From NCBI RefSeq assembly GCF_021398715.1, contig NZ_CP090347.1, positions 1,054,001-1,118,000 of the forward strand: a DNA stretch of 64,000 nucleotides, in the 5' to 3' direction. The translations under genes were made by a program, and so were the position numbers. The DNA is from Microbacterium binotii. GTDB lineage: Bacteria > Actinomycetota > Actinomycetes > Actinomycetales > Microbacteriaceae. Positions 1 to 64,000 of the stretch are shown here, piece after piece. A model generated the notes under the pieces. That model made no database searches, was not told where the DNA came from, and saw only the letters and a list, made by a program, of their open reading frames with translations. Positions within the stretch are counted from its first letter, which is position 1, and every line of letters starts with the position of its first letter.

Positions 1-483
1 CGCCTTCAGCTCGACGTCCTGCGGGTGCCAGTGGGGATGCGCGGCACGCACCTCTTCGATGGTGGGTGAGTCGAACGCATCCTGCTGACTGCGTTCGACG
101 ACCGCACGGTCGGCCGGCAGGAGGTACAGCGCGGGATCGATGAGGACGAGCCGATTCGTCCACTCGGGATGCTCCGCCGAGGCGAGGGCGGCGGACGCGC
201 CGCCGAGCGAGTGACCGATGACGAGGTCCCACGCGTTGCCGGAACCGGGAACCGTCTGGCTCACATCGGCGGCGTAGGCGGCGATCGTGTAGTCGAGCGT
301 TCGCGGCGCCAGGCCGTGACCGCGCAGATCCACGGCGACGGCATGCCAGCCCGCCTCGGCCAGGGCTGTTCCGAAGCGCCACATCAGAGCGCCGGACGAT
401 CCCAGTCCGTGCACGAGGAGGGCGTGATGAGCGGATGCGGGGGAGCCCCACGCGAGGGTGGGAAGCGCGACGGATGCGGGCAT
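1..483 (-). CDS. alpha/beta hydrolase, C-terminus cut by window edge
   Basis: The reading frame starts with ATG at 483 and is still open at base 1, giving the first 161 residues. It shows an alpha/beta hydrolase fold: HGLGSSG at residues 25-31 (oxyanion-hole loop), a VDLRGHG segment at 51-57, the nucleophile elbow GHSLGG with Ser92, and LIDPAL at 114-119 after the next strand. The acid/histidine part of the triad lies beyond the window. The substrate cannot be told from this. A TACGCT -10 element at 491-496 sits 7 nt before the ATG with no room for a Shine-Dalgarno, so the mRNA is probably leaderless. Downstream order is unknown because the gene leaves the window. Confidence 0.85.
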   Translation of the reverse strand, partial: MPASVALPTLAWGSPASAHHALLVHGLGSSGALMWRFGTALAEAGWHAVAVDLRGHGLAPRTLDYTIAAYAADVSQTVPGSGNAWDLVIGHSLGGASAALASAEHPEWTNRLVLIDPALYLLPADRAVVERSQQDAFDSPTIEEVRAAHPHWHPQDVELKA

Positions 484-562
484 GTCTACGAGCGTAGAAC
501 GCCTGCCGCCCCGCTCGCCCGTCTACGTCGCTCTATGGCGTTGCGCGGACGCCGGACGGCGC

Positions 563-1768
563 TCAGGTGATGATCGGCGTGGGCTCCGTGTCGGGGATGG
601 GGCTCGGGTCGCGGTGGCGCAGATCCGGGAAGGCGCGGACGCACACGATGGCGACGATCGCGCCGGCGGCGGCGAAGCCCGCTGCCGCGATGAAGGCCCC
701 GGGTGCTTCGACCGCGTCGATGAGGAAGCCGGCGACGGCGGAGCCCGCCGCGGCGCCGATGAGCTGGCCGGTGCCGATCCACCCGTAGGCCTCGGCGGTG
801 TCGGAGAACTTGACACTCACGGAGGTGATCGCGAACAGCACCGCCAGGGCTGGGGCGATGCCGATCCCTGCGAGGAACAGAGTGCCCGAGAGCCACCAGA
901 TGTCGAGAGAGAACATGGTCAGCACCAGGCCGACGGCGACGATGCCCATGCGTCGCGCCATCGCCCAGGGCCCCATGGGCACGTGGCCGAATGAGAGGCC
1001 TCCGGCAAGGCTGCCGATCGAGAACACGGCGAGGACGATGCCCGCCTCCAGTCCGCCGTGGTCGAAGGTCGCGACGACACCCGCCTCGACGGCGGAACAG
1101 GCGCCGATGAGCAGGAACCCGATGACGGTGGCCAGCAGCACGGTGGGGCGCGTGAGCACCTTCCCGAAGCGTCGCTTGCTGCGAGGGATGCGCACCCGGC
1201 CGACCTCGGGGGAGAGGATGAACCACGTTCCGCCGCCGACGAGGATGACGGCGATCAGGACGAGCGCCTCCCACGTGCCGATCTGCGTCGCGATGAACGT
1301 GATGACCACGGGGGCGATGATCCAGATGATCTCCTGCAGCGACGCGTCCAGCGAGTAGAGCGGAGTGAGCTGACGGGAGTTGACCATCTTGGGATAGATC
1401 GTGCGCACGGCGGACTGCACCGGCGGGGTGGACAGTCCCGCGATGAGCCCGAACGCCATGAAGCCGGCCACAGGAAGATCGAGCAGGCCGATGGCGAGGA
1501 TCGCCAGCGCGCAGACGATCATCGTCAGGCTCAGCACACGCCGCATCCCCCAACGGCCCATCCATCGGCTGGTGACGGGGCCCGAGACCGCCTGCCCCAC
1601 GGAGGAGGCCGCGAGAACGAGGCCCGCGTAGCCGTAGGAGCCGGTCACATGCTCGACGTGCAGGAGGATCGCCAGGCTCGTCATCCCGTTGGGGAAGCGC
1701 GCCGTGAGCTGTGCGGCGATGATGCGCGCCACCCCCGGGGTGCGCAGCAATTCCTGGTATCCGGCCAT
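563..1768 (-). CDS. MFS family transporter
   Basis: A 401-residue integral membrane protein with about twelve hydrophobic segments, the length and pattern of the major facilitator superfamily. The loop after TM2 carries SRWMGRWGMRR, a form of the basic MFS loop 2-3 motif. Substrate is not predictable; a drug or sugar efflux role would be usual. I chose ATG 1768 rather than the upstream start at 1906, because the extra 46 residues are Arg/Pro-rich and unlike a transporter N-terminus, and because TATCCT (1775-1780), then GAAGGG, directly precedes this ATG. That arrangement allows either leaderless or short-leader translation. The gene ends 79 bp before the hydrolase on the same strand. Confidence 0.88.
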   Translation of the reverse strand: MAGYQELLRTPGVARIIAAQLTARFPNGMTSLAILLHVEHVTGSYGYAGLVLAASSVGQAVSGPVTSRWMGRWGMRRVLSLTMIVCALAILAIGLLDLPVAGFMAFGLIAGLSTPPVQSAVRTIYPKMVNSRQLTPLYSLDASLQEIIWIIAPVVITFIATQIGTWEALVLIAVILVGGGTWFILSPEVGRVRIPRSKRRFGKVLTRPTVLLATVIGFLLIGACSAVEAGVVATFDHGGLEAGIVLAVFSIGSLAGGLSFGHVPMGPWAMARRMGIVAVGLVLTMFSLDIWWLSGTLFLAGIGIAPALAVLFAITSVSVKFSDTAEAYGWIGTGQLIGAAAGSAVAGFLIDAVEAPGAFIAAAGFAAAGAIVAIVCVRAFPDLRHRDPSPIPDTEPTPIIT

Positions 1769-1847
1769 CCCTTCAGGATATCTCGGCGGGCGCTTCGGCC
1801 GCCGGGCGGATGAGGGGGCGCGACACGCCGCGACACGCCGACGGCGG

Positions 1848-1980
1848 TTATCCACCGCGCGGGATCCGGGTGGCGGGACGCCGGTGTGGATGGTTTCGTC
1901 GTTCATTCAGGATTCGCCCGCGATTCAGGGTTTTTTCAGCCGCCGAGACACGCCGCGGCTGTGGATGAAACGGTGGACAA
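1848..1980. promoter_or_regulatory. cluster of DnaA-box-like sites upstream of nrdHIEF
   Basis: The 368-bp gap 1769-2136 holds four sequences resembling the DnaA box TTATCCACA or its complement: TTATCCACC at 1848-1856 (8/9), TGTGGATGG at 1885-1893 (7/9), TGTGGATGA at 1960-1968 (8/9) and GGTGGACAA at 1972-1980 (7/9). DnaA boxes at a ribonucleotide reductase promoter are known from E. coli nrdAB. Here the function is inference only and none of the sites is perfect. Confidence 0.3.
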
Positions 1981-2027
1981 CCTGTGTTGTATCTGGGGAG
2001 AGCGGCACGAAAATCACACGGATGTAA

Positions 2028-2075
2028 CTACTACCCCTTGTGGTGCTATCCGATGTCCGTACCCATATGTAGTAT
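2028..2075 (+). promoter_or_regulatory. tandem NrdR boxes of the nrdHIEF promoter
   Basis: Two 16-bp sites resemble the NrdR consensus (acaCwAtATaTwGtgt). Box 1 at 2028-2043 keeps the outer aCwA and TwGtg parts but has a C-rich centre. Box 2 at 2060-2075 (TACCCATATGTAGTAT) matches 10 of 16 positions. Their starts are 32 bp apart, three helical turns, which is the spacing typical of paired NrdR boxes. NrdR is the ATP/dATP-sensing zinc repressor of ribonucleotide reductase genes. A TAGTAT sequence at the end of box 2 could be a -10 element. The pair lies about 62 bp before nrdH. Confidence 0.65.
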
Positions 2076-2136
2076 TGAGGTCCCGGCGACGAGAAGTGCT
2101 GGGAACAGGTCCGTCCGAGGGGAGAAAGAGGTCGAA

Positions 2137-2370
2137 ATGGCGATCACCGTCTACACCAAGCCGTCGTGCGTGCAGTGCAATGCCACCTACCGTGCACTGG
2201 ACTCGAAGGGCATCGAGTACGAGGTCCTCGACGTCTCGCAGGATCCTGCGGCCCTCGAGCAGGTCAAGGCCCTCGGCTACCTGCAGGCTCCCGTCGTGAT
2301 CACCGACGAGGACCACTGGTCGGGCTTCCGTCCCGACAAGATCGACGAGCTGGCCGCGCGCCTGGCCTGA
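2137..2370 (+). CDS. nrdH: glutaredoxin-like protein NrdH
   Basis: A 77-residue redoxin that delivers electrons to the class Ib ribonucleotide reductase NrdEF. The active site CVQC is at residues 11-14, followed by the NrdH signature WSGFRPDKI near the C-terminus, which separates it from ordinary glutaredoxins and fits reduction by thioredoxin reductase. Start ATG 2137 is preceded by the purine-rich Shine-Dalgarno GGGGAGAAAGAGG. A start at 1984 in the same frame would add 51 residues that overlap the NrdR boxes, so it is rejected. It is the first gene of nrdHIEF, with nrdI starting 3 nt after its stop. Confidence 0.97.
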   Translation: MAITVYTKPSCVQCNATYRALDSKGIEYEVLDVSQDPAALEQVKALGYLQAPVVITDEDHWSGFRPDKIDELAARLA

Positions 2371-2373
2371 CCG

Positions 2374-2834
2374 ATGGCAACCGCTGTCGCAGACCAGGTC
2401 GGCGCGGTTGCCCACTCCCTCCGTGAGCCCGCCCCGTCGGCTCCGCTCCTCGTCTACTTCTCGAGCGTCTCGGGTAACACCGCGCGTTTCATCGAGAAGC
2501 TCGGGATGCGGGCCGTGCGGATCCCCTTGCGGCCCACGGATCCGACCCCTCTCATCGACGAACCCTTCGTCCTGATCACCCCCACCTACGGGGGCGGTCA
2601 GGGAAGGGGCGAGGAGCGGGGAGCGGTTCCCAAGCAGGTGATCCGGTTCCTCAACGACGAGGCCAACCGATCCCTGCTTCGCGGCGTGATCGCCGCGGGC
2701 AACACCAACTTCGGTGAGCACTACGGGCTCGCCGGAGAGATCATCAGCCGAAAGTGTCGTGTGCCGCACTTGGATCGGTTCGAATTGTTCGGCACGCCAG
2801 AGGACGTCGAGCGCATCGGCGAAGGATTGGAACG

Positions 2835-2853
<19 letters not shown>
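2374..2853 (+). CDS. nrdI: class Ib ribonucleotide reductase flavodoxin NrdI
   Basis: A 159-residue flavodoxin-like protein that supplies oxidant to assemble the dimanganese-tyrosyl radical cofactor of NrdF. The FMN phosphate loop is FSSVSGNT (about 30-37), and TPTYGGG and GNTNFGEHY are the conserved NrdI segments that contact the flavin. The N-terminal 22 residues before the first strand are longer than in many NrdI proteins and poorly conserved in character. The gene begins 3 nt after nrdH and its last 19 nt overlap nrdE, so nrdH, nrdI and nrdE are very likely translated from one mRNA with coupling. Confidence 0.95.
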
Positions 2854-6030
<3,177 letters not shown>

Positions 6031-6060
6031 CACCCGCATAGTCCGCGGTTCCACCGCACT

Positions 6061-6113
6061 GACGAGGCCCCCGGCCGGTCGCCCTTCTCGGGCGGTCCGC
6101 CGGGGGCCTCGTC
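6061..6113 (+). terminator. intrinsic terminator of nrdHIEF
   Basis: A perfect 14-bp inverted repeat (6061-6074 with 6100-6113, GACGAGGCCCCCGG and its complement) encloses a loop that can itself pair (GCCC/GGGC). It starts 31 bp after the nrdF stop. There is no long U tract, which is common in actinobacteria. Confidence 0.85.
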
Positions 6114-6174
6114 GTCGTCCGGGCGAGTCTCCACGCACATCGTCTCAACGAAAAAAGTCCCGGCCAGCGGTAAG

Positions 6175-6202
6175 TTGACTTCCTCGAGAACCGGGCTATG
6201 GT
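6175..6202 (+). promoter_or_regulatory. sigma-70 type promoter of the 44-aa basic protein
   Basis: TTGACT at 6175-6180 and TATGGT at 6197-6202 are separated by 16 nt, close to a vegetative promoter. The predicted start is near 6209 and leaves a leader of about 34 nt carrying the AGGGGAAG ribosome site of the gene at 6243. Confidence 0.6.
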
Positions 6203-6242
6203 CGAAGGTCATCCGCCAGCCATCCAGGGGAAGCGAGTCCAC

Positions 6243-6377
6243 ATGTCCAAGAAGACGCCGAAGACGCGAGGTGCCAAGAAGGCTCCGCAGCTGTCGATCA
6301 AGGAGAAGCGAGCAGCGAAGCGCGAGAAGCGCGAGCCGGAGCTCTTCCTCAAGCCGCGCAAGGATGCCGGTCGCTGA
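6243..6377 (+). CDS. small highly basic protein, function unknown
   Basis: A 44-residue ORF starting ATG at 6243 and ending TGA at 6375-6377. It begins MSKKTPKTRGAKKAPQ and continues with KEKRAAKREKREPE, so about 40 percent of residues are Lys or Arg, and it has no Cys or membrane segment. A good promoter (6175-6202) and the Shine-Dalgarno AGGGGAAG support expression. It sits alone between the nrdF terminator and a gene on the other strand. The composition suggests binding to nucleic acid or the ribosome, but I recognise no family and this is inference. Confidence 0.75.
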   Translation: MSKKTPKTRGAKKAPQLSIKEKRAAKREKREPELFLKPRKDAGR

Positions 6378-6446
6378 TCGCCGGGCCGGGAAGGGGTGGA
6401 CGCTCGCCGTCCGCCCCTTCTGCGTTCCCGGCGCGTCGTGGGCGGC

Positions 6447-7076
6447 TCAGGCGGAGTCCTCCGACGTGCGGATGGGACGCAGGATCCGCGCGGGGTTGCC
6501 CGCGGCGAGCATGTTCGCGGGGATGTCGTGAGTGACGACGGAGCCCGCTCCGATGATGCTGTTGTCGCCGATCGTCACGCCCGGGGTGAGCGTCACCGAC
6601 CCGCCGAGCCACACGTTGGAGCCGATGGTCACGGGTTGGGGGAGTTCCCACCCGGCGAGGCGTCGTTCGAGGTCCTCGGCGTGGTTCGGGGTATAGATGC
6701 TGCAGCGCGGGCCGATGAGGCAGTCCGCGCCGATCGTGACAGCGCCCCCGCCGATGACCATGAAGTCCGCGTTGATGAATGTACGATCGCCGATCGTCAG
6801 TCTGGCGCCGTAGTCGATCATGACGGGAGGGCGCACGTCGATGCCCGTGCCGGCGCCGGGTACGAGCTCGGCGAACAGGGCGCGCGCCTCGTCGGGTGCG
6901 GTGTCGTACAGCAGGTTGAATCGTGCGCACGTGGCGTGCGCATCCCGCGTCAGCTTCTGCAGGGCTGGTGAAGTCCGGTAGCGAAGCCAGTCGTGCGCCA
7001 GAAGCGCGCGCAGATCGTCGTCGTCTTCCGCCAACCGGGCCAGGTCATCGAGCGCTTCCTGCAGTGCCGGGGTCAT
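6447..7076 (-). CDS. maltose/galactoside-type O-acetyltransferase
   Basis: A 209-residue acetyl-CoA-dependent sugar O-acetyltransferase of the NodL/LacA/Maa family. The N-terminal helical cap (1-60) is followed by left-handed beta-helix hexapeptide repeats such as LTIGDR, VTIGAD, VTIGSN and VTIGDN. His132 in TPNHAED is the expected catalytic base. The C-terminal AGNPARILRPI motif is typical of the family. The sugar acceptor is not predictable. ATG 7076 has the ribosome site GAGGAG just upstream. The gene is divergent from an XRE regulator, with a 23-bp palindrome between them at 7088-7110. Confidence 0.9.
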   Translation of the reverse strand: MTPALQEALDDLARLAEDDDDLRALLAHDWLRYRTSPALQKLTRDAHATCARFNLLYDTAPDEARALFAELVPGAGTGIDVRPPVMIDYGARLTIGDRTFINADFMVIGGGAVTIGADCLIGPRCSIYTPNHAEDLERRLAGWELPQPVTIGSNVWLGGSVTLTPGVTIGDNSIIGAGSVVTHDIPANMLAAGNPARILRPIRTSEDSA

Positions 7077-7087
7077 GCCGTCTCCTC

Positions 7088-7110
7088 ATATGTTGTTAAG
7101 CACAACATAT
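7088..7110. promoter_or_regulatory. perfect inverted repeat between acetyltransferase and XRE regulator
   Basis: ATATGTTGT (7088-7096) and ACAACATAT (7102-7110) form a perfect 9-bp inverted repeat around TAAGC. It lies 12-34 bp upstream of the acetyltransferase ATG and about 90 bp from the divergent regulator. It is AT-rich against a very GC-rich background. It is most simply an operator for the neighbouring XRE regulator. Confidence 0.6.
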
Positions 7111-7196
7111 CGATGGGGGCGTGCCCCGTCAACGCGCTGCGGTCGCCTCCCCGCGGACGATGTTTCCGCGAACACATCGAGTTAAGTTTGATTCCG

Positions 7197-8048
7197 ATGG
7201 ATGGATGGTTGCGCACCGAATCCGCCCTGCGCACGACGCTGGGCGGATTCCTCCGGGCGCGACGAGAGGAGCGCCAACCCGAACAGGTGGGGGTGGAACG
7301 TCAGATCGGCCGGCGCGTGCCGGGCCTGCGTCGCGACGAGGTCGCGACCCTCGCGGGAGTCAGCAGTGAGTACTACCTACGACTCGAACAGGGCCGTGGC
7401 AGCGCTCCGTCCATGCAGGTGCTGGCCGGACTCGCGCGCGCGTTGCGGTTGAGCGCCGCGGAGTCCGACTATCTACACCGGCTCGCCGGGCATGCGACAC
7501 CTCGTCGGGTGGCGGCCTTCGAGCGCCCGCGCGCCGAGATCGAGGCGATCCTGCGGTGGTGGCCGGGTATCCCGGCCTATATCTCCGACGCGAATCTCGA
7601 CGTCGTGGTCGCGAACGACCTCATGATGGCGATCACCGACGGCCGATTCGGGCCCGGCGCGAATGTCCTCGAGGAGACGTTCAACGCCTCGGGGAGGGAG
7701 AGGCTCGCGACCTGGGAGTCGCAGGCGCGGGACGCCGTCGCGCTCTTCCGGTACTCCGGTGACGAGACATCCGCACGCTATGGCGCCATCCTGCGCCGGT
7801 TGAGCGCGGATGCGGATTTCCTCCGCTTCTGGGGTCTGCAGGAGGTCACCCTGCCGCGTCCCTCGGAGATCACCGCGACGATCGAGGGGATCGGCCAGCT
7901 CTCGATCTCGGTGCGGGACTTCTTCGTTCCGGAGCTCCAGGGGCATATGGTCACCGTCTTCGATGCCGTGCCGGGATCCACCGCGGATGCCTTCTTCCGT
8001 CGCGTCTCCGATGCCCTTCGGCCGCCCAGTGACGCGCAGGGCGTCTGA
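7197..8048 (+). CDS. XRE-family regulator with MmyB-like ligand-binding domain
   Basis: A 283-residue transcription factor. Residues about 13-75 form a Cro/C1 helix-turn-helix, with LRRDEVATLAGVSSEYYLRL as the HTH core. Residues about 95-265 match the MmyB-like ligand-binding domain architecture common in actinobacterial regulators (WPGIPAYISDANLDVVVAND, then ATWESQARDAV). The ATG at 7197 was chosen because upstream in-frame codons overlap the divergent promoter; TAAGTT at 7183-7188 is a plausible -10 only 8 nt before it. It probably controls the divergent acetyltransferase through the palindrome at 7088-7110. The ligand is unknown, possibly a fatty acid or CoA ester as suggested for MmyB. 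Confidence 0.88.
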   Translation: MDGWLRTESALRTTLGGFLRARREERQPEQVGVERQIGRRVPGLRRDEVATLAGVSSEYYLRLEQGRGSAPSMQVLAGLARALRLSAAESDYLHRLAGHATPRRVAAFERPRAEIEAILRWWPGIPAYISDANLDVVVANDLMMAITDGRFGPGANVLEETFNASGRERLATWESQARDAVALFRYSGDETSARYGAILRRLSADADFLRFWGLQEVTLPRPSEITATIEGIGQLSISVRDFFVPELQGHMVTVFDAVPGSTADAFFRRVSDALRPPSDAQGV

Positions 8049-8100
8049 GCGCACTCATCGGACGACGAGCTGGCGGCCCGACCGTGATCAGACGGGGCGT

Positions 8101-8436
8101 TCACTCGTCGAAGATGATCGACTCCCAGTTCGCCGGTACGTGACCGGACGGGCCGGGAACACCCTGGGTCGGGGGGTGGCTCGACGGACCAGGGAGCCCG
8201 ACGCCGTCGACTTCCTGCTCCTCGACGTAATCCCACCACCACTCCTCCTGAGGCTCGAAGCTCTGCACGAACCGGTGCCCGGTGAGCTCGAAGTGACGCT
8301 GGGCATGATGATTCGGCGAGACCTCGCAGCAGCCGACATGTCCGCAGGTGGTGCAGCGGCGCAGATGCAGCCACCAGGCACCGGATGCGAGGCACTCCAC
8401 GCATCCGGTTCCGCTCGGCGGCGGCGTGTCCGTCAT
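8101..8436 (-). CDS. UBP-type zinc finger protein
   Basis: A 111-residue protein with a zf-UBP-like domain in residues 10-60. Candidate zinc ligands are C12, C15, C28, C31, C36, C37, H43, H44 and H48, in the order C-x2-C, C-x2-C, C/C, H. The phrase VSPNHHAQRHFELTGHRF resembles the ubiquitin C-terminus binding pocket region of eukaryotic UBP fingers. The Trp-rich segment EEWWWDY and an acidic/Pro tail follow. I chose ATG 8436 with GGAGCAGGGC upstream over the longer frame from 8880, whose translation is low complexity. Bacterial members have no settled function. Confidence 0.85.
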   Translation of the reverse strand: MTDTPPPSGTGCVECLASGAWWLHLRRCTTCGHVGCCEVSPNHHAQRHFELTGHRFVQSFEPQEEWWWDYVEEQEVDGVGLPGPSSHPPTQGVPGPSGHVPANWESIIFDE

Positions 8437-8598
8437 GCCCTGCTCCGATCCGTGGTGTCTGATCTCCCGCCACGCTACGCCGTGCGCAGGAGGCCGGCTC
8501 GGACGCCTGACGAGGAACTGTTCGTCTGCCGTCCTGGCTGATCGCGCGCTCGCGTCAAGCCCCGAGCTCTCCCGAGCCGTGCCTCGTACAGTGCCCGC

Positions 8599-8763
8599 AT
8601 GGGAATGAGCGACGAAGAGAAGCGGCACGACCAACTGACGCGTGCGCCCCACGCCACGGAGGAGGATGCGAAGCCCCGCATCGTCGTGTCGGAGCACGAC
8701 GGCGTGACCCGCGTCGACATCGCGGAGGATGCGCCGGTACGACCGAGCGATCCTCGCGACTGA
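8599..8763 (+). CDS. small charged protein, 54 aa, unknown
   Basis: ATG 8599 to TGA 8761-8763. The product begins MGMSDEEKRHDQLTRAPH and has many Asp/Glu. TACAGT at 8587-8592 followed by exactly 6 nt before the ATG is the same leaderless promoter pattern seen at other genes in this window, and is the main support for the start; a second ATG is at 8605. No membrane segment, Cys or known motif. It is followed by two more tiny acidic proteins on the same strand. Confidence 0.55.
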   Translation: MGMSDEEKRHDQLTRAPHATEEDAKPRIVVSEHDGVTRVDIAEDAPVRPSDPRD

Positions 8764-8828
8764 CGAACGCGGAGTGTGGGGTGTCAACCCCGTCGGCCTG
8801 GCGGACCGACACGCGTGTACTGGGACGT

Positions 8829-8969
8829 ATGAGCAACGACAAGCAGAACCATCACGGTCCGGACGATGAGCACACCGCACCCGGGATCTCGCCCGTCGAG
8901 CAGGATGCCGGCGAGGACATCACGACCGACGACGACGGCGCGCCCGTCGACAATCCCTCTGGAGGCTGA
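8829..8969 (+). CDS. small acidic protein, 46 aa, unknown
   Basis: ATG 8829 to TGA 8967-8969. The protein starts MSNDKQNHHGPDDEH and ends TTDDDGAPVDNPSGG, with a strongly acidic, Gly/Pro-rich, probably disordered composition. No Shine-Dalgarno is obvious. The next tiny gene starts 3 nt after its stop, so the two look like a pair. Function unknown; it could be a stress-induced hydrophilic peptide, but that is a guess. Confidence 0.5.
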   Translation: MSNDKQNHHGPDDEHTAPGISPVEQDAGEDITTDDDGAPVDNPSGG

Positions 8970-8971
8970 CG

Positions 8972-9103
8972 ATGTCGAATCCCGACGAGCGGCCGGGCGT
9001 CACTCCCGGCCCCGAGCCTGACACGACCACGGCTGCGGAGCCCGACGACCCTCAGTCGGACGGTGCGGAGTCCGTCCTCGACGGCAGTGGCGAAGACTCC
9101 TGA
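8972..9103 (+). CDS. small acidic protein, 43 aa, unknown
   Basis: ATG 8972 to TGA 9101-9103. The peptide begins MSNPDERPGVTPGPEPD and is rich in Asp, Glu, Pro and Gly, similar in style to the 46-aa protein just upstream (both start MSN). GGAGG at 8961-8965 is a good ribosome site and lies at the end of the preceding gene, which supports coupled translation. It ends 6 bp before the convergent DUF4287 gene. No fold or family recognised. Confidence 0.5.
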   Translation: MSNPDERPGVTPGPEPDTTTAAEPDDPQSDGAESVLDGSGEDS

Positions 9104-9109
9104 GAGCCG

Positions 9110-9361
9110 CTACTTCGCGAGTTCGGCCTTCGCGTAGGCGACGATCGCGTTGGCGTGGCCGTGCCCCATCGCGTGAGTGCTCTTGAGCTCCGACACGACG
9201 GTCATGTGGGTCTCGCCCGCCGTCAGTCGCGCCACGACGAAGTCCAACCACTCCTGCATTGGACGGCCGTAGGTCTTCTCGATGCTCGGGAAGTAGGACG
9301 CCGGGCCCTTCGGTGTGCTGCCCGGCTCCAGCGGCGGGGCGACGACGCGCTTCGCAGTCAT
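9110..9361 (-). CDS. DUF4287 domain protein
   Basis: An 83-residue protein with the DUF4287 pattern: KGPASYFPSIEKTYGRPMQ followed by WLDFV, LKSTHAMGHGHANAIVAYAK. This small helical domain is widespread in actinobacteria, sometimes fused to DUF5655; its role is unknown. ATG 9361 was chosen because TACGCT (9368-9373) lies exactly 6 nt upstream, the leaderless arrangement; the frame extends 11 residues further to 9394 without support. It is convergent with the tiny acidic genes and divergent from acs. Confidence 0.85.
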   Translation of the reverse strand: MTAKRVVAPPLEPGSTPKGPASYFPSIEKTYGRPMQEWLDFVVARLTAGETHMTVVSELKSTHAMGHGHANAIVAYAKAELAK

Positions 9362-9466
9362 GCGCTCAGCGTAGGCCCCGGTTCGCGGCGTCACGAAGCG
9401 TCACCCGAATTTGCCGGTCGCACGGCGCGCGGGATGCTGGGATTCCCCCACCGACCCGGAAGACCC

Positions 9467-11461
<1,995 letters not shown>

Positions 11462-11522
11462 CCGGTTGCCGGTGCCGGTTCTGCGCAGCATCCCGCCGGG
11501 TTGCTGAGCGCGGCAGAACCCC

Positions 11523-11647
11523 GGTTCGCCTGTCACAGATCGGCGCTGGCGCTGCGATCTGTGACAGGCGAACCGACAAGGCGACTATTCCCCTGTCGCA
11601 GATCGGCGCTGGCGCTGCGATCTGTGGCAGGCGAACCGAGAAGGCGA
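11523..11647. repeat. duplicated palindromic repeat between convergent genes
   Basis: Two 56-nt copies (11529-11584 and 11592-11647, offset 63) differ at only three positions. Each is an inverted repeat. In copy 1 a perfect 19-bp stem (11523-11541 with 11556-11574) closes a 14-nt loop of GGCGCTGGCGCTGC. In copy 2 the two arm changes are A-to-G on both sides, which keeps the hairpin as RNA through G-U pairs. It lies between convergent acs and a methyltransferase gene, so it may act as a bidirectional terminator, a REP-like element, or both. The rest of 11462-11674 shows nothing else. Confidence 0.85.
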
Positions 11648-11674
11648 AGAAGGCCGGGGCGCGGGAAGTGGACG

Positions 11675-12784
11675 TCAGGGGCGGGTGGAGACCGTGACGG
11701 TGAACTTCGCGTTGCGGGCGACCTGCCGCGTCGGGCCGACGAGACGCTGGAGGGCCGGGCGATAGCGCAGGGCCGAGTTCCACACCGTCCACAGCTCACC
11801 TCCGGAGCGGAGCGCCCGCGCCGCATCCTGGAACAGAGGCGCGGCGAGGTCGGTCGTGACGGCGGCGCCGGAGTGGAACGGCGGGTTCAGGGCGATGAAG
11901 GACACGCTGGCGTCCGGGAGCGCGGTGAGGCGGTCGTCCCGCACGACGCGGATGCGGTCGTCCACGCCGTTCGCCTCGGCCGTCGCCCGCGCCGATGCGA
12001 CCGCTGCCGCGGAGCGATCGGAGGCGTAGACGGTGCGGTCGGGATGGCGCAGCGCGAGGGATGCGGCGACCACGCCCGTTCCGCACGCGAGGTCGACGAG
12101 AGGGCCGCCCTCGGGAAGGCGCGCGGGAAGGTGCGCCAGCAGGAACCGGGTGCCGATGTCGATCGCCGTTCCCGCGAACGCGCCGCCGTACGCGCAGACG
12201 GTGATGCCGTCGTGGACCGCGCGCCGCGGCTCGGGGTCGTGTCCGGCAAGAGGGTCGCGGGCGACCAGTACGCGGGACTTCTGGCGAGCGTGCATGACGT
12301 CGAGCGTGCCGAAGAAGCGGCGGAGGACCTCGTTCATCGCCGTCGACATGTGCTTGATGCGTCCGCCGGCGAACACGACGACATCCGGTGCTGCGTGCGC
12401 GGCGATCAGGGCGGCGGCGTTCTCCAACGCGTCGAGGGAGCGGGGGAGTCGGAGCAGGACGAGCCGGGCGCCCGCCACGAGCGCGCCGGTCAGCTCCATC
12501 GGCCGATAGCGGTCCGTAAGGCCCAGTCGGTGCGCGTTGGCCGCCAGGGCCTGCTCGCCGGTGAGCGCGTCCTGATGCACCCGTACGATGCCGGAAGAGG
12601 CGGCCGTCGCGCCCAACGCGAGCGCGCCGTACTCGTCGCCGATGACAGCGATGTCATCCGCGCTCATCGAGGTGCGCCAGGCGGCGGATTCGTCGAGCAA
12701 AAGCCGGTCGGCGGCATCGACCGCGACGAGATCGGGAGACTCGACGTCTGGCCAGCGTCGCAGCACGTCGAACCGGAATTCCAT
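11675..12784 (-). CDS. RsmC/RlmG-like class I methyltransferase
   Basis: A 369-residue SAM-dependent methyltransferase with two halves. The N-terminal half (1-190) is a degenerate methyltransferase-like domain; the C-terminal half has the SAM-binding motif VDLACGTGVVAASLAL (about 229-244) and the NPPF motif (about 300), used by guanine/adenine N-methyltransferases such as RsmC and RlmG. A guanine N2 rRNA target is therefore likely, but which rRNA position is not determined. ATG 12784 is preceded by TAGCGT then GAAGGG, so it is probably leaderless. Divergent from a MarR gene 49 bp away. Confidence 0.85.
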   Translation of the reverse strand: MEFRFDVLRRWPDVESPDLVAVDAADRLLLDESAAWRTSMSADDIAVIGDEYGALALGATAASSGIVRVHQDALTGEQALAANAHRLGLTDRYRPMELTGALVAGARLVLLRLPRSLDALENAAALIAAHAAPDVVVFAGGRIKHMSTAMNEVLRRFFGTLDVMHARQKSRVLVARDPLAGHDPEPRRAVHDGITVCAYGGAFAGTAIDIGTRFLLAHLPARLPEGGPLVDLACGTGVVAASLALRHPDRTVYASDRSAAAVASARATAEANGVDDRIRVVRDDRLTALPDASVSFIALNPPFHSGAAVTTDLAAPLFQDAARALRSGGELWTVWNSALRYRPALQRLVGPTRQVARNAKFTVTVSTRP

Positions 12785-12833
12785 CCCTTCACGCTACCGG
12801 CCGCCGCGGAGTGTCGACGGATACGATGGTCAG

Positions 12834-13295
12834 ATGGCCGACAAGACGCACGGGGCGCCGCAGCCCGCAGGGCAGCGCCCGCCGTTCAGTCCGGTCATCG
12901 CGCTTCTGACGGTGTCCGCCGTCTGGGATACTCGTCTGAACGCGGCGCTGAAGGACCTCGGTCTCACGACCCGAAAGTACGGTCTTCTCGCGCACGTGCA
13001 GGCGACCCCGGGCATCTCGTTCTCCGAACTCGCCCGCCGCTCCCAGATCACGGTGCAGACGGCGCACACCGCCGTCAAGACGCTCGCCGGCGAGGGGTTG
13101 GTCGAGGACGCCACCGCGCATGCGGGCGCTGCATCCGATCTGCGTGTGACGACGAAGGGCGCGGCGGCTCTCGCCGAGGCGGATGCGCGTCTCGCAGCGC
13201 TCGACGAGGTGTTCGGCGCGGGCGTTCCCGCTCTCTCCTCCGCACTGCAGGGACTGCACGAGCAGCCGTTCGGAGAGATCCTTCAGCAAGACTGA
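12834..13295 (+). CDS. MarR-family transcriptional regulator
   Basis: A 153-residue winged-helix regulator. The recognition helix region is SFSELARRSQITVQTAHTAV (about 62-81), followed by LAGEGLVEDATAHAGAASDL as the wing. Dimerisation helices flank it. ATG 12834 is chosen because TACGAT (12822-12827) lies 6 nt before it, giving a leaderless transcript; longer frames upstream lie inside the divergent methyltransferase. The target genes are unknown; the DUF3817 gene 65 bp downstream is the closest candidate for co-transcription. Confidence 0.88.
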   Translation: MADKTHGAPQPAGQRPPFSPVIALLTVSAVWDTRLNAALKDLGLTTRKYGLLAHVQATPGISFSELARRSQITVQTAHTAVKTLAGEGLVEDATAHAGAASDLRVTTKGAAALAEADARLAALDEVFGAGVPALSSALQGLHEQPFGEILQQD

Positions 13296-13360
13296 AGATT
13301 TCCGGTCTAGGCTGCGAGGAGCGCCGACCCGAGCGCGTCGACCGAGCCCCGGAGTCTCCC

Positions 13361-13825
13361 GTGTTCCGCACGCCCTACGCCCTCTTCCGCACCCTCGCCA
13401 TCGCCGAGATGATCTCGTGGACCCTGCTCATCGGCGGGCTCATCGTGCGGGCCGTGACCGGTTTCGCGCCTGCCGTGACGATCGGCGGAGGCATCCACGG
13501 GTTCATCTTCCTGTCGTACGGCGCGACGGTGATCCTCGTGGCCAAGAACCAGCGGTGGGGCGCTGCCGTGACCGCTCTGGCGCTGGTCAGTGCAGTCGTG
13601 CCCTACGCGACCCTGCCCGTCGAGCTGTGGCTGTCGCGCACCGGTCGGCTGAGGGGTGAATGGCGGATGCAGGCCGGCTCCGACCCGCGGGATGCGGCAT
13701 GGCACGACCGTGTGCTGCGCTCCGTGCTGCGTCGGCCGGTTCTGTCGGCCGTCGTGATCGCCGCCGCCGTGGCCGCGGCCTTCACCGTGCTGCTCGTGAT
13801 CGGCCCTCCCGGCGGTCGGGCCTGA
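13361..13825 (+). CDS. DUF3817 integral membrane protein
   Basis: A 154-residue protein starting with GTG at 13361. Residues about 6-95 contain three membrane helices in the DUF3817 pattern (FRTLAIAEMISWTLLIGG, then GGIHGFIFLSYG, then AAVTALALVSAVVPYATLP). DUF3817 proteins are small actinobacterial membrane proteins of unknown role. A fourth helix at 130-150 ends the protein. GGAG lies 7 nt before the GTG. The very long upstream frame is antisense to the methyltransferase and rejected. It follows the MarR gene on the same strand. Confidence 0.85.
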   Translation: MFRTPYALFRTLAIAEMISWTLLIGGLIVRAVTGFAPAVTIGGGIHGFIFLSYGATVILVAKNQRWGAAVTALALVSAVVPYATLPVELWLSRTGRLRGEWRMQAGSDPRDAAWHDRVLRSVLRRPVLSAVVIAAAVAAAFTVLLVIGPPGGRA

Positions 13826-13831
13826 GCGGAC

Positions 13832-13990
13832 CTACTTCGCGCGGGCCCGCACGTGGATCGGCAGCGCCATCGCGGCCGAGATCAGCAGGATGCCGGCGAC
13901 GAAGATGACGGCCTGGAAACCGGGCACCGAGAACGAGATGCCGAACGCGAACATCCCGAGCAGGAACAGCAGCAGGGACACGATGTACAT
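13832..13990 (-). CDS. small two-helix membrane protein, 52 aa
   Basis: ATG 13990 to TAG at 13832. The protein begins MYIVSLLLFLLGMFAFGIS and contains a second hydrophobic stretch (VIFVAGILLISAAMALPI), ending in a basic tail HVRARAK. Two short membrane helices joined by a loop with SVPGFQ are evident. The start has GAAGGAGTGCC directly upstream, a strong Shine-Dalgarno. It is convergent with the DUF3817 gene, with 6 bp between stops. Function unknown; it was too short for an automated length cutoff but its composition is clearly protein-like. Confidence 0.75.
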   Translation of the reverse strand: MYIVSLLLFLLGMFAFGISFSVPGFQAVIFVAGILLISAAMALPIHVRARAK

Positions 13991-14069
13991 GGCACTCCTT
14001 CGGAAGACTCCCTCCAGAGTACCGGGTCGCCTGCGTGCGAACCGACCGCATCCGCGTCCCTGAGCGGGA

Positions 14070-14801
14070 TCACTCCTCGGTCGGCCACACGCTCGCCGCG
14101 AGGCGGGTGGCGCCCACCACGGCCGCGGGCATCGTGAACACCGCGCCGAGCGGGACGAGGAAGCACAGCTGCGTCATGATGCCGAAGCCGAGCGCCCGGC
14201 CGCGGGCTTGTCGCAGCAAGCGGCGCCGAGTGCGGCGATCGACGCCGCGCGCCGTCAGCGCGCGCCCGGAGAGCTCGTCCGCGAGGATCCACCCCGAGAG
14301 CACGACACCGGTCACTGCGCCGACCACGCCGCCGACCAGGGGGATGAAACCGAGCGCGAACGCGAGCGCGGCCGCGAGTGCGCCGCGCACGAGGAGACCG
14401 GTGGCATCGGCCAAGGCCGCCCGCCAGCCGGGGTTGCGTTCAGGGACGACGCCAGAATCGGCGATCTCGACGCTGCGCCAGATCCGGTCGTAGAACGGTT
14501 CGCCCACGATCAGGGTCAGCGCGGTGAAGGTCGTCGCGGCCAGCAGAAGCGCGCCGGCGAAGACCGCGACGCCGAGCGCGACGCGCAACGCGATGGTCCA
14601 GACCGCCGGCCAATCGTCGGCGAACGGTGTGACGGCATCCGTGAGCGGGGCCAGGGTCGTTGCGAGAGCGACGAGGGCCACCGAGAGGCCCGCGCTCACG
14701 ATGAGCGCGGGCAGGAGTCCGAGGAGCATCAGGCCTGGGCGCCGCGTGAACCACCCGAATCCGCCGAGCAGCAGGCGTGCGCCGTGGAGCACCTCGTTCA
14801 C
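14070..14801 (-). CDS. EI24/CysZ-like membrane protein
   Basis: A 243-residue integral membrane protein of the EI24 family (CysZ fold). N-terminal LLLGGFGWFTRRPGLMLLGLLPALI and the cytoplasmic segment LIVGEPFYDRIWRSVE are typical; further helices span about 20-45, 65-95, 125-175 and 205-240. CysZ proteins have been linked to sulfate transport, but actinobacterial EI24 members are uncharacterised. Translation starts at GTG 14801 with GAGGAG upstream. It is divergent from the ClpC-like gene and shares the 129-bp control region. Confidence 0.82.
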   Translation of the reverse strand: MNEVLHGARLLLGGFGWFTRRPGLMLLGLLPALIVSAGLSVALVALATTLAPLTDAVTPFADDWPAVWTIALRVALGVAVFAGALLLAATTFTALTLIVGEPFYDRIWRSVEIADSGVVPERNPGWRAALADATGLLVRGALAAALAFALGFIPLVGGVVGAVTGVVLSGWILADELSGRALTARGVDRRTRRRLLRQARGRALGFGIMTQLCFLVPLGAVFTMPAAVVGATRLAASVWPTEE

Positions 14802-14866
14802 TCGTTCTCCTCACCGCTGCGCTGGGTCGAGCGTAGTGGGAATATCGTCGCCTCTCCCGTGTTGAA

Positions 14867-14887
14867 GTTGATGTGTCGCCGCTCAAC
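14867..14887 (+). promoter_or_regulatory. HAIR-like inverted repeat (probable HspR operator)
   Basis: GTTGA at 14867-14871 and TCAAC at 14883-14887 are separated by 11 nt. The HspR-associated inverted repeat CTTGAGT-N7-ACTCAAG has the same TTGA-N11-TCAA core. It lies 44 bp before the start of the ClpC-like unfoldase, the kind of gene HspR represses in actinobacteria. Outer bases differ from consensus, so affinity is uncertain. Confidence 0.5.
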
Positions 14888-14930
14888 TCCGTTTTGCAGA
14901 GCGGCACCCCGAACCCGATCAGGAGAACAG

Positions 14931-17471
14931 ATGCCTGAAGATTTCACCCCCGACGAGGGCCGCGACGCCTTCGACGACTTCCTCTCGCGCTACCTCGCAG
15001 GTGAGCGCGGACGCGCGGCGCGGTCGATCGATCTGTCGCGCTACCTCAGCGCCCGCACGCAGGAGACACTGCAGGATGCGGGGCGTTTCGCCCTCGCACG
15101 TGGCCAGCACGAGCTGGATGCGTTGCACGTGCTCCGCGAGATCGTGCGCGTCGACCAGGTGCGCGACGCGATCGCCCGACTCGGTGTCGATCCCGAGAGC
15201 ATCGTCCGCGAGTCGGAGCAGCGTCTGCCGGCCAGCGCCGACGTGGCCGACGTCGACAGCGCGGTGGTGACGACGTCGGTGCAGCGCGCCCTCTTCCACG
15301 CGTTCCAGGTCGCGCGTTCCTCCGGCTCGACCTACATCGACCCGGAGCACCTCTTCTTCGCGCTGGTGCTGGCGCAGGACACGCCCGCCGGCCAGATCCT
15401 CGCGCGCGCCGGCGTGACGGCGGAGGCGCTCACGCAGAGCGTGCGCGAGACCGTGACCGGTGGCGATCGCGCTCCGGAGCAGGCGGCCGCATCCGAGCCC
15501 GCCACCATGCTGGAGCGCTACGGGCGCGACCTCACCTCCCTCGCCGAGGCGGGGGAGCTCGACCCGGTGATCGGCCGAGCGGACGAGATCGAGCAGACCA
15601 TCGAGATCCTGAGCCGTCGCACGAAGAACAACCCCGTGCTCATCGGCGAGGCCGGTGTCGGAAAGACCGCGATCGTCGAGGGGCTCGCCCAGGCGATCGT
15701 CGCGGGTGATGTGCCCGAGCAACTGCGCGGCAGCCGCGTCGTCTCCTTGGATCTTCCCGCGATGCTCGCGGGCGCCCGCTACCGCGGCGACTTCGAGGAG
15801 CGCTTGACCGCGACGATGACCGAGATCGCCGAACGCAAGGGCGAGCTCATCGTCTTCATCGACGAGGTGCACACCGTCGTCGGCGCGGGCGCCGGCAGCG
15901 ACGGCGCGATGGATGCCGGCAACATCCTCAAGCCCCGCCTTGCTCGTGGCGACCTGCACCTGGTGGGCGCGACCACGCTCGCCGAGTACCGCACCATCGA
16001 GAAGGATCCCGCGCTGGAGCGTCGGTTCCAGCCGGTGAAGGTGGGGGAGCCCTCGGTCGAGGATGCGGTGCGGATCCTGCACGGGCTGCGCCCCGCCTAC
16101 GAGCAGCACCACGCCATCACCTACACCGACGACGCGTTGCGTGCCGCTGTCGAGCTCAGCGACCGCTACCTGAGCGACCGCGTCCTGCCGGACAAGGCGA
16201 TCGACCTCATCGACCAGGCCGGAGCACGACTCCGGCTGCGGCTGGGCGTCGCGGTCGACGTGTCCGAGCTCATGGCGCAGCTGGCCACGCTCGAGGCGGA
16301 CAAGAACGCAGCGGTGGCGGCTGAGCGCTACGAGGACGCGATGCGTCTGCGCGACGAGATCGCCGATGTGCAGCGCCGCATCGACGAGGCGACCCGTCGC
16401 GACGCGGTGCGCGGCGAGCAGGTCGTGGATGCCGAGCACATCGCCGCCGTCATCAGTCGCAGCACGGGCATCCCGGTGTCGCGTCTGACGGAGAGCGAGC
16501 GCGGGCGGCTGGCAGGACTCGAGTCCGAGCTGCACGCTCGGGTGATCGGTCAGGATGCGGCGGTCGCCGCCGTCGCGACGGCGGTCCGGCGCAACCGCAC
16601 CGGTATGGGCGACAGCCGCCGACCGGTCGGGTCGTTCCTCTTCCTCGGACCCACGGGTGTGGGCAAGACGGAGCTGGCGAAGACCCTCGCATCCTCACTC
16701 TTCGAGGACGAGAACGCCGTGATCCGCTTCGACATGAGCGAGTTCGGCGAGCGCCACACGGTCTCCCGCCTCGTCGGCGCCCCTCCCGGATACGTCGGAT
16801 ACGACGAGGCGGGTCAGCTGACCGAACGGGTGCGTCGCGCCCCGTACTCGGTGGTGCTGTTCGACGAGATCGAGAAGGCGCATCCCGACGTGTTCAACCT
16901 GCTGTTGCAGGTGCTCGACGACGGTCGGCTGACCGACGGCCAGGGGCGCACGGTCGACTTCCGCAACACCGTCGTCATCATGACCTCGAACATCGGCAGC
17001 GAGTTCCTCGCATCGCGCTCCGGCGCGATCGGGTTCATCGCCGACGGCGGCGGGGCGACCGGATTCGGCGACGAGAGCGAGCTGCGTGCGCGTGTCATGG
17101 GCAAGCTTCGCGAGGCGATGCGGCCGGAGTTCCTGAACCGCATCGACGAGATCGTGCTGTTCCGCAAGCTCGAGAAGGCGCAGCTTCGCAGCATCGTGTC
17201 CCTCCTCCTGGAACAGAGCGCAACCCGGCTGGCGCGGCGTGAGATCTCGTTCGAGGCGACCGAAGCGGTCGTGGACTGGCTGGCCGAGCACGGCTACGAG
17301 CCCGAGTACGGCGCACGACCGCTGCGCCGGCTCATCCAGCGGGAGATCGACGACCGTATCGCCGACCTGCTCGTCTCCGGCGAACTGAGCGATCAGGGTG
17401 CCGTGCGCATCGACGTCGTCGACGGTCGGCCGGTGGCTGCGGCCGTGGTCCGCAGCGCCGTCGCCGCCTGA
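14931..17471 (+). CDS. ClpC-like AAA+ protease ATPase subunit
   Basis: An 846-residue Hsp100 unfoldase. Order: N-terminal Clp repeat domain (about 55-175), AAA+ D1 with Walker A GEAGVGKT near 239, a UVR motif around 454-480 ([13 protein letters not shown]), then D2 with Walker A GPTGVGKT near 574 and the sensor/arginine-finger region, and the C-terminal D2-small domain. The UVR-length middle domain instead of the long ClpB coiled coil, and an IGF tripeptide at 700-702 where ClpA/C proteins dock on ClpP, argue for a ClpC-type protease partner. Start ATG 14931 has AGGAGAAC upstream; a HAIR-like operator precedes it. A terminator follows. Confidence 0.85.
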
Positions 17472-17479
17472 CCCGAACA

Positions 17480-17514
17480 GACCGCCACCCCCTGCCGCGC
17501 AAGGGGTGGCGGTC
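17480..17514 (+). terminator. intrinsic terminator after the ClpC-like gene
   Basis: GACCGCCACCCC (17480-17491) pairs perfectly with GGGGTGGCGGTC (17503-17514) around an 11-nt loop. It begins 8 bp after the stop and ends 28 bp before the LLM gene, so that gene needs its own promoter or relies on read-through. Confidence 0.8.
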
Positions 17515-17541
17515 CTCGTATGCACGCGGCAGGGTGAAGGG

Positions 17542-18318
17542 ATGGTGCTTCCCGCTTCACTCTCCCTCGGACTGGCCGGGGCCCTCGGGCCCGATCTCGT
17601 CGCCGCCCTGGCCCCCGCCGCCGAGGAGGCCGGCTTCGCCACGCTCTGGGTGAACGACACTCCGAGCGGCGACGCGGTGGCGGCGCTCGCCGCCGCGGCG
17701 ACGGTCACGGACCGGATCGGGCTCGCCACCGGGGTCGTGCCGCTGGACCGACGGGAGCCGGACTCGCTCGTCTCCGCGCTGCAGGCCGCGGACCTGCCGG
17801 CAGGCAGGCTCACGGTGGGCATCGGCTCCGGGTCCGCGCCCTCGCATCAGCTGGCACTCGTGGAGCGGGGGATCGAGGCCCTGCGCGCGGGCGTGCCCGG
17901 AGCGCAGGTCGTCGTGGGCGCCCTCGGCCCGCGGATGCGCCGGCTCGCGACATCGGTCGCCGACGGCCAGCTGCTCAATTGGTTGACCCCCGATGCCGCC
18001 GCCGCGCAGCGCGATCCGGACAGTCGCACCATCCTCTACGTGAGAACGGCGCTCGATGCGGCGGCGTTGCCGCGGCTGCTCGCCGAAGCCGATGCGTATG
18101 CCGGCTACCCCGCCTACGCCGCCAACTTCGCGCGCCTCGGATTCAGCGCGCGCGACACGGTGATCGGCTCCCTCGACGACGCGGCGCGTGTGATGGCGTA
18201 CCGCGCTGCGGTCGACGAGGTCGTCCTCCGGGTGATCGTCGAACGGGACGACCCAGGGCACTATCTCGACTTCATCCGGACCGCGGCGGCGGCGCTGATC
18301 GACGCGGACGCGTCATGA
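17542..18318 (+). CDS. LLM-class flavin-dependent oxidoreductase, short form
   Basis: A 258-residue luciferase-like TIM-barrel protein. Recognisable parts are AAEEAGFATLWVNDTPSGD, IGLATGVVPLDRREPDSL and GRLTVGIGSGSA, which fit the F420- or FMN-binding barrel, and a C-terminal region ending in the family helix HYLDFIRTAAAAL. It is shorter than the usual 300-350 residues because the insertion loops are small. Substrate and choice of F420 or FMN cannot be read. ATG 17542 has GTGAAGG just upstream. DoxX follows on the same strand after 76 bp. Confidence 0.8.
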   Translation: MVLPASLSLGLAGALGPDLVAALAPAAEEAGFATLWVNDTPSGDAVAALAAAATVTDRIGLATGVVPLDRREPDSLVSALQAADLPAGRLTVGIGSGSAPSHQLALVERGIEALRAGVPGAQVVVGALGPRMRRLATSVADGQLLNWLTPDAAAAQRDPDSRTILYVRTALDAAALPRLLAEADAYAGYPAYAANFARLGFSARDTVIGSLDDAARVMAYRAAVDEVVLRVIVERDDPGHYLDFIRTAAAALIDADAS

Positions 18319-18394
18319 GCGCGGTGTCCGAGCACGCAAGCGCACCGACCGGGTGGGGCTCGACAGGCGTCTCGAAGCGAGGTGGAATCAGAGC

Positions 18395-18784
18395 ATGAGG
18401 ATTTTCGCACGGTGGGCGCTGGGCGCCGCCATGGTGTTCGCCGGTGTCAGCCACCTGTTCTGGGCGCGAAAGGAGTTCCGCGCGCAGGTGCCCGACTGGG
18501 TCGTGGACGCCACGCCCCTCGACGAGGATGCGGTCGTGCTCGCGTCGGGCGCGGTGGAGATCGCCCTCGGCACGGCCCTGGTGGCACTGCCATCGCAGCG
18601 CCGGCGGATGGGTGCCCTGCTGGCGGCGTTCTTCATCGCGGTGCTTCCGGGCAACTGGGCCCAGTTCACCCACCGTCGCGACGGCTTCGGGCTCGACACC
18701 GACGTCAAGCGACTGGTCCGACTCTTCTTCCAGCCGGCGCTCGTCGCCTGGGCGCTGTGGAGCACGCGCACCCCGCGCGACTGA
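18395..18784 (+). CDS. DoxX-family membrane protein
   Basis: A 129-residue protein with four membrane helices (about 3-22, 45-65, 70-90, 108-125). The N-terminal RWALGAAMVFAGVSHLFWAR and the middle VEIALGTALVAL match DoxX-like proteins, which in mycobacteria associate with oxidative-stress membrane complexes. ATG 18395 has GAGGTGG 8 nt upstream; the in-frame start at 18353 lacks a ribosome site. It is convergent with the NYN/LOTUS gene, stops 21 bp apart. Confidence 0.82.
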   Translation: MRIFARWALGAAMVFAGVSHLFWARKEFRAQVPDWVVDATPLDEDAVVLASGAVEIALGTALVALPSQRRRMGALLAAFFIAVLPGNWAQFTHRRDGFGLDTDVKRLVRLFFQPALVAWALWSTRTPRD

Positions 18785-18805
18785 AGGCGAGCCGGATGCG
18801 GTCTG

Positions 18806-19669
18806 TCAGCGCTTGGCTTCGACCAGCCGCATCCGGACGATGTTGTCGGTCTCGTCCATCTCGGCGATGTCCGGATGCGCGGCGACGAACTCGGTGAAGC
18901 TGCGGTGGCCCAGGGCCTTCTCGCTGAACGAGGAATCGAGGCGGGTGATCAGGCTCTTGACGGCGGACGCGTGCTGCCACTGCGACGGGTCCTTGTCGTT
19001 CTCCAGGCGCAGCGCGCGCTCGAGCAGATCGGCCGCGGGATCCACGGACCGCTTGCGCGAGCGGGGAGCGTTCGAGCCCGCATCCTTCTTCGCGGGTTCG
19101 GGGACCTGCACGCCGGGCAGCGAGTCGTAGGCGTCGAAGCGGTCGCAGGCGGCCGCGAGCGATTTGGCGGTGGAGCCGGCCACTCCCACACCCACGACGA
19201 AGCGCCCGAGGCGCTTGCACCGCTGCGCGAGGGGCACGTAATCCGAGTCGCCCGCGACGATCACGACGTGCGTCAGATCCGGCAGGCGGAACATGTCCTC
19301 CACGGTGTCGACCGCGAGTCGGATGTCGGCGCCGTTCTTGGCGTAGGCGGCCGCGGGGAACAGCTGCACGAGGTCGACCGCGCGCGCCACCAGCTGCGAC
19401 CGGTACTCGGCGTTGACCGGCGACGACCAGTCGGCGTAGGCGCGTGTCAGCACGAGCGTGCCGAACGATGCGGCGTAGTCGATGATCGCGCCCACATCGA
19501 CCGTCGCGCGCGCCAGCTTCTCGGTGATCTCCGGATCGTGCGGCTGCTCAGCGATGCGCGACCGGTCGCGCGAATAGGCGTTGCGGCCGTGCACGCGGTC
19601 GTACCAGCTCATGACGATGTTGTCGAAGTCCAGATAGACGGCCACGCGGCTCGTCGACAGATCCGCCAT
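18806..19669 (-). CDS. NYN-domain RNase-like protein with LOTUS/OST-HTH domain
   Basis: A 287-residue protein. Residues 8-175 are a NYN (PIN-like) domain: YLDFDNI at 12-18 and GDSDYVPLAQ around 142-151 supply the acidic metal-binding residues, with the typical VSWYDRVHGR-like insert between. Residues about 210-285 form an OST-HTH/LOTUS winged helix, ending in FTEFVAAHPDI and the DNIVRMRL strand. LabA/DUF88 proteins of this plan are predicted RNA-processing enzymes. The start lies 1 nt from the stop of the upstream Gfo/Idh/MocA gene, so translation is coupled. Confidence 0.88.
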   Translation of the reverse strand: MADLSTSRVAVYLDFDNIVMSWYDRVHGRNAYSRDRSRIAEQPHDPEITEKLARATVDVGAIIDYAASFGTLVLTRAYADWSSPVNAEYRSQLVARAVDLVQLFPAAAYAKNGADIRLAVDTVEDMFRLPDLTHVVIVAGDSDYVPLAQRCKRLGRFVVGVGVAGSTAKSLAAACDRFDAYDSLPGVQVPEPAKKDAGSNAPRSRKRSVDPAADLLERALRLENDKDPSQWQHASAVKSLITRLDSSFSEKALGHRSFTEFVAAHPDIAEMDETDNIVRMRLVEAKR

Positions 19670-19670
19670 G

Positions 19671-20669
19671 TCAGCCCTCGCTCGGGTAGCGCACGCCGAT
19701 TTGCGTGCGGATGTCGTCGAGCTGTCTCATGATCGCGACCGTCTCGGCGATGGGCAGGCGATCACTGTCCCGGCGACCGTCCGCGATGATCTGCTCGGCC
19801 GCAAGCGCCTGGTACTGCATGCCGCGCCCGGCATCCGGGCAACGGAACGTCTCGACGACATCGCCGGAGCGGTTCGTGAGCGTGAAGCCCGTCGCGTTGT
19901 ACCAGGTCGGGTCGATCTCGATGCGGGCATCTGCGCCGATGATCGCGGCGCGGTTCGGCCCGACGCCCTGGGCGGAGGAGAAGGTGGTCGCCAGCGCGCC
20001 GTTCGCATAGGAGGCGAGGGTTGCGACATCGATGTCGGCGCCCGTCTCACCCCGCCGCCCGCTCGCCGTGAGCCGGACGGGCGCCCCCAGCACGTCCCAG
20101 GCGAACGACAGCGGGTAGATGCCGAGATCGAGCAGGGCGCCCCCGCCGAGCTCCAGCGCGTTCAGGCGGTGGGCGGGATCGGTCGAGATGAACTGGGTGT
20201 GATCCGCCGTCACGGCGCGCACCTCGCCCAGCGCACCGTCGGCGAGCAGCTCCTGAATGCGCATCATGTGCGGCAGGTACCGGGTCCACATGGCCTCCAT
20301 GGCCAGGAGCCCTGCTTCCTCCGCCGCGACGCGCACGCGCTCGGCCTCATCGCCGGTCAGGGTGAACGGCTTCTCGACGAGCACGTGCTTGCCCGCTGCG
20401 AGGGCCTCCAGCGCGTTCTCGGCATGAGCGGGATGCGGGGTCGCGATGTAGACGATGTCGATCTCGTCGTCGGCCAGCAGTGAGGCGTAGTCGCCGTGCG
20501 CATGGGGGATGTCGAACTCCGCGGCGAAGCGTTGGGCGCTTTCGAGCGAACGCGAGCCGACCGCGCGGACGTCGAGGCCCGCAGTGCGCAGATCGCTCGT
20601 GAACGTGTGGGCGATGTTGCCGGTGGCGAGGATGCCCCAACGCAGGCGAGAACTCGAGACAGTGGTCAT
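19671..20669 (-). CDS. Gfo/Idh/MocA-family oxidoreductase
   Basis: A 332-residue NAD(P)-dependent dehydrogenase. The N-terminal Rossmann fold has GILATGNIAHTF (12-23), and the catalytic EKPF motif occurs near 97, followed by a GGGALLDLGIYPL segment in the C-terminal alpha/beta domain, all typical of Gfo/Idh/MocA sugar or trans-dihydrodiol dehydrogenases. Substrate unknown. ATG 20669 is preceded by TACGGT and 6 nt, a leaderless pattern. The stop lies 1 nt before the NYN gene start, giving a two-gene operon with an unlikely functional pairing. Divergent from the M20 peptidase. Confidence 0.88.
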   Translation of the reverse strand: MTTVSSSRLRWGILATGNIAHTFTSDLRTAGLDVRAVGSRSLESAQRFAAEFDIPHAHGDYASLLADDEIDIVYIATPHPAHAENALEALAAGKHVLVEKPFTLTGDEAERVRVAAEEAGLLAMEAMWTRYLPHMMRIQELLADGALGEVRAVTADHTQFISTDPAHRLNALELGGGALLDLGIYPLSFAWDVLGAPVRLTASGRRGETGADIDVATLASYANGALATTFSSAQGVGPNRAAIIGADARIEIDPTWYNATGFTLTNRSGDVVETFRCPDAGRGMQYQALAAEQIIADGRRDSDRLPIAETVAIMRQLDDIRTQIGVRYPSEG

Positions 20670-20675
20670 GCGACC

Positions 20676-20704
20676 ACCGTACCCAAGGGGTACGGCAGTA
20701 GGCT
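20676..20704. promoter_or_regulatory. divergent leaderless promoters
   Basis: In the 41-bp gap between divergent genes, TACGGT on the minus strand (20676-20681) lies 6 nt before ATG 20669, and TAGGCT on the plus strand (20699-20704) lies 6 nt before GTG 20711. Neither gene has a Shine-Dalgarno, so both mRNAs probably begin at the start codon. The two -10 regions share the same DNA, so each promoter may hinder the other. Confidence 0.6.
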
Positions 20705-20710
20705 CGGCTC

Positions 20711-22039
20711 GTGGCGACGGCACTGGACAGACTGCGCGAACTCCTGATGATCGCGACGGTCTCCTACGCGGACGAGTCGCGGGTCGACACGGCGGCGTTC
20801 GACGAGTTCCACGCCGCGCTCGAGCGCCTGTATCCCCTTGTGCACGCGCGGCTGCAGCGGGAGCTCGTCGCCGGTCATGCACTCCTGTTCCGATGGCCGG
20901 GGCGTTCGTCGGAGCGACCGGTCGTGCTCATGGCGCATCAGGACGTCGTCCCCGTGGTCGAGGAGGACTGGGATCGTGATCCGTTCGGCGCGGAGCTCGT
21001 CGGTGACGGAGCCGACCAGGCGGTCTACGCGCGGGGAGCGATCGATGACAAGGGCGCGCTCGTGGCCATCCTGGAGGCCGTCGAAGAACTGCTGATGCGC
21101 GAAGTCGTGCCCGCGCACGACGTGTACCTCGCCTTCGGGCACAACGAGGAGACCGCAGGCGACGGCGCGCGCGCGATCGCGGAGGCGCTGCGCACGCGCG
21201 GTGTGCGGCCTGCGCTCGTGGTCGACGAGGGCGGTGCCGTCGTCGACGGGGTGCTTCCGGGGATCGCGCGTCCGACGGCGATGATCGGTGTCGCCGAGCG
21301 CGGCACGATGACGGTCTGGCTCACCGCGCGCGAGCAGGGGGGTCACGCATCCACGCCGCCGGCGCGTCCGGCGACGGCGCGGCTGGCACGTGCCGTCGAC
21401 CGGCTGGCCCGGCATCCGTTCCCCGTGCGGCTCGTGCCTCCGGTGCGCGCGATGCTCCGCACGCTCGCACCGCACGCGCCGAGGCCTCTCGGCACAGCCT
21501 TGCGCTCCCTCGCGTTCACGGGCCCGCTGATCGCGGGTGTGCTGGCGCGGCTGGGCCCCGAGACGAACGCCCTGGTGCGCACGACCGCGGTGGCGACCGA
21601 GCTCGAGGGTGCGCCGGGGGAGAACGTGCTGGCCGCGACGGCGCGTGCGGCGATCAACGTGCGCCTGCTCACCGGTGACACGGCCGCATCCGCCGTCGCG
21701 CGGATCCGCCGCGTCATCGCCGACGAGACGATCGAGATCGAGGTCCGCGCGGCGAGCGAGCCCTCACCCATCTCCCCGTGGCGTGGTGAGCCGTGGCGTC
21801 GCATCGCGCGCGCGATCGACTCGTCGCTGGGCAGCGAGATCGTGGCGACGCCCTACATCCAGTTGGGTGCGAGCGACAGTCGCTGGTTCACGGGGATCTG
21901 CGACAACGTCTACCGCTTCACGCCCTTCCACCTCACCCGCGCCGAGCGCGAGGCGCTGCACGCGCACAACGAGCGCATCCGCGTCGAGGTGTGGCTGCGG
22001 GGGATCGGCTTCTACCGGGACCTCATCACCGGGAGCTGA
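20711..22039 (+). CDS. M20-family metallopeptidase
   Basis: A 442-residue zinc peptidase of the M20 (carboxypeptidase PM20D1/ArgE-like) family. Metal-site motifs run in order: MAHQDVVPV (His), YARGAIDDKGA (bridging Asp), HNEETAGDGA (catalytic Glu and metal Glu) and VVDEGG, with the lid domain in the middle (about 215-330). Substrate is probably an N-acyl amino acid or dipeptide, by family only. The start is GTG 20711 with a leaderless TAGGCT promoter. Its last 14 nt overlap the end of the convergent unknown gene. Confidence 0.88.
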   Translation: MATALDRLRELLMIATVSYADESRVDTAAFDEFHAALERLYPLVHARLQRELVAGHALLFRWPGRSSERPVVLMAHQDVVPVVEEDWDRDPFGAELVGDGADQAVYARGAIDDKGALVAILEAVEELLMREVVPAHDVYLAFGHNEETAGDGARAIAEALRTRGVRPALVVDEGGAVVDGVLPGIARPTAMIGVAERGTMTVWLTAREQGGHASTPPARPATARLARAVDRLARHPFPVRLVPPVRAMLRTLAPHAPRPLGTALRSLAFTGPLIAGVLARLGPETNALVRTTAVATELEGAPGENVLAATARAAINVRLLTGDTAASAVARIRRVIADETIEIEVRAASEPSPISPWRGEPWRRIARAIDSSLGSEIVATPYIQLGASDSRWFTGICDNVYRFTPFHLTRAEREALHAHNERIRVEVWLRGIGFYRDLITGS

Positions 22040-22574
22040 GAGGGCGCGGCGCCACATCGTCGAGCGCCAGGACGAACCGCAGGATGGCGCGGCCGGTGTC
22101 CGTGATCACGGGGCCGCGCCCGAACTCCCACTCCTCGTCGCTCGCGCGGACGGTGTGGCCGCGCAGCGCCGCGCGTCGATCGAACGGTGCGGTCGTCGCG
22201 GCGTAAAGCGCGACGGCTCCCGTCACCCCGGCATCGACACGCGGGGCGACGGCGAGCGCATCGCCGAGCACCAGAAGCGCCCGGACGACGCGGGTGAGCA
22301 TGCGGATGCTGCGCTTGCGTCCCTGGCGGACGGCGACCGCGAGAGCCCGGAGCTCGTCGGGGTTGCCCCCCGCAGCGCCCGTTCCGAGGCCGGCCTCCTC
22401 GAGGAACCGGCGCGCCCTGGCGCAGTGCTCCGCGTCGTCGGACGCGGACTCGGCGAGCAGACGTGCCGCCTCATCGAGCGCATCGGCGATGGCCGCGCGT
22501 CGGTCGCCGCTCACGGCGGACTCGTCTCGGCGCTCCCTGTTGCTCAGGGGGAGACGTCCGAGGAAATCCGCCAT
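22026..22574 (-). CDS. conserved-looking hypothetical protein, 182 aa
   Basis: I do not recognise a family. The protein is mostly helical: a charged N-terminal half with ADALDEAARLLAESASDDAE, then VRALLVLGDALAVAPRVDAG as a weakly hydrophobic helix, and a C-terminal part with TVRASDEEWEFGRGP and TDTGRAILRFVLALDDVAP. No Cys, no signal peptide, no clear catalytic motif. ATG 22574 lies 6 nt after TACTGT (22581-22586 on the minus strand), a leaderless start. Codon use is like its neighbours. It overlaps the convergent M20 gene by 14 nt. Confidence 0.7.
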   Translation of the reverse strand: MADFLGRLPLSNRERRDESAVSGDRRAAIADALDEAARLLAESASDDAEHCARARRFLEEAGLGTGAAGGNPDELRALAVAVRQGRKRSIRMLTRVVRALLVLGDALAVAPRVDAGVTGAVALYAATTAPFDRRAALRGHTVRASDEEWEFGRGPVITDTGRAILRFVLALDDVAPRPLSSR

Positions 22575-22682
22575 GGATCCACAGTAGACCGTGCGCCTCG
22601 GCCTGCACCGGGAAGTTTGTCCGATGCCTCCTATGCGACTGTCACACGGCCGCAGGAAGCGGGCTGCCGCGGGCATGGCGTG

Positions 22683-22713
22683 CATAATGGCAACGGGCGT
22701 GTGACCGTGCGCA
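22683..22713 (+). promoter_or_regulatory. lacI-type gene promoter with probable autoregulatory operator
   Basis: CATAAT at 22683-22688 is a near-consensus -10. Eleven nt downstream, TGTGACCGTGCGCA (22700-22713) matches the palindrome TGTGAACGnTCACA at 11 of 14 positions. The araD promoter 1.1 kb away has the same -10-to-operator distance with a perfect version of this palindrome, which suggests the regulator binds both. No convincing -35 is seen. Confidence 0.45.
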
Positions 22714-22729
22714 CGGCCCGGGAGATCCA

Positions 22730-23746
22730 ATGAGCGACGATGCGACGGGGCGACGGCCCAGTATCCGCGATGTCGCGCGCTTGGCGGAGGTCTCCCATCA
22801 GACCGTCTCACGGGTGATCAACAACCATCCGAGCATCCGGCCGGAGACGCGCGAGCGAGTCCTCGCCGTGATGGCGCAGGTGCAGTACCGGCCCAATCGA
22901 GCCGCACGGGCGCTGGTGACCAGCCGCTCGCAGACCATCGGGATCCTGTCCGCGTCCAGCACGCAGTACGGACCGGCATCCAGCATCGCCGCCATCGAGT
23001 CCGCCGCTCGCGAGCGCGGCTACTGGGTGAGCACCGCGAACATCTCGCCCCATGACCCCGATTCGATCCCCGACGGCATCGCGCATCTGATGGCGCAGTC
23101 CGTCGAAGGTCTCGTCGTCATCGCGCCGCAGGTCCGCGTCTTCCGCGCGCTCGCCGAGCAGCACCTCGACGTGCCGTACGTCACGCTGCAGTCCACCGAG
23201 CTCGATCCGCAGCACGCGCTGTCCGTCGACCAGATCGCAGGCGCCCGCCTCGCCACGCGCCACCTGATCCAGCTCGGCCATCGCTGGATCTACCACCTCG
23301 CGGGGCCACAGGACTGGATCGAGGCGGAGGCACGGATGCGGGGCTTCCTCGAGGAGATGAGCGCGAACGACGTGCCCACCACCGCCCCCATCCTCGGCGA
23401 CTGGACCGCGGAGTTCGGCTACTACGCGGGCCGGGAGCTGCTGCGCGTGCGGGACTTCACGGCGGTGTTCGCCTCGAACGACCAGATGGCTCTGGGGCTG
23501 TTGCATGCGATCCGCGACGAGGGCCTCGATGTCCCGGGGGACATCAGCGTCGTGGGCTTCGACGACATCCCCGAATCCGCGCACTTCTGGCCGCCGTTGA
23601 CCACGGTCCGCCAGGACTTCGCCGACCTCGGCCGGCGCTGCGTCGACATCCTGCTGGGACCGGCGGACGGCTCGGATGCGGTCGTCGCTCCCATCGTGCC
23701 GGAACTCATCGTCCGGGGATCCTCCGGGCCGGTCAGCCCGATCTGA
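22730..23746 (+). CDS. LacI-family transcriptional regulator of the pentose operon
   Basis: A 338-residue repressor. Residues 11-58 are the LacI HTH and hinge (IRDVARLAEVSHQTVSRVIN, then RPNRAARAL). Residues 68-330 form the periplasmic-binding-protein-like sensor with VAIAPQ-, LATRHLIQLGHRWIYHLAGP and GDISVVGFDDIPESAHFWPP segments. It precedes araD and a sugar ABC transporter on the same strand, with operators before itself and before araD. An arabinose- or xylose-type inducer is inferred from those neighbours. ATG 22730 has GGAGATCC upstream. Confidence 0.92.
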   Translation: MSDDATGRRPSIRDVARLAEVSHQTVSRVINNHPSIRPETRERVLAVMAQVQYRPNRAARALVTSRSQTIGILSASSTQYGPASSIAAIESAARERGYWVSTANISPHDPDSIPDGIAHLMAQSVEGLVVIAPQVRVFRALAEQHLDVPYVTLQSTELDPQHALSVDQIAGARLATRHLIQLGHRWIYHLAGPQDWIEAEARMRGFLEEMSANDVPTTAPILGDWTAEFGYYAGRELLRVRDFTAVFASNDQMALGLLHAIRDEGLDVPGDISVVGFDDIPESAHFWPPLTTVRQDFADLGRRCVDILLGPADGSDAVVAPIVPELIVRGSSGPVSPI

Positions 23747-23778
23747 CGGGCGTTACCAACCCGAGATCTCTCAGCGGG

Positions 23779-23834
23779 TTGACAGGAAGCCGATCCGTGG
23801 CGTTACACTTGCGCAGCAATGTGAACGGTCACAT
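23779..23834 (+). promoter_or_regulatory. araD operon promoter and LacI operator
   Basis: TTGACA (23779-23784) is a perfect -35; TACACT (23804-23809) or the overlapping TTACAC is the -10, 18-19 nt away. Right after it, ATGTGAACGGTCACAT (23819-23834) is an inverted repeat with 6-bp arms, covering the expected transcription start. This is the typical position for a LacI-family repressor. The araD GTG follows 42 nt later with its own Shine-Dalgarno GAAGGAG. Confidence 0.8.
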
Positions 23835-23876
23835 CGATCGTCACAACGGGGTTTCGAGAGACGAAGGAGTCGACGC

Positions 23877-24632
23877 GTGTCCGCAATCGATGCCGCTCGA
23901 GGCGAGGGCTACGCCACGGGGGTGAAGACCGAGGTCGTGATCGCTCGCGTGCGTGCCGAGGTCGCAGCCCTTCACGGCGAGCTCATGCGCTACGGGCTGG
24001 TCGTGTGGACAGGCGGCAACATCTCGGAGCGCGTGCCGGGTGCGGATCTGTTCGTGATCAAGCCGTCGGGGGTCTCGTACGACGACGTGGCGCCCGAGAA
24101 GATGATCCTCTGCGACCTCGACGGAAGGGTCGTGGAAGACACCCCCGGCAGCGACCGTCAGCCCTCCAGCGACACGGCGGCGCACGCATACGTCTATCGG
24201 AACATGCCTGCCGTGGGCGGCATCGTGCACACGCACTCCGACTACGCGACGGCCTGGGCCGCGCGCGGCGAAGAGATCCCTTGCGTCATCACCGCGATGG
24301 CCGATGAGTTCGGCGGTCCGATCCCGGTCGGACCGTTCGCGATCATCGGCGACGACTCGATCGGCAGGGGCATCGTGGACACGCTCACCGATCACCGCTC
24401 GCCGGCGGTGCTGATGGCCGGGCACGGCCCGTTCACGATCGGCGCCACGGCGAGGGATGCGGTCAAGGCCGCGGTCATGCTCGAGGACGTCGCCCGCACC
24501 GTGCACCTCGCCGCCCAGCGCGGCTCGCTCACGCCGCTGCCGGAACAGGTGATCGATCGCCTCTACGAGCGCTACCAGAACGTGTACGGCCAGCACGGCG
24601 AAGCGCACCGGACTCCTCGTTCGGCAGCCTGA
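23877..24632 (+). CDS. araD: L-ribulose-5-phosphate 4-epimerase
   Basis: A 251-residue class II aldolase-fold protein. GNIS (about 44) and KPSG are the phosphate-binding loops, VHTHSDYA (about 117-124) supplies two zinc His ligands, and GHGPF near 183 the third. AraD interconverts L-ribulose-5-phosphate and D-xylulose-5-phosphate, the last step of L-arabinose entry into the pentose phosphate pathway. Start GTG 23877 has GAAGGAG upstream. The N-terminal extension of about 16 residues is longer than E. coli AraD. An L-fuculose- or rhamnulose-phosphate aldolase is the alternative, but length and motifs favour AraD. No araA or araB is in this window. Confidence 0.85.
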
Positions 24633-24694
24633 AGACTTCCCCCCTACGTACAACTGAACACAGCAGACAGAGACGTCTTACGAAAGGACACACT

Positions 24695-25822
24695 GTGAAG
24701 AGCACCAAGTTCCTGTTCGCCGCGGCAACCGTTGCCGCCGGCGCGCTCATGCTCTCGGGCTGCGGCAGCAGCGCGGGCGGCAGCGGCGGGGACAGCGGCG
24801 GAGACGGCGGACTCATCGGCGTCGCCATGCCCACCAAGAGCTCCGAGCGCTGGATTCAGGACGGCAACGCCGTCAAGGAGCAGCTCGAGGCGCAGGGCTA
24901 CACGGTCGACCTGCAGTACGCAGAGGACGACATCCCCACGCAGGTCTCGCAGATCGAGAACATGATCACCAAGGGCGCCAAGGCCCTGATCATCGCCTCG
25001 ATCGACGGCACGACGCTCACCAGCGTCCTGCAGGAGGCCGCCGACGGCGACATCCCCGTCATCGCCTACGACCGCCTCATCCGCGACAGCGAGAACGTCA
25101 ACTACTACGCGTCGTTCGACAACTACAAGGTCGGCGTGCAGCAGGCCAACTCGCTGCTCAACGGCCTCGGTCTCACCGACCTCGACGGCAAGGCCGCGGC
25201 ATCCGCTCCGGCCGGCCCGTTCAACATCGAGCTGTTCGCCGGTTCGCCCGACGACAACAACGCCACGTTCTTCTGGAACGGAGCGATCGACACGCTCCAG
25301 CCCTACATCGACAAGAAGGTCCTGGTCGTCAAGAGCGGTCAGACCGACTTCCAGCAGGCGGCGACGCTGCGCTGGGACGGCGAGACGGCGCAGAAGCGCA
25401 TGGAGAACATCCTCACCTCGACGTACTCCGACGGCTCGAAGGTCAACGCGGTGCTCTCGCCCTACGACGGCATCTCGCGCGGCATCATCTCGGCTCTCAC
25501 CGACGCCGGCTACTCGGTCGGTGCCGAGTGGCCGATCATCTCGGGCCAGGACGCCGAGATCGACTCCGTGAAGGCCATCGTCGCCGGTGAGCAGTACGCG
25601 ACCATCTTCAAGGACACCCGCAAGCTGGCCGAGGTCGCCGTCAAGATGGCCTCCGCTCTGCTGAAGGGCGAGGAGCCCGAGGTGAACAACACCGAGGACT
25701 ACGACAACGGCAAGAAGGTCGTCCCGTCCTACCTGCTCGAGTCGCAGATCGTGGTCAAGGACAACATCCAGGAGGTCCTGGTCGACAGCGGCTACTGGAC
25801 CGAAGACGAGATCAACGGCTGA
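24695..25822 (+). CDS. chvE: ChvE-type sugar-binding lipoprotein
   Basis: A 375-residue substrate-binding protein of a monosaccharide ABC transporter. The signal peptide ends in the lipobox LSGC with Cys23 as lipid anchor, followed by a Gly/Ser linker. The mature domain has the ribose/xylose-binding-protein fold: [44 protein letters not shown] and [14 protein letters not shown], closest in style to ChvE/MmsE, which bind arabinose, galactose, xylose and glucose. GTG 24695 has GAAAGGA upstream. An intercistronic hairpin after it probably keeps its level above that of the membrane subunits. Confidence 0.9.
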
Positions 25823-25835
25823 TAACCGAGGATCC

Positions 25836-25864
25836 GTGCCGGGCGGCCCCGTGCCGCCCGGCAC
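25836..25864 (+). other. intercistronic hairpin after the binding-protein gene
   Basis: GTGCCGGGCGGC (25836-25847) pairs with GCCGCCCGGCAC (25853-25864) around a 5-nt loop, giving a 12-bp perfect stem 13 bp after the chvE stop and 32 bp before gguA. Such hairpins in ABC operons protect the upstream message or partly terminate transcription. No U tract follows. Confidence 0.7.
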
Positions 25865-25896
25865 ACTCCCGTCGGCGACAGGAAAGAGGAGCAACG

Positions 25897-27426
25897 ATGT
25901 CCCAGAACATCCTCGAGATGCGTGGGATCACCAAGACATTCCCGGGAGTCAAAGCGCTCTCGAACGTGAATCTCGCCGTCCAGCGCGGCGAGGTGCACGC
26001 CATCTGCGGTGAGAACGGCGCCGGTAAGTCGACGCTCATGAAGGTGCTGTCGGGTGTCTACCCCCACGGCACGTACGACGGACAGATCGTGTACAACGGC
26101 GAGGAGGTCGCGTTCCGCAACCTCCGCGACAGCGAGGCCAAGGGCATCGTGATCATCCACCAGGAGCTGGCGCTCAGCCCGTACCTGTCGATCGCCGAGA
26201 ACATCTTCCTCAACAACGAGCAGCGGGGCCCGCTCGGTCTCATCGACTGGAACGCGACGAACTTCGAGGCGGGCAAGCTCCTCGCCCGGGTCGGTCTGCG
26301 GGAGAACCCGACGACGAAGATCAACCAGATCGGCGTCGGCAAGCAGCAGCTCGTCGAGATCGCGAAGGCGCTCTCGAAGGAGGTCAAGCTGCTGATCCTC
26401 GATGAGCCGACCGCCGCGCTGAACGACGAGGACTCCGCCCACCTCCTGGATCTGATCCTGCACCTGAAGGGTCAGGGGATCACGTCGATCATCATCAGTC
26501 ACAAGCTCAACGAGATCAAGAAGGTCGCCGACACGGTCACCGTCATCCGTGACGGCAAGACGATCGAGACGATCGCGAAGAACGACGTCACCGAGGACCG
26601 CATCATCAAGGACATGGTGGGTCGCGACCTCGAGCACCGTTACCCGGATCACGAGCCCCACATCGGCGAAGAGCTGCTGCGGGTCGAGAACTGGACGGCC
26701 CACCATCCCGTCGACACCTCGCGCGTCGTCGTCGACGACGTGTCGATCACGGTGCGGGCGGGGGAGATCGTCGGGATCGCGGGCCTCATGGGCGCCGGTC
26801 GCACCGAGTTCGCCATGAGCCTGTTCGGCCACAGCTACGGGACGCGGATCTCCGGTCGGGTGTTCATGCGGGGCAAGGAGATCAAGACGCGCACCGTCTC
26901 GGAGGCCATCGACAACGGACTCGCCTACGCGACCGAGGACCGCAAGACGTACGGGCTGAACCTCATCGAGGACATCAAGCGCAACGTCTCCATGGCGTCG
27001 CTCAAGAAGCTCGAGAAGGCGGGCCTGGTCAACGACAACGAGGAGTACCGCGTCGCGAACGAGTACCGCCGCGACATGAACATCAAGGCACCCAGCGTGC
27101 TGGTCAAGACGGGGAAGCTCTCCGGCGGCAATCAGCAGAAGGTCGTGCTCTCGAAGTGGATCTACTCGGATCCCGACGTGCTGATCCTCGACGAGCCGAC
27201 CCGCGGCATCGACGTGGGTGCGAAGTACGAGATCTACACGATCATCAACAAGCTCGCCGCATCCGGGAAGGGCATCATCGTCATCTCGTCCGAGCTGCCC
27301 GAACTGCTCGGCATCTCCGACCGCGTCTACGCGCTGTCCGAGGGTCGCATCACGGGCGAGCTGCCGATCGCAGAGGCGAGCCCCGAATCCGTTCTCAAGC
27401 TCATGACCATGGAGAAGCCCCGCTGA
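25897..27426 (+). CDS. gguA: sugar ABC transporter ATPase with two nucleotide-binding domains
   Basis: A 509-residue double ATPase of the RbsA/XylG/GguA type. NBD1 has Walker A GENGAGKS (about 39-46), the atypical signature [15 protein letters not shown] and Walker [15 protein letters not shown]2 has a degenerate Walker [10 protein letters not shown] (Arg in place of Lys), signature [14 protein letters not shown] and Walker [19 protein letters not shown]. The degenerate second site is normal for this family. Insertions such as [15 protein letters not shown] are typical of GguA/MmsA. ATG 25897 follows GAAAGAGGAGC. GguB starts 24 bp downstream. It energises import of the sugar bound by ChvE. 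Confidence 0.93.
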
Positions 27427-27449
27427 CGGGGCTCGCAGGAGACAACGAC

Positions 27450-28667
27450 ATGTCGAACAACGACACCGCCGCCGGGGCGACGATCAACCCGGTCGACAAC
27501 AAGGCCACCCGCTGGATCACGCACGTGCTCACCGACCTGGGCAAGAACGGCATCTTCATCGCGCTGCTCGCGGTCGTGGTGCTGTTCGCCGTCCTGACCG
27601 ACGGCATCCTGCTGCGTCCGCAGAACATCTCGAACCTGGTCGTGCAGAACGGCTACATCCTCGTGCTCGCGATCGGCATGGTGATGGTCATCATCGCCGG
27701 TCACATCGACCTGTCGGTCGGATCGGTCGCCGCCTTCATCGGCGCGGTCTCGGGCGTCTTCGCGGTGCAGTGGGGATTGCCCTGGTGGCTCGCGATCATC
27801 CTGTCGCTCGCCATCGGCGCGCTCGTGGGTGCGTGGCAGGGCTTCTGGGTCGCCTTCGTCGGCATCCCCGCCTTCATCGTGACCCTGGCGGGCATGCTCA
27901 TCTTCCGCGGGCTCGCGCTCGTGGTGCTCGGCAACGCGAACATCGGCTCCTTCCCCGACGAGTACCGCGCGCTCGGCAACGGCTTCCTCGACGGCATCTT
28001 CGGCGGCGACCCGGATGTGTTCACGCTGCTGATCGGTGCCGTCGGCATCATCGCCCTGGTCGTGCAGCAGTGGCGCACCCGTGCCGGACGCCGCAAGTAC
28101 GGACAGGATGTCGAGCCGATCGTCTGGTTCGTCGCCAAGCTCGTGCTCATCGCCGCAGCGATCGCGTTCTTCACTTACTCGCTCGCCGCGTACAAGGGGA
28201 TCCCCGTCACGCTCATCGTGCTGGCCGTTCTCGTGCTCGTCTACGGCGTCGTCATGAACCGCTCGGTCTTCGGCCGCCACATCTACGCGATCGGCGGCAA
28301 CCGCCATGCGGCGGAGCTGTCGGGTATCAAGACCCGCCGGGTCGACTTCTGGCTGTTCGTCAACATGGGACTGCTGGCAGCGCTGGCCGGCCTCATCTTC
28401 ACCGCTCGTCTCAACCTCGCCGGACCCAAGGCCGGTGACGGCTTCGAGCTCGAGGCCATCTCGGCGGCCTTCATCGGCGGCGCGGCGGTGCAGGGCGGCG
28501 TCGGAACCATCGGCGGTGCGATCATCGGTGGTCTGATCATCGGTGTGCTGAACAACGGTATGTCGATCATGGGCATCGGCATCGAGTGGCAGCAGGCGGT
28601 GAAGGGCCTCGTGCTCCTGCTCGCCGTCGCCTTCGACGTGTACAACAAGCGGCGCTCCGGCAACTGA
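27450..28667 (+). CDS. gguB: sugar ABC transporter permease, GguB type
   Basis: A 405-residue permease of the BPD_transp_2 (RbsC/XylH) family. Signature pieces are MVIIAGHIDLSVGSVAAFIG and GIPAFIVTLAGMLIFRG, and in the C-terminal half NRHAAELSGIKTRRV (coupling helix) and IGGAAVQGGVGTIGGA. About ten membrane helices; the insert at 165-235, with a charged loop QQWRTRAGRRKYGQDVE, makes it longer than RbsC and fits XylH/GguB. ATG 27450 has GCAGGAGAC upstream. It is the last gene of the araD-chvE-gguA-gguB operon, followed by a 21-bp perfect palindromic terminator. Confidence 0.93.
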   Translation: MSNNDTAAGATINPVDNKATRWITHVLTDLGKNGIFIALLAVVVLFAVLTDGILLRPQNISNLVVQNGYILVLAIGMVMVIIAGHIDLSVGSVAAFIGAVSGVFAVQWGLPWWLAIILSLAIGALVGAWQGFWVAFVGIPAFIVTLAGMLIFRGLALVVLGNANIGSFPDEYRALGNGFLDGIFGGDPDVFTLLIGAVGIIALVVQQWRTRAGRRKYGQDVEPIVWFVAKLVLIAAAIAFFTYSLAAYKGIPVTLIVLAVLVLVYGVVMNRSVFGRHIYAIGGNRHAAELSGIKTRRVDFWLFVNMGLLAALAGLIFTARLNLAGPKAGDGFELEAISAAFIGGAAVQGGVGTIGGAIIGGLIIGVLNNGMSIMGIGIEWQQAVKGLVLLLAVAFDVYNKRRSGN

Positions 28668-28677
28668 GCACCGTCAC

Positions 28678-28719
28678 CATGACGAAGGGCCCCGCCGATC
28701 GGCGGGGCCCTTCGTCATG
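28678..28719. terminator. perfect 21-bp palindromic bidirectional terminator
   Basis: 28678-28698 and 28699-28719 are exact complements with no unpaired loop bases; the stem contains GAAGGGCCCCGCCG, leaving a CCCTTCGTCATG tail side. It lies 10 bp after the gguB stop and 6 bp before the stop of the convergent monooxygenase, so it can end transcription from both sides. Confidence 0.9.
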
Positions 28720-28725
28720 TGCGTG

Positions 28726-30162
28726 TCAGCGCACGGCGAGCCGCTCGGCGATGCGTGAGGGCAGGGTGCCGTCCGCCGCGCTCGCGCCGTCGGTGAAGGC
28801 CCCGCGGTAGCGCGCGGCCGGATGCGTGTCGGCCACCCGGGCGTGGCCGGCGCCGTAGAGCGACTCGCGCAGCGTCGATCCCGCGTACTCGGTCTGTGCC
28901 CGACCGCGGCGCTGGAGCTCGGGCACGACGAACTCCACGAGATCCTCGAACGAGCCCGGTGTGATCGCGTACGCGAAGTTGAAGCCGTCGATCTCGCCCT
29001 CGTCGACCCAACGCTCCAGCTCGTCGGCGACGGTTTCGGGGCCGCCCACGATGACCGGCCCCATGCCGCCGATCGAGCGCTGCGCGACGATGTCGGCGGG
29101 GGTCCACCGGCGTTCGGGGTCGATCTTCGCCAGAGAGGAGAGCACCGAGCGAAGGCTGTCGTTCTCCACCTCTTCCAGCGGCTGGTCGGGATCCCACTGC
29201 CCGAAGTCGATGCCGGTCCAGCCGCCGTAGAACGCGAGCATCCCCTCGCCCGAGGCGTAGGACAGATAGTCCTCGTACTTGGCCTGAGCCGCCGCATCCG
29301 ACTCGGCGGTGATGACGGTGACCAGCGCGAAGGTCTTCACGTCGTCGGGGTCGCGCCCCTCCGCCGCCGCGCGCGAGCGGATGTCGCGCACGATCTCGCG
29401 TGCCTGGGCGGGGTTCGCGGGACTGATGAAGACGCCCTCGCCGTGGCGGGCGGCGAAGGCGCGACCGCGCGGGGAGGCGCCGGCCTGGAAGATCACCGGG
29501 GTGCGCTGCGGCGACGGCTCGCTCAGGTGGATGCCCGGGACGGAGTAGTACGTGCCCTGGTGGCCGATCGGATGCACCTTCGCCGCGTCGGTGTACACCC
29601 CGCGTTCGCGGTCGGCGACGACGGCGTCCTCTTCCCACGAGCCCTCCCAGAGCTTGTAGGTGACGTCGACGAACTCCTCCGCGATCTCGTAGCGGTCGTC
29701 GTGCGCGATCTGCTTGCTCAGGCCGAGGTTGATCGCGGCGCTGTTCAGGTAGCTCGTCACCACGTTCCACGCGACGCGACCCTTCGTCAGATGGTCGAGC
29801 GTCGAGAACTTGCGCGCGAGCGCATACGGCTGCTCGTACGTCAGTGCCGCTGTGACGCCGAAGCCGAGGTGCTCGGTGACGAGCGCCATCGCCGGAACCT
29901 GGAGGAACGGATCGTTCACCGGCACCTGGTCGGCGTCGCCGAGCGCCGTGGCCGCGGAGCCCCGGTACACGTCGTACGTGCCCAGCACGTCCGCGATGAA
30001 CAGCGAGTCGAACCGACCGCGTTCGAGGAGCTTCGCGAGCTCGGTCCAGTACTCGAGGTCCTTGTACGTCGTGGCCCTGCTGTCGGGGTGGCGCCAGGTG
30101 CCCGCGGACTGGTGACTGACGCACGTCATGTCGAAGGCGTTCAGGATGATGCGCTTTGCCAT
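28726..30162 (-). CDS. NtaA/SnaA/DszA-type flavin-dependent monooxygenase
   Basis: A 478-residue FMNH2-dependent monooxygenase of the nitrilotriacetate/dibenzothiophene sulfone group. Diagnostic pieces are RFDSLFIADVLGTYDVYRG near the N-terminus, GRVAWNVVTSYLNSAAINLG, WEEDAVVADRERGVYTD and PVIFQAGASPRGRAFAARH. These enzymes oxidise small organic N or S compounds using reduced flavin from a partner reductase; the quinone reductase just upstream on the same strand (70 bp) might be co-expressed but is not a flavin reductase family. ATG 30162 is chosen; the frame upstream is antisense shadow of the reductase. The substrate is unknown. Confidence 0.9.
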   Translation of the reverse strand: MAKRIILNAFDMTCVSHQSAGTWRHPDSRATTYKDLEYWTELAKLLERGRFDSLFIADVLGTYDVYRGSAATALGDADQVPVNDPFLQVPAMALVTEHLGFGVTAALTYEQPYALARKFSTLDHLTKGRVAWNVVTSYLNSAAINLGLSKQIAHDDRYEIAEEFVDVTYKLWEGSWEEDAVVADRERGVYTDAAKVHPIGHQGTYYSVPGIHLSEPSPQRTPVIFQAGASPRGRAFAARHGEGVFISPANPAQAREIVRDIRSRAAAEGRDPDDVKTFALVTVITAESDAAAQAKYEDYLSYASGEGMLAFYGGWTGIDFGQWDPDQPLEEVENDSLRSVLSSLAKIDPERRWTPADIVAQRSIGGMGPVIVGGPETVADELERWVDEGEIDGFNFAYAITPGSFEDLVEFVVPELQRRGRAQTEYAGSTLRESLYGAGHARVADTHPAARYRGAFTDGASAADGTLPSRIAERLAVR

Positions 30163-30232
30163 GCGGCGAGTCTCACACCGGCGCACGCGGGAGGCCACCG
30201 CGCCGACACGCGGCGTCATCGACGTGTGGACG

Positions 30233-31174
30233 TCAGGGCACGAGCGTGATCTTGCCCGGCGCATGCGCCTCGATGAGACGGTGCGCCTGCGGTGCGTCCG
30301 TGAGCGGAAGCTGCTCGCCGAGCTCGACCGAGAAGTGGCCCGCCGAGAGCAGCGCCAGAACGACGGGAACAGCCTCCGCCCGCCACGCGAGCTGTTGGTC
30401 GGTGAGCGGTTCGGGGGAGCCGCCGGAGAACGCGCGGATGCCGAATCCCGCCGCATCAGCGCCGCGCACGATCGTCGCGATGCGCGAGCGGTCGTCCACG
30501 AGGGCGAGGGAGGCGGCGATCGCCTCGTCCGTTCCCGCCGCGTCGAACGCGGCGGTGTAGCCCTGGGGCGCGGCCTCGCGCAGGCGCTGTTCGAGTCCTT
30601 CGCCGTACGCGACCGGGGTCGCGCCGAGTTCGCGGAGTCTGTCGAAACGCGAGGGGGACGAGGTCGCGACGACCGTCGCGCCCCAGAGCACGGCGAACTG
30701 CACCGCGGCCTGACCGACGGCGCCCGAGCCCGCGTGAACGACGAGGGTGTCGCCGCTGCGCACATCGAGCGAGCGCAGCGACTGGTAGGCGGTGCCGACG
30801 GGGATGCCGAGGGCGGCGCCCGTCGCGGCATCCACCTGGGGAGGTCGCGGCTGGAGCGACCCGACCTTGACGATCGCCTCTTCTGCGTAGAGGCCGCCGG
30901 CGGAGAAGATCACGACCGCATCCCCGACGCGGAAGCCTTCCACGCCTTCGCCCACAGCGGTCACCACGCCGGCGCCGTCGCTGCCGATGCGGCGGGGGTG
31001 GGTCATCGGGACCGGGCCGCGCATGCCCGCTCGGAGTTTCGCATCGATCGGGTTGACGCCCGCGGCTTCGATCCGCACCGACACCTGGCCGGCGTCCGGG
31101 GAGGGGATCTCGACTTCGGTGAGGGTGAGGACGTCGGGGCCGCCGTGCTCGGAGTAGACGATCGCGTGTGTCAT
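30233..31174 (-). CDS. NADP-dependent zeta-crystallin-like quinone oxidoreductase
   Basis: A 313-residue zinc-free medium-chain dehydrogenase/reductase. The GroES-like N-terminal domain has AAGVNPIDAKLRAG and GSDGAGVVTAVGEGVEGFRVGD, and the Rossmann domain has VVHAGSGAVGQAAVQFA (about 145-161) with SPSRFDRLRELGA after it, the pattern of Qor-like NADPH:quinone reductases. No structural or catalytic zinc cysteines are present. ATG 31174 is preceded by GGCGAGCACC, a weak ribosome site. A terminator hairpin at 31216-31262 separates it from the upstream GH43 gene, so it probably has its own promoter. Confidence 0.88.
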   Translation of the reverse strand: MTHAIVYSEHGGPDVLTLTEVEIPSPDAGQVSVRIEAAGVNPIDAKLRAGMRGPVPMTHPRRIGSDGAGVVTAVGEGVEGFRVGDAVVIFSAGGLYAEEAIVKVGSLQPRPPQVDAATGAALGIPVGTAYQSLRSLDVRSGDTLVVHAGSGAVGQAAVQFAVLWGATVVATSSPSRFDRLRELGATPVAYGEGLEQRLREAAPQGYTAAFDAAGTDEAIAASLALVDDRSRIATIVRGADAAGFGIRAFSGGSPEPLTDQQLAWRAEAVPVVLALLSAGHFSVELGEQLPLTDAPQAHRLIEAHAPGKITLVP

Positions 31175-31215
31175 GGTGCTCGCCACTCTGCCCTGTGTCG
31201 AGCCCCGACGCAACG

Positions 31216-31262
31216 CGCCCCGTGGCGGACCGACGATCGACTCGCCGGTCCGCCACGGGGCG
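31216..31262 (-). terminator. terminator of the GH43 gene
   Basis: CGCCCCGTGGCGGACC (31216-31231) is perfectly complementary to 31247-31262 across a 15-nt loop. It starts 13 bp beyond the stop codon of the minus-strand GH43 gene. Confidence 0.85.
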
Positions 31263-31274
31263 GGACGCCGGGAC

Positions 31275-34187
31275 TCAGCCGCAGGCGAGCGACGGGTACG
31301 GCGCGGTGAGGTTCGCGGTCGCACCCGCCTGGGTCACGGAGACCGTGGCCGTTCCCGCGGGCATCGCCCCGAGCCGCGTCGTGAAGGCGGTCGACGCGCT
31401 CTTGCCCGCCGCCACCGTGACAGTCTTCGCGCCGTACACGGTCGTGATGGTGGCCGAAGCCGAGCTGGTACCCGTGTTGCTGAGGACGACTGAGACCACG
31501 GCTGTGCCCGCCAGGCAACGCGCGCTGGTCGTGGCCTGCACGGACACCGCGGGGGTGACGGTGACGGTGGCTTCCACCGGCATGCGCGAGTCGTCCTGTG
31601 CGATGCCGGCGACCGTGAACGTGCCCGCGGCGGCGTAGGCGGCGGGAGCGACGGCATCCCAGACGACGTCGACACTCTGCTGCGAGCCGTCCGCCTTCGT
31701 CAGGTGCGCCTGCGGCAGTGCGGGCGCGACGCCCGCCCGCGTCGTCACCGCGATCTCGTCGACCGAGGCGACCGCGATGTCGGTCGCGTAGGCCTCGAGC
31801 ACGCGCTGGTACTCGGTGCGCGTGATGGGAATGACCGTGCCGTGGCGCGGCTTGCCGCCGTCGGCGTTCTGGGGGAGCGACTGGCGCAGTTTCGCACCGA
31901 GCGGCTGCCAGGCGTTCCCGTCCTCGAGGTTCGTCGTTCCGAACGGCACGTAGTGGTTGGGGCCGCCGTGGTAGTTGGGCTGGTCGATGAACAGGAACCA
32001 GTCCAGGCCGTTCACATCACCCGCGTTGGCGGGGAAGATGTTGGCGCCCTCGCCGCTGGTGAACGTTCCGCCGGGCTCGCCGTTGGGCAGGCCGCCGGCG
32101 ACCCGCTCCTTCACGAGCGTCCACTCGTCCGCCGGTCCGGTCGTGCCCGGCAGTGTGCCCGTGATCGTCGCCAGCAGATCGGTCGACTTCTCGTGGCGGA
32201 TCGTCATGCTCGCCTCGTCCTTGGTAAAGCGGTGGTAGACGCCGTCGACTTTCGCGACGGTGGAGTCGATGAGACCGAGCCCCGAGCCCCGGCGCACGTC
32301 GCTCCAGATCTGCGGTTCGGAGAAGGTGACGAAGTCATCGGTCGTCGCGTACATCATCCGGTTGTAGGTGACGGCCGTGCGATCGGCGGCGTTCGTGGTC
32401 GGGTAGAGGTTCGACGCCCAGAAGACGACGAACGTGTCCAGTTCTTCGTCCCAATAGGCCTCCGGCGCCCAGGTGTTTCCGGCGTAGTCGCTCGAGACCT
32501 TCACATGACGCTGCTCGGACCAGTTCACCAGGTCGTCGGACTCCCAGACCTCGATGTAGCGCGAGCCGGAGATCTGCGCGGTCGTGAATCCGCCGGCCAG
32601 GCCGTCGATCTTCAGGTCCGTCGCGATCATGTAGAACTTGTCGCCCTCGGGCGCGCGGATGATGAAGGGATCGCGCAACCCCTCGGTGCCGACGGTGGAG
32701 GTGAACACCGGCTGTCCGTCGTTGAGGGTGTTCCAGCTGAGCGCGTCGTTGCCCTTGGACGCGGCGATGCTCACCCGCTCGGCGCCCTGGCCCTCACCCG
32801 TGAAGAAGGTCCAGAAGTACGCCTCGGTCTCCTCGTTGCCCGCGGGCAGCGGTTGGATGCGAGCGGAGAAGGTGCGACTGGCGGTCGACGTTCCGTGGGC
32901 GACCGTCGCGGTCAGCTCGACGACGATCTCGGGGGAGCCGGCCGCGGGTCGTGTGACGTCCACCGTGCGCGAGTCGTCGCGCACGCCGGGCCGCAGCGTC
33001 GCATGCGCCGCATCCACCGTCCAGGTGATCGTGGACCCCTGCGCGCCGATGGCGGGGACGGAGAAGTTGGTGCGGACGTCGTCGAGGTTCGCGATCTGGA
33101 TCGCCGCCAGGTCTGCCGCCACGCGTTCGGCGTCGGAGAGCAGCTGCGGCACCCGCACCGGATAGGTCTGGATGCGGGTGGCGCCGCCCACGCTGAAGGT
33201 GGCGGTCAGTGTCACATCGGCGTCGCCCGAGCCCGCGGCGGGGCGGGTGACGGTCGCGGTGCCGCCGGCGACGGCGACGGCCGGGTTGTTCGATCCCCAG
33301 CTCACGGTGACGCCGGCGCTCGTGGTGGGGACGGCGAAGTCGGCTTCCGCGGTCGCGGGGACCGTGACGGCGGCGACGGCGCGGTCCAGAGCCTCGCCGT
33401 TGTAGAGCGCCAGGACGTCGGCGTCGCTGAGCGCCTGCCCGTAGATCGCGAAGTCGTCGACCAGTCCGCTCCAGCTCGCGTCGTTGTAGGTCGAGCGGCC
33501 GAGGGCCGCGACGAGACTCGAGCCGAACGCGGCGACGTCGCGGGCGATCGCGGTCTGCGAGATGCGCGCACCGTTCACGTAGACGCGCAGCTGACCCGTC
33601 GTGCCGTCGATGACCGTCGTGTACAGGCTGAGGCCGGCGGGGGTGCGGATGCCGGAGGTCGCGGCATTGGTGGCACCGGGACCGACCTCGGTGGTCCACG
33701 GCGAGCCGGGGGAGACGGCGTTGGTGACGACCGACTTGACGTACCCGTTCGGATTGGCGGGGTTGAGCAGCCAGTATCCCGACGAGTAGGAGTTCCCGGA
33801 TGCGACGGGGGCGCCGATGAAGGCGGCCGCGGTGTTGCCGGCGCCCGAGCGCGGCGAGAGCCAGGTCGAGATCGTCAGGTCCTTCTTGCCGACGAGACCG
33901 GTCGTGGGGATGTCGAGGTAGGCGGCGGTGCCGCGGGACCCACCGGGCAGCGAGAGGCTGCCGTCGGCGACGGCGCCCCCGCTCTGCTGCAGGGTCGCGT
34001 CGAACCCGTTGCCGCTCGCATCCGGGATCGTCGTACCCGCGACGCTGTCAAAGGTGTAGTGCAGCAGCGGCGCGGGCGTCGCGGCCTGGGCGGCGGTCGG
34101 GACGACCGCGCCGGCGACGGCGAGCGCGAGAGCGGTCCACACCGCTCCGCCCCTGGTCAGCATTCGGTATCTGTGGCGCGTGCTCAC
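31275..34187 (-). CDS. secreted multidomain GH43 glycosidase
   Basis: A 970-residue exported enzyme, most likely acting on arabinan or arabinoxylan side chains. Order: signal peptide with AVAGAVVPTAAQA cleavage region (1-35), LamG-like jelly roll (about 38-262), two Ig-like bacterial domains (about 265-450), a GH43 five-blade propeller (about 451-796) with LRDPFII near 504 supplying the catalytic base and NTWAPEAYWDEEL as a family marker, a further Ig-like domain (809-862), and a C-terminal domain with two Cys. No sorting signal, so freely secreted. GTG 34187 is preferred to ATG 34208 because GAGGAG lies 8 nt before it. Own promoter and operator at 34315-34374; terminator after it. Confidence 0.85.
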   Translation of the reverse strand: MSTRHRYRMLTRGGAVWTALALAVAGAVVPTAAQAATPAPLLHYTFDSVAGTTIPDASGNGFDATLQQSGGAVADGSLSLPGGSRGTAAYLDIPTTGLVGKKDLTISTWLSPRSGAGNTAAAFIGAPVASGNSYSSGYWLLNPANPNGYVKSVVTNAVSPGSPWTTEVGPGATNAATSGIRTPAGLSLYTTVIDGTTGQLRVYVNGARISQTAIARDVAAFGSSLVAALGRSTYNDASWSGLVDDFAIYGQALSDADVLALYNGEALDRAVAAVTVPATAEADFAVPTTSAGVTVSWGSNNPAVAVAGGTATVTRPAAGSGDADVTLTATFSVGGATRIQTYPVRVPQLLSDAERVAADLAAIQIANLDDVRTNFSVPAIGAQGSTITWTVDAAHATLRPGVRDDSRTVDVTRPAAGSPEIVVELTATVAHGTSTASRTFSARIQPLPAGNEETEAYFWTFFTGEGQGAERVSIAASKGNDALSWNTLNDGQPVFTSTVGTEGLRDPFIIRAPEGDKFYMIATDLKIDGLAGGFTTAQISGSRYIEVWESDDLVNWSEQRHVKVSSDYAGNTWAPEAYWDEELDTFVVFWASNLYPTTNAADRTAVTYNRMMYATTDDFVTFSEPQIWSDVRRGSGLGLIDSTVAKVDGVYHRFTKDEASMTIRHEKSTDLLATITGTLPGTTGPADEWTLVKERVAGGLPNGEPGGTFTSGEGANIFPANAGDVNGLDWFLFIDQPNYHGGPNHYVPFGTTNLEDGNAWQPLGAKLRQSLPQNADGGKPRHGTVIPITRTEYQRVLEAYATDIAVASVDEIAVTTRAGVAPALPQAHLTKADGSQQSVDVVWDAVAPAAYAAAGTFTVAGIAQDDSRMPVEATVTVTPAVSVQATTSARCLAGTAVVSVVLSNTGTSSASATITTVYGAKTVTVAAGKSASTAFTTRLGAMPAGTATVSVTQAGATANLTAPYPSLACG

Positions 34188-34314
34188 GCGGAGGCTCCTC
34201 GCTCTCATCGAAGGGCGAGACGCGGCGGAGCGTGCGCGGGGACGTCACGGTCCCCGCGGCGATCGGTTGAGCGTCGTCGCGCAATCGTGTGCCGCGGATG
34301 CGGCCGGCAGTCAT

Positions 34315-34374
34315 TGTTACCGAGAACATTCTCGGCCTGGGATCACCGTATTGGCTGTGCGGAGACGTTGTCAA
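34315..34374 (-). promoter_or_regulatory. GH43 promoter with LacI-type operator
   Basis: On the minus strand TTGACA (34369-34374) and TACGGT (34345-34350) are spaced by 18 nt. Just downstream lie two overlapping palindromes: TGTTACCGAGAACA (34315-34328, LacI-like TGTT-x2-CG-x2-AACA) and CCGAGAACATTCTCGG (34320-34335, 7-bp arms). They cover the expected transcription start, so repression is likely. The sequence differs from the araD operator, so a different regulator is expected. The rest of 34188-34427 shows no gene. Confidence 0.7.
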
Positions 34375-34427
34375 CGTCCCGCCGCGCGCCGGGGGCATCG
34401 CGCACGCGGCGGCGCGCTCGGCCGAGA

Positions 34428-37400
34428 TCAGCCGCGTAAGGTCTTGAGGATGCGCTGGGCGGAGACAGGTTCGGCCGTTCCCAGACGCTGCGCGAACAGA
34501 CTCACGCGGTACTCCTCGAGCAGCCACCGGGCATGCACGAGAGACGCAGGCGCGGTGTCTGCGGGCGGGATCGTGCCGCCGGCATCCGTGTACGCGGCGG
34601 CGGCGCGCTCGTACTCGGTGAGGCGTTGCCGATCCCGTCCGGGCTGGTCGGCCAGCTGCGCCAACCGTTCGGTGACCGCCGCCAGGTAGCGCGGCAGATG
34701 GGCGAGGCGCTCCGTCCCGGTCCGCGAGACGAAACCGGGGGAGACGAGGCCATCCAGCTGGGCGCGGATGTCGCCGAGGGCGCCGAGCAGCGTCAGCGAG
34801 TTCTGCCGCTTCATGGCGCGCTCGATCTCTCGCAGGGAGAGCAGGATCCGGGCGACGAGGCTCGTCGCCCGGAACAGCTCATCCGTGACCGCGGCGCTGA
34901 ACGCGTCCCTGAGGCCCTCGAAGCCGGCGCGATCGCGCACGATTCCGTCGGGGGCGATGCGGGTGATGACCGCATCCGCGACCGCGACGCGCGCGTCCTC
35001 GACGAGAGCCTTGGCGGAGGGGTAGGGGGAGGCGGCGAGCGCGAGCTTCTCGTTCGCGGTGAGGTGGTCGAGCACATAGGAGACGGGGGAGGGCACCGCA
35101 TGGAGGACGAGACGGCGGATGCCTGCGCGCGTCGCCCGGGCTGCCGACTCCGGGGTCGCCTCGATGCGCAGCGACACGCTCGCGCCGTCGTCGATGATCG
35201 CGGGGTAGCCGCGGACGACACCGCCCGCCACGCGCGTGTCGACCTGTGCGGGGAGCGTCCCGAAGTCCCAATCCGTCACCCCCGTGCGCTCCGCGAAACC
35301 GTCGGCGGTCGCGGTGACGCGCGCACCGGGTGTGCCGGGTGCGGCGACGACACCGGGGGCGGCGGGACCGCGGCGCAGCGAGCGTGCGACGGAAGAACGG
35401 GCGCGATCGGAGTAACGCTCCTGCAGGGCGACCAGGTCGCGGCCGGAGCCGGCCGCACGGCCGCGCTCGTCGACCGCGCGGAACGAGATCAGCAGGTGGT
35501 CAGGCACGCGCTCCATCTCGAAGTCGGACGCGCTCACCGGCTGGTTGGCGACCCGCTGGATGCGGGTGGCGAGGGCGTCGCGAAGAGGGAGCGGGGGAAC
35601 ACCCCCGTGATCCTCGGGGCCCGCGCCGCTCAGCTCCTCGGCGAAGCGCGCCGCCCAGTCGGCCGCCGGCACGACGTGGCGTCGGATGGCCTTCGGCAGT
35701 GCTCGCAGGAGCGCGGTGATGAGTTCGTCGCGCATGCCCGGCACCTGCCAGTCGAATCCGCGCGGCGACAGCTGCGCCAGGAGGGCGAGCGGGACGATCG
35801 CTGTCACGCCGTCGTCGGCGGCCCCCGGTTCGAACCGGTATGCGAGCGAGAGCACTTGGTCGCCCTGCGTCCATCGGGTCGGGAAGGCGCGTTCGTCCGC
35901 GCGCTCAGCGCCCTCCAGCAGGTCGGCCTCGCTCAGATCGAGCAGGCGCGGGGTGCGACCGATGGCGTCCTTCCACCAGGACTCGAACGAGCGGGCGTCG
36001 AACACGTCGGCGGGGATACGTGCGTCGTAGAACGCGTAGACCGCCTCGTCTCCGGCCAGGATGTCGCGGCGGCGCTCGCGCTCCTCGACCTTCTCCAGGC
36101 GTCGGCGCAGCTCGAGGTTGCGGCGCGCGAAGGCGGTGAGGGGCTTGCCCAGGCGCGAGGGATCCCACTCCTCGTCGACGAGCGCATGGCGCACGAACAT
36201 CTCCCGCGCGAGCGGGCGGTCGAAACGGGCGAGCTGCACGCGCCGTCGGGGGATGATCTCGACGCCGAACAGGGTGACCTTCTCGTAGGCCGTGGCGGCG
36301 CCGGCATCCTTCGACCAGTGCGGCTCGCTGAGCTGCCGTTTGGCGAGATCGCCCGCGAGGGGCTCGGCCCAGGCCGGATCGATCGCCGCGACCGTGCGGG
36401 CGAAGAGGCGACTCGTCTCGACGAGCTCCGCGGCCATGACGGCGGTCGGCCGCTTCTTGCGCAGACCGGATCCGGGAAACAGCGAGAAGCGCGTGCCGCG
36501 GGCCCCGCGATACTCCGCGCGCGTGCCCTTGCCCTCTCGGCCCTTCTCGCGCTCGTCGAGGATGCCGATGTGCGAGAGGAGCCCGGACAGCAGAGCGCGA
36601 TGCACCGCGGCGGGATCCGCAGCGCCGGGCGCCCGCTCGGCATCGCGACGAAGGCCCAGTAGCTGCGAGAGCTGGCGGTGCACGTCGAACCACTCCCGCA
36701 CGCGCACGTAGTTGAGCATCTCCGCCCGGCACAGCCTGCGGAAGGCGCTCGAACCGAGCTCGTCCTGCTGCTCACGCAGGTGGTTCCAGAGGTTCAGGAG
36801 AGTCAGGAAGTCGCTCGTGGGATCGACGAATCGCGCGTGCAGTCGATCCGCTTCCTCGCGGCGCTCCTCGGGACGCTCACGGACGTCCTGGATCGACATG
36901 CCGGCAACGATCGCGAGCACGTCCGGCAGCACGTCGGTGCGCCGCGCCTCGACGAGCATGCGAGCGAAGCGCGGGTCTATCGGCAGTCGGGAGATCTCCC
37001 GCCCGAGCTGCGTGAGCGCGGACCCCTGCCGACTCCGGCGGACGGCCTGCAGCTCGACGAGCAGGTCGAACGCCGACTGGACGCCCCGGGAGTCGGGAGG
37101 GGTGAGGAAGGGGAAGGCGGAGATGTCGCCGAATCCGAGCGCGAGCATCTGCAGGATGACGGCGGCGAGCGAGGTGCGCAGGATCTCCGGCTCGGTGAAG
37201 ACGGGGCGGCGCTCGAAATCGCCCTCCCCGTACAGGCGGATCGCGATGCCCGGCGCCGTTCTTCCGGCACGGCCGGACCGCTGCTGCGCGGAGGCCTGCG
37301 AGATGGCCTCGATCGGCAGCCGCTGCACCTTCGATCGGTTGCTGTAGCGGGAGATGCGGGCGGTTCCGGTGTCGATCACGTAGCGGATGCCGGGAACCGT

Positions 37401-38333
37401 CAGGCTCGTCTCGGCGACGTTCGTGGCGAGGATCACCCGACGTCGCACTCCCGCGACGCGAGACCGCTCGAACACGCGATGCTGCTCGGCCGCGGACAGC
37501 CGGCCGTAGAGGGGCAGCACCTCGGTGGGCGCCGTGGCCGAGGCGTAGGCGGCGCGCACCGCATCCGCCGCGTCGCGGATCTCGGCCTCGCCGGGAAGGA
37601 AGACGAGGACGTCGCCCGGCGCCTCGGTGTCGAGCTCGCGCAGCGCCTGGACGATCGCGGTCACCTCGTCCTCGGTCTCGGAGGCGGGCACGGCGGCCTC
37701 CTCGGTCTCATCGTCGGCCTCCGGCACGAGCGGTCGATACCGGATCTCGACGGGGTAGGTGCGGCCCGACACCTCCACGACGGGAGCGGGAACACCGTCG
37801 GCGTCGGCGAAGTGGCGCGCGAAGCTCTCGGGATCGATCGTGGCGGAGGTCACGATGACCTTCAGATCCGGGCGCTCGGGCAGGATGCGGCGGAGGTACC
37901 CCAGCAGGAAGTCGATGTTGAGGGAGCGCTCGTGGGCCTCGTCGATGATGATCGTGTCGTAGCGGCGCAGAAGCCGGTCGCGGTGGATCTCGTTGAGCAG
38001 GATGCCGTCGGTGACCAGGGCGACGCGCGTGTCGGCGGAGACCTTGTCGGTGAAGCGCACCTTGTAGCCGACCGTGGAGCCGAGCGGGACCTGCAGCTCT
38101 TCGGCGATGCGCTCGGCGATCGTCCGCGCCGCGATGCGTCGCGGCTGCGTGTGCGCGATACGGGTGCGCCCGAGTTCCAAGCAGATCTTCGGCAGCTGCG
38201 TCGTCTTGCCGGAGCCCGTCGCGCCGGCGACGATCACGACCTGGTGGTCCTCGATGGCGCGCGCGATCTCCTCCCGGGCCGCGCTGACGGGCAGCTCGGG
38301 AGGGAACGAGATGACGGGTTCCGGCGTTGACAC
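34428..38333 (-). CDS. hrpA: ATP-dependent RNA helicase HrpA
   Basis: A 1301-residue DEAH-box helicase, the same size as E. coli HrpA (1300). Motif I GATGSGKTTQ (about 37-46), motif Ia TQPRRIAA, DEAH, SATI and the C-terminal RecA motifs (ILATNVAETSLTVPGI, QRSGRAGRTAPGI) are all present, followed by HA2, OB-fold and the long DUF3418 C-terminal region typical of HrpA. It acts on RNA in the cytosol, with roles in mRNA processing and rescue of stalled ribosomes known for E. coli. GTG 38333 is the start; TAGCAT at 38342-38347 (minus) could be a close -10. It follows the threonine-array gene by 28 bp. Confidence 0.95.
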   Translation of the reverse strand: MSTPEPVISFPPELPVSAAREEIARAIEDHQVVIVAGATGSGKTTQLPKICLELGRTRIAHTQPRRIAARTIAERIAEELQVPLGSTVGYKVRFTDKVSADTRVALVTDGILLNEIHRDRLLRRYDTIIIDEAHERSLNIDFLLGYLRRILPERPDLKVIVTSATIDPESFARHFADADGVPAPVVEVSGRTYPVEIRYRPLVPEADDETEEAAVPASETEDEVTAIVQALRELDTEAPGDVLVFLPGEAEIRDAADAVRAAYASATAPTEVLPLYGRLSAAEQHRVFERSRVAGVRRRVILATNVAETSLTVPGIRYVIDTGTARISRYSNRSKVQRLPIEAISQASAQQRSGRAGRTAPGIAIRLYGEGDFERRPVFTEPEILRTSLAAVILQMLALGFGDISAFPFLTPPDSRGVQSAFDLLVELQAVRRSRQGSALTQLGREISRLPIDPRFARMLVEARRTDVLPDVLAIVAGMSIQDVRERPEERREEADRLHARFVDPTSDFLTLLNLWNHLREQQDELGSSAFRRLCRAEMLNYVRVREWFDVHRQLSQLLGLRRDAERAPGAADPAAVHRALLSGLLSHIGILDEREKGREGKGTRAEYRGARGTRFSLFPGSGLRKKRPTAVMAAELVETSRLFARTVAAIDPAWAEPLAGDLAKRQLSEPHWSKDAGAATAYEKVTLFGVEIIPRRRVQLARFDRPLAREMFVRHALVDEEWDPSRLGKPLTAFARRNLELRRRLEKVEERERRRDILAGDEAVYAFYDARIPADVFDARSFESWWKDAIGRTPRLLDLSEADLLEGAERADERAFPTRWTQGDQVLSLAYRFEPGAADDGVTAIVPLALLAQLSPRGFDWQVPGMRDELITALLRALPKAIRRHVVPAADWAARFAEELSGAGPEDHGGVPPLPLRDALATRIQRVANQPVSASDFEMERVPDHLLISFRAVDERGRAAGSGRDLVALQERYSDRARSSVARSLRRGPAAPGVVAAPGTPGARVTATADGFAERTGVTDWDFGTLPAQVDTRVAGGVVRGYPAIIDDGASVSLRIEATPESAARATRAGIRRLVLHAVPSPVSYVLDHLTANEKLALAASPYPSAKALVEDARVAVADAVITRIAPDGIVRDRAGFEGLRDAFSAAVTDELFRATSLVARILLSLREIERAMKRQNSLTLLGALGDIRAQLDGLVSPGFVSRTGTERLAHLPRYLAAVTERLAQLADQPGRDRQRLTEYERAAAAYTDAGGTIPPADTAPASLVHARWLLEEYRVSLFAQRLGTAEPVSAQRILKTLRG

Positions 38334-38361
38334 AGCCTTCGATGCTAACCCGAGCCGAGGC

Positions 38362-39297
38362 TCAGATGCTCAGCAGCGTCGCGAGGCCGACGATCGAGCC
38401 CACGAACACGACCGCCGAGACGCCCGCGAGCACCGTGAGACGGGTGCGGGTGGCACGGCGCCGGGCGATCCGGGCCGCGAGCCCACCGTCGCCGATGTCG
38501 ACGACCGGGGATGCGGCGGCGGTCGCCGGCGCGGACGTGATCGTCGGCGTGCGGATCGCATACCGCTCGCGTGCGGGCGTGCGATCGGTCTCGGCATCGG
38601 GAGCGAACGAGGTGGTCTGCCTCGCGGCACCCCGGCGTGCGCGCGTGAGACGCGGCGAGGCGCCCGCCGTCGCCCCGCGCAGCGACAGGCTCGTCGCGTC
38701 GTCCGCTACGGCGTCGCGCGGACGCAGCACGGTGTCGTCCGCGTCCGCATCCGTCGGCCGGTCGCGGCGGCGCAGCAGCGTCGCGTCCTGCGGCTCGTCG
38801 CGGGGACGCAGGACCGTGTCGTCCTCATCGAGCGGGTCAACGGACGCGGGTGAGCGAGGGGTGAGGATCGTGTGCTCGTCCTCGTCCTCCGCATGAGCGG
38901 CGGGGGTCGGCAGCGAACGGGCGACCACCACGGTCGCGTCCGTCGGCGGAGCGGGCCGGCGCACCAGCAGGGTGCCGTCTTCAAGTTCATCCGAGGGGGG
39001 TGCCTCTTCGGGCGACGGAGCCTCGGCCTCGGCCGGACGCCGCACCAGCGCGGTGCGGTCCTCCACGTCCGCCGCCGTGACCGTCGCTGCGGTCGGCGAA
39101 CGGTCGACGATCACGGTCTCGTCGACGGGCGGAGCCGGCGTCTCGCGCGACACGATGGCGGTGGCATCGGTCGCCTCCGCGGCGGCGGACGCGTTGCGTC
39201 GGTCGCGTCGGCTCACGAGCTGGGTGCTGTCTTCGGGCTGGTCGGTCGCACCGGGCTCGCGTCGTGAGAGGCGGGTGCTGTCGTCTGGCTCGGTCAT
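38362..39297 (-). CDS. tail-anchored protein with twelve D-x-T-x-(LIV)-x-x-R repeats
   Basis: A 311-residue protein of no family I know. Residues 1-207 hold twelve copies of a short motif whose threonines are T8, T25, T46, T61, T82, T109, T122, T143, T161, T173, T189 and T202; examples are DATAIVSR, DETVIVDR, EDGTLLVRR and DDTVLRPR. Spacing between copies varies from 12 to 27 residues, filled with Ala/Pro/Glu linkers, so the array is probably disordered. A basic stretch (276-286) precedes one membrane helix at about 288-310, so the array should face the cytosol. It ends the kinase operon, its ATG overlapping the FHA gene stop by 4 nt. I infer a multisite phosphothreonine scaffold. Confidence 0.9.
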   Translation of the reverse strand: MTEPDDSTRLSRREPGATDQPEDSTQLVSRRDRRNASAAAEATDATAIVSRETPAPPVDETVIVDRSPTAATVTAADVEDRTALVRRPAEAEAPSPEEAPPSDELEDGTLLVRRPAPPTDATVVVARSLPTPAAHAEDEDEHTILTPRSPASVDPLDEDDTVLRPRDEPQDATLLRRRDRPTDADADDTVLRPRDAVADDATSLSLRGATAGASPRLTRARRGAARQTTSFAPDAETDRTPARERYAIRTPTITSAPATAAASPVVDIGDGGLAARIARRRATRTRLTVLAGVSAVVFVGSIVGLATLLSI

Positions 39298-40241
39298 GCG
39301 TCCCCCACGAAGCGGATGCGCGCACCCCCGGCGAGCTCCGCGCTGGCGCCCTCGCGTACTTCGACCGCGCGGTCCGGCACGAGCAACCGCGCGACGCCGT
39401 CCGCGTCGATGACGGCCGTCCCACCGGGCGTCGCGAGATCCTCGATCTGTACGCGGGTACCGTCGGTCCAGATCTTCACATGCGCACGGGAGACGTCGCG
39501 TGAGACGTCGCCGAGCGCCACCAGGGTCGGGAGGTCATCGCCTTCGACGCGGGAGCTGCGCGGTCCGCGCCCGACCAGCATCGTGCCGTGGATCGGCACG
39601 ATGTCGCCGCCGGGCAGCTCGATGGCGCGCGGGGCTCGCGGGGTGCGCGGAGCGGGTTTCGGAGCGAGTGCGCTCGAACTCGTCACGATGGTCTCGTCGT
39701 CGGCGGGATCGGATGCGGCAGGGCGCGGTGCAGGGGGTGCGGGGGCGGGAGGTCTGGCGGCCGGAGGAATCGGAGGGCGCGCCACGGCGGGGCGCCCGCG
39801 GAGCATGACGCCCGCAGCCGTCGTCGGCCCGACCCGTACGGGACGCTCCGGCGTCGGCCCCAGATCGAACAGCTTCGGTTCCGCGTCCGGGGCGCCGGCC
39901 CAGGCGCGCACGACGGATGCCGCCTCCACCTCGCGCCAGGTGTGGGCACCGACGCCGTCCACGCGCCACACCCGGCGGGAACGGTCTTCGAAACGGAGCA
40001 CGAACTCGCCGCGAACGAAAGCGGTCAATCGGTCGTCGTCCAGAGCGACCACGGCGAAGGCCGGCACCGCGGCGATGCCGTCGGCGAGCAGGGCGTCCAG
40101 GATCTCGGGTGTTCCGGGCATCGTGCCCGTCGACAGCACGCGTCGCGCAGCGGCGACCGCGGCGTCGCCCCCGACGATCACCGCGAGCGTGTCGGTGGCG
40201 ATCGCGGGCAGAGGCCCTTCGAACCAGGTCCGCTCAGCCAC
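39294..40241 (-). CDS. FHA-domain protein
   Basis: A 315-residue cytosolic protein. The C-terminal FHA domain (about 218-312) has MLVGRGPRSSR, then VSRDVSRAHVKIW with the conserved Ser/Arg/His around 251-254, and DLATPGGTAVIDADG, so it should bind phosphothreonine. The N-terminal 115 residues form an alpha/beta domain without clear assignment. The Pro-rich linker contains DDETIVTSSS with T184, matching the D-x-T-x-x-V motif of the next gene, a possible intramolecular FHA ligand as in GarA. GTG 40241 overlaps the PP2C stop by 8 nt and its own stop overlaps the next ATG by 4 nt. Confidence 0.92.
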   Translation of the reverse strand: MAERTWFEGPLPAIATDTLAVIVGGDAAVAAARRVLSTGTMPGTPEILDALLADGIAAVPAFAVVALDDDRLTAFVRGEFVLRFEDRSRRVWRVDGVGAHTWREVEAASVVRAWAGAPDAEPKLFDLGPTPERPVRVGPTTAAGVMLRGRPAVARPPIPPAARPPAPAPPAPRPAASDPADDETIVTSSSALAPKPAPRTPRAPRAIELPGGDIVPIHGTMLVGRGPRSSRVEGDDLPTLVALGDVSRDVSRAHVKIWTDGTRVQIEDLATPGGTAVIDADGVARLLVPDRAVEVREGASAELAGGARIRFVGDA

Positions 40242-41073
40242 GGATCGGCCGCTCTCTTCGAGAGGTGATGGTGTCCACCTCGATCGACTGCACCGCCGCC
40301 TGCTCGCTCGTCGCGAAGCCGCCCGTCACCTCGTCGGCACGGGGAGCGAGTCCTCCTGAGCGCACGTCCACCACGACGGCGCTGATGTTGTCGCGTCCGC
40401 CGCGGGCGAGCGCCTGGTCGACGAGCGCGTAGGCGGTCTGCTCGGCGGAGCCGCCGAGGCTGAGCCCGGCCAGGACGGCCTCGTCGCTCAGATCGTTGGA
40501 CAGACCGTCCGAGCACAGCAGCATGCGCTCACCGGTCACGATGGGGGAGAGCCAGTAGTCGGCCGGGCTCTGGCTGTCGCCGACGGCGCGGGTGATGACG
40601 TTGCGTCCCGGGTACGTGGACATCTCGGAGCGGCTGATCCTTCCCGCATCCACCAGCTCCTGCACGACAGAGTGATCGACCGTGAGCTGCTCGAGGGAGC
40701 TGCCGACCAGCCGGTACACCCGCGAGTCGCCGATGTTCACGACGAGCCACGCGTGCGATCCGTTCTGCACCACGGCGACCAGGGCGGCGAGGGTGGAGCC
40801 GGCGCCGCGCGCGTGGCGCCCCGCGACCTGAGACACCGCGGCGTGGGCGGACTCGACAGCGGTGACCACTTCCTCCGGCTGCACGTCGTCGCGACCGACG
40901 AGGTGGCGGAACGCATCCACGACCGCGGCACTGGCCAGATCACCCGCCTCGTGGCCTCCCATGCCGTCGGCGACGAGGAACACGGGGTACTGCGCGAGCA
41001 CCGCATCCTCGTTCAGCTTGCGTACGCGGCCGACGTCGGAGCGCGCTCCGGCCATGACGACGATCCCGGTCAT
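40234..41073 (-). CDS. PP2C-family Ser/Thr protein phosphatase
   Basis: A 279-residue PPM-type phosphatase. Metal-binding motifs are complete: RKLNEDAV, VADGMGGHEAGD, ARGAGSTLAAL, NIGDSRVYRL, TVDHSVVQELV, LCSDGLSNDL and GGRDNISAVVV. Unlike PstP of mycobacteria it has no C-terminal membrane helix, so it is cytosolic. It should remove phosphates placed by the kinase encoded at the front of the same operon. ATG 41073 has GGAAGGGG upstream and overlaps the transglutaminase stop by 4 nt (ATGA). The frame continues upstream to 41160 only inside the neighbouring gene. Confidence 0.95.
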   Translation of the reverse strand: MTGIVVMAGARSDVGRVRKLNEDAVLAQYPVFLVADGMGGHEAGDLASAAVVDAFRHLVGRDDVQPEEVVTAVESAHAAVSQVAGRHARGAGSTLAALVAVVQNGSHAWLVVNIGDSRVYRLVGSSLEQLTVDHSVVQELVDAGRISRSEMSTYPGRNVITRAVGDSQSPADYWLSPIVTGERMLLCSDGLSNDLSDEAVLAGLSLGGSAEQTAYALVDQALARGGRDNISAVVVDVRSGGLAPRADEVTGGFATSEQAAVQSIEVDTITSRRERPIRG

Positions 41074-43571
41074 GGTCGTCCCCTTCCATCTCGCGACGCA
41101 GCCTCGCGCAATCCGCGTGCGAATGAGCGTAGCGACAGCCGAGCCTTCCAGCGCGCCCACAGGCCGCCTGTGGATGCGAAACGCTGTCGTTCCTGGTCGA
41201 TGAGCTCCCAGAACCGTGCGGATTCCTCTTCGGTGGTGGTTCCCGGAGCGAACACCGCCCGGTCGGCGAGAGCCGCGAGAGTCGCTGGATCAGCGGTCTC
41301 CGCGTCGCCGACGGCGGTCGCGGTCTCCGACCGGGTCGCGGCGGGAGGGATGCGGTGGCCGTGGTCCACGGCGGTGTCGAGGTACTCCTCCCAGCCCCCG
41401 ACGACCCGGTCGACCGGGTCCGCAGACGAGCGCCGGGCCCGTCGACGCATGATCTTCGCCGCGAGCACCGCGATGGCGGGCATCAGCAGGATCAGCAGCG
41501 CGAAGATCGCGATGCCGGAGATGCGCAGAGTGGCCCACAGCCACGCGAGGTCCACCGGATCCGTCGGCTCGTCGCTCTGCGGCGGCGAGGCGTCGGCGGG
41601 ATCCGCCTCGGGAGGCAGGACGGTGTCGGCCTGCTCCGGCTCGACCGGGGTCATGTTCTGCGGGTCGCGACGCTGCTGGACGTCGGGCGAGAGCGGCACG
41701 CGGTGCTGCGGTGTCGTGTCGATGGCCGTCCAGGAGCCGTCCGCGTCGCGCACCTCGATCCACGCCGACAGGTCGCCGCTCGTGCACGTGCCGTCTTCGC
41801 ACACCGCCAGATCCGCGTCGTCGCTGCTCAGGCGGGTGCCGAGCACGACCCGGGCAGGAAAGCCGAGGTGATCCGCGATCAGGGCGCCGGCCACGGCGAA
41901 CTGCTCGTCGTCTCCCGCGGCGGCGACCAGCAGGGAGTCATCGGTTCCGCCGGTCTCGTTCTGCTTCTTGAGCAGCTGCGTGAACAGGTCGCCGATGCGG
42001 TCGGTGGAGTGCCCGCTGCGGCTGGGTTCGAACGTGTAGTCGCCGAGCTTCTGCGCCCACACCGGGACGGCGCCGGGATCGAACGCCAGCGCGTGCGAGA
42101 GGAGCCCGCGCGCCCGCAGGCGTGAGATCAGCTCGACCAGGCCCGCGCCGCCCGAGGGCGCGTCCTGCGCGCTCACCCATTCCTCGAGCGACTCGGGGAC
42201 GAAAGCCGGGTCGAACGTTCCGGAACGGGAAGGGGTCAGCGTCCCGGGATCGCGAGGAGCGTCTGCGACCACCCCGGTCTGCGTGTAGCTGACGCCGGAG
42301 GCGAGCCCCGGGTCCGACAGCTCGACGCCCGTGGCGGAGTCCGGGTTGTAGAAGAAGCCGTCAGAGAGCGCGGCCCGCGTCGATCCCGAGAAATCGATCG
42401 AGGTGAGATCTCCCACGGCGGGCACCCAGATGCCCGTGTAGTCGCCGATCGTGAACGTGGCGGAGGCGCGGTCGCCCGTGTCGGCGGGCAGGGAAGCGGG
42501 AACCCGTCGGAACTCCGTGCTGTCGGAGCGGTCGCCGGTCTGGGGGTCGGTGGCCCGCATGACCCGGCCGTCGTAGTAGCTGAGAGTCGCCAGACGCACC
42601 CGATCCACGCCGGAGTCGGCGGCGACCGTGAACAGCACATCGTCGAACCGCTCGTCGGAGAAGGCGGCGCGGTAGTCGGCGAGGGGGCTCAGCGTCTGAC
42701 GCACCTTCAACACCGGGTCGACCGCCGTGCGCAGCACGTCGCGGGAGGAACCCGCCACTGCCCAGGGCGCGAGCGCGAGTCCCAGGGTGAGGGCGATGAC
42801 GAGCATTCCAGCGGCGAGGGCGATGCGACTGCCGAGGGTGCGCGCGACACGGACGGAGGAGCGCACGCCGCTCGCCGAGCGCGCGACGCGCAGGGCGACC
42901 CGACGCGTGTGGACGTTGCGCCACACGTACCAGGCGAAGCCCGTGAGCAGCGCGCCGAGCCCGACCGTCGCCTCCCAGACGCCATCCAGTTCCCACGGCC
43001 CGATGCGCCACGAGCCGTCCACGGCGCTCGATCCGAACAGCACGCCGAACGCGGTGATCAACAGCGCGAGCGGCGCGGCGAGCACCCAGAGCCTGCCGGC
43101 GCGCAGCGCCAGCAGGAGAGCCAGGGTGCCGAGAGCGAGCATCAGGAAGAAGGGGAGCGCGAGGGTCGCCTGGTACACCCCGAGCGGCAACTCGAGCGTC
43201 AACAGGTTCTTCCACCCCGTGACGGGTGCGCTCACGACGCCCCAGACGCCCGGCAGGATCGTCGCCGGGTCGGTGATCATCGTCGGTGCGGCGACCGGAA
43301 CGCCGATGACGACGTACGCGCCCGCGGTGATGAGGGCGAGCTGCCACCAGCGCAGCGGGCGCCAGACGGCGAGCAGGGCGATCCCGGTGGAGAGCGCGAT
43401 CGCCACCCCGGCGACGAGCACGAACCAGCCGCTGCGGTAGATCGCCCACGCGGATGCGGCGCCGATCGCCAGAAGGGCGTCGATGAAGGCGATGTTGCCG
43501 ACCAGGAACGCGATGTCGCGTTCGGTGCGGCGGGGGCGGCGCGCGCGGGCGCGTGCGTCGGGGGCGCTCAT
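41070..43571 (-). CDS. transglutaminase-fold membrane protein with missing catalytic residues
   Basis: An 833-residue protein of the TgpA plan: about six N-terminal membrane helices (20-180, 200-220, 250-270), a large outside domain (about 275-675), one more helix (683-706) and a cytosolic tail with a DUF4129-like helical region ending SLRSFARGLREAA. The transglutaminase core is at about 548-620: FPARVVLGTR and AWIEVRDADGSWTAIDTTP are clear. The catalytic Cys position is Asp555 (GDDEQFA), the His position is Ser602 (DLSAWIEV), and only Asp618 remains. It is therefore probably not an active transglutaminase. C591 and C596 may form a loop disulfide. Overlaps with both neighbours are 4 nt. Confidence 0.9.
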   Translation of the reverse strand: MSAPDARARARRPRRTERDIAFLVGNIAFIDALLAIGAASAWAIYRSGWFVLVAGVAIALSTGIALLAVWRPLRWWQLALITAGAYVVIGVPVAAPTMITDPATILPGVWGVVSAPVTGWKNLLTLELPLGVYQATLALPFFLMLALGTLALLLALRAGRLWVLAAPLALLITAFGVLFGSSAVDGSWRIGPWELDGVWEATVGLGALLTGFAWYVWRNVHTRRVALRVARSASGVRSSVRVARTLGSRIALAAGMLVIALTLGLALAPWAVAGSSRDVLRTAVDPVLKVRQTLSPLADYRAAFSDERFDDVLFTVAADSGVDRVRLATLSYYDGRVMRATDPQTGDRSDSTEFRRVPASLPADTGDRASATFTIGDYTGIWVPAVGDLTSIDFSGSTRAALSDGFFYNPDSATGVELSDPGLASGVSYTQTGVVADAPRDPGTLTPSRSGTFDPAFVPESLEEWVSAQDAPSGGAGLVELISRLRARGLLSHALAFDPGAVPVWAQKLGDYTFEPSRSGHSTDRIGDLFTQLLKKQNETGGTDDSLLVAAAGDDEQFAVAGALIADHLGFPARVVLGTRLSSDDADLAVCEDGTCTSGDLSAWIEVRDADGSWTAIDTTPQHRVPLSPDVQQRRDPQNMTPVEPEQADTVLPPEADPADASPPQSDEPTDPVDLAWLWATLRISGIAIFALLILLMPAIAVLAAKIMRRRARRSSADPVDRVVGGWEEYLDTAVDHGHRIPPAATRSETATAVGDAETADPATLAALADRAVFAPGTTTEEESARFWELIDQERQRFASTGGLWARWKARLSLRSFARGLREAASRDGRGRP

Positions 43572-44932
43572 GACTGCGCACTCCGAGCGAGGATGTGACG
43601 GAGGTCCTCGAGCAGACCCATCGTCACGATCGAGGCGCCGCCGATGGTGCGGAAGCCGGGCTCCGCCGAGGGGTCGCAGACGATGGCGGCCACGCCCGTG
43701 TCGGCGGGGAAGGCGAGGGCGGCGTGCTGCAGCATCCGCAGCGTCGGGGTGGATCCGCAGATCAGGAACCCGATGGAGACGTCGCGGTGCGCCTCCACGG
43801 CCAGGCTCGCGACGTCGCGGAGTCCGGTGATGCGCTCGGCCTTCTCCACACCGGCGAGCTCGTCGAGCAGGGTGCGCGCGGTGATGGTGGCGAGATCCCG
43901 GGAGGAGCGCACGGCTCGGCGGGCGAACTCCGGCACCTCGCCGCCGACGACGACGGAGACGTCGCGTCCGTCGCGGATGCCGCGCACACCCAGCGAGGCG
44001 GCGGCGCTGACGGCGAGCTCGAACTCCTCGTCGTCGGCGTAGTCCTCTTCGCCCGTCGCCAGCACGATCACCATCCGTGAGCGGCGGGACTCCTCGTACT
44101 GGCGCACCATGAGGGTCCCGGTCTTCGCCGTGGACTTCCAGTGGATCTGGCGCTGCGAGTCGCCGGGAGCGTACTCCCGGATGGCGTGGAACGAGATGTC
44201 GGCGTCCACCACGAGGGAGGAGGGGTTGCCTTCGAGGTCCTTGATGAACCCGGTCGCGGTGCTCGGGATCGCGGTCGTCACGGGGTGGACGTAGAGCGTG
44301 TGGATGTCCTCCCACACGACCTCGCGGCGCAGGATGCCGAGCGGGTCGCCGCGGACGGCGCGGGCGGGTCCGATGTCGAGCACACCGCGGCGCAGCCCCG
44401 GAATCGTCAGCACCTCGTCATGCGCGGCCTCGTGGCGCAGCAGCGGGATCGCGACGTCGACGAGGCCCTCGCCGACGGGCACGTCGACCCGACCGGGCAG
44501 GGCGACGCCCTTGCCGACGTTGACGACGCGCAGGGAGAGCGCGACCTCGCTGCCGGCGATCACCCGATCGTGCGCGAGGCCGAGGCTCACGCGGTAGGCG
44601 CGCGCACCGAACAGGAACGGTGCCGCGCACAGGACGAGAACGGCGGCGACGGCGCCGGCCAGGACGAACTCGATCCACCCGAACACGATGCCCAGGCTCA
44701 GACCGATCGCGGCGGCTCCGATGAGCAGCCACCCTCCCGCGGTGACGGTGTCGCCGACAGCGCGGGCGCTGCGGGCCACGGCTCGTCGTACGCGCCGCCA
44801 GAAGCGGATGCCGCCCACGACGATGACGGTCGTGGAACGCGACGTGTCGTAGCGCGTGCGCGTGCTCCCGGCGGTCGACGTCGAGGTGGACGTCGAGCCG
44901 ATCCGGGTGATGCGGGAGGAGGAATCGGTCAC
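43568..44932 (-). CDS. DUF58 protein with Ser/Thr-rich N-terminal tail
   Basis: A 454-residue membrane protein. Residues 1-36 contain 21 Ser or Thr, ending STTVIVV; then a basic stretch (43-57), two membrane helices (about 66-84 and 86-106), and a DUF58 domain in the cytosol with the hallmark IREYAPGDSQRQIHWKSTAK near 245 and a vWA-like fold after it. DUF58 proteins nearly always pair with MoxR ATPases and transglutaminase-like proteins, as here. By the positive-inside rule the Ser/Thr tail faces the cytosol and could be phosphorylated by the operon kinase (inference). GTG 44932 overlaps the MoxR stop by 4 nt. Confidence 0.93.
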   Translation of the reverse strand: MTDSSSRITRIGSTSTSTSTAGSTRTRYDTSRSTTVIVVGGIRFWRRVRRAVARSARAVGDTVTAGGWLLIGAAAIGLSLGIVFGWIEFVLAGAVAAVLVLCAAPFLFGARAYRVSLGLAHDRVIAGSEVALSLRVVNVGKGVALPGRVDVPVGEGLVDVAIPLLRHEAAHDEVLTIPGLRRGVLDIGPARAVRGDPLGILRREVVWEDIHTLYVHPVTTAIPSTATGFIKDLEGNPSSLVVDADISFHAIREYAPGDSQRQIHWKSTAKTGTLMVRQYEESRRSRMVIVLATGEEDYADDEEFELAVSAAASLGVRGIRDGRDVSVVVGGEVPEFARRAVRSSRDLATITARTLLDELAGVEKAERITGLRDVASLAVEAHRDVSIGFLICGSTPTLRMLQHAALAFPADTGVAAIVCDPSAEPGFRTIGGASIVTMGLLEDLRHILARSAQS

Positions 44933-45894
44933 GCGGACTCGCGCTGCGTCGGGGGAGCGACGTCGAGCATGACCTGACCGATCACCGCGCCGGCGGTCAC
45001 GCCGTCGAACTCCGCCTCGGGGTCGAGGATGAGGCGGTGGGCCAGCACGGGCTCGGCCAGAGCCTTGACGTCGTCGGGGGTCACGTAACCGCGGCCGTGC
45101 GCCAGAGCCCAGGTGCGCGCGGCGCGGGTGAGTGCGAGTGCACCGCGAACGCTGACGCCCAGGCGCACCTGCGCGGCCTGGCGGGTGGCTTCGACGACGC
45201 GCGCGATGTAGTCCAGCACGAGCGGGTTCAGATAGGCGTCCTGCGCGATCTGGCTGAGCGTCTGCACGGCCTCGGGCGTGATGACGGCGCCCACCTCGCG
45301 CTTGCCGGCGGCGCTGCCCTCCAGGATCCGCACGGTGGCGGCGTGGTCGGGGTAGCCCAGCGACGTCTTCATCAGGAACCGGTCGAGCTGCGCCTCGGGC
45401 AGGCGGTACGTCCCGGCCTGCTCGACGGGGTTCTGGGTCGCGACCACGAGGAACGGGCTTCCCACACGCCGCGAGACGCCGTCGACCGTGACCTGACCCT
45501 CCTCCATGACCTCCAGCAGCGCCGACTGGGTCTTGGGGCTGGCGCGGTTGATCTCGTCGGCCAGGACGATGTTGGCGAAGATCGGGCCCGAGTGGAACTC
45601 GAACTCGCCGCGCTTCTGGTCGTACACCGTGATGCCGGTGACGTCGCCGGGAAGCAGGTCGGGCGTGAACTGGATGCGGGAGCTCGTGCCCTGCACGCTC
45701 TCGCCCATCGCGCGCGCCAGCGAGGTCTTTCCGGTGCCGGGGAAGTCCTCCAGTAGCAGGTGCCCCTGCGAGACGAGCGCGGTGAAGGCGAGCTCGATGA
45801 CGTGGCGCTTGCCGAGCACGACCTGCTCGACGTTCTCCACGAGGGCGGAGAACGTCTCCTGGAACCAGGCGGTCTGTTCTGGGGTGACGGTCAT
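44929..45894 (-). CDS. MoxR-family AAA+ ATPase
   Basis: A 321-residue ATPase. Walker A is EDFPGTGKTSLARA (about 48-61), Walker B/adjacent motif VLADEINRASPKTQSALLEVMEE, sensor 1 VVATQNPVEQAGTYRLPEAQ, and the C-terminal lid VSVRGALALTRAARTWAL with sensor 2. MoxR proteins act as chaperones that mature or activate vWA/DUF58 partners; the DUF58 gene follows with a 4-nt overlap. The in-frame extension to 46017 lies inside the big surface protein and is rejected; ATG 45894 is 4 nt after that gene's stop. Confidence 0.95.
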   Translation of the reverse strand: MTVTPEQTAWFQETFSALVENVEQVVLGKRHVIELAFTALVSQGHLLLEDFPGTGKTSLARAMGESVQGTSSRIQFTPDLLPGDVTGITVYDQKRGEFEFHSGPIFANIVLADEINRASPKTQSALLEVMEEGQVTVDGVSRRVGSPFLVVATQNPVEQAGTYRLPEAQLDRFLMKTSLGYPDHAATVRILEGSAAGKREVGAVITPEAVQTLSQIAQDAYLNPLVLDYIARVVEATRQAAQVRLGVSVRGALALTRAARTWALAHGRGYVTPDDVKALAEPVLAHRLILDPEAEFDGVTAGAVIGQVMLDVAPPTQRESA

Positions 45895-45898
45895 CGAT

Positions 45899-48800
45899 TC
45901 AGCCTCCGTTGTTGGGGGGAGTGTTGGGATCGGAGGGCGGGGGCGTCTGGGTGCCCGAGCAGCCTCCCCGACCCGTGTCGAGATTGAAGGAGATGTCGCC
46001 ATAGCCGGCGGCTGCATCGGTGAAGGTGAAGGTCGCCTTCGCCGTCGCCCTCGTGGTGCCGTTGGGAACGATCATCCTGTCGTCCCCGGGAGGGATCTCC
46101 TGCGGGAACAGTCCGCCGAACGCGCCGTCGCTGTAGTACTTCGGGGTCGTCGGGTCGATCACGAGTTTTCCGACCGCGCCCGGCTGCTGGTCGATCGTCG
46201 CCTTCAGCTCGCTGCCCACGACGCACTGGTTGATCCGGGCGTTGCCCACATCCACCTGCTTGGCACGCGTCGGGTCCGCGGGCTTGATGGCGGTGGGCTG
46301 ACCGCACCGCGAGAGATCGGAGCCCCGCACGCAGTACTTGACCTGCATCGAGCCCTCCTGGCCCATGGCCGGCTGCTGCCACTGCGTCGACTCGCCCTGG
46401 TGGCCGAGGTACACCGTGTCGAAACCGTTCGCGTTCGGCACGTCCACGCTGCGCACGAGGTACGTGCCGTCGCCGTTGCCCCAGCCGTTGGGGATGCTGT
46501 AGGTCGGGTTCTGCGGGACCGGAGCACCCGCTTGGTCCCACGCCCACCCGTCGGCGGTGGCGCTCTTCGCGGCCCCGAAGCCGTTGCTCACGCACGCGCC
46601 GACGGTGTACTTCTGGTTCTCCTGCAGGCCGCTGATCGTGGTCGAGGTGGACGTCTGGCCGTTGACCCGGGCCTGTAGGTTCTGGCCGTTGTTGTCCACG
46701 TCGCAGGAGAAGTCGCCGAAGCCCGCACGGTAGGCGACGTAGATGATCTCGCGGCCGCGGTTGCTGCCGTTCATGTCGACGTTGGGTCCGGTCACGACGA
46801 GCGCGTTCTTCTGCTCCGCCGCGATCCCGACGCCGTCCGTGCGGGGCAGACCCGCCACCTGCACGCCCACGTTCTTCGTCTGACCCACCGATCCGCTGCC
46901 GTCCGGGGCCGAGTTCGCGCTGTTGGCCGTGACGGTGATGGTCGCCTGCCCGACCGGCAGAGTGACGGTCAGTTCGGTCGTGTCGCCGCCCGAGCGCGGC
47001 ACATCCCCGTTCGCTCCCGTGACGGAGTACGTGCGCACCTCGGGATCGACGTTCTGGATGCGGATCTTCACCGCGCCCGCGTCACCTGTCGTGCGCTGCC
47101 TGTCGTAGATCGGATCGGCGGTGACGTTGCCGACGGCCGGCTGACGGTAGGCCCACGCCTGGACGGTGACCCCGGTCCGGGACTCGCCGACGGAGTTGAA
47201 CGCGCGGGCCTCGTAGGTACGGCGGTCGCCGTTGCTGGCGACCTGGAAGGGCTCGCACACTCCGGCGGCGGAGCACGTGGTGACCTGCTGGCCACCTTGC
47301 AGGATGTGGAAGCCCTGCAGCGCGGGGTAGGCGTTGCCCGCGGCGCCCGGCTCGACCCGCAGAGTGATCGTGCGGTCGCCGAAGCCGGTCTGGGTGACGT
47401 TGTTCGGAGCCTTCGGGTACCCCTGGAGATCGAGCGTGACCTGGCCGTTGCGGTCGCCCGCCGACTGGCGCCCCTGCGCGTCCTCGACGGTGAAGCCGAC
47501 CGTGCAGCGCGTGCCGTCGGCATCCGGCGACCAGTTCGCCTGGATCGCGGTGGAGCTGGCGACGCCGAAGGAGACGCCGGCGCAGCTGCCGCCGGAGGCG
47601 CCGCCGACGGCGACGAGCTTGAGGGGCGTGCCCGGAAGCGGGTTGATCTCGCCGCCCTGACCGATGACGTTGATCGTGCACCCGTTGCCCGCGGACTGCA
47701 AGCACGACTGGGTGAGCGTCGCGCCCTTCGGCAGCGTCGAGGGAGCCGGACCCACCTGGAGTGCGAGGGTGGCGGGACGCACGTCGCGGTGGCTCGGCAG
47801 GGTGACGGTGACCGGCTCCTGCCGGCCGGGGCGTGCCGCATCCCGCGCGGTCACGGTCACCTGCGATCCAGAGGTCTGCACCGTGAACTGATCGCCCGCG
47901 TACGAGGTGGCGTACTGCAGCGCGCCCCAGTCCTCCGTGCCCGCCCACGAGGTCATGTCGCGCAGCTCGAATGTCGCGGAGGAGCCCGGGCTGACCGTGA
48001 GCGACGCTGCGCGCAGCTCTGGCTGCGGGTCTTCGGCGATGACGTCGACGCGGATCGTCAGGTACGTGTAGGTGTCCTGACCGACCAACCGCACCGGCAC
48101 CGTGCAGCTGTCGGTCCACGGCGCCCCTGCCCCCGCGGAGTAGCGGACGGTCGTCCCGGAGGTGAGCGCGCAGGTGGCCTGTGCACGGCCACCGCCCGCG
48201 GCGACGCGGGACGCGTCGATCTCGATGTCGGCGCCCGGGGGCAGCGCCACGGCGCGCGCGAGGTCCACATCCACTGTGCCGCGCTCATCGACCTGCACAG
48301 AGGCGGCCGACGCGCGCAGGGTCAGCTGCAGATCGTTCGTCCCCGGCACCTTGAGGAAGCCGTAGGAGGTCACTTCGCTGCCGTCGAAGGCGGTGCCGGT
48401 CACCTGGAACGGGATGAGCTCGGTCTTGTCGGGCAGGCGGCCCGAGATCTTGCGGCCGTCGACCGAGATCCCGTCGGGGTCGCCCCAGAGCGAGAGCTTC
48501 AGCGAGGAGACGTCGCCGGCGTTCCAGGAGACCTTGCCCGTGAGCACGTCGACGCCGTCGGGGAAGTCCTCGCGCGTCTCGACGGTCAGCGTGGTGTCGC
48601 GCACGGCGGGGTAGTCGGGCACGGGGTCGCGCACGACCTTCAGCACGATGAGGCCGATGGCGGTGTCGCCCTGCGCGTTTCGCACCGTGTACGCGAACGA
48701 GTAGGTGCCGAGCTGCGTGCCGGCCTTCAGGCGCACCTCGTTGTCCTCGACGCCCTGCATCATGGCGTCCATCGCGCGATACTCCTCGGAGCCCACATCC

Positions 48801-51800
48801 GCGTTGGGTCGCACATCGATGACCTCGAGCGTCGTGCCCGAGGGGTCGAGGTCGTTGTCCGCGGGACGCACGACGGCCTCGGAGTCCGCGCCCGCCTGCA
48901 CCTGCACGTAGTCGCTGTAGGTCACCGGTGCGGGGCTCGACTCCGCGTCCAGGACGCCGACACGCACCTCGCCGACGCCGACGGCGCCGAGGGTGTCACG
49001 CACCTGGTACGTGAAGGAGACCTGGCCCTTGTCGCCGGGCGAGCTCGTGTAGAGGATGGCGTCGCCCTCGGCGGAGATCGTCGCCGAGCCGCGGTCGGGC
49101 TGCGCCGAGATGCGGTCCAGTGTCACGGCATCCCCGTCGGGATCGACGGCGAAGCGGTCGAACGGGATCGACACGGTGGCGCCGCTCAGCACGCGCCCGA
49201 CGAGTGTGTGGGGCACCGGGGCGGAGTTCGAGTCCTCGGGCAGGACGGTGACGGTCACCTTGGCGGTGTCGGTCATGTCCGGGAAGCCCATACGGTAGAT
49301 CGTGTAGCCGAGTGTGTAGGTGCCGGGCTCGCTGGGCGCGAGATAGCGCAGCAGGCGGCCGGTGGCGAAGGCGAGGCCGGTGTTCGACTCGTTCGTGATG
49401 GTCGAGGGGTCGATGGCGAACTGCGCGCCGGCCGGGGCCGTGTCGTTGTCGAGGACCGGGATGTCGATCTGCGCGCCGGCGCGCACGGTGGCCGCGTCGT
49501 CGACGGCGATCGGGGGCTCCGCCGTCGGCGCGGGCAGCAGCACGACCGTGGTCTCACCGGTCGTGGTCGTATAGCCGTTGCCCGTACCGTCGGACACCGT
49601 GTACGTGACCACGCCGAGCGTTCCCGGCTGCGCGTTGTCGGTGGAGCCCGCGACACGCAGCATGCTCTGGCCGACGAGGTCCACGCTCAGCGACGCGCTG
49701 TCGTCGGGGGTGACGACGACGTCACTGGCCAGGAGCACGAGACCTGCAGGATTCGAGACCGGCGAGATCACGTCGATGGTCGAGTCCTCGCCGGGGCGCA
49801 CGAAGGCCGTGAGCGGCGGCGTGGAGATCTGCGTGGCGGCGGGATCGACGACGGTCACCCTGACGGTCCCGGTCGCCTCGGCGAGCGCGTCGGCGACGGT
49901 GTACTGCACCAGATAGGAGCCGGGGGCGGCGGCGGAGAAGACGAAGGTGCCGGCGACACTGTTGACGGTGATCTGAGCCGCGGCGTCCGTGATCGAGTTG
50001 GCGCTGCGCATCGTGATGGCACCGTTCACCCCGGTCACGTGCGGTCGCACATCGATCGTGGTGGGAGCGCCGATCGTGCCCACGGCGGCGAACGAGGCCG
50101 CCGTCAGCTGGGGGCTCGGGGTGATCGCGATCTCGAGAGGCTTCTCCGTAGACAGCCCCTGCGCGTCGGTGACCGTGACGAGGATCGTCACAGACTGGGC
50201 GTCGGCCTGGTTCGGGTTCGGGTGCTGGAAGGTGATGGTTCCCTGCGGGTCGAGGGCGACCGAGCCGATGCCGCTCTGGTTCACCGCCGAAGAGATGTAG
50301 AGCGGATCGCCGTCAGGGTCGACCCAGCCCTCGAGCACGTTCACCGAAACGGTGCCGCCGGGCACGACCTGCGGCGACGGCCAGGTCGCGAGGCAGGCTT
50401 CCACACCGCACCAGACGGGCGCGCTGTTCGCCCCGGGCGGCGACACGGTCAGTGTCACGGTCGCCGGTTGCGACGTGAGCCCGTCTGTGGTCGTGCCGTC
50501 GGTGATGCGGTACCGGAACGTCGCCGATCCGCTCGCCTCCGGGGACAGGCGCACGACGAGCTCCTGCTGCTCGTTGGAAACGGAGACCGTTCCGAACGCG
50601 GGATCCAGTCCCTCGACGGATGCGGCCACGATGCTCAGCACGTCCTCGTTCGGATCGTGGTCGTTGAGCAGGGCGGGCAGCACGGCGCTGCGCCCGGCGC
50701 GCACCCCGAACGCGTCGTCGACGGCGACGGGCGGCTTCGGATCGATCACACGCTCGGCCTGGATGTCCTCCTGCTGCTGCGTCGGAACGTCCTGGTCGGA
50801 GTCCCACTGCTGCGAGGACGGCACGAGGGCGCCGTTCGGAAGCGTCCAGACCCAGCCGGAGCGGGTCTCGTTCAAGATCATGCGCGAGCCGTTGCTGAGG
50901 AACTCCGGCGCGACCTCGTCGCCGAGCGAGCCTCCGGCGTAGTCCAGGTCGCTCTGTCCCGCATCCGAGGACCACAGCGTTCCCTGCGCCTGGCTGTTGG
51001 GCAGCCAGGCCGCGTACATCACGCCCTTCGCCTCGGCCGGGGCTGCGGGGGTGCCCTGCGCGGCGTCGACGACGCGCTCGGGACCCGAGCCGTCGATGGG
51101 AACGGAGACGAGCCCGGTCGTGTCGGCGATGTAGACCTGGTCGCGCGCCGTGCCCGACTTCTGCAGGACCCCGCCGATCGTCCCGGTCTCGAGGGGCTGA
51201 TCGCGCCCGCGCATCCAGAGCAGACCCGAGTCGGGCTCGAGGAGCGCCCAGGTCGTGCCCACGGCGCTCAGCGTCGCGGATGCCGGTGCGTCGGACACCG
51301 TGTCCGAGCCCTCGATCTTGCCGGTGCGGGCGTCGGCGCGCACCACGCGCTCCTCGGCGGACGAGTAGGCGTAGACGATGCCGTCCACCCCGACCGCGAT
51401 GCTGTCGGCGACGAAGACGGGTCGTTCCTCGCCCTCTGCGACCTGCGTCCCGGCGTACGGATCGACGGGTACGGTGCTGCTCGGAGAGGCGAGCGAGCCG
51501 GCGAAGACCGCCCCGTTGTCGGTGCGATAGGCGATCGTGTCGCCCGTGGAGACGACGTCGACCGTGCCCGGAGGAGTGTTCTGGAACGCGTCTTCCGCGT
51601 CGGCGTTGAGATCGGCCGGCATGGCCATGTCCACGTCCGCGAAGCGGGTGTCGCCCTCGGCATAGACCAGCAGGCGGTCAGCGTTCTGCACGAGCGCGCT
51701 GGGGTTCTCCACCTGCTTGACGGTGTCGATCTCGCCGACGGTCGTGTTCACGCGGGCATATCGCCGACCCTCGCCGGACTGCATCGCCCAGATCGTGCCG

Positions 51801-51940
51801 TCGTCGGGCGGCGTCTGCTGGGCGTCGAAACCGGGCCACACCACGGCGAGCGTCGTCACGATGGCGAGCACGGCCGCGACGGAGCCGCCGATGATCCAGC
51901 CGCGGCGATCGGAGAGCGGGGTGCGGGGGGCCTCGGCCAT
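45899..51940 (-). CDS. giant single-pass surface protein with Ig/cadherin-like repeats
   Basis: A 2013-residue protein. Cytosolic tail 1-13, one membrane helix (about 14-36, signal anchor), then an outside part. Residues about 45-390 look like a beta-propeller-like sensor region (repeated strands with TIWAMQSGEG, VYAYSSAEERVV, MYAAWLPNS). Residues about 400-1400 are Ig/cadherin-like repeats with the PPVAVDDAFGVRAG / PPIAVDDAATVRAG signature, LLNDHDPNEDVL and WVDPDGDPLYIS loops that resemble calcium sites. Residues 1500-1960 include fibronectin-like repeats with paired Cys. The C-terminus is Pro/Asn-rich without a sorting motif. It starts 2 nt before the kinase stop boundary (1-nt gap) and likely acts as adhesin, sensor or scaffold. 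Confidence 0.9.
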   Translation of the reverse strand: MAEAPRTPLSDRRGWIIGGSVAAVLAIVTTLAVVWPGFDAQQTPPDDGTIWAMQSGEGRRYARVNTTVGEIDTVKQVENPSALVQNADRLLVYAEGDTRFADVDMAMPADLNADAEDAFQNTPPGTVDVVSTGDTIAYRTDNGAVFAGSLASPSSTVPVDPYAGTQVAEGEERPVFVADSIAVGVDGIVYAYSSAEERVVRADARTGKIEGSDTVSDAPASATLSAVGTTWALLEPDSGLLWMRGRDQPLETGTIGGVLQKSGTARDQVYIADTTGLVSVPIDGSGPERVVDAAQGTPAAPAEAKGVMYAAWLPNSQAQGTLWSSDAGQSDLDYAGGSLGDEVAPEFLSNGSRMILNETRSGWVWTLPNGALVPSSQQWDSDQDVPTQQQEDIQAERVIDPKPPVAVDDAFGVRAGRSAVLPALLNDHDPNEDVLSIVAASVEGLDPAFGTVSVSNEQQELVVRLSPEASGSATFRYRITDGTTTDGLTSQPATVTLTVSPPGANSAPVWCGVEACLATWPSPQVVPGGTVSVNVLEGWVDPDGDPLYISSAVNQSGIGSVALDPQGTITFQHPNPNQADAQSVTILVTVTDAQGLSTEKPLEIAITPSPQLTAASFAAVGTIGAPTTIDVRPHVTGVNGAITMRSANSITDAAAQITVNSVAGTFVFSAAAPGSYLVQYTVADALAEATGTVRVTVVDPAATQISTPPLTAFVRPGEDSTIDVISPVSNPAGLVLLASDVVVTPDDSASLSVDLVGQSMLRVAGSTDNAQPGTLGVVTYTVSDGTGNGYTTTTGETTVVLLPAPTAEPPIAVDDAATVRAGAQIDIPVLDNDTAPAGAQFAIDPSTITNESNTGLAFATGRLLRYLAPSEPGTYTLGYTIYRMGFPDMTDTAKVTVTVLPEDSNSAPVPHTLVGRVLSGATVSIPFDRFAVDPDGDAVTLDRISAQPDRGSATISAEGDAILYTSSPGDKGQVSFTYQVRDTLGAVGVGEVRVGVLDAESSPAPVTYSDYVQVQAGADSEAVVRPADNDLDPSGTTLEVIDVRPNADVGSEEYRAMDAMMQGVEDNEVRLKAGTQLGTYSFAYTVRNAQGDTAIGLIVLKVVRDPVPDYPAVRDTTLTVETREDFPDGVDVLTGKVSWNAGDVSSLKLSLWGDPDGISVDGRKISGRLPDKTELIPFQVTGTAFDGSEVTSYGFLKVPGTNDLQLTLRASAASVQVDERGTVDVDLARAVALPPGADIEIDASRVAAGGGRAQATCALTSGTTVRYSAGAGAPWTDSCTVPVRLVGQDTYTYLTIRVDVIAEDPQPELRAASLTVSPGSSATFELRDMTSWAGTEDWGALQYATSYAGDQFTVQTSGSQVTVTARDAARPGRQEPVTVTLPSHRDVRPATLALQVGPAPSTLPKGATLTQSCLQSAGNGCTINVIGQGGEINPLPGTPLKLVAVGGASGGSCAGVSFGVASSTAIQANWSPDADGTRCTVGFTVEDAQGRQSAGDRNGQVTLDLQGYPKAPNNVTQTGFGDRTITLRVEPGAAGNAYPALQGFHILQGGQQVTTCSAAGVCEPFQVASNGDRRTYEARAFNSVGESRTGVTVQAWAYRQPAVGNVTADPIYDRQRTTGDAGAVKIRIQNVDPEVRTYSVTGANGDVPRSGGDTTELTVTLPVGQATITVTANSANSAPDGSGSVGQTKNVGVQVAGLPRTDGVGIAAEQKNALVVTGPNVDMNGSNRGREIIYVAYRAGFGDFSCDVDNNGQNLQARVNGQTSTSTTISGLQENQKYTVGACVSNGFGAAKSATADGWAWDQAGAPVPQNPTYSIPNGWGNGDGTYLVRSVDVPNANGFDTVYLGHQGESTQWQQPAMGQEGSMQVKYCVRGSDLSRCGQPTAIKPADPTRAKQVDVGNARINQCVVGSELKATIDQQPGAVGKLVIDPTTPKYYSDGAFGGLFPQEIPPGDDRMIVPNGTTRATAKATFTFTDAAAGYGDISFNLDTGRGGCSGTQTPPPSDPNTPPNNGG

Positions 51941-51941
51941 C

Positions 51942-53081
51942 TCAGGCTCCTCCGAGGACGAGGACGGTCACCAGGACGGCTGCCGCCGCGACGAGGGCGG
52001 CGCCTCCCACGAGCAGGGCGATCATCCCGCCGGACAACCCTCGCCCGCGCGGCGATGCGCCGGCGAGGACCGTGCCCTCGTCCGGACGGCGACCGCCGCG
52101 GTCGCGTGAGCGCACCGGCCGGAGCGACTCGTACTGGACGTTCGGGCGCACCGGGCCGCGAGCCCGATCATCGGCGAAGTTCACCGGGGTGCCGGCGGAG
52201 GCCCACTCGTCCACGGCGACCTCCATCGGCGTGTGCGGCAGGCCGAGCTCGTGCTGGATGAGCTGCAGCTCGTACGCGAACTGGGCGGCCGAGGGATGGC
52301 GGCCGGCGGGGTCGCGGTTCATCGAGCGCGACAGCACCGCCTCGAGGCTCGCGGGGACGTCGGCCCGGCCGATGGGGGTGTAGGCGGCGCGACGGATGCG
52401 GGCCTTCAGCTGATCGCGGCCGTTCTGGCCGCTGCCGGGGCGCTCGAAGGGGCTGCGTCCCGCCAGCAGCGAGTAAACGGTGGCCCCCAGTGCCCAGACC
52501 TCGGCGGGGACGGAGCCGGCGATGCGCTCGTCGATGATCTCGGGCGCGCTCCACGGCACGGACATGGCGAACACCTCGTCATCGCCGCGCCCGCCCACGG
52601 CGGTGGCGATGCCGAAGTCGGCGAGGACGGGAGCGCCGAAGGCGGTCACCAGCAGGTTGGAGGGCTTGATGTCGCGGTGGAGCAGACCCGAGCGGTGCGC
52701 CGTCTCCAGGGCGGAGCCGATCCGGATGCCCGCCTGGAGCACCTCCGCCAGCGGGATCTCCTCCCGCCGATAGCGCGAGCCGAGGGATCCGGGGCAGTAC
52801 TCCATCACCAGGTAGGGCCGCCCGTCGGAGGAGATGCTCGCCTGGTAGATCGTGAGGATGGACGGATGGGCGCTCAAGCGCGCCATCACGTCGGCCTCCG
52901 CGTTGAACATACGCAGCAGACCGTCGTCGACGATGTCCTCGAGGAGGACCTTGACGGCGACCGGGCGGCGCGGCATGTCCTGCTCGAACAGGAAGACGTC
53001 GGCGAAACCGCCCGTGCCGAGAGGACGGACGTAGGTGAAGCCGGGAAGAACGGGCGGTGCCGCGGGCAGTCTCTGCGCCAC
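51942..53081 (-). CDS. membrane-bound Ser/Thr protein kinase
   Basis: A 379-residue Hanks-type kinase, first gene of the operon. GTGGFADVF (22-30) is the Gly-rich loop, K44 in VAVK the ATP lysine, HRDIKPSN carries D137, DFG D155 and APE 179-181 follow. The activation loop (DFG to APE) has GGRGDDEVFAMS, with an acidic DDE and no central Thr pair as in PknB. Residues 291-350 are a basic juxtamembrane linker with DEGTVLAG (T337) that resembles the threonine-array motif. One membrane helix (352-376) ends the protein with almost nothing outside. GTG 53081 has GGAAGGGGG upstream; longer starts overlap the divergent gene. Confidence 0.93.
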   Translation of the reverse strand: MAQRLPAAPPVLPGFTYVRPLGTGGFADVFLFEQDMPRRPVAVKVLLEDIVDDGLLRMFNAEADVMARLSAHPSILTIYQASISSDGRPYLVMEYCPGSLGSRYRREEIPLAEVLQAGIRIGSALETAHRSGLLHRDIKPSNLLVTAFGAPVLADFGIATAVGGRGDDEVFAMSVPWSAPEIIDERIAGSVPAEVWALGATVYSLLAGRSPFERPGSGQNGRDQLKARIRRAAYTPIGRADVPASLEAVLSRSMNRDPAGRHPSAAQFAYELQLIQHELGLPHTPMEVAVDEWASAGTPVNFADDRARGPVRPNVQYESLRPVRSRDRGGRRPDEGTVLAGASPRGRGLSGGMIALLVGGAALVAAAAVLVTVLVLGGA

Positions 53082-53194
53082 CGGCGTCCCCCTTCCGCGT
53101 ACGACGTGCACACCCGACGTACGCGCGGGACTCTGCCGAACCTTCCTATCACAGCGTCGCGAGAGCATCCGATTCGGAAACCTACGCTTGACAC

Positions 53195-55042
53195 ATGTCC
53201 TCCGAACTGTCCCGAGCGGCGAGCCCCTACCTCCGTCATCACGCGGAGCAGCCGGTGGCGTGGCACGCATGGGGTGAGGCCGCCTTCGCCGAGGCGCGAC
53301 GGCGCGACGTGCCGGTCATGGTCTCGATCGGCTACGCCACGTGCCACTGGTGCCACGTCATGGCCGCGGAGTCCTTCTCCGACCCCCACATCGCGGCGCG
53401 CCTGAACCGGAGCATGGTCTCGGTCAAGGTGGACCGCGAGGAGCATCCCGAGGTCGACGCGGTGTTCCTCGCCGCCGCCGCGGCCTTCACCCCGCACCTC
53501 GGCTGGCCGTTGACGGTCTTCACGACCCCGGAGGGCAAGCCCTTCTTCGCCGGGACGTACTGGCCGCCGACGGCGCGGGGCCGGCTCCCCGGGTTCGCCG
53601 ATGTCATCGACGCCGTCGATCAGGCGTGGCGTGAACGCCGGGAGGCCGTGACCGAGACTTCCGGTGCGCTCCAACGCGCGCTCGAAGAGGCGGCGCGCGA
53701 GAGGGGCGATGAGGCGCTCGGCCCGGCGTGGCCCAGCCGCGAGGTGCGCGCGCAGCTCGCCGCGCGCATCGCGGCGCATGAAGACCCCGATTTCGGCGGC
53801 TTCGCTCCGGCGGGAGCGGATGCGGCCACCCCCAAGTTCCCGGTGTGGCCGGTACTCCGCTTCTTGCAGACCGAGCCCGACGAGACGTCGCGATCGCTGG
53901 CCGGGCGCACGCTGGACCGCATGGCCCGCTCGCCCCTGCGCGATGCGGACGGCGGGTTCTTCCGGTATGCCACCCGACGCGACTGGAGCGTGCCCCACTA
54001 CGAGCGCATGCTCACCGACAACGCCGGTCTCATCCAGGTCGCCCTCGCCGCGGGCCGCGCCGACATCGCGTCCGCGGCTGCGGGCTTCCTCGTCGACTCG
54101 CTCCAGCTCCCCTCCGGCGGATTCGCCGCCGCGCAGGACTCCGAGTCCTGGATCGACGGCGAGCGCAGCGAGGGCGGTTTCTATCAGCGCGCCCTCGACG
54201 AGCGGAGCGCCCTGGAGCCGCCGCGCATCGACGGCAAGCTCGTCAGCGGCTGGAACGGTCTGGCCGTCGCGGCGCTCGCCGCGACGGGGGCACGCCTCGG
54301 GCGCGCCGATCTCGTGGACGCAGCCGTGCGTGCCGCCCTCGCCGTCGAGGAATCCAACGTCGCCGACGACGGGACCCTGCGCCGGGCGTCGCTCGATGAG
54401 ATCCTCTCGGCCGCGCCGGCGACGCTCGAGGACTACGGCGCTCTCGCCCAGGGTCTCGCGGTGCTCGCGGCGGCCACGGGATGCGCGGCCTATGCCGTCC
54501 AGGCGCGCCGTCTCGTCGACCTGTGCTGGCCGACCGAGCAGATGGCGCTCGTGCCTGGCGGGCGCGACCGGGTGCTGGCGGCTCTGGGGGCGCCCGAGGT
54601 CGACGACGCCGACACCGACCGCCCGTCCGGCGCGGCATCCCTTGCCGAAGCCTCCCTCACCCTGTGGCGTCTGGGCGCGGGGGAGCGGTATCGACGGCGA
54701 GCCCGCACGATCGTCGCGGGGCGTGCGACACGCGCCGTCGAGGACCCGTTCTCGCACGCTGCGGTGCTGCGCGTCGCGGCGCTGCTGGAGAGCGCCGGGC
54801 GCCAGATCGTGGTGGTCGCGGACAGCGACGACGATCCGCTCGCCCGTGCGGCCCACGCGACGGGCGCCGATGTCGTCGTGCGGGTGAGCGAGGCGGATGC
54901 GGTGGCCTGGTCGGAGGCCGGCTTCTCGCTGTTCACCGACCGCACGGCGACGGGCGGAAGGCCCACGGCGTACGACTGCCGGGAGTTCGTGTGCCGCCTG
55001 CCTATCCACGACGTGAGCGGGTTCTCCGAGCCGGAGGCCTGA
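53195..55042 (+). CDS. thioredoxin-domain protein, YyaL/SSP411 family
   Basis: A 615-residue protein of the DUF255 family. The thioredoxin-like N-terminal domain has YATCHWCHVMAAESF (about 48-62), the diagnostic CHWCH motif, and GWPLTVFTTPEGKPFFAGT after it. The rest is an alpha/alpha six-barrel of the glycosidase-like type (DGGFFRYATRRDW, GGFAAAQDSESW, DGKLVSGWNGLAV). Function is unsettled; related proteins are annotated as N-acylglucosamine 2-epimerase-like. ATG 53195 is exactly 6 nt after TACGCT (53183-53188), so it is probably leaderless. It is divergent from the kinase operon and shares the 113-bp control region. Confidence 0.92.
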   Translation: MSSELSRAASPYLRHHAEQPVAWHAWGEAAFAEARRRDVPVMVSIGYATCHWCHVMAAESFSDPHIAARLNRSMVSVKVDREEHPEVDAVFLAAAAAFTPHLGWPLTVFTTPEGKPFFAGTYWPPTARGRLPGFADVIDAVDQAWRERREAVTETSGALQRALEEAARERGDEALGPAWPSREVRAQLAARIAAHEDPDFGGFAPAGADAATPKFPVWPVLRFLQTEPDETSRSLAGRTLDRMARSPLRDADGGFFRYATRRDWSVPHYERMLTDNAGLIQVALAAGRADIASAAAGFLVDSLQLPSGGFAAAQDSESWIDGERSEGGFYQRALDERSALEPPRIDGKLVSGWNGLAVAALAATGARLGRADLVDAAVRAALAVEESNVADDGTLRRASLDEILSAAPATLEDYGALAQGLAVLAAATGCAAYAVQARRLVDLCWPTEQMALVPGGRDRVLAALGAPEVDDADTDRPSGAASLAEASLTLWRLGAGERYRRRARTIVAGRATRAVEDPFSHAAVLRVAALLESAGRQIVVVADSDDDPLARAAHATGADVVVRVSEADAVAWSEAGFSLFTDRTATGGRPTAYDCREFVCRLPIHDVSGFSEPEA

Positions 55043-55063
55043 ACTCGCCCTATCATCGAGAGC

Positions 55064-55582
55064 ATGCCCGAGCTGGAGGCGCCGCACAGCGGCTACTGGT
55101 ACGCCGATGATGAGGAGTCGCGCAAGCGCCGCGCCGTCGATCTGCTGCAGGCGTTCCGGGTGTATCGCGCAGCGGAGGTCGCGATGCGCCGCCGCACGCG
55201 CGAGGCGATGTCCATGGGGGAGAACGACCTCCTCGTGCTGCGTTATCTGCTGCGCGCCCGACAGCGGGACGAGAGGGTCTCCCCGGGCGAGCTCGCACGC
55301 TACCTCGGTGTGTCCACCGCCTCGATGACGGCGATGGTCGACAGACTCGAGAAGTCCGGGCACGTCCGGCGCGAGCGACACGAGACCGACCGGCGCAGCA
55401 TCTGGGTCGTTCCCACCGTCGACAGCGACGAGGAAGTGCGCCGCACTCTCGGCGACATGCACGAGCGGATGATGGATGCCGTCATCGACATGTCTCCGGA
55501 TGAGATGCGCGTGGTCATGGAGTGCCTGGGGCGTCTGCAGGCCGCGGTGGACCAGGTCGACGCCCACACCGCCGTCGGCTGA
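55064..55582 (+). CDS. MarR-family transcriptional regulator
   Basis: A 172-residue winged-helix regulator. The HTH is PGELARYLGVSTASMTAMVD (about 75-94), followed by LEKSGHVRRERHETDRRSI as the wing, and flanking dimerisation helices. ATG 55064 lies 7 nt after TATCAT (55051-55056), a leaderless arrangement, 21 bp after the YyaL-family stop. Targets unknown; ligands of MarR proteins are often phenolics or oxidants, which cannot be checked here. Confidence 0.9.
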   Translation: MPELEAPHSGYWYADDEESRKRRAVDLLQAFRVYRAAEVAMRRRTREAMSMGENDLLVLRYLLRARQRDERVSPGELARYLGVSTASMTAMVDRLEKSGHVRRERHETDRRSIWVVPTVDSDEEVRRTLGDMHERMMDAVIDMSPDEMRVVMECLGRLQAAVDQVDAHTAVG

Positions 55583-55666
55583 GCGACGCACATGGCTCGC
55601 CGCGAGTCTTGCTCGTCTGGCTAGCTATCTGCCCTGACGGCCCGGAACCGACGTCGCGGTGGCAGC

Positions 55667-55930
55667 ATGGGCATCATGAGCCTTTCGCCCGACGCCGTCG
55701 GTGAGCACGACGCGACCCACATGGTCGACGGTTGGCTGCTCACGTCGTACGCCGGTGTGGTCGCGCGCCTGCAGGCCCGCCATCCGCTGCTGCGCCTGGC
55801 GGAGATCGAGGCGATCGTCGCGAGGGAGTACGACGCCTTCACGGGAGGGCGGCCGATCGCGGTTCCCGTCGACGTGGAGTCCGGCGCCGAGGAGATCCTG
55901 CAGATGCACGCCGACGAACAGAGCGTCTGA
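55667..55930 (+). CDS. small three-helix-bundle protein
   Basis: An 87-residue protein with three predicted helices: HMVDGWLLTSYAGVVARLQA, HPLLRLAEIEAIVAREYDAF and DVESGAEEILQMHADEQ. It resembles the actinobacterial three-helix-bundle dimerisation domain proteins of unknown function. ATG 55667 or the second Met at 55676 could be the start; the ribosome site is weak. It ends 1 bp before the stop of the convergent PMT gene. The region 55583-55666 holds only a possible TAGCTAT -10 near 55621. Confidence 0.7.
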   Translation: MGIMSLSPDAVGEHDATHMVDGWLLTSYAGVVARLQARHPLLRLAEIEAIVAREYDAFTGGRPIAVPVDVESGAEEILQMHADEQSV

Positions 55931-55931
55931 G

Positions 55932-57461
55932 CTAGATCCAGCTCGGCAGCCAGTTGTGCAGCCGCCAGAACTCGTAGGGCACCGGCATCGCCGTCCACAC
56001 CGGGTACCAGAACGCGGACAGCACGATGCAGACCACGAGGAACACGGTGACCACGCGCTGGCCGGCGATGCGCCGGTCCGCGTCCGCCGATCCCGCGATG
56101 CGTCGGGCCGCGAGAGCGATGGCGATCACGAGGAACGGCAGCATCACGACCGTGTAGAACTGGAAGATCGTGCGCTCGGGGTACAGCAGCCACGGGACGT
56201 AGGTCGCAGCGAGGGCCACGAGGACGAACGCCGACTGCGCGTCGCGGGTGCGGACGAACCGGTAGAGCAGGTAGAGCGCTGCAGCGATCCCCGCCCACCA
56301 GATCAGCGGGTTCGGGATGCTCGAGACGGCTTGGACGGTGTCGCCGCTCTGGTGCCAGTACATCGACGTCGGACGCACGAGCAGCGGCCACTGCCACGCG
56401 GGGCTCTGGTAGCCGTGGGGCGTCGTGAGCCCCACGTGGAACGCGTAGATCGACTCGTGGTAGCGCCAGAGACTCGCCAGCGCACCGCCGAGACCCTCGG
56501 ATGCGGCGGCGCGTCCGTATCCGCCCGCGCTGGCCAGCCAACCGGTCCACGACGCCAGGTACACGACCGCCGAGACCGGCACGAGCAGCACGAACGCCGC
56601 CGCGCCCTGGCGCACCGCATCCACCGGCCACTGCACGATGCCGAGTCGGCGCCGGGCGAGGGCGTCGGTGACCACGACGTACAGGCCGAGGGCCGCGAGC
56701 ACGTACAGCCCCGACCACTTCACGGCCGTCGCGGCGCCGAGGGCCGCTCCGGCGGCGATGAGCCACGGCCGGTTCCAGAACACCGGCCCCCATCCGGGCC
56801 CGGACGCCTCCTCGCCCTGCGCCGGGAGTGCCCGGCGCAGGCGTTCCAGGTGCGTGCGGCGATCGAGGAGGACGAACCAGCATCCGAGTGCGACGAGGAG
56901 CGCGAGGATGCCGTCCAGGAGAGCGATCCGGCTGAGCACGATGGCAAGACCGTCGATGGCCATCAGGCCGCCGGCGATGGCGGCGACGGCCGTCGAACCG
57001 GTCAGGGTGCGGGCGATGAGATAGACGACGAGCACAGTGAGGGTGCCCGCGGTCGCCACCGCCACCCGCCACCCCACCGAATCACCGGGGCCGAGCAGCC
57101 ACATCCCCAGCCCGATGAGCCATTTGCCCAACGGCGGATGCACGGAGAAGCTCCCCGTGATCAGCGGGGCAGGGACGTCGCCCTGGGCGAACAGGGCGTC
57201 GGCTCCCTCGGGCCAGTTGGCCGTGTAGCCCAACAGCCACTGCGACCACGCGTCCTTCACGTAGTACGTCTCGTCGAAGACCAACGACGACGGCGTACCG
57301 AGGTTCGCGAAGCGCAGGATTCCGGCGAACAGCGTCAGCAGGACGGGTGTCCACACCTGTACGCGCCGGTCGAGGACGCGGGAGCCGCGGACGCGGTCGG
57401 AGAACGCGTCGAACGCCGAGCGGCGCGGCGGGGGCGCAATCGGCGGGGCGCTCAAGGTCAC
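55932..57461 (-). CDS. dolichyl-phosphate-mannose-type protein O-mannosyltransferase (PMT)
   Basis: A 509-residue polytopic GT39 enzyme that transfers mannose from polyprenyl-phosphate-mannose to exported proteins. The first outside loop has VFDETYYVKDAW near 61-72 with the DE motif needed for catalysis, and SVHPPLGKWLIGLG follows; about ten membrane helices and the C-terminal PERTIFQFYTVVMLPF region fit actinobacterial PMT. GTG 57461 is chosen because GTGGAGG lies 5-9 nt upstream; a GTG at 57470 is possible. It is divergent from rsmI with 23 bp between starts, so the promoters overlap. Its clients could include the giant surface protein and glycosidases here (inference). Confidence 0.92.
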   Translation of the reverse strand: MTLSAPPIAPPPRRSAFDAFSDRVRGSRVLDRRVQVWTPVLLTLFAGILRFANLGTPSSLVFDETYYVKDAWSQWLLGYTANWPEGADALFAQGDVPAPLITGSFSVHPPLGKWLIGLGMWLLGPGDSVGWRVAVATAGTLTVLVVYLIARTLTGSTAVAAIAGGLMAIDGLAIVLSRIALLDGILALLVALGCWFVLLDRRTHLERLRRALPAQGEEASGPGWGPVFWNRPWLIAAGAALGAATAVKWSGLYVLAALGLYVVVTDALARRRLGIVQWPVDAVRQGAAAFVLLVPVSAVVYLASWTGWLASAGGYGRAAASEGLGGALASLWRYHESIYAFHVGLTTPHGYQSPAWQWPLLVRPTSMYWHQSGDTVQAVSSIPNPLIWWAGIAAALYLLYRFVRTRDAQSAFVLVALAATYVPWLLYPERTIFQFYTVVMLPFLVIAIALAARRIAGSADADRRIAGQRVVTVFLVVCIVLSAFWYPVWTAMPVPYEFWRLHNWLPSWI

Positions 57462-57472
57462 GCCCTCCACCT

Positions 57473-57478
57473 TATGCT
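57473..57478 (+). promoter_or_regulatory. leaderless -10 element of rsmI
   Basis: TATGCT at 57473-57478 is followed by 6 nt and the GTG of rsmI at 57485, with no Shine-Dalgarno, so the transcript should start at the initiation codon. The divergent PMT start is only 12 bp away on the other strand. Confidence 0.55.
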
Positions 57479-57484
57479 GGGGCC

Positions 57485-58303
57485 GTGATCATCCTTGCGG
57501 CGACTCCGATCGGAAACCTCGGGGACGCCACCCGCCGGCTCGTCGAGGCGCTGGAAGCGGCGACCGTGATCGCCGCGGAGGACACCCGCACGACGCAGCG
57601 GCTGCTTGCGGGGCTCGGTGTCGCGAACCGCCCGCAGCTGATCGCGCTGCACGACCACAACGAGAAGCAGCGCGCCGCGGAGCTGGCGCGCCGCGCGGCG
57701 ACCGAGGACGTGCTCGTGCTCAGCGACGCCGGTATGCCCACCGTCAGTGACCCGGGCTACGGGCTCGTGGCGGAGGCCGTGGCGCAAGGAGTCGAGGTGA
57801 TCGCGCTGCCCGGGCCTTCCGCCGTGCTGACGGCCCTCGCGGTCTCGGGTCTTCCCACCGACCGGTTCGCCTTCGAGGGCTTCGTGCCGCGCAAGCAGGG
57901 GGAGCGCAGGGCGATGTTCGCCCGGCTGGCGGCCGAGGAGCGCACACTGGTGTTCTTCGAAGCGCCGACCCGCCTCGCGGACACCCTCGCGGATCTCGCG
58001 GACGCGTTCGGTGCGGACCGCCCCGCATCCGTCTCGCGAGAGCTGACCAAGCTCTACGAGCAGACCGTGCGCGGCCCGCTGTCCGAGCTCCTGACCTGGG
58101 CCGCCGACGGCGTGCGCGGCGAGCTCGTCATCGTCGTGGGCGGGGCCGAGCGCGCCCGCGTCGCCTTCCCCGACGCCGTCACGCAGGTGCTGGAGATCGT
58201 CCGCACCGGAGTCCGTCTCAAGGATGCGGCCGGTGAGGTCGCCGAGGCGACGGGTCACTCCTCGCGCGAGCTCTACCAGGCGGCGCTCGCCGTTCGCGGC
58301 TGA
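57485..58303 (+). CDS. rsmI: 16S rRNA (cytidine-2'-O)-methyltransferase RsmI
   Basis: A 272-residue tetrapyrrole-methylase-fold enzyme that methylates the ribose of C1402 in 16S rRNA with SAM. Motifs: ILAATPIGNLGDAT at the N-terminus, AEDTRTTQRLL, SDAGMPTVSDPG, ALPGPSAVLTALAVSGLPTD and the C-terminal VKLKDAAGEVAE-type helix (RLKDAAGEVAEATGHSSREL). GTG 57485 was chosen because the family begins right at this strand and TATGCT sits 6 nt before it; the upstream extension is antisense to PMT. It is convergent with the GH53 gene, 57 bp apart, where only a weak hairpin is visible. Confidence 0.95.
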   Translation: MIILAATPIGNLGDATRRLVEALEAATVIAAEDTRTTQRLLAGLGVANRPQLIALHDHNEKQRAAELARRAATEDVLVLSDAGMPTVSDPGYGLVAEAVAQGVEVIALPGPSAVLTALAVSGLPTDRFAFEGFVPRKQGERRAMFARLAAEERTLVFFEAPTRLADTLADLADAFGADRPASVSRELTKLYEQTVRGPLSELLTWAADGVRGELVIVVGGAERARVAFPDAVTQVLEIVRTGVRLKDAAGEVAEATGHSSRELYQAALAVRG

Positions 58304-58360
58304 CGCGCCCGCCCGGCCGGACGCCGACTCCGCACCGCGGGTGGGAGCCGGCGCCTCGGC

Positions 58361-63203
<4,843 letters not shown>

Positions 63204-63264
63204 GTGTGTCGTCTCCTGTCGACGGCCACGAGCGGGGCGGGCCACAGGGCCCGCCCCGTCGCGG

Positions 63265-64000
63265 TCAACCCGCGAGGGTGCCCTGAAGGTCGGTGATCAT
63301 CTTGTTCCAGGTGCCGGACGGGTCGGCGCCGCTGATGATCTGCGACTCGGCCGCGTTCCAGAAGTCCCAGACGGAGCCCATCTCGGGGATCGAGGGCATC
63401 GGCACGCCGTTCTGCGACGAGGCGAGGAAGCCCGCGATGATCGGGTCGCTCGCGACCTCCTCGGCGAGGCTGCTCCACGCCGGGATGCGGGGGTCGGCCT
63501 CGTAGAGCGCGCGCTGCGCGTCCTCCGTTCCGAGGTAGTTGACCAGGAACTCCTGGGCGAGCAGCGCGTTCTTGCTCTGCGAGCTCAGGTAGAAGCCCTG
63601 CACGCCCACGAAGGGCGCTGCCGGCTGGCCGCCCGCGGAGGGGATGGGGTTCACCGCGACGTTGACGTCGGGGAAGGAGCTGATCGCCCAGGGGCCCTGC
63701 ACCGTGTACGGCGCCTTGCCGGAGGCGAACAGCTCGTTGTTGATGTCGTAGTCGATCGTGGTCGACAGGTAGCCGGTGCCGGCGGAGCCGTTGGCGTGCA
63801 GCCACTGGGCGAACGCTTCGCCGGCCGCACCGCCCATGCCGACCTCGTTCGTGTATGAGCCGCTCGAGTCCTGCACGAAGACAGGCGCGCCGAAGGAGGT
63901 CTGGAACCCGTACATCGTGTAGCCGTCACCGGTCTCACCGGCCGTGTTGATGACGAACGGACGCTCGGTGCCCGCGGCCAGGCCCTTCTGGATCATCTCG
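63265..64000 (-). CDS. ganS: galacto-oligosaccharide-binding protein, N-terminus beyond window
   Basis: The C-terminal 245 residues of a cluster-1 extracellular solute-binding protein. The frame is open to the window end, so signal peptide and N-lobe are missing. Visible pieces: GYTMYGFQTSFGAPVF, FAQWLHANG, TVQGPWAISSFPDVNVAVNPIPS and FLVNYLGTEDAQRALYEADPRIPAW, as in maltose/galactan-binding proteins. It precedes ganP by 61 bp on the same strand. The galacto-oligosaccharide specificity is inferred from the GH53 gene in the operon. Confidence 0.88.
   Translation of the reverse strand, partial: EMIQKGLAAGTERPFVINTAGETGDGYTMYGFQTSFGAPVFVQDSSGSYTNEVGMGGAAGEAFAQWLHANGSAGTGYLSTTIDYDINNELFASGKAPYTVQGPWAISSFPDVNVAVNPIPSAGGQPAAPFVGVQGFYLSSQSKNALLAQEFLVNYLGTEDAQRALYEADPRIPAWSSLAEEVASDPIIAGFLASSQNGVPMPSIPEMGSVWDFWNAAESQIISGADPSGTWNKMITDLQGTLAG

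Follow-up and report, generated by a model that had tools for sequence, protein, structure and literature searches.

Organization of the Array Locus

The window analyzed here, a stretch of 64,000 nucleotides from Microbacterium binotii (NZ_CP090347.1), harbors a run of genes in one direction, all on the (−) strand, in the order kinase, giant Ig/cadherin-repeat protein, MoxR, DUF58, transglutaminase, PP2C, FHA and array. The run comprises a Ser/Thr kinase with a hydrophobic C-terminal segment (51942..53081), a 2013-aa Ig/cadherin-repeat protein that takes the place of FN3 of the PFNA operon (45899..51940), a MoxR AAA ATPase (44929..45894), a DUF58 protein (43568..44932), a TgpA-type membrane transglutaminase (41070..43571), a PP2C phosphatase (40234..41073) and a 315-aa FHA protein made of an N-terminal domain, a linker and an FHA domain (39294..40241). 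The array gene (38362..39297) is the last of the run, and its first 4 bases are shared with the end of the FHA gene. The PFNA-type order of kinase, surface-repeat protein, MoxR, DUF58 and transglutaminase in the same direction is present in the window, while a Pfam search (E 0.001) detected no fn3 in the 2013-aa protein, which contains Big_9 and cadherin-like repeats instead. Because no fn3 was detected in the large protein, we class the window operon as related to that of bifidobacteria and not as the PFNA operon itself.

Motif Copies in the Array Protein

The translated array protein is 311 aa in length and consists of 12 Thr motifs, a conserved juxtamembrane segment and a predicted C-terminal membrane helix. 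The strict pattern [DE]xTx[LIV]xxR, which was fixed after this protein had been seen, matches 12 times, at Thr8 (DDSTRLSRR, 39259..39285), Thr25 (EDSTQLVSR, 39208..39234), Thr46 (TDATAIVSR, 39145..39171), Thr61 (VDETVIVDR, 39100..39126), Thr82 (EDRTALVRR, 39037..39063), Thr109 (EDGTLLVRR, 38956..38982), Thr122 (TDATVVVAR, 38917..38943), Thr143 (DEHTILTPR, 38854..38880), Thr161 (EDDTVLRPR, 38800..38826), Thr173 (QDATLLRRR, 38764..38790), Thr189 (ADDTVLRPR, 38716..38742) and Thr202 (DDATSLSLR, 38677..38703), all on the (−) strand. When residues 1–264 were shuffled 10,000 times, the mean number of strict motifs was 0.11 and the maximum 2. The copies are irregularly spaced, 12 to 27 residues apart, and position −2 is Asp in 11 and Glu in one, with an aliphatic residue at +2 and Arg at +5 in all 12, and Val at +3 in six. 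The first-pass annotation of this DNA had described twelve copies at these Thr, with acidic residues before and Arg after them and six reading T-x-x-V, and the translation agrees with it on each count. Its description of a protein made almost only of the repeated motif was overstated, since the repeats occupy residues ~5–207 with linkers between copies, and the last third is free of repeats and harbors a conserved ERYAIRT-type motif (38548..38568, (−)) and one predicted transmembrane helix (38365..38439, (−)). Of the 102 array proteins from related operons, 91 have a YxxR motif of this kind (ERYAIRT, YGPR etc.) ahead of the helix, between 110 and 20 residues from the C-terminus (20 after shuffling).

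No Pfam or NCBIfam family passed its curated cut-off for the window array protein, in line with the earlier remark that no described family resembles it. The divergent arrays L052, L054 and L066 matched no Pfam family, and the single NCBIfam match among them was far below the cut-off (17.8 of 770 bits). A search with the L052 array against a large protein set gave four matches, of which one labelled Ipomoea batatas was excluded as likely contamination or chance.

Distribution and Copy Number in Related Operons

A homology search with the array alone across 58 genomes found no relative beyond the array itself, because the array diverges fast, and gene order was therefore used instead. A direct search returned 17 relatives of the array protein besides itself, the closest named one being from M. 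neimengense (79% identical). Operons from other genomes were fetched with the transglutaminase gene as the landmark, and their genes were called by a custom codon-usage script that is likely to have missed some. Operons whose TgpA scored >600 bits against the family profile were taken as family operons (n = 137), and array candidates in them were recognized from their place after TgpA and from a hydrophobic helix at the C-terminus, without use of the motif. An array-type protein was found in 102 of the 137 operons, mostly from Microbacteriaceae; the records searched include Microbacterium, Cryobacterium, Leifsonia, Glaciihabitans and Microterricola, and array counts were pooled over genera. 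As 48 of the array loci came from one genome source and 54 from another, with partial overlap (for example, L037/L115), the fraction 102/137 refers to loci and not to species. Among the 35 operons without an array, 14 lie on stretches that stop before the array position could be read, at the latest just past the FHA gene, and the other 21, in which the array is lacking or was missed, count against reading the array as a hub. The idea that paralogous, lower-scoring TgpA operons also carry the array was rejected (0/20). Many Microbacterium genomes contain a second TgpA, ~35% identical to that of the window, and the second-TgpA operons that were fetched (L092 and L093) have no array at the operon end.

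The 102 array proteins were reduced to 92 distinct ones by merging identical sequences; before motifs were counted, the first 280 residues of kinase-fused array proteins were cut. The proteins L064_2 and L069_8 were left out at an earlier step. Strict copies range from 0 to 12 per distinct protein, with a median of 3, and the window's clade stands at the top of this range. Seven of the 92 contain no strict copy, while at least one loose motif is found in 90 and at least two in 85. With a median of 3 and seven proteins that have none, a long array is neither general nor needed by the operon. In f10, another family of the same taxonomic order, six loose motifs were counted in L072 and one in L073.

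The first-pass annotation had put the array where kinase, phosphatase and FHA protein are, and this company recurs, with an FHA gene in 100 and a PP2C gene in 61 of the 102 array-bearing stretches; the latter count led us to reject PP2C as a companion of every array. A kinase lies within 53 of these stretches, a count that is low because the stretches from one source are too short to reach it.

Disorder, Topology and Kinase Fusions

The AlphaFold model shows low confidence along the array, with block pLDDT of 40–55 up to residue 270, as for a disordered chain, followed by a confident helix at residues 273–310. In 11 of the 102 loci the array lies behind a kinase or kinase-like domain in the same protein. 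The fused domain has HRD and DFG in four loci (three distinct proteins) and is without HRD in seven, six of which are also without DFG and one of which retains DFG only. A kinase domain acting on cell proteins must be cytosolic, and therefore an array fused to it should be cytosolic too. The disorder of the array is well supported, and so is its cytosolic side, which had been proposed earlier and for which the evidence is the 11 fusion loci. In L040, L118, L120, L122, L124 and L128, the domain ahead of the array is kinase-like and lacks HRD and DFG by pattern; these six fusions are probably pseudokinase-array proteins.

Conservation of the Motif

Selection on the Thr of the motif is evident among close relatives. 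In nine of them, the motif Thr was kept in 106 of 107 cells, compared with 79 of 152 for the other Thr (17 positions) of the same region, where Ser was kept in 98 of 140, and positions −2, +2 and +5 were kept at 97, 98 and 99%, respectively. With twelve relatives the counts are 134/139 for motif Thr and 90/194 for other Thr. The first-pass annotation had named homologs that lose the Thr and keep the surrounding sequence as evidence against its reading, and the 106/107 and 79/152 counts are the reverse of that pattern.

Across 77 representatives of <60% identity, 283 strict Thr motifs were counted, against a mean of 3.7 and a maximum of 11 in 500 shuffles. Arg occupies +5 in 94% of the 326 loose motifs of this set, though positions +4 to +6 were allowed, and copies across the family follow the consensus D-D-x-T-(V/R)-(L/V/I)-(V/S/A)-x-R. 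Val at +3, on which the earlier reading as an FHA ligand had leaned, was rejected as a general rule, as the residue at +3 in these 326 copies is V in 33%, S in 32% and A in 15%; the constant positions are the aliphatic +2 and the Arg at +5, not Val at +3.

The center of the strict motif in the 92 distinct arrays is Thr in 331 cases, Ala in 30, Gly and Glu in nine each, Arg in eight, Val and Asp in five each, and Pro and Ser in four each, with other residues at three or fewer, despite overall contents of 1273 Ser and 1661 Thr in these proteins. Ser does not stand in for Thr at the motif center. Where motif Thr are lost, Ala and Ser replace them at 30:4, a ratio similar to the 40:7 of unconstrained Thr, and the only conclusion from it is therefore that Ser does no better than Ala; an avoidance of Ser beyond what mutation would give was rejected on the same ratios. 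As background, 473 unlabelled neighbor proteins contain eight strict Thr motifs and 54 Ser motifs.

At five free positions, copies from the same protein agree in 48% and copies from different proteins in 21% (51 representatives with at least three copies; permuted maximum 25%). Such dialects are exemplified by T-V-V-T in nine of the ten copies of L059 and by T-R-I-V in eight of the nine of L101. This likeness fits tandem duplication under a fixed consensus.

Candidate FHA Readers

The FHA domain of the operon FHA protein (39306..39626, (−)) keeps GR and S-R-x-H, and the Asn of S-x-N-G-T is replaced by Gly. Pfam FHA gave no match to this protein at E 0.001, while its relative P0042 passes PF00498. 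The AlphaFold model has a mean pLDDT of 76.9, and its top Foldseek matches are FHA domains, FhaA, OdhI and GarA included, with TM-scores by target of up to 0.81; the operon FHA protein is therefore predicted to have an FHA fold. An alignment of 19 sequences shows no variation at GR, S, R and H of the site, while the Asn of S-x-N-G-T is found in only four (L035, L036, L037 and L052) and Gly in 15, that of the window included. We take GR, S-x-x-H and N-G to be the residues of the FHA phosphothreonine site. The N-terminal ~115 residues of the same protein form a well-predicted domain of their own (block pLDDT 84–94). The whole model is also matched weakly in Foldseek by PP2C-like phosphatases, RsbX among them (TM by target ~0.4), and the N-terminal domain may be a degenerate phosphatase fold.

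Far from the operon, the genome of the window also encodes a DUF5684-FHA protein with canonical site residues and no motif copy. As the operon FHA protein is without the Asn of S-x-N-G-T, the reader may be this DUF5684-FHA protein, and either of the two could serve in the window species; the operon FHA protein, which the first-pass annotation had cast as the reader, is weakened in that role here by the loss of the Asn. A search of solved structures with one DUF5684-FHA protein gave no match at E 0.01. The motif-less DUF5684-FHA gene of the window genome lies at 2978341-2979495, within the stretch 2970000-2989000 (L192), in a type VII secretion locus beside WXG100, EccB, EccD and subtilase genes. 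EccB-like genes were also seen in L062, L066 and L070, where they share a stretch of 20 kb with the array operon, those of L066 and L070 being checked with Pfam.

Motif Copies in the Reader, Kinase and Phosphatase

A DUF5684-FHA protein is encoded in most array operons, as a TM-FHA label is found in 96 of the 102 stretches and the Pfam domains were checked on three of these proteins. The GR / S-x-x-H / NG pattern is kept in 111 of 125 DUF5684-FHA proteins. After similar segments were merged (107 to 73), the strict Thr motif was found within 63 residues ahead of the FHA domain in 59 of the 73 non-redundant linkers, whereas the same position gave Ser in 0/73, Ala in 3/73 and, in shuffles, a mean of 0.5 and a maximum of 3. 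The linker motif is nearer to the array of its own genome than to those of others (0.323 vs. 0.234; 38 loci, 0/1000 permutations), by a statistic that ignores relatedness.

The window operon also has motif-like copies outside the array gene. One lies in the FHA linker (DDETIVTSS, 39675..39701, (−)) and is kept in only four of the 19 sequences, that of the window included, so that it was rejected as a conserved switch. Others are found in the C-terminal tail of PP2C (EVDTITSRRE, 40252..40281, (−)) and in the juxtamembrane segment of the kinase (PDEGTVLAGA, 52056..52085, (−)). With looser patterns, chosen after the sequences had been seen, a Thr motif is present in 26 of 51 kinase juxtamembrane segments (shuffled 2.2; Ser 5) and in 22 of 43 PP2C tails (shuffled 2.3; Ser 4), while an alternative PP2C tail pattern gave 31/43 against a shuffled mean of 16.

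Proposed Role of the Array and Alternative Explanations

The array protein is likely to be a membrane-tethered, disordered, multi-site phosphothreonine hub for FHA readers. The phosphorylation, FHA binding, competition and threshold in the following scheme are steps that we infer. The Ser/Thr kinase of the operon would phosphorylate the Thr of the D-x-T-x-(L/I/V)-x-x-R copies, proteins with FHA domains would dock on the resulting phosphothreonines at the membrane, and the PP2C phosphatase would clear them. In one state, the DUF5684-FHA reader may be occupied by the phosphothreonine of its own motif copy, much like GarA/OdhI with its ETTS switch, which we assume to work by intramolecular binding of the phospho-motif by the FHA domain, and the array would then compete in trans. 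The copy number, from 0 to 12 strict copies with a median of 3, could set avidity or a threshold. The first-pass reading of the array as a multisite FHA ligand thus stands in part, with the conservation of Thr, the company of FHA genes and the cytosolic side in its favor, and the pT+3 rule and a generally long array against it. A fuller version, in which an evolvable pThr array, its copy number and dialect adjusted through tandem duplication, works with membrane FHA readers inhibited by their own single motif copy, the operon counts or thresholds kinase activity, and the array sometimes resides on an active kinase or a pseudokinase, is offered tentatively, as a possibility that we would not favor as a whole. 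In that version the array would be a new class of bacterial signaling part, and the motif shared by kinase, phosphatase, reader and hub would describe a closed phospho-circuit.

The proteins in which a kinase or kinase-like domain precedes the array, as well as the loss of the S-x-N-G-T Asn from the window operon FHA protein, would also suit a kinase/phosphatase buffer, in which the phosphorylated array is a competing substrate or a phosphate sink and FHA docking is unneeded. We consider such a buffer unlikely, since an FHA gene is found in 100 of the 102 array stretches and PP2C in 61 only, the DUF5684-FHA reader usually carries the same motif, and the near absence of Ser at the motif center follows more simply from a pThr reader than from a sink. 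The constancy of the FHA gene, together with the kinase domain joined to the array in some loci, likewise argues against unphosphorylated docking, by which the copies would be plain short linear motifs for the kinase domain, MoxR or FHA, with Thr as a contact residue. With acid before Thr and aliphatic and basic residues after it, the motif is similar to kinase sites measured in actinobacteria, and we regard such docking as quite improbable, though the strict +5 Arg and +2 aliphatic residue exceed what we would expect of a kinase site or an FHA ligand alone and PP2C is missing from 41 of the 102 stretches.

A structural spacer, that is, a charged disordered linker from the membrane to an unspecified end whose repeats are kept by tandem duplication and not by function, would agree with the wide variation in copy number and with copies that are more alike within (0.48) than between (0.21) proteins, as duplication would give. 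Duplication explains neither the retention of motif Thr (106/107) against other Thr (79/152) nor the same motif in FHA linkers, which makes the spacer very improbable.

To our knowledge, the FHA-kinase signaling described in bacteria consists mostly of one- and two-site switches, and a multi-site phosphorylation hub, if true, would be unusual among bacterial components. The array would also put an intracellular read-out on an operon of MoxR, DUF58, transglutaminase and a giant surface protein. Widespread, dedicated and lying beside its presumed kinase and reader, the array would offer a compact system for testing multi-site phosphorylation, avidity and threshold, for which natural variants with zero to twelve sites are available.

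Comparison with Known Systems

The SDT repeats of MDC1 are read by the FHA domain of NBS1, and the array similarly has several acidic Thr repeats, but MDC1 is a eukaryotic nuclear scaffold with no operon or membrane tether. GarA/OdhI combines an FHA domain with an ETTS phospho-switch at the N-terminus (PMC12321487, PMC2784874). The DUF5684-FHA reader resembles it in having a phosphorylatable Thr motif N-terminal to the FHA domain, whereas GarA/OdhI, in the portions of these papers available, has a single motif region in cis and no separate multi-copy membrane array. The array protein is without an FHA domain and the DUF5684-FHA reader contains a DUF5684 part in addition, so neither belongs to the GarA/OdhI family.

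Measured PknA-dependent pThr sites of M. tuberculosis favor an acidic residue at −1 and from −3 through −6, with Leu/Val at +3 and Lys/Arg at +4, according to the accessible part of PMC7164672; the array has a similar acidic-Thr-aliphatic-basic layout, but with +2 and +5 instead of +3 and +4. The same source reports 16 and 23 phosphosites for MmpS3 and FhaA, respectively, which gives an actinobacterial precedent for many-site phosphorylation; the accessible part of PMC7164672 does not describe these as repeats of one motif, and the two proteins are likened to the array by description only. No such array was found in the literature as judged by titles and the beginnings of abstracts, a coverage that is thin on subscription journals. 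We regard the array as a new, multi-copy and dedicated part that would build on the known FHA-phosphothreonine chemistry.

The PFNA operon of bifidobacteria is given as pkb2, fn3, aaa-atp, duf58, tgm, prpC, a hypothetical gene and fha in the partial texts of PMC8430577 and PMC10688814. It shares with the window operon the order of kinase, large surface-repeat protein, MoxR, DUF58 and transglutaminase, followed by phosphatase and FHA genes, but these texts name no array protein for PFNA. In L088 and L089, which have the kinase to transglutaminase order with no PP2C labelled, the gene after TgpA is a different one and free of the motif. The array was consequently rejected as the seventh, unnamed PFNA gene, with the proviso that these loci are not confirmed as bifidobacterial; the post-TgpA protein of L088 and L089 is perhaps the counterpart of that gene. 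The gene of L088 (4344-4946, (−)) encodes a protein of the Leucine Rich Repeat Variant type (Pfam LRV_2), and its counterpart in L089 lies at 15048-15827 (+), both after the transglutaminase gene.
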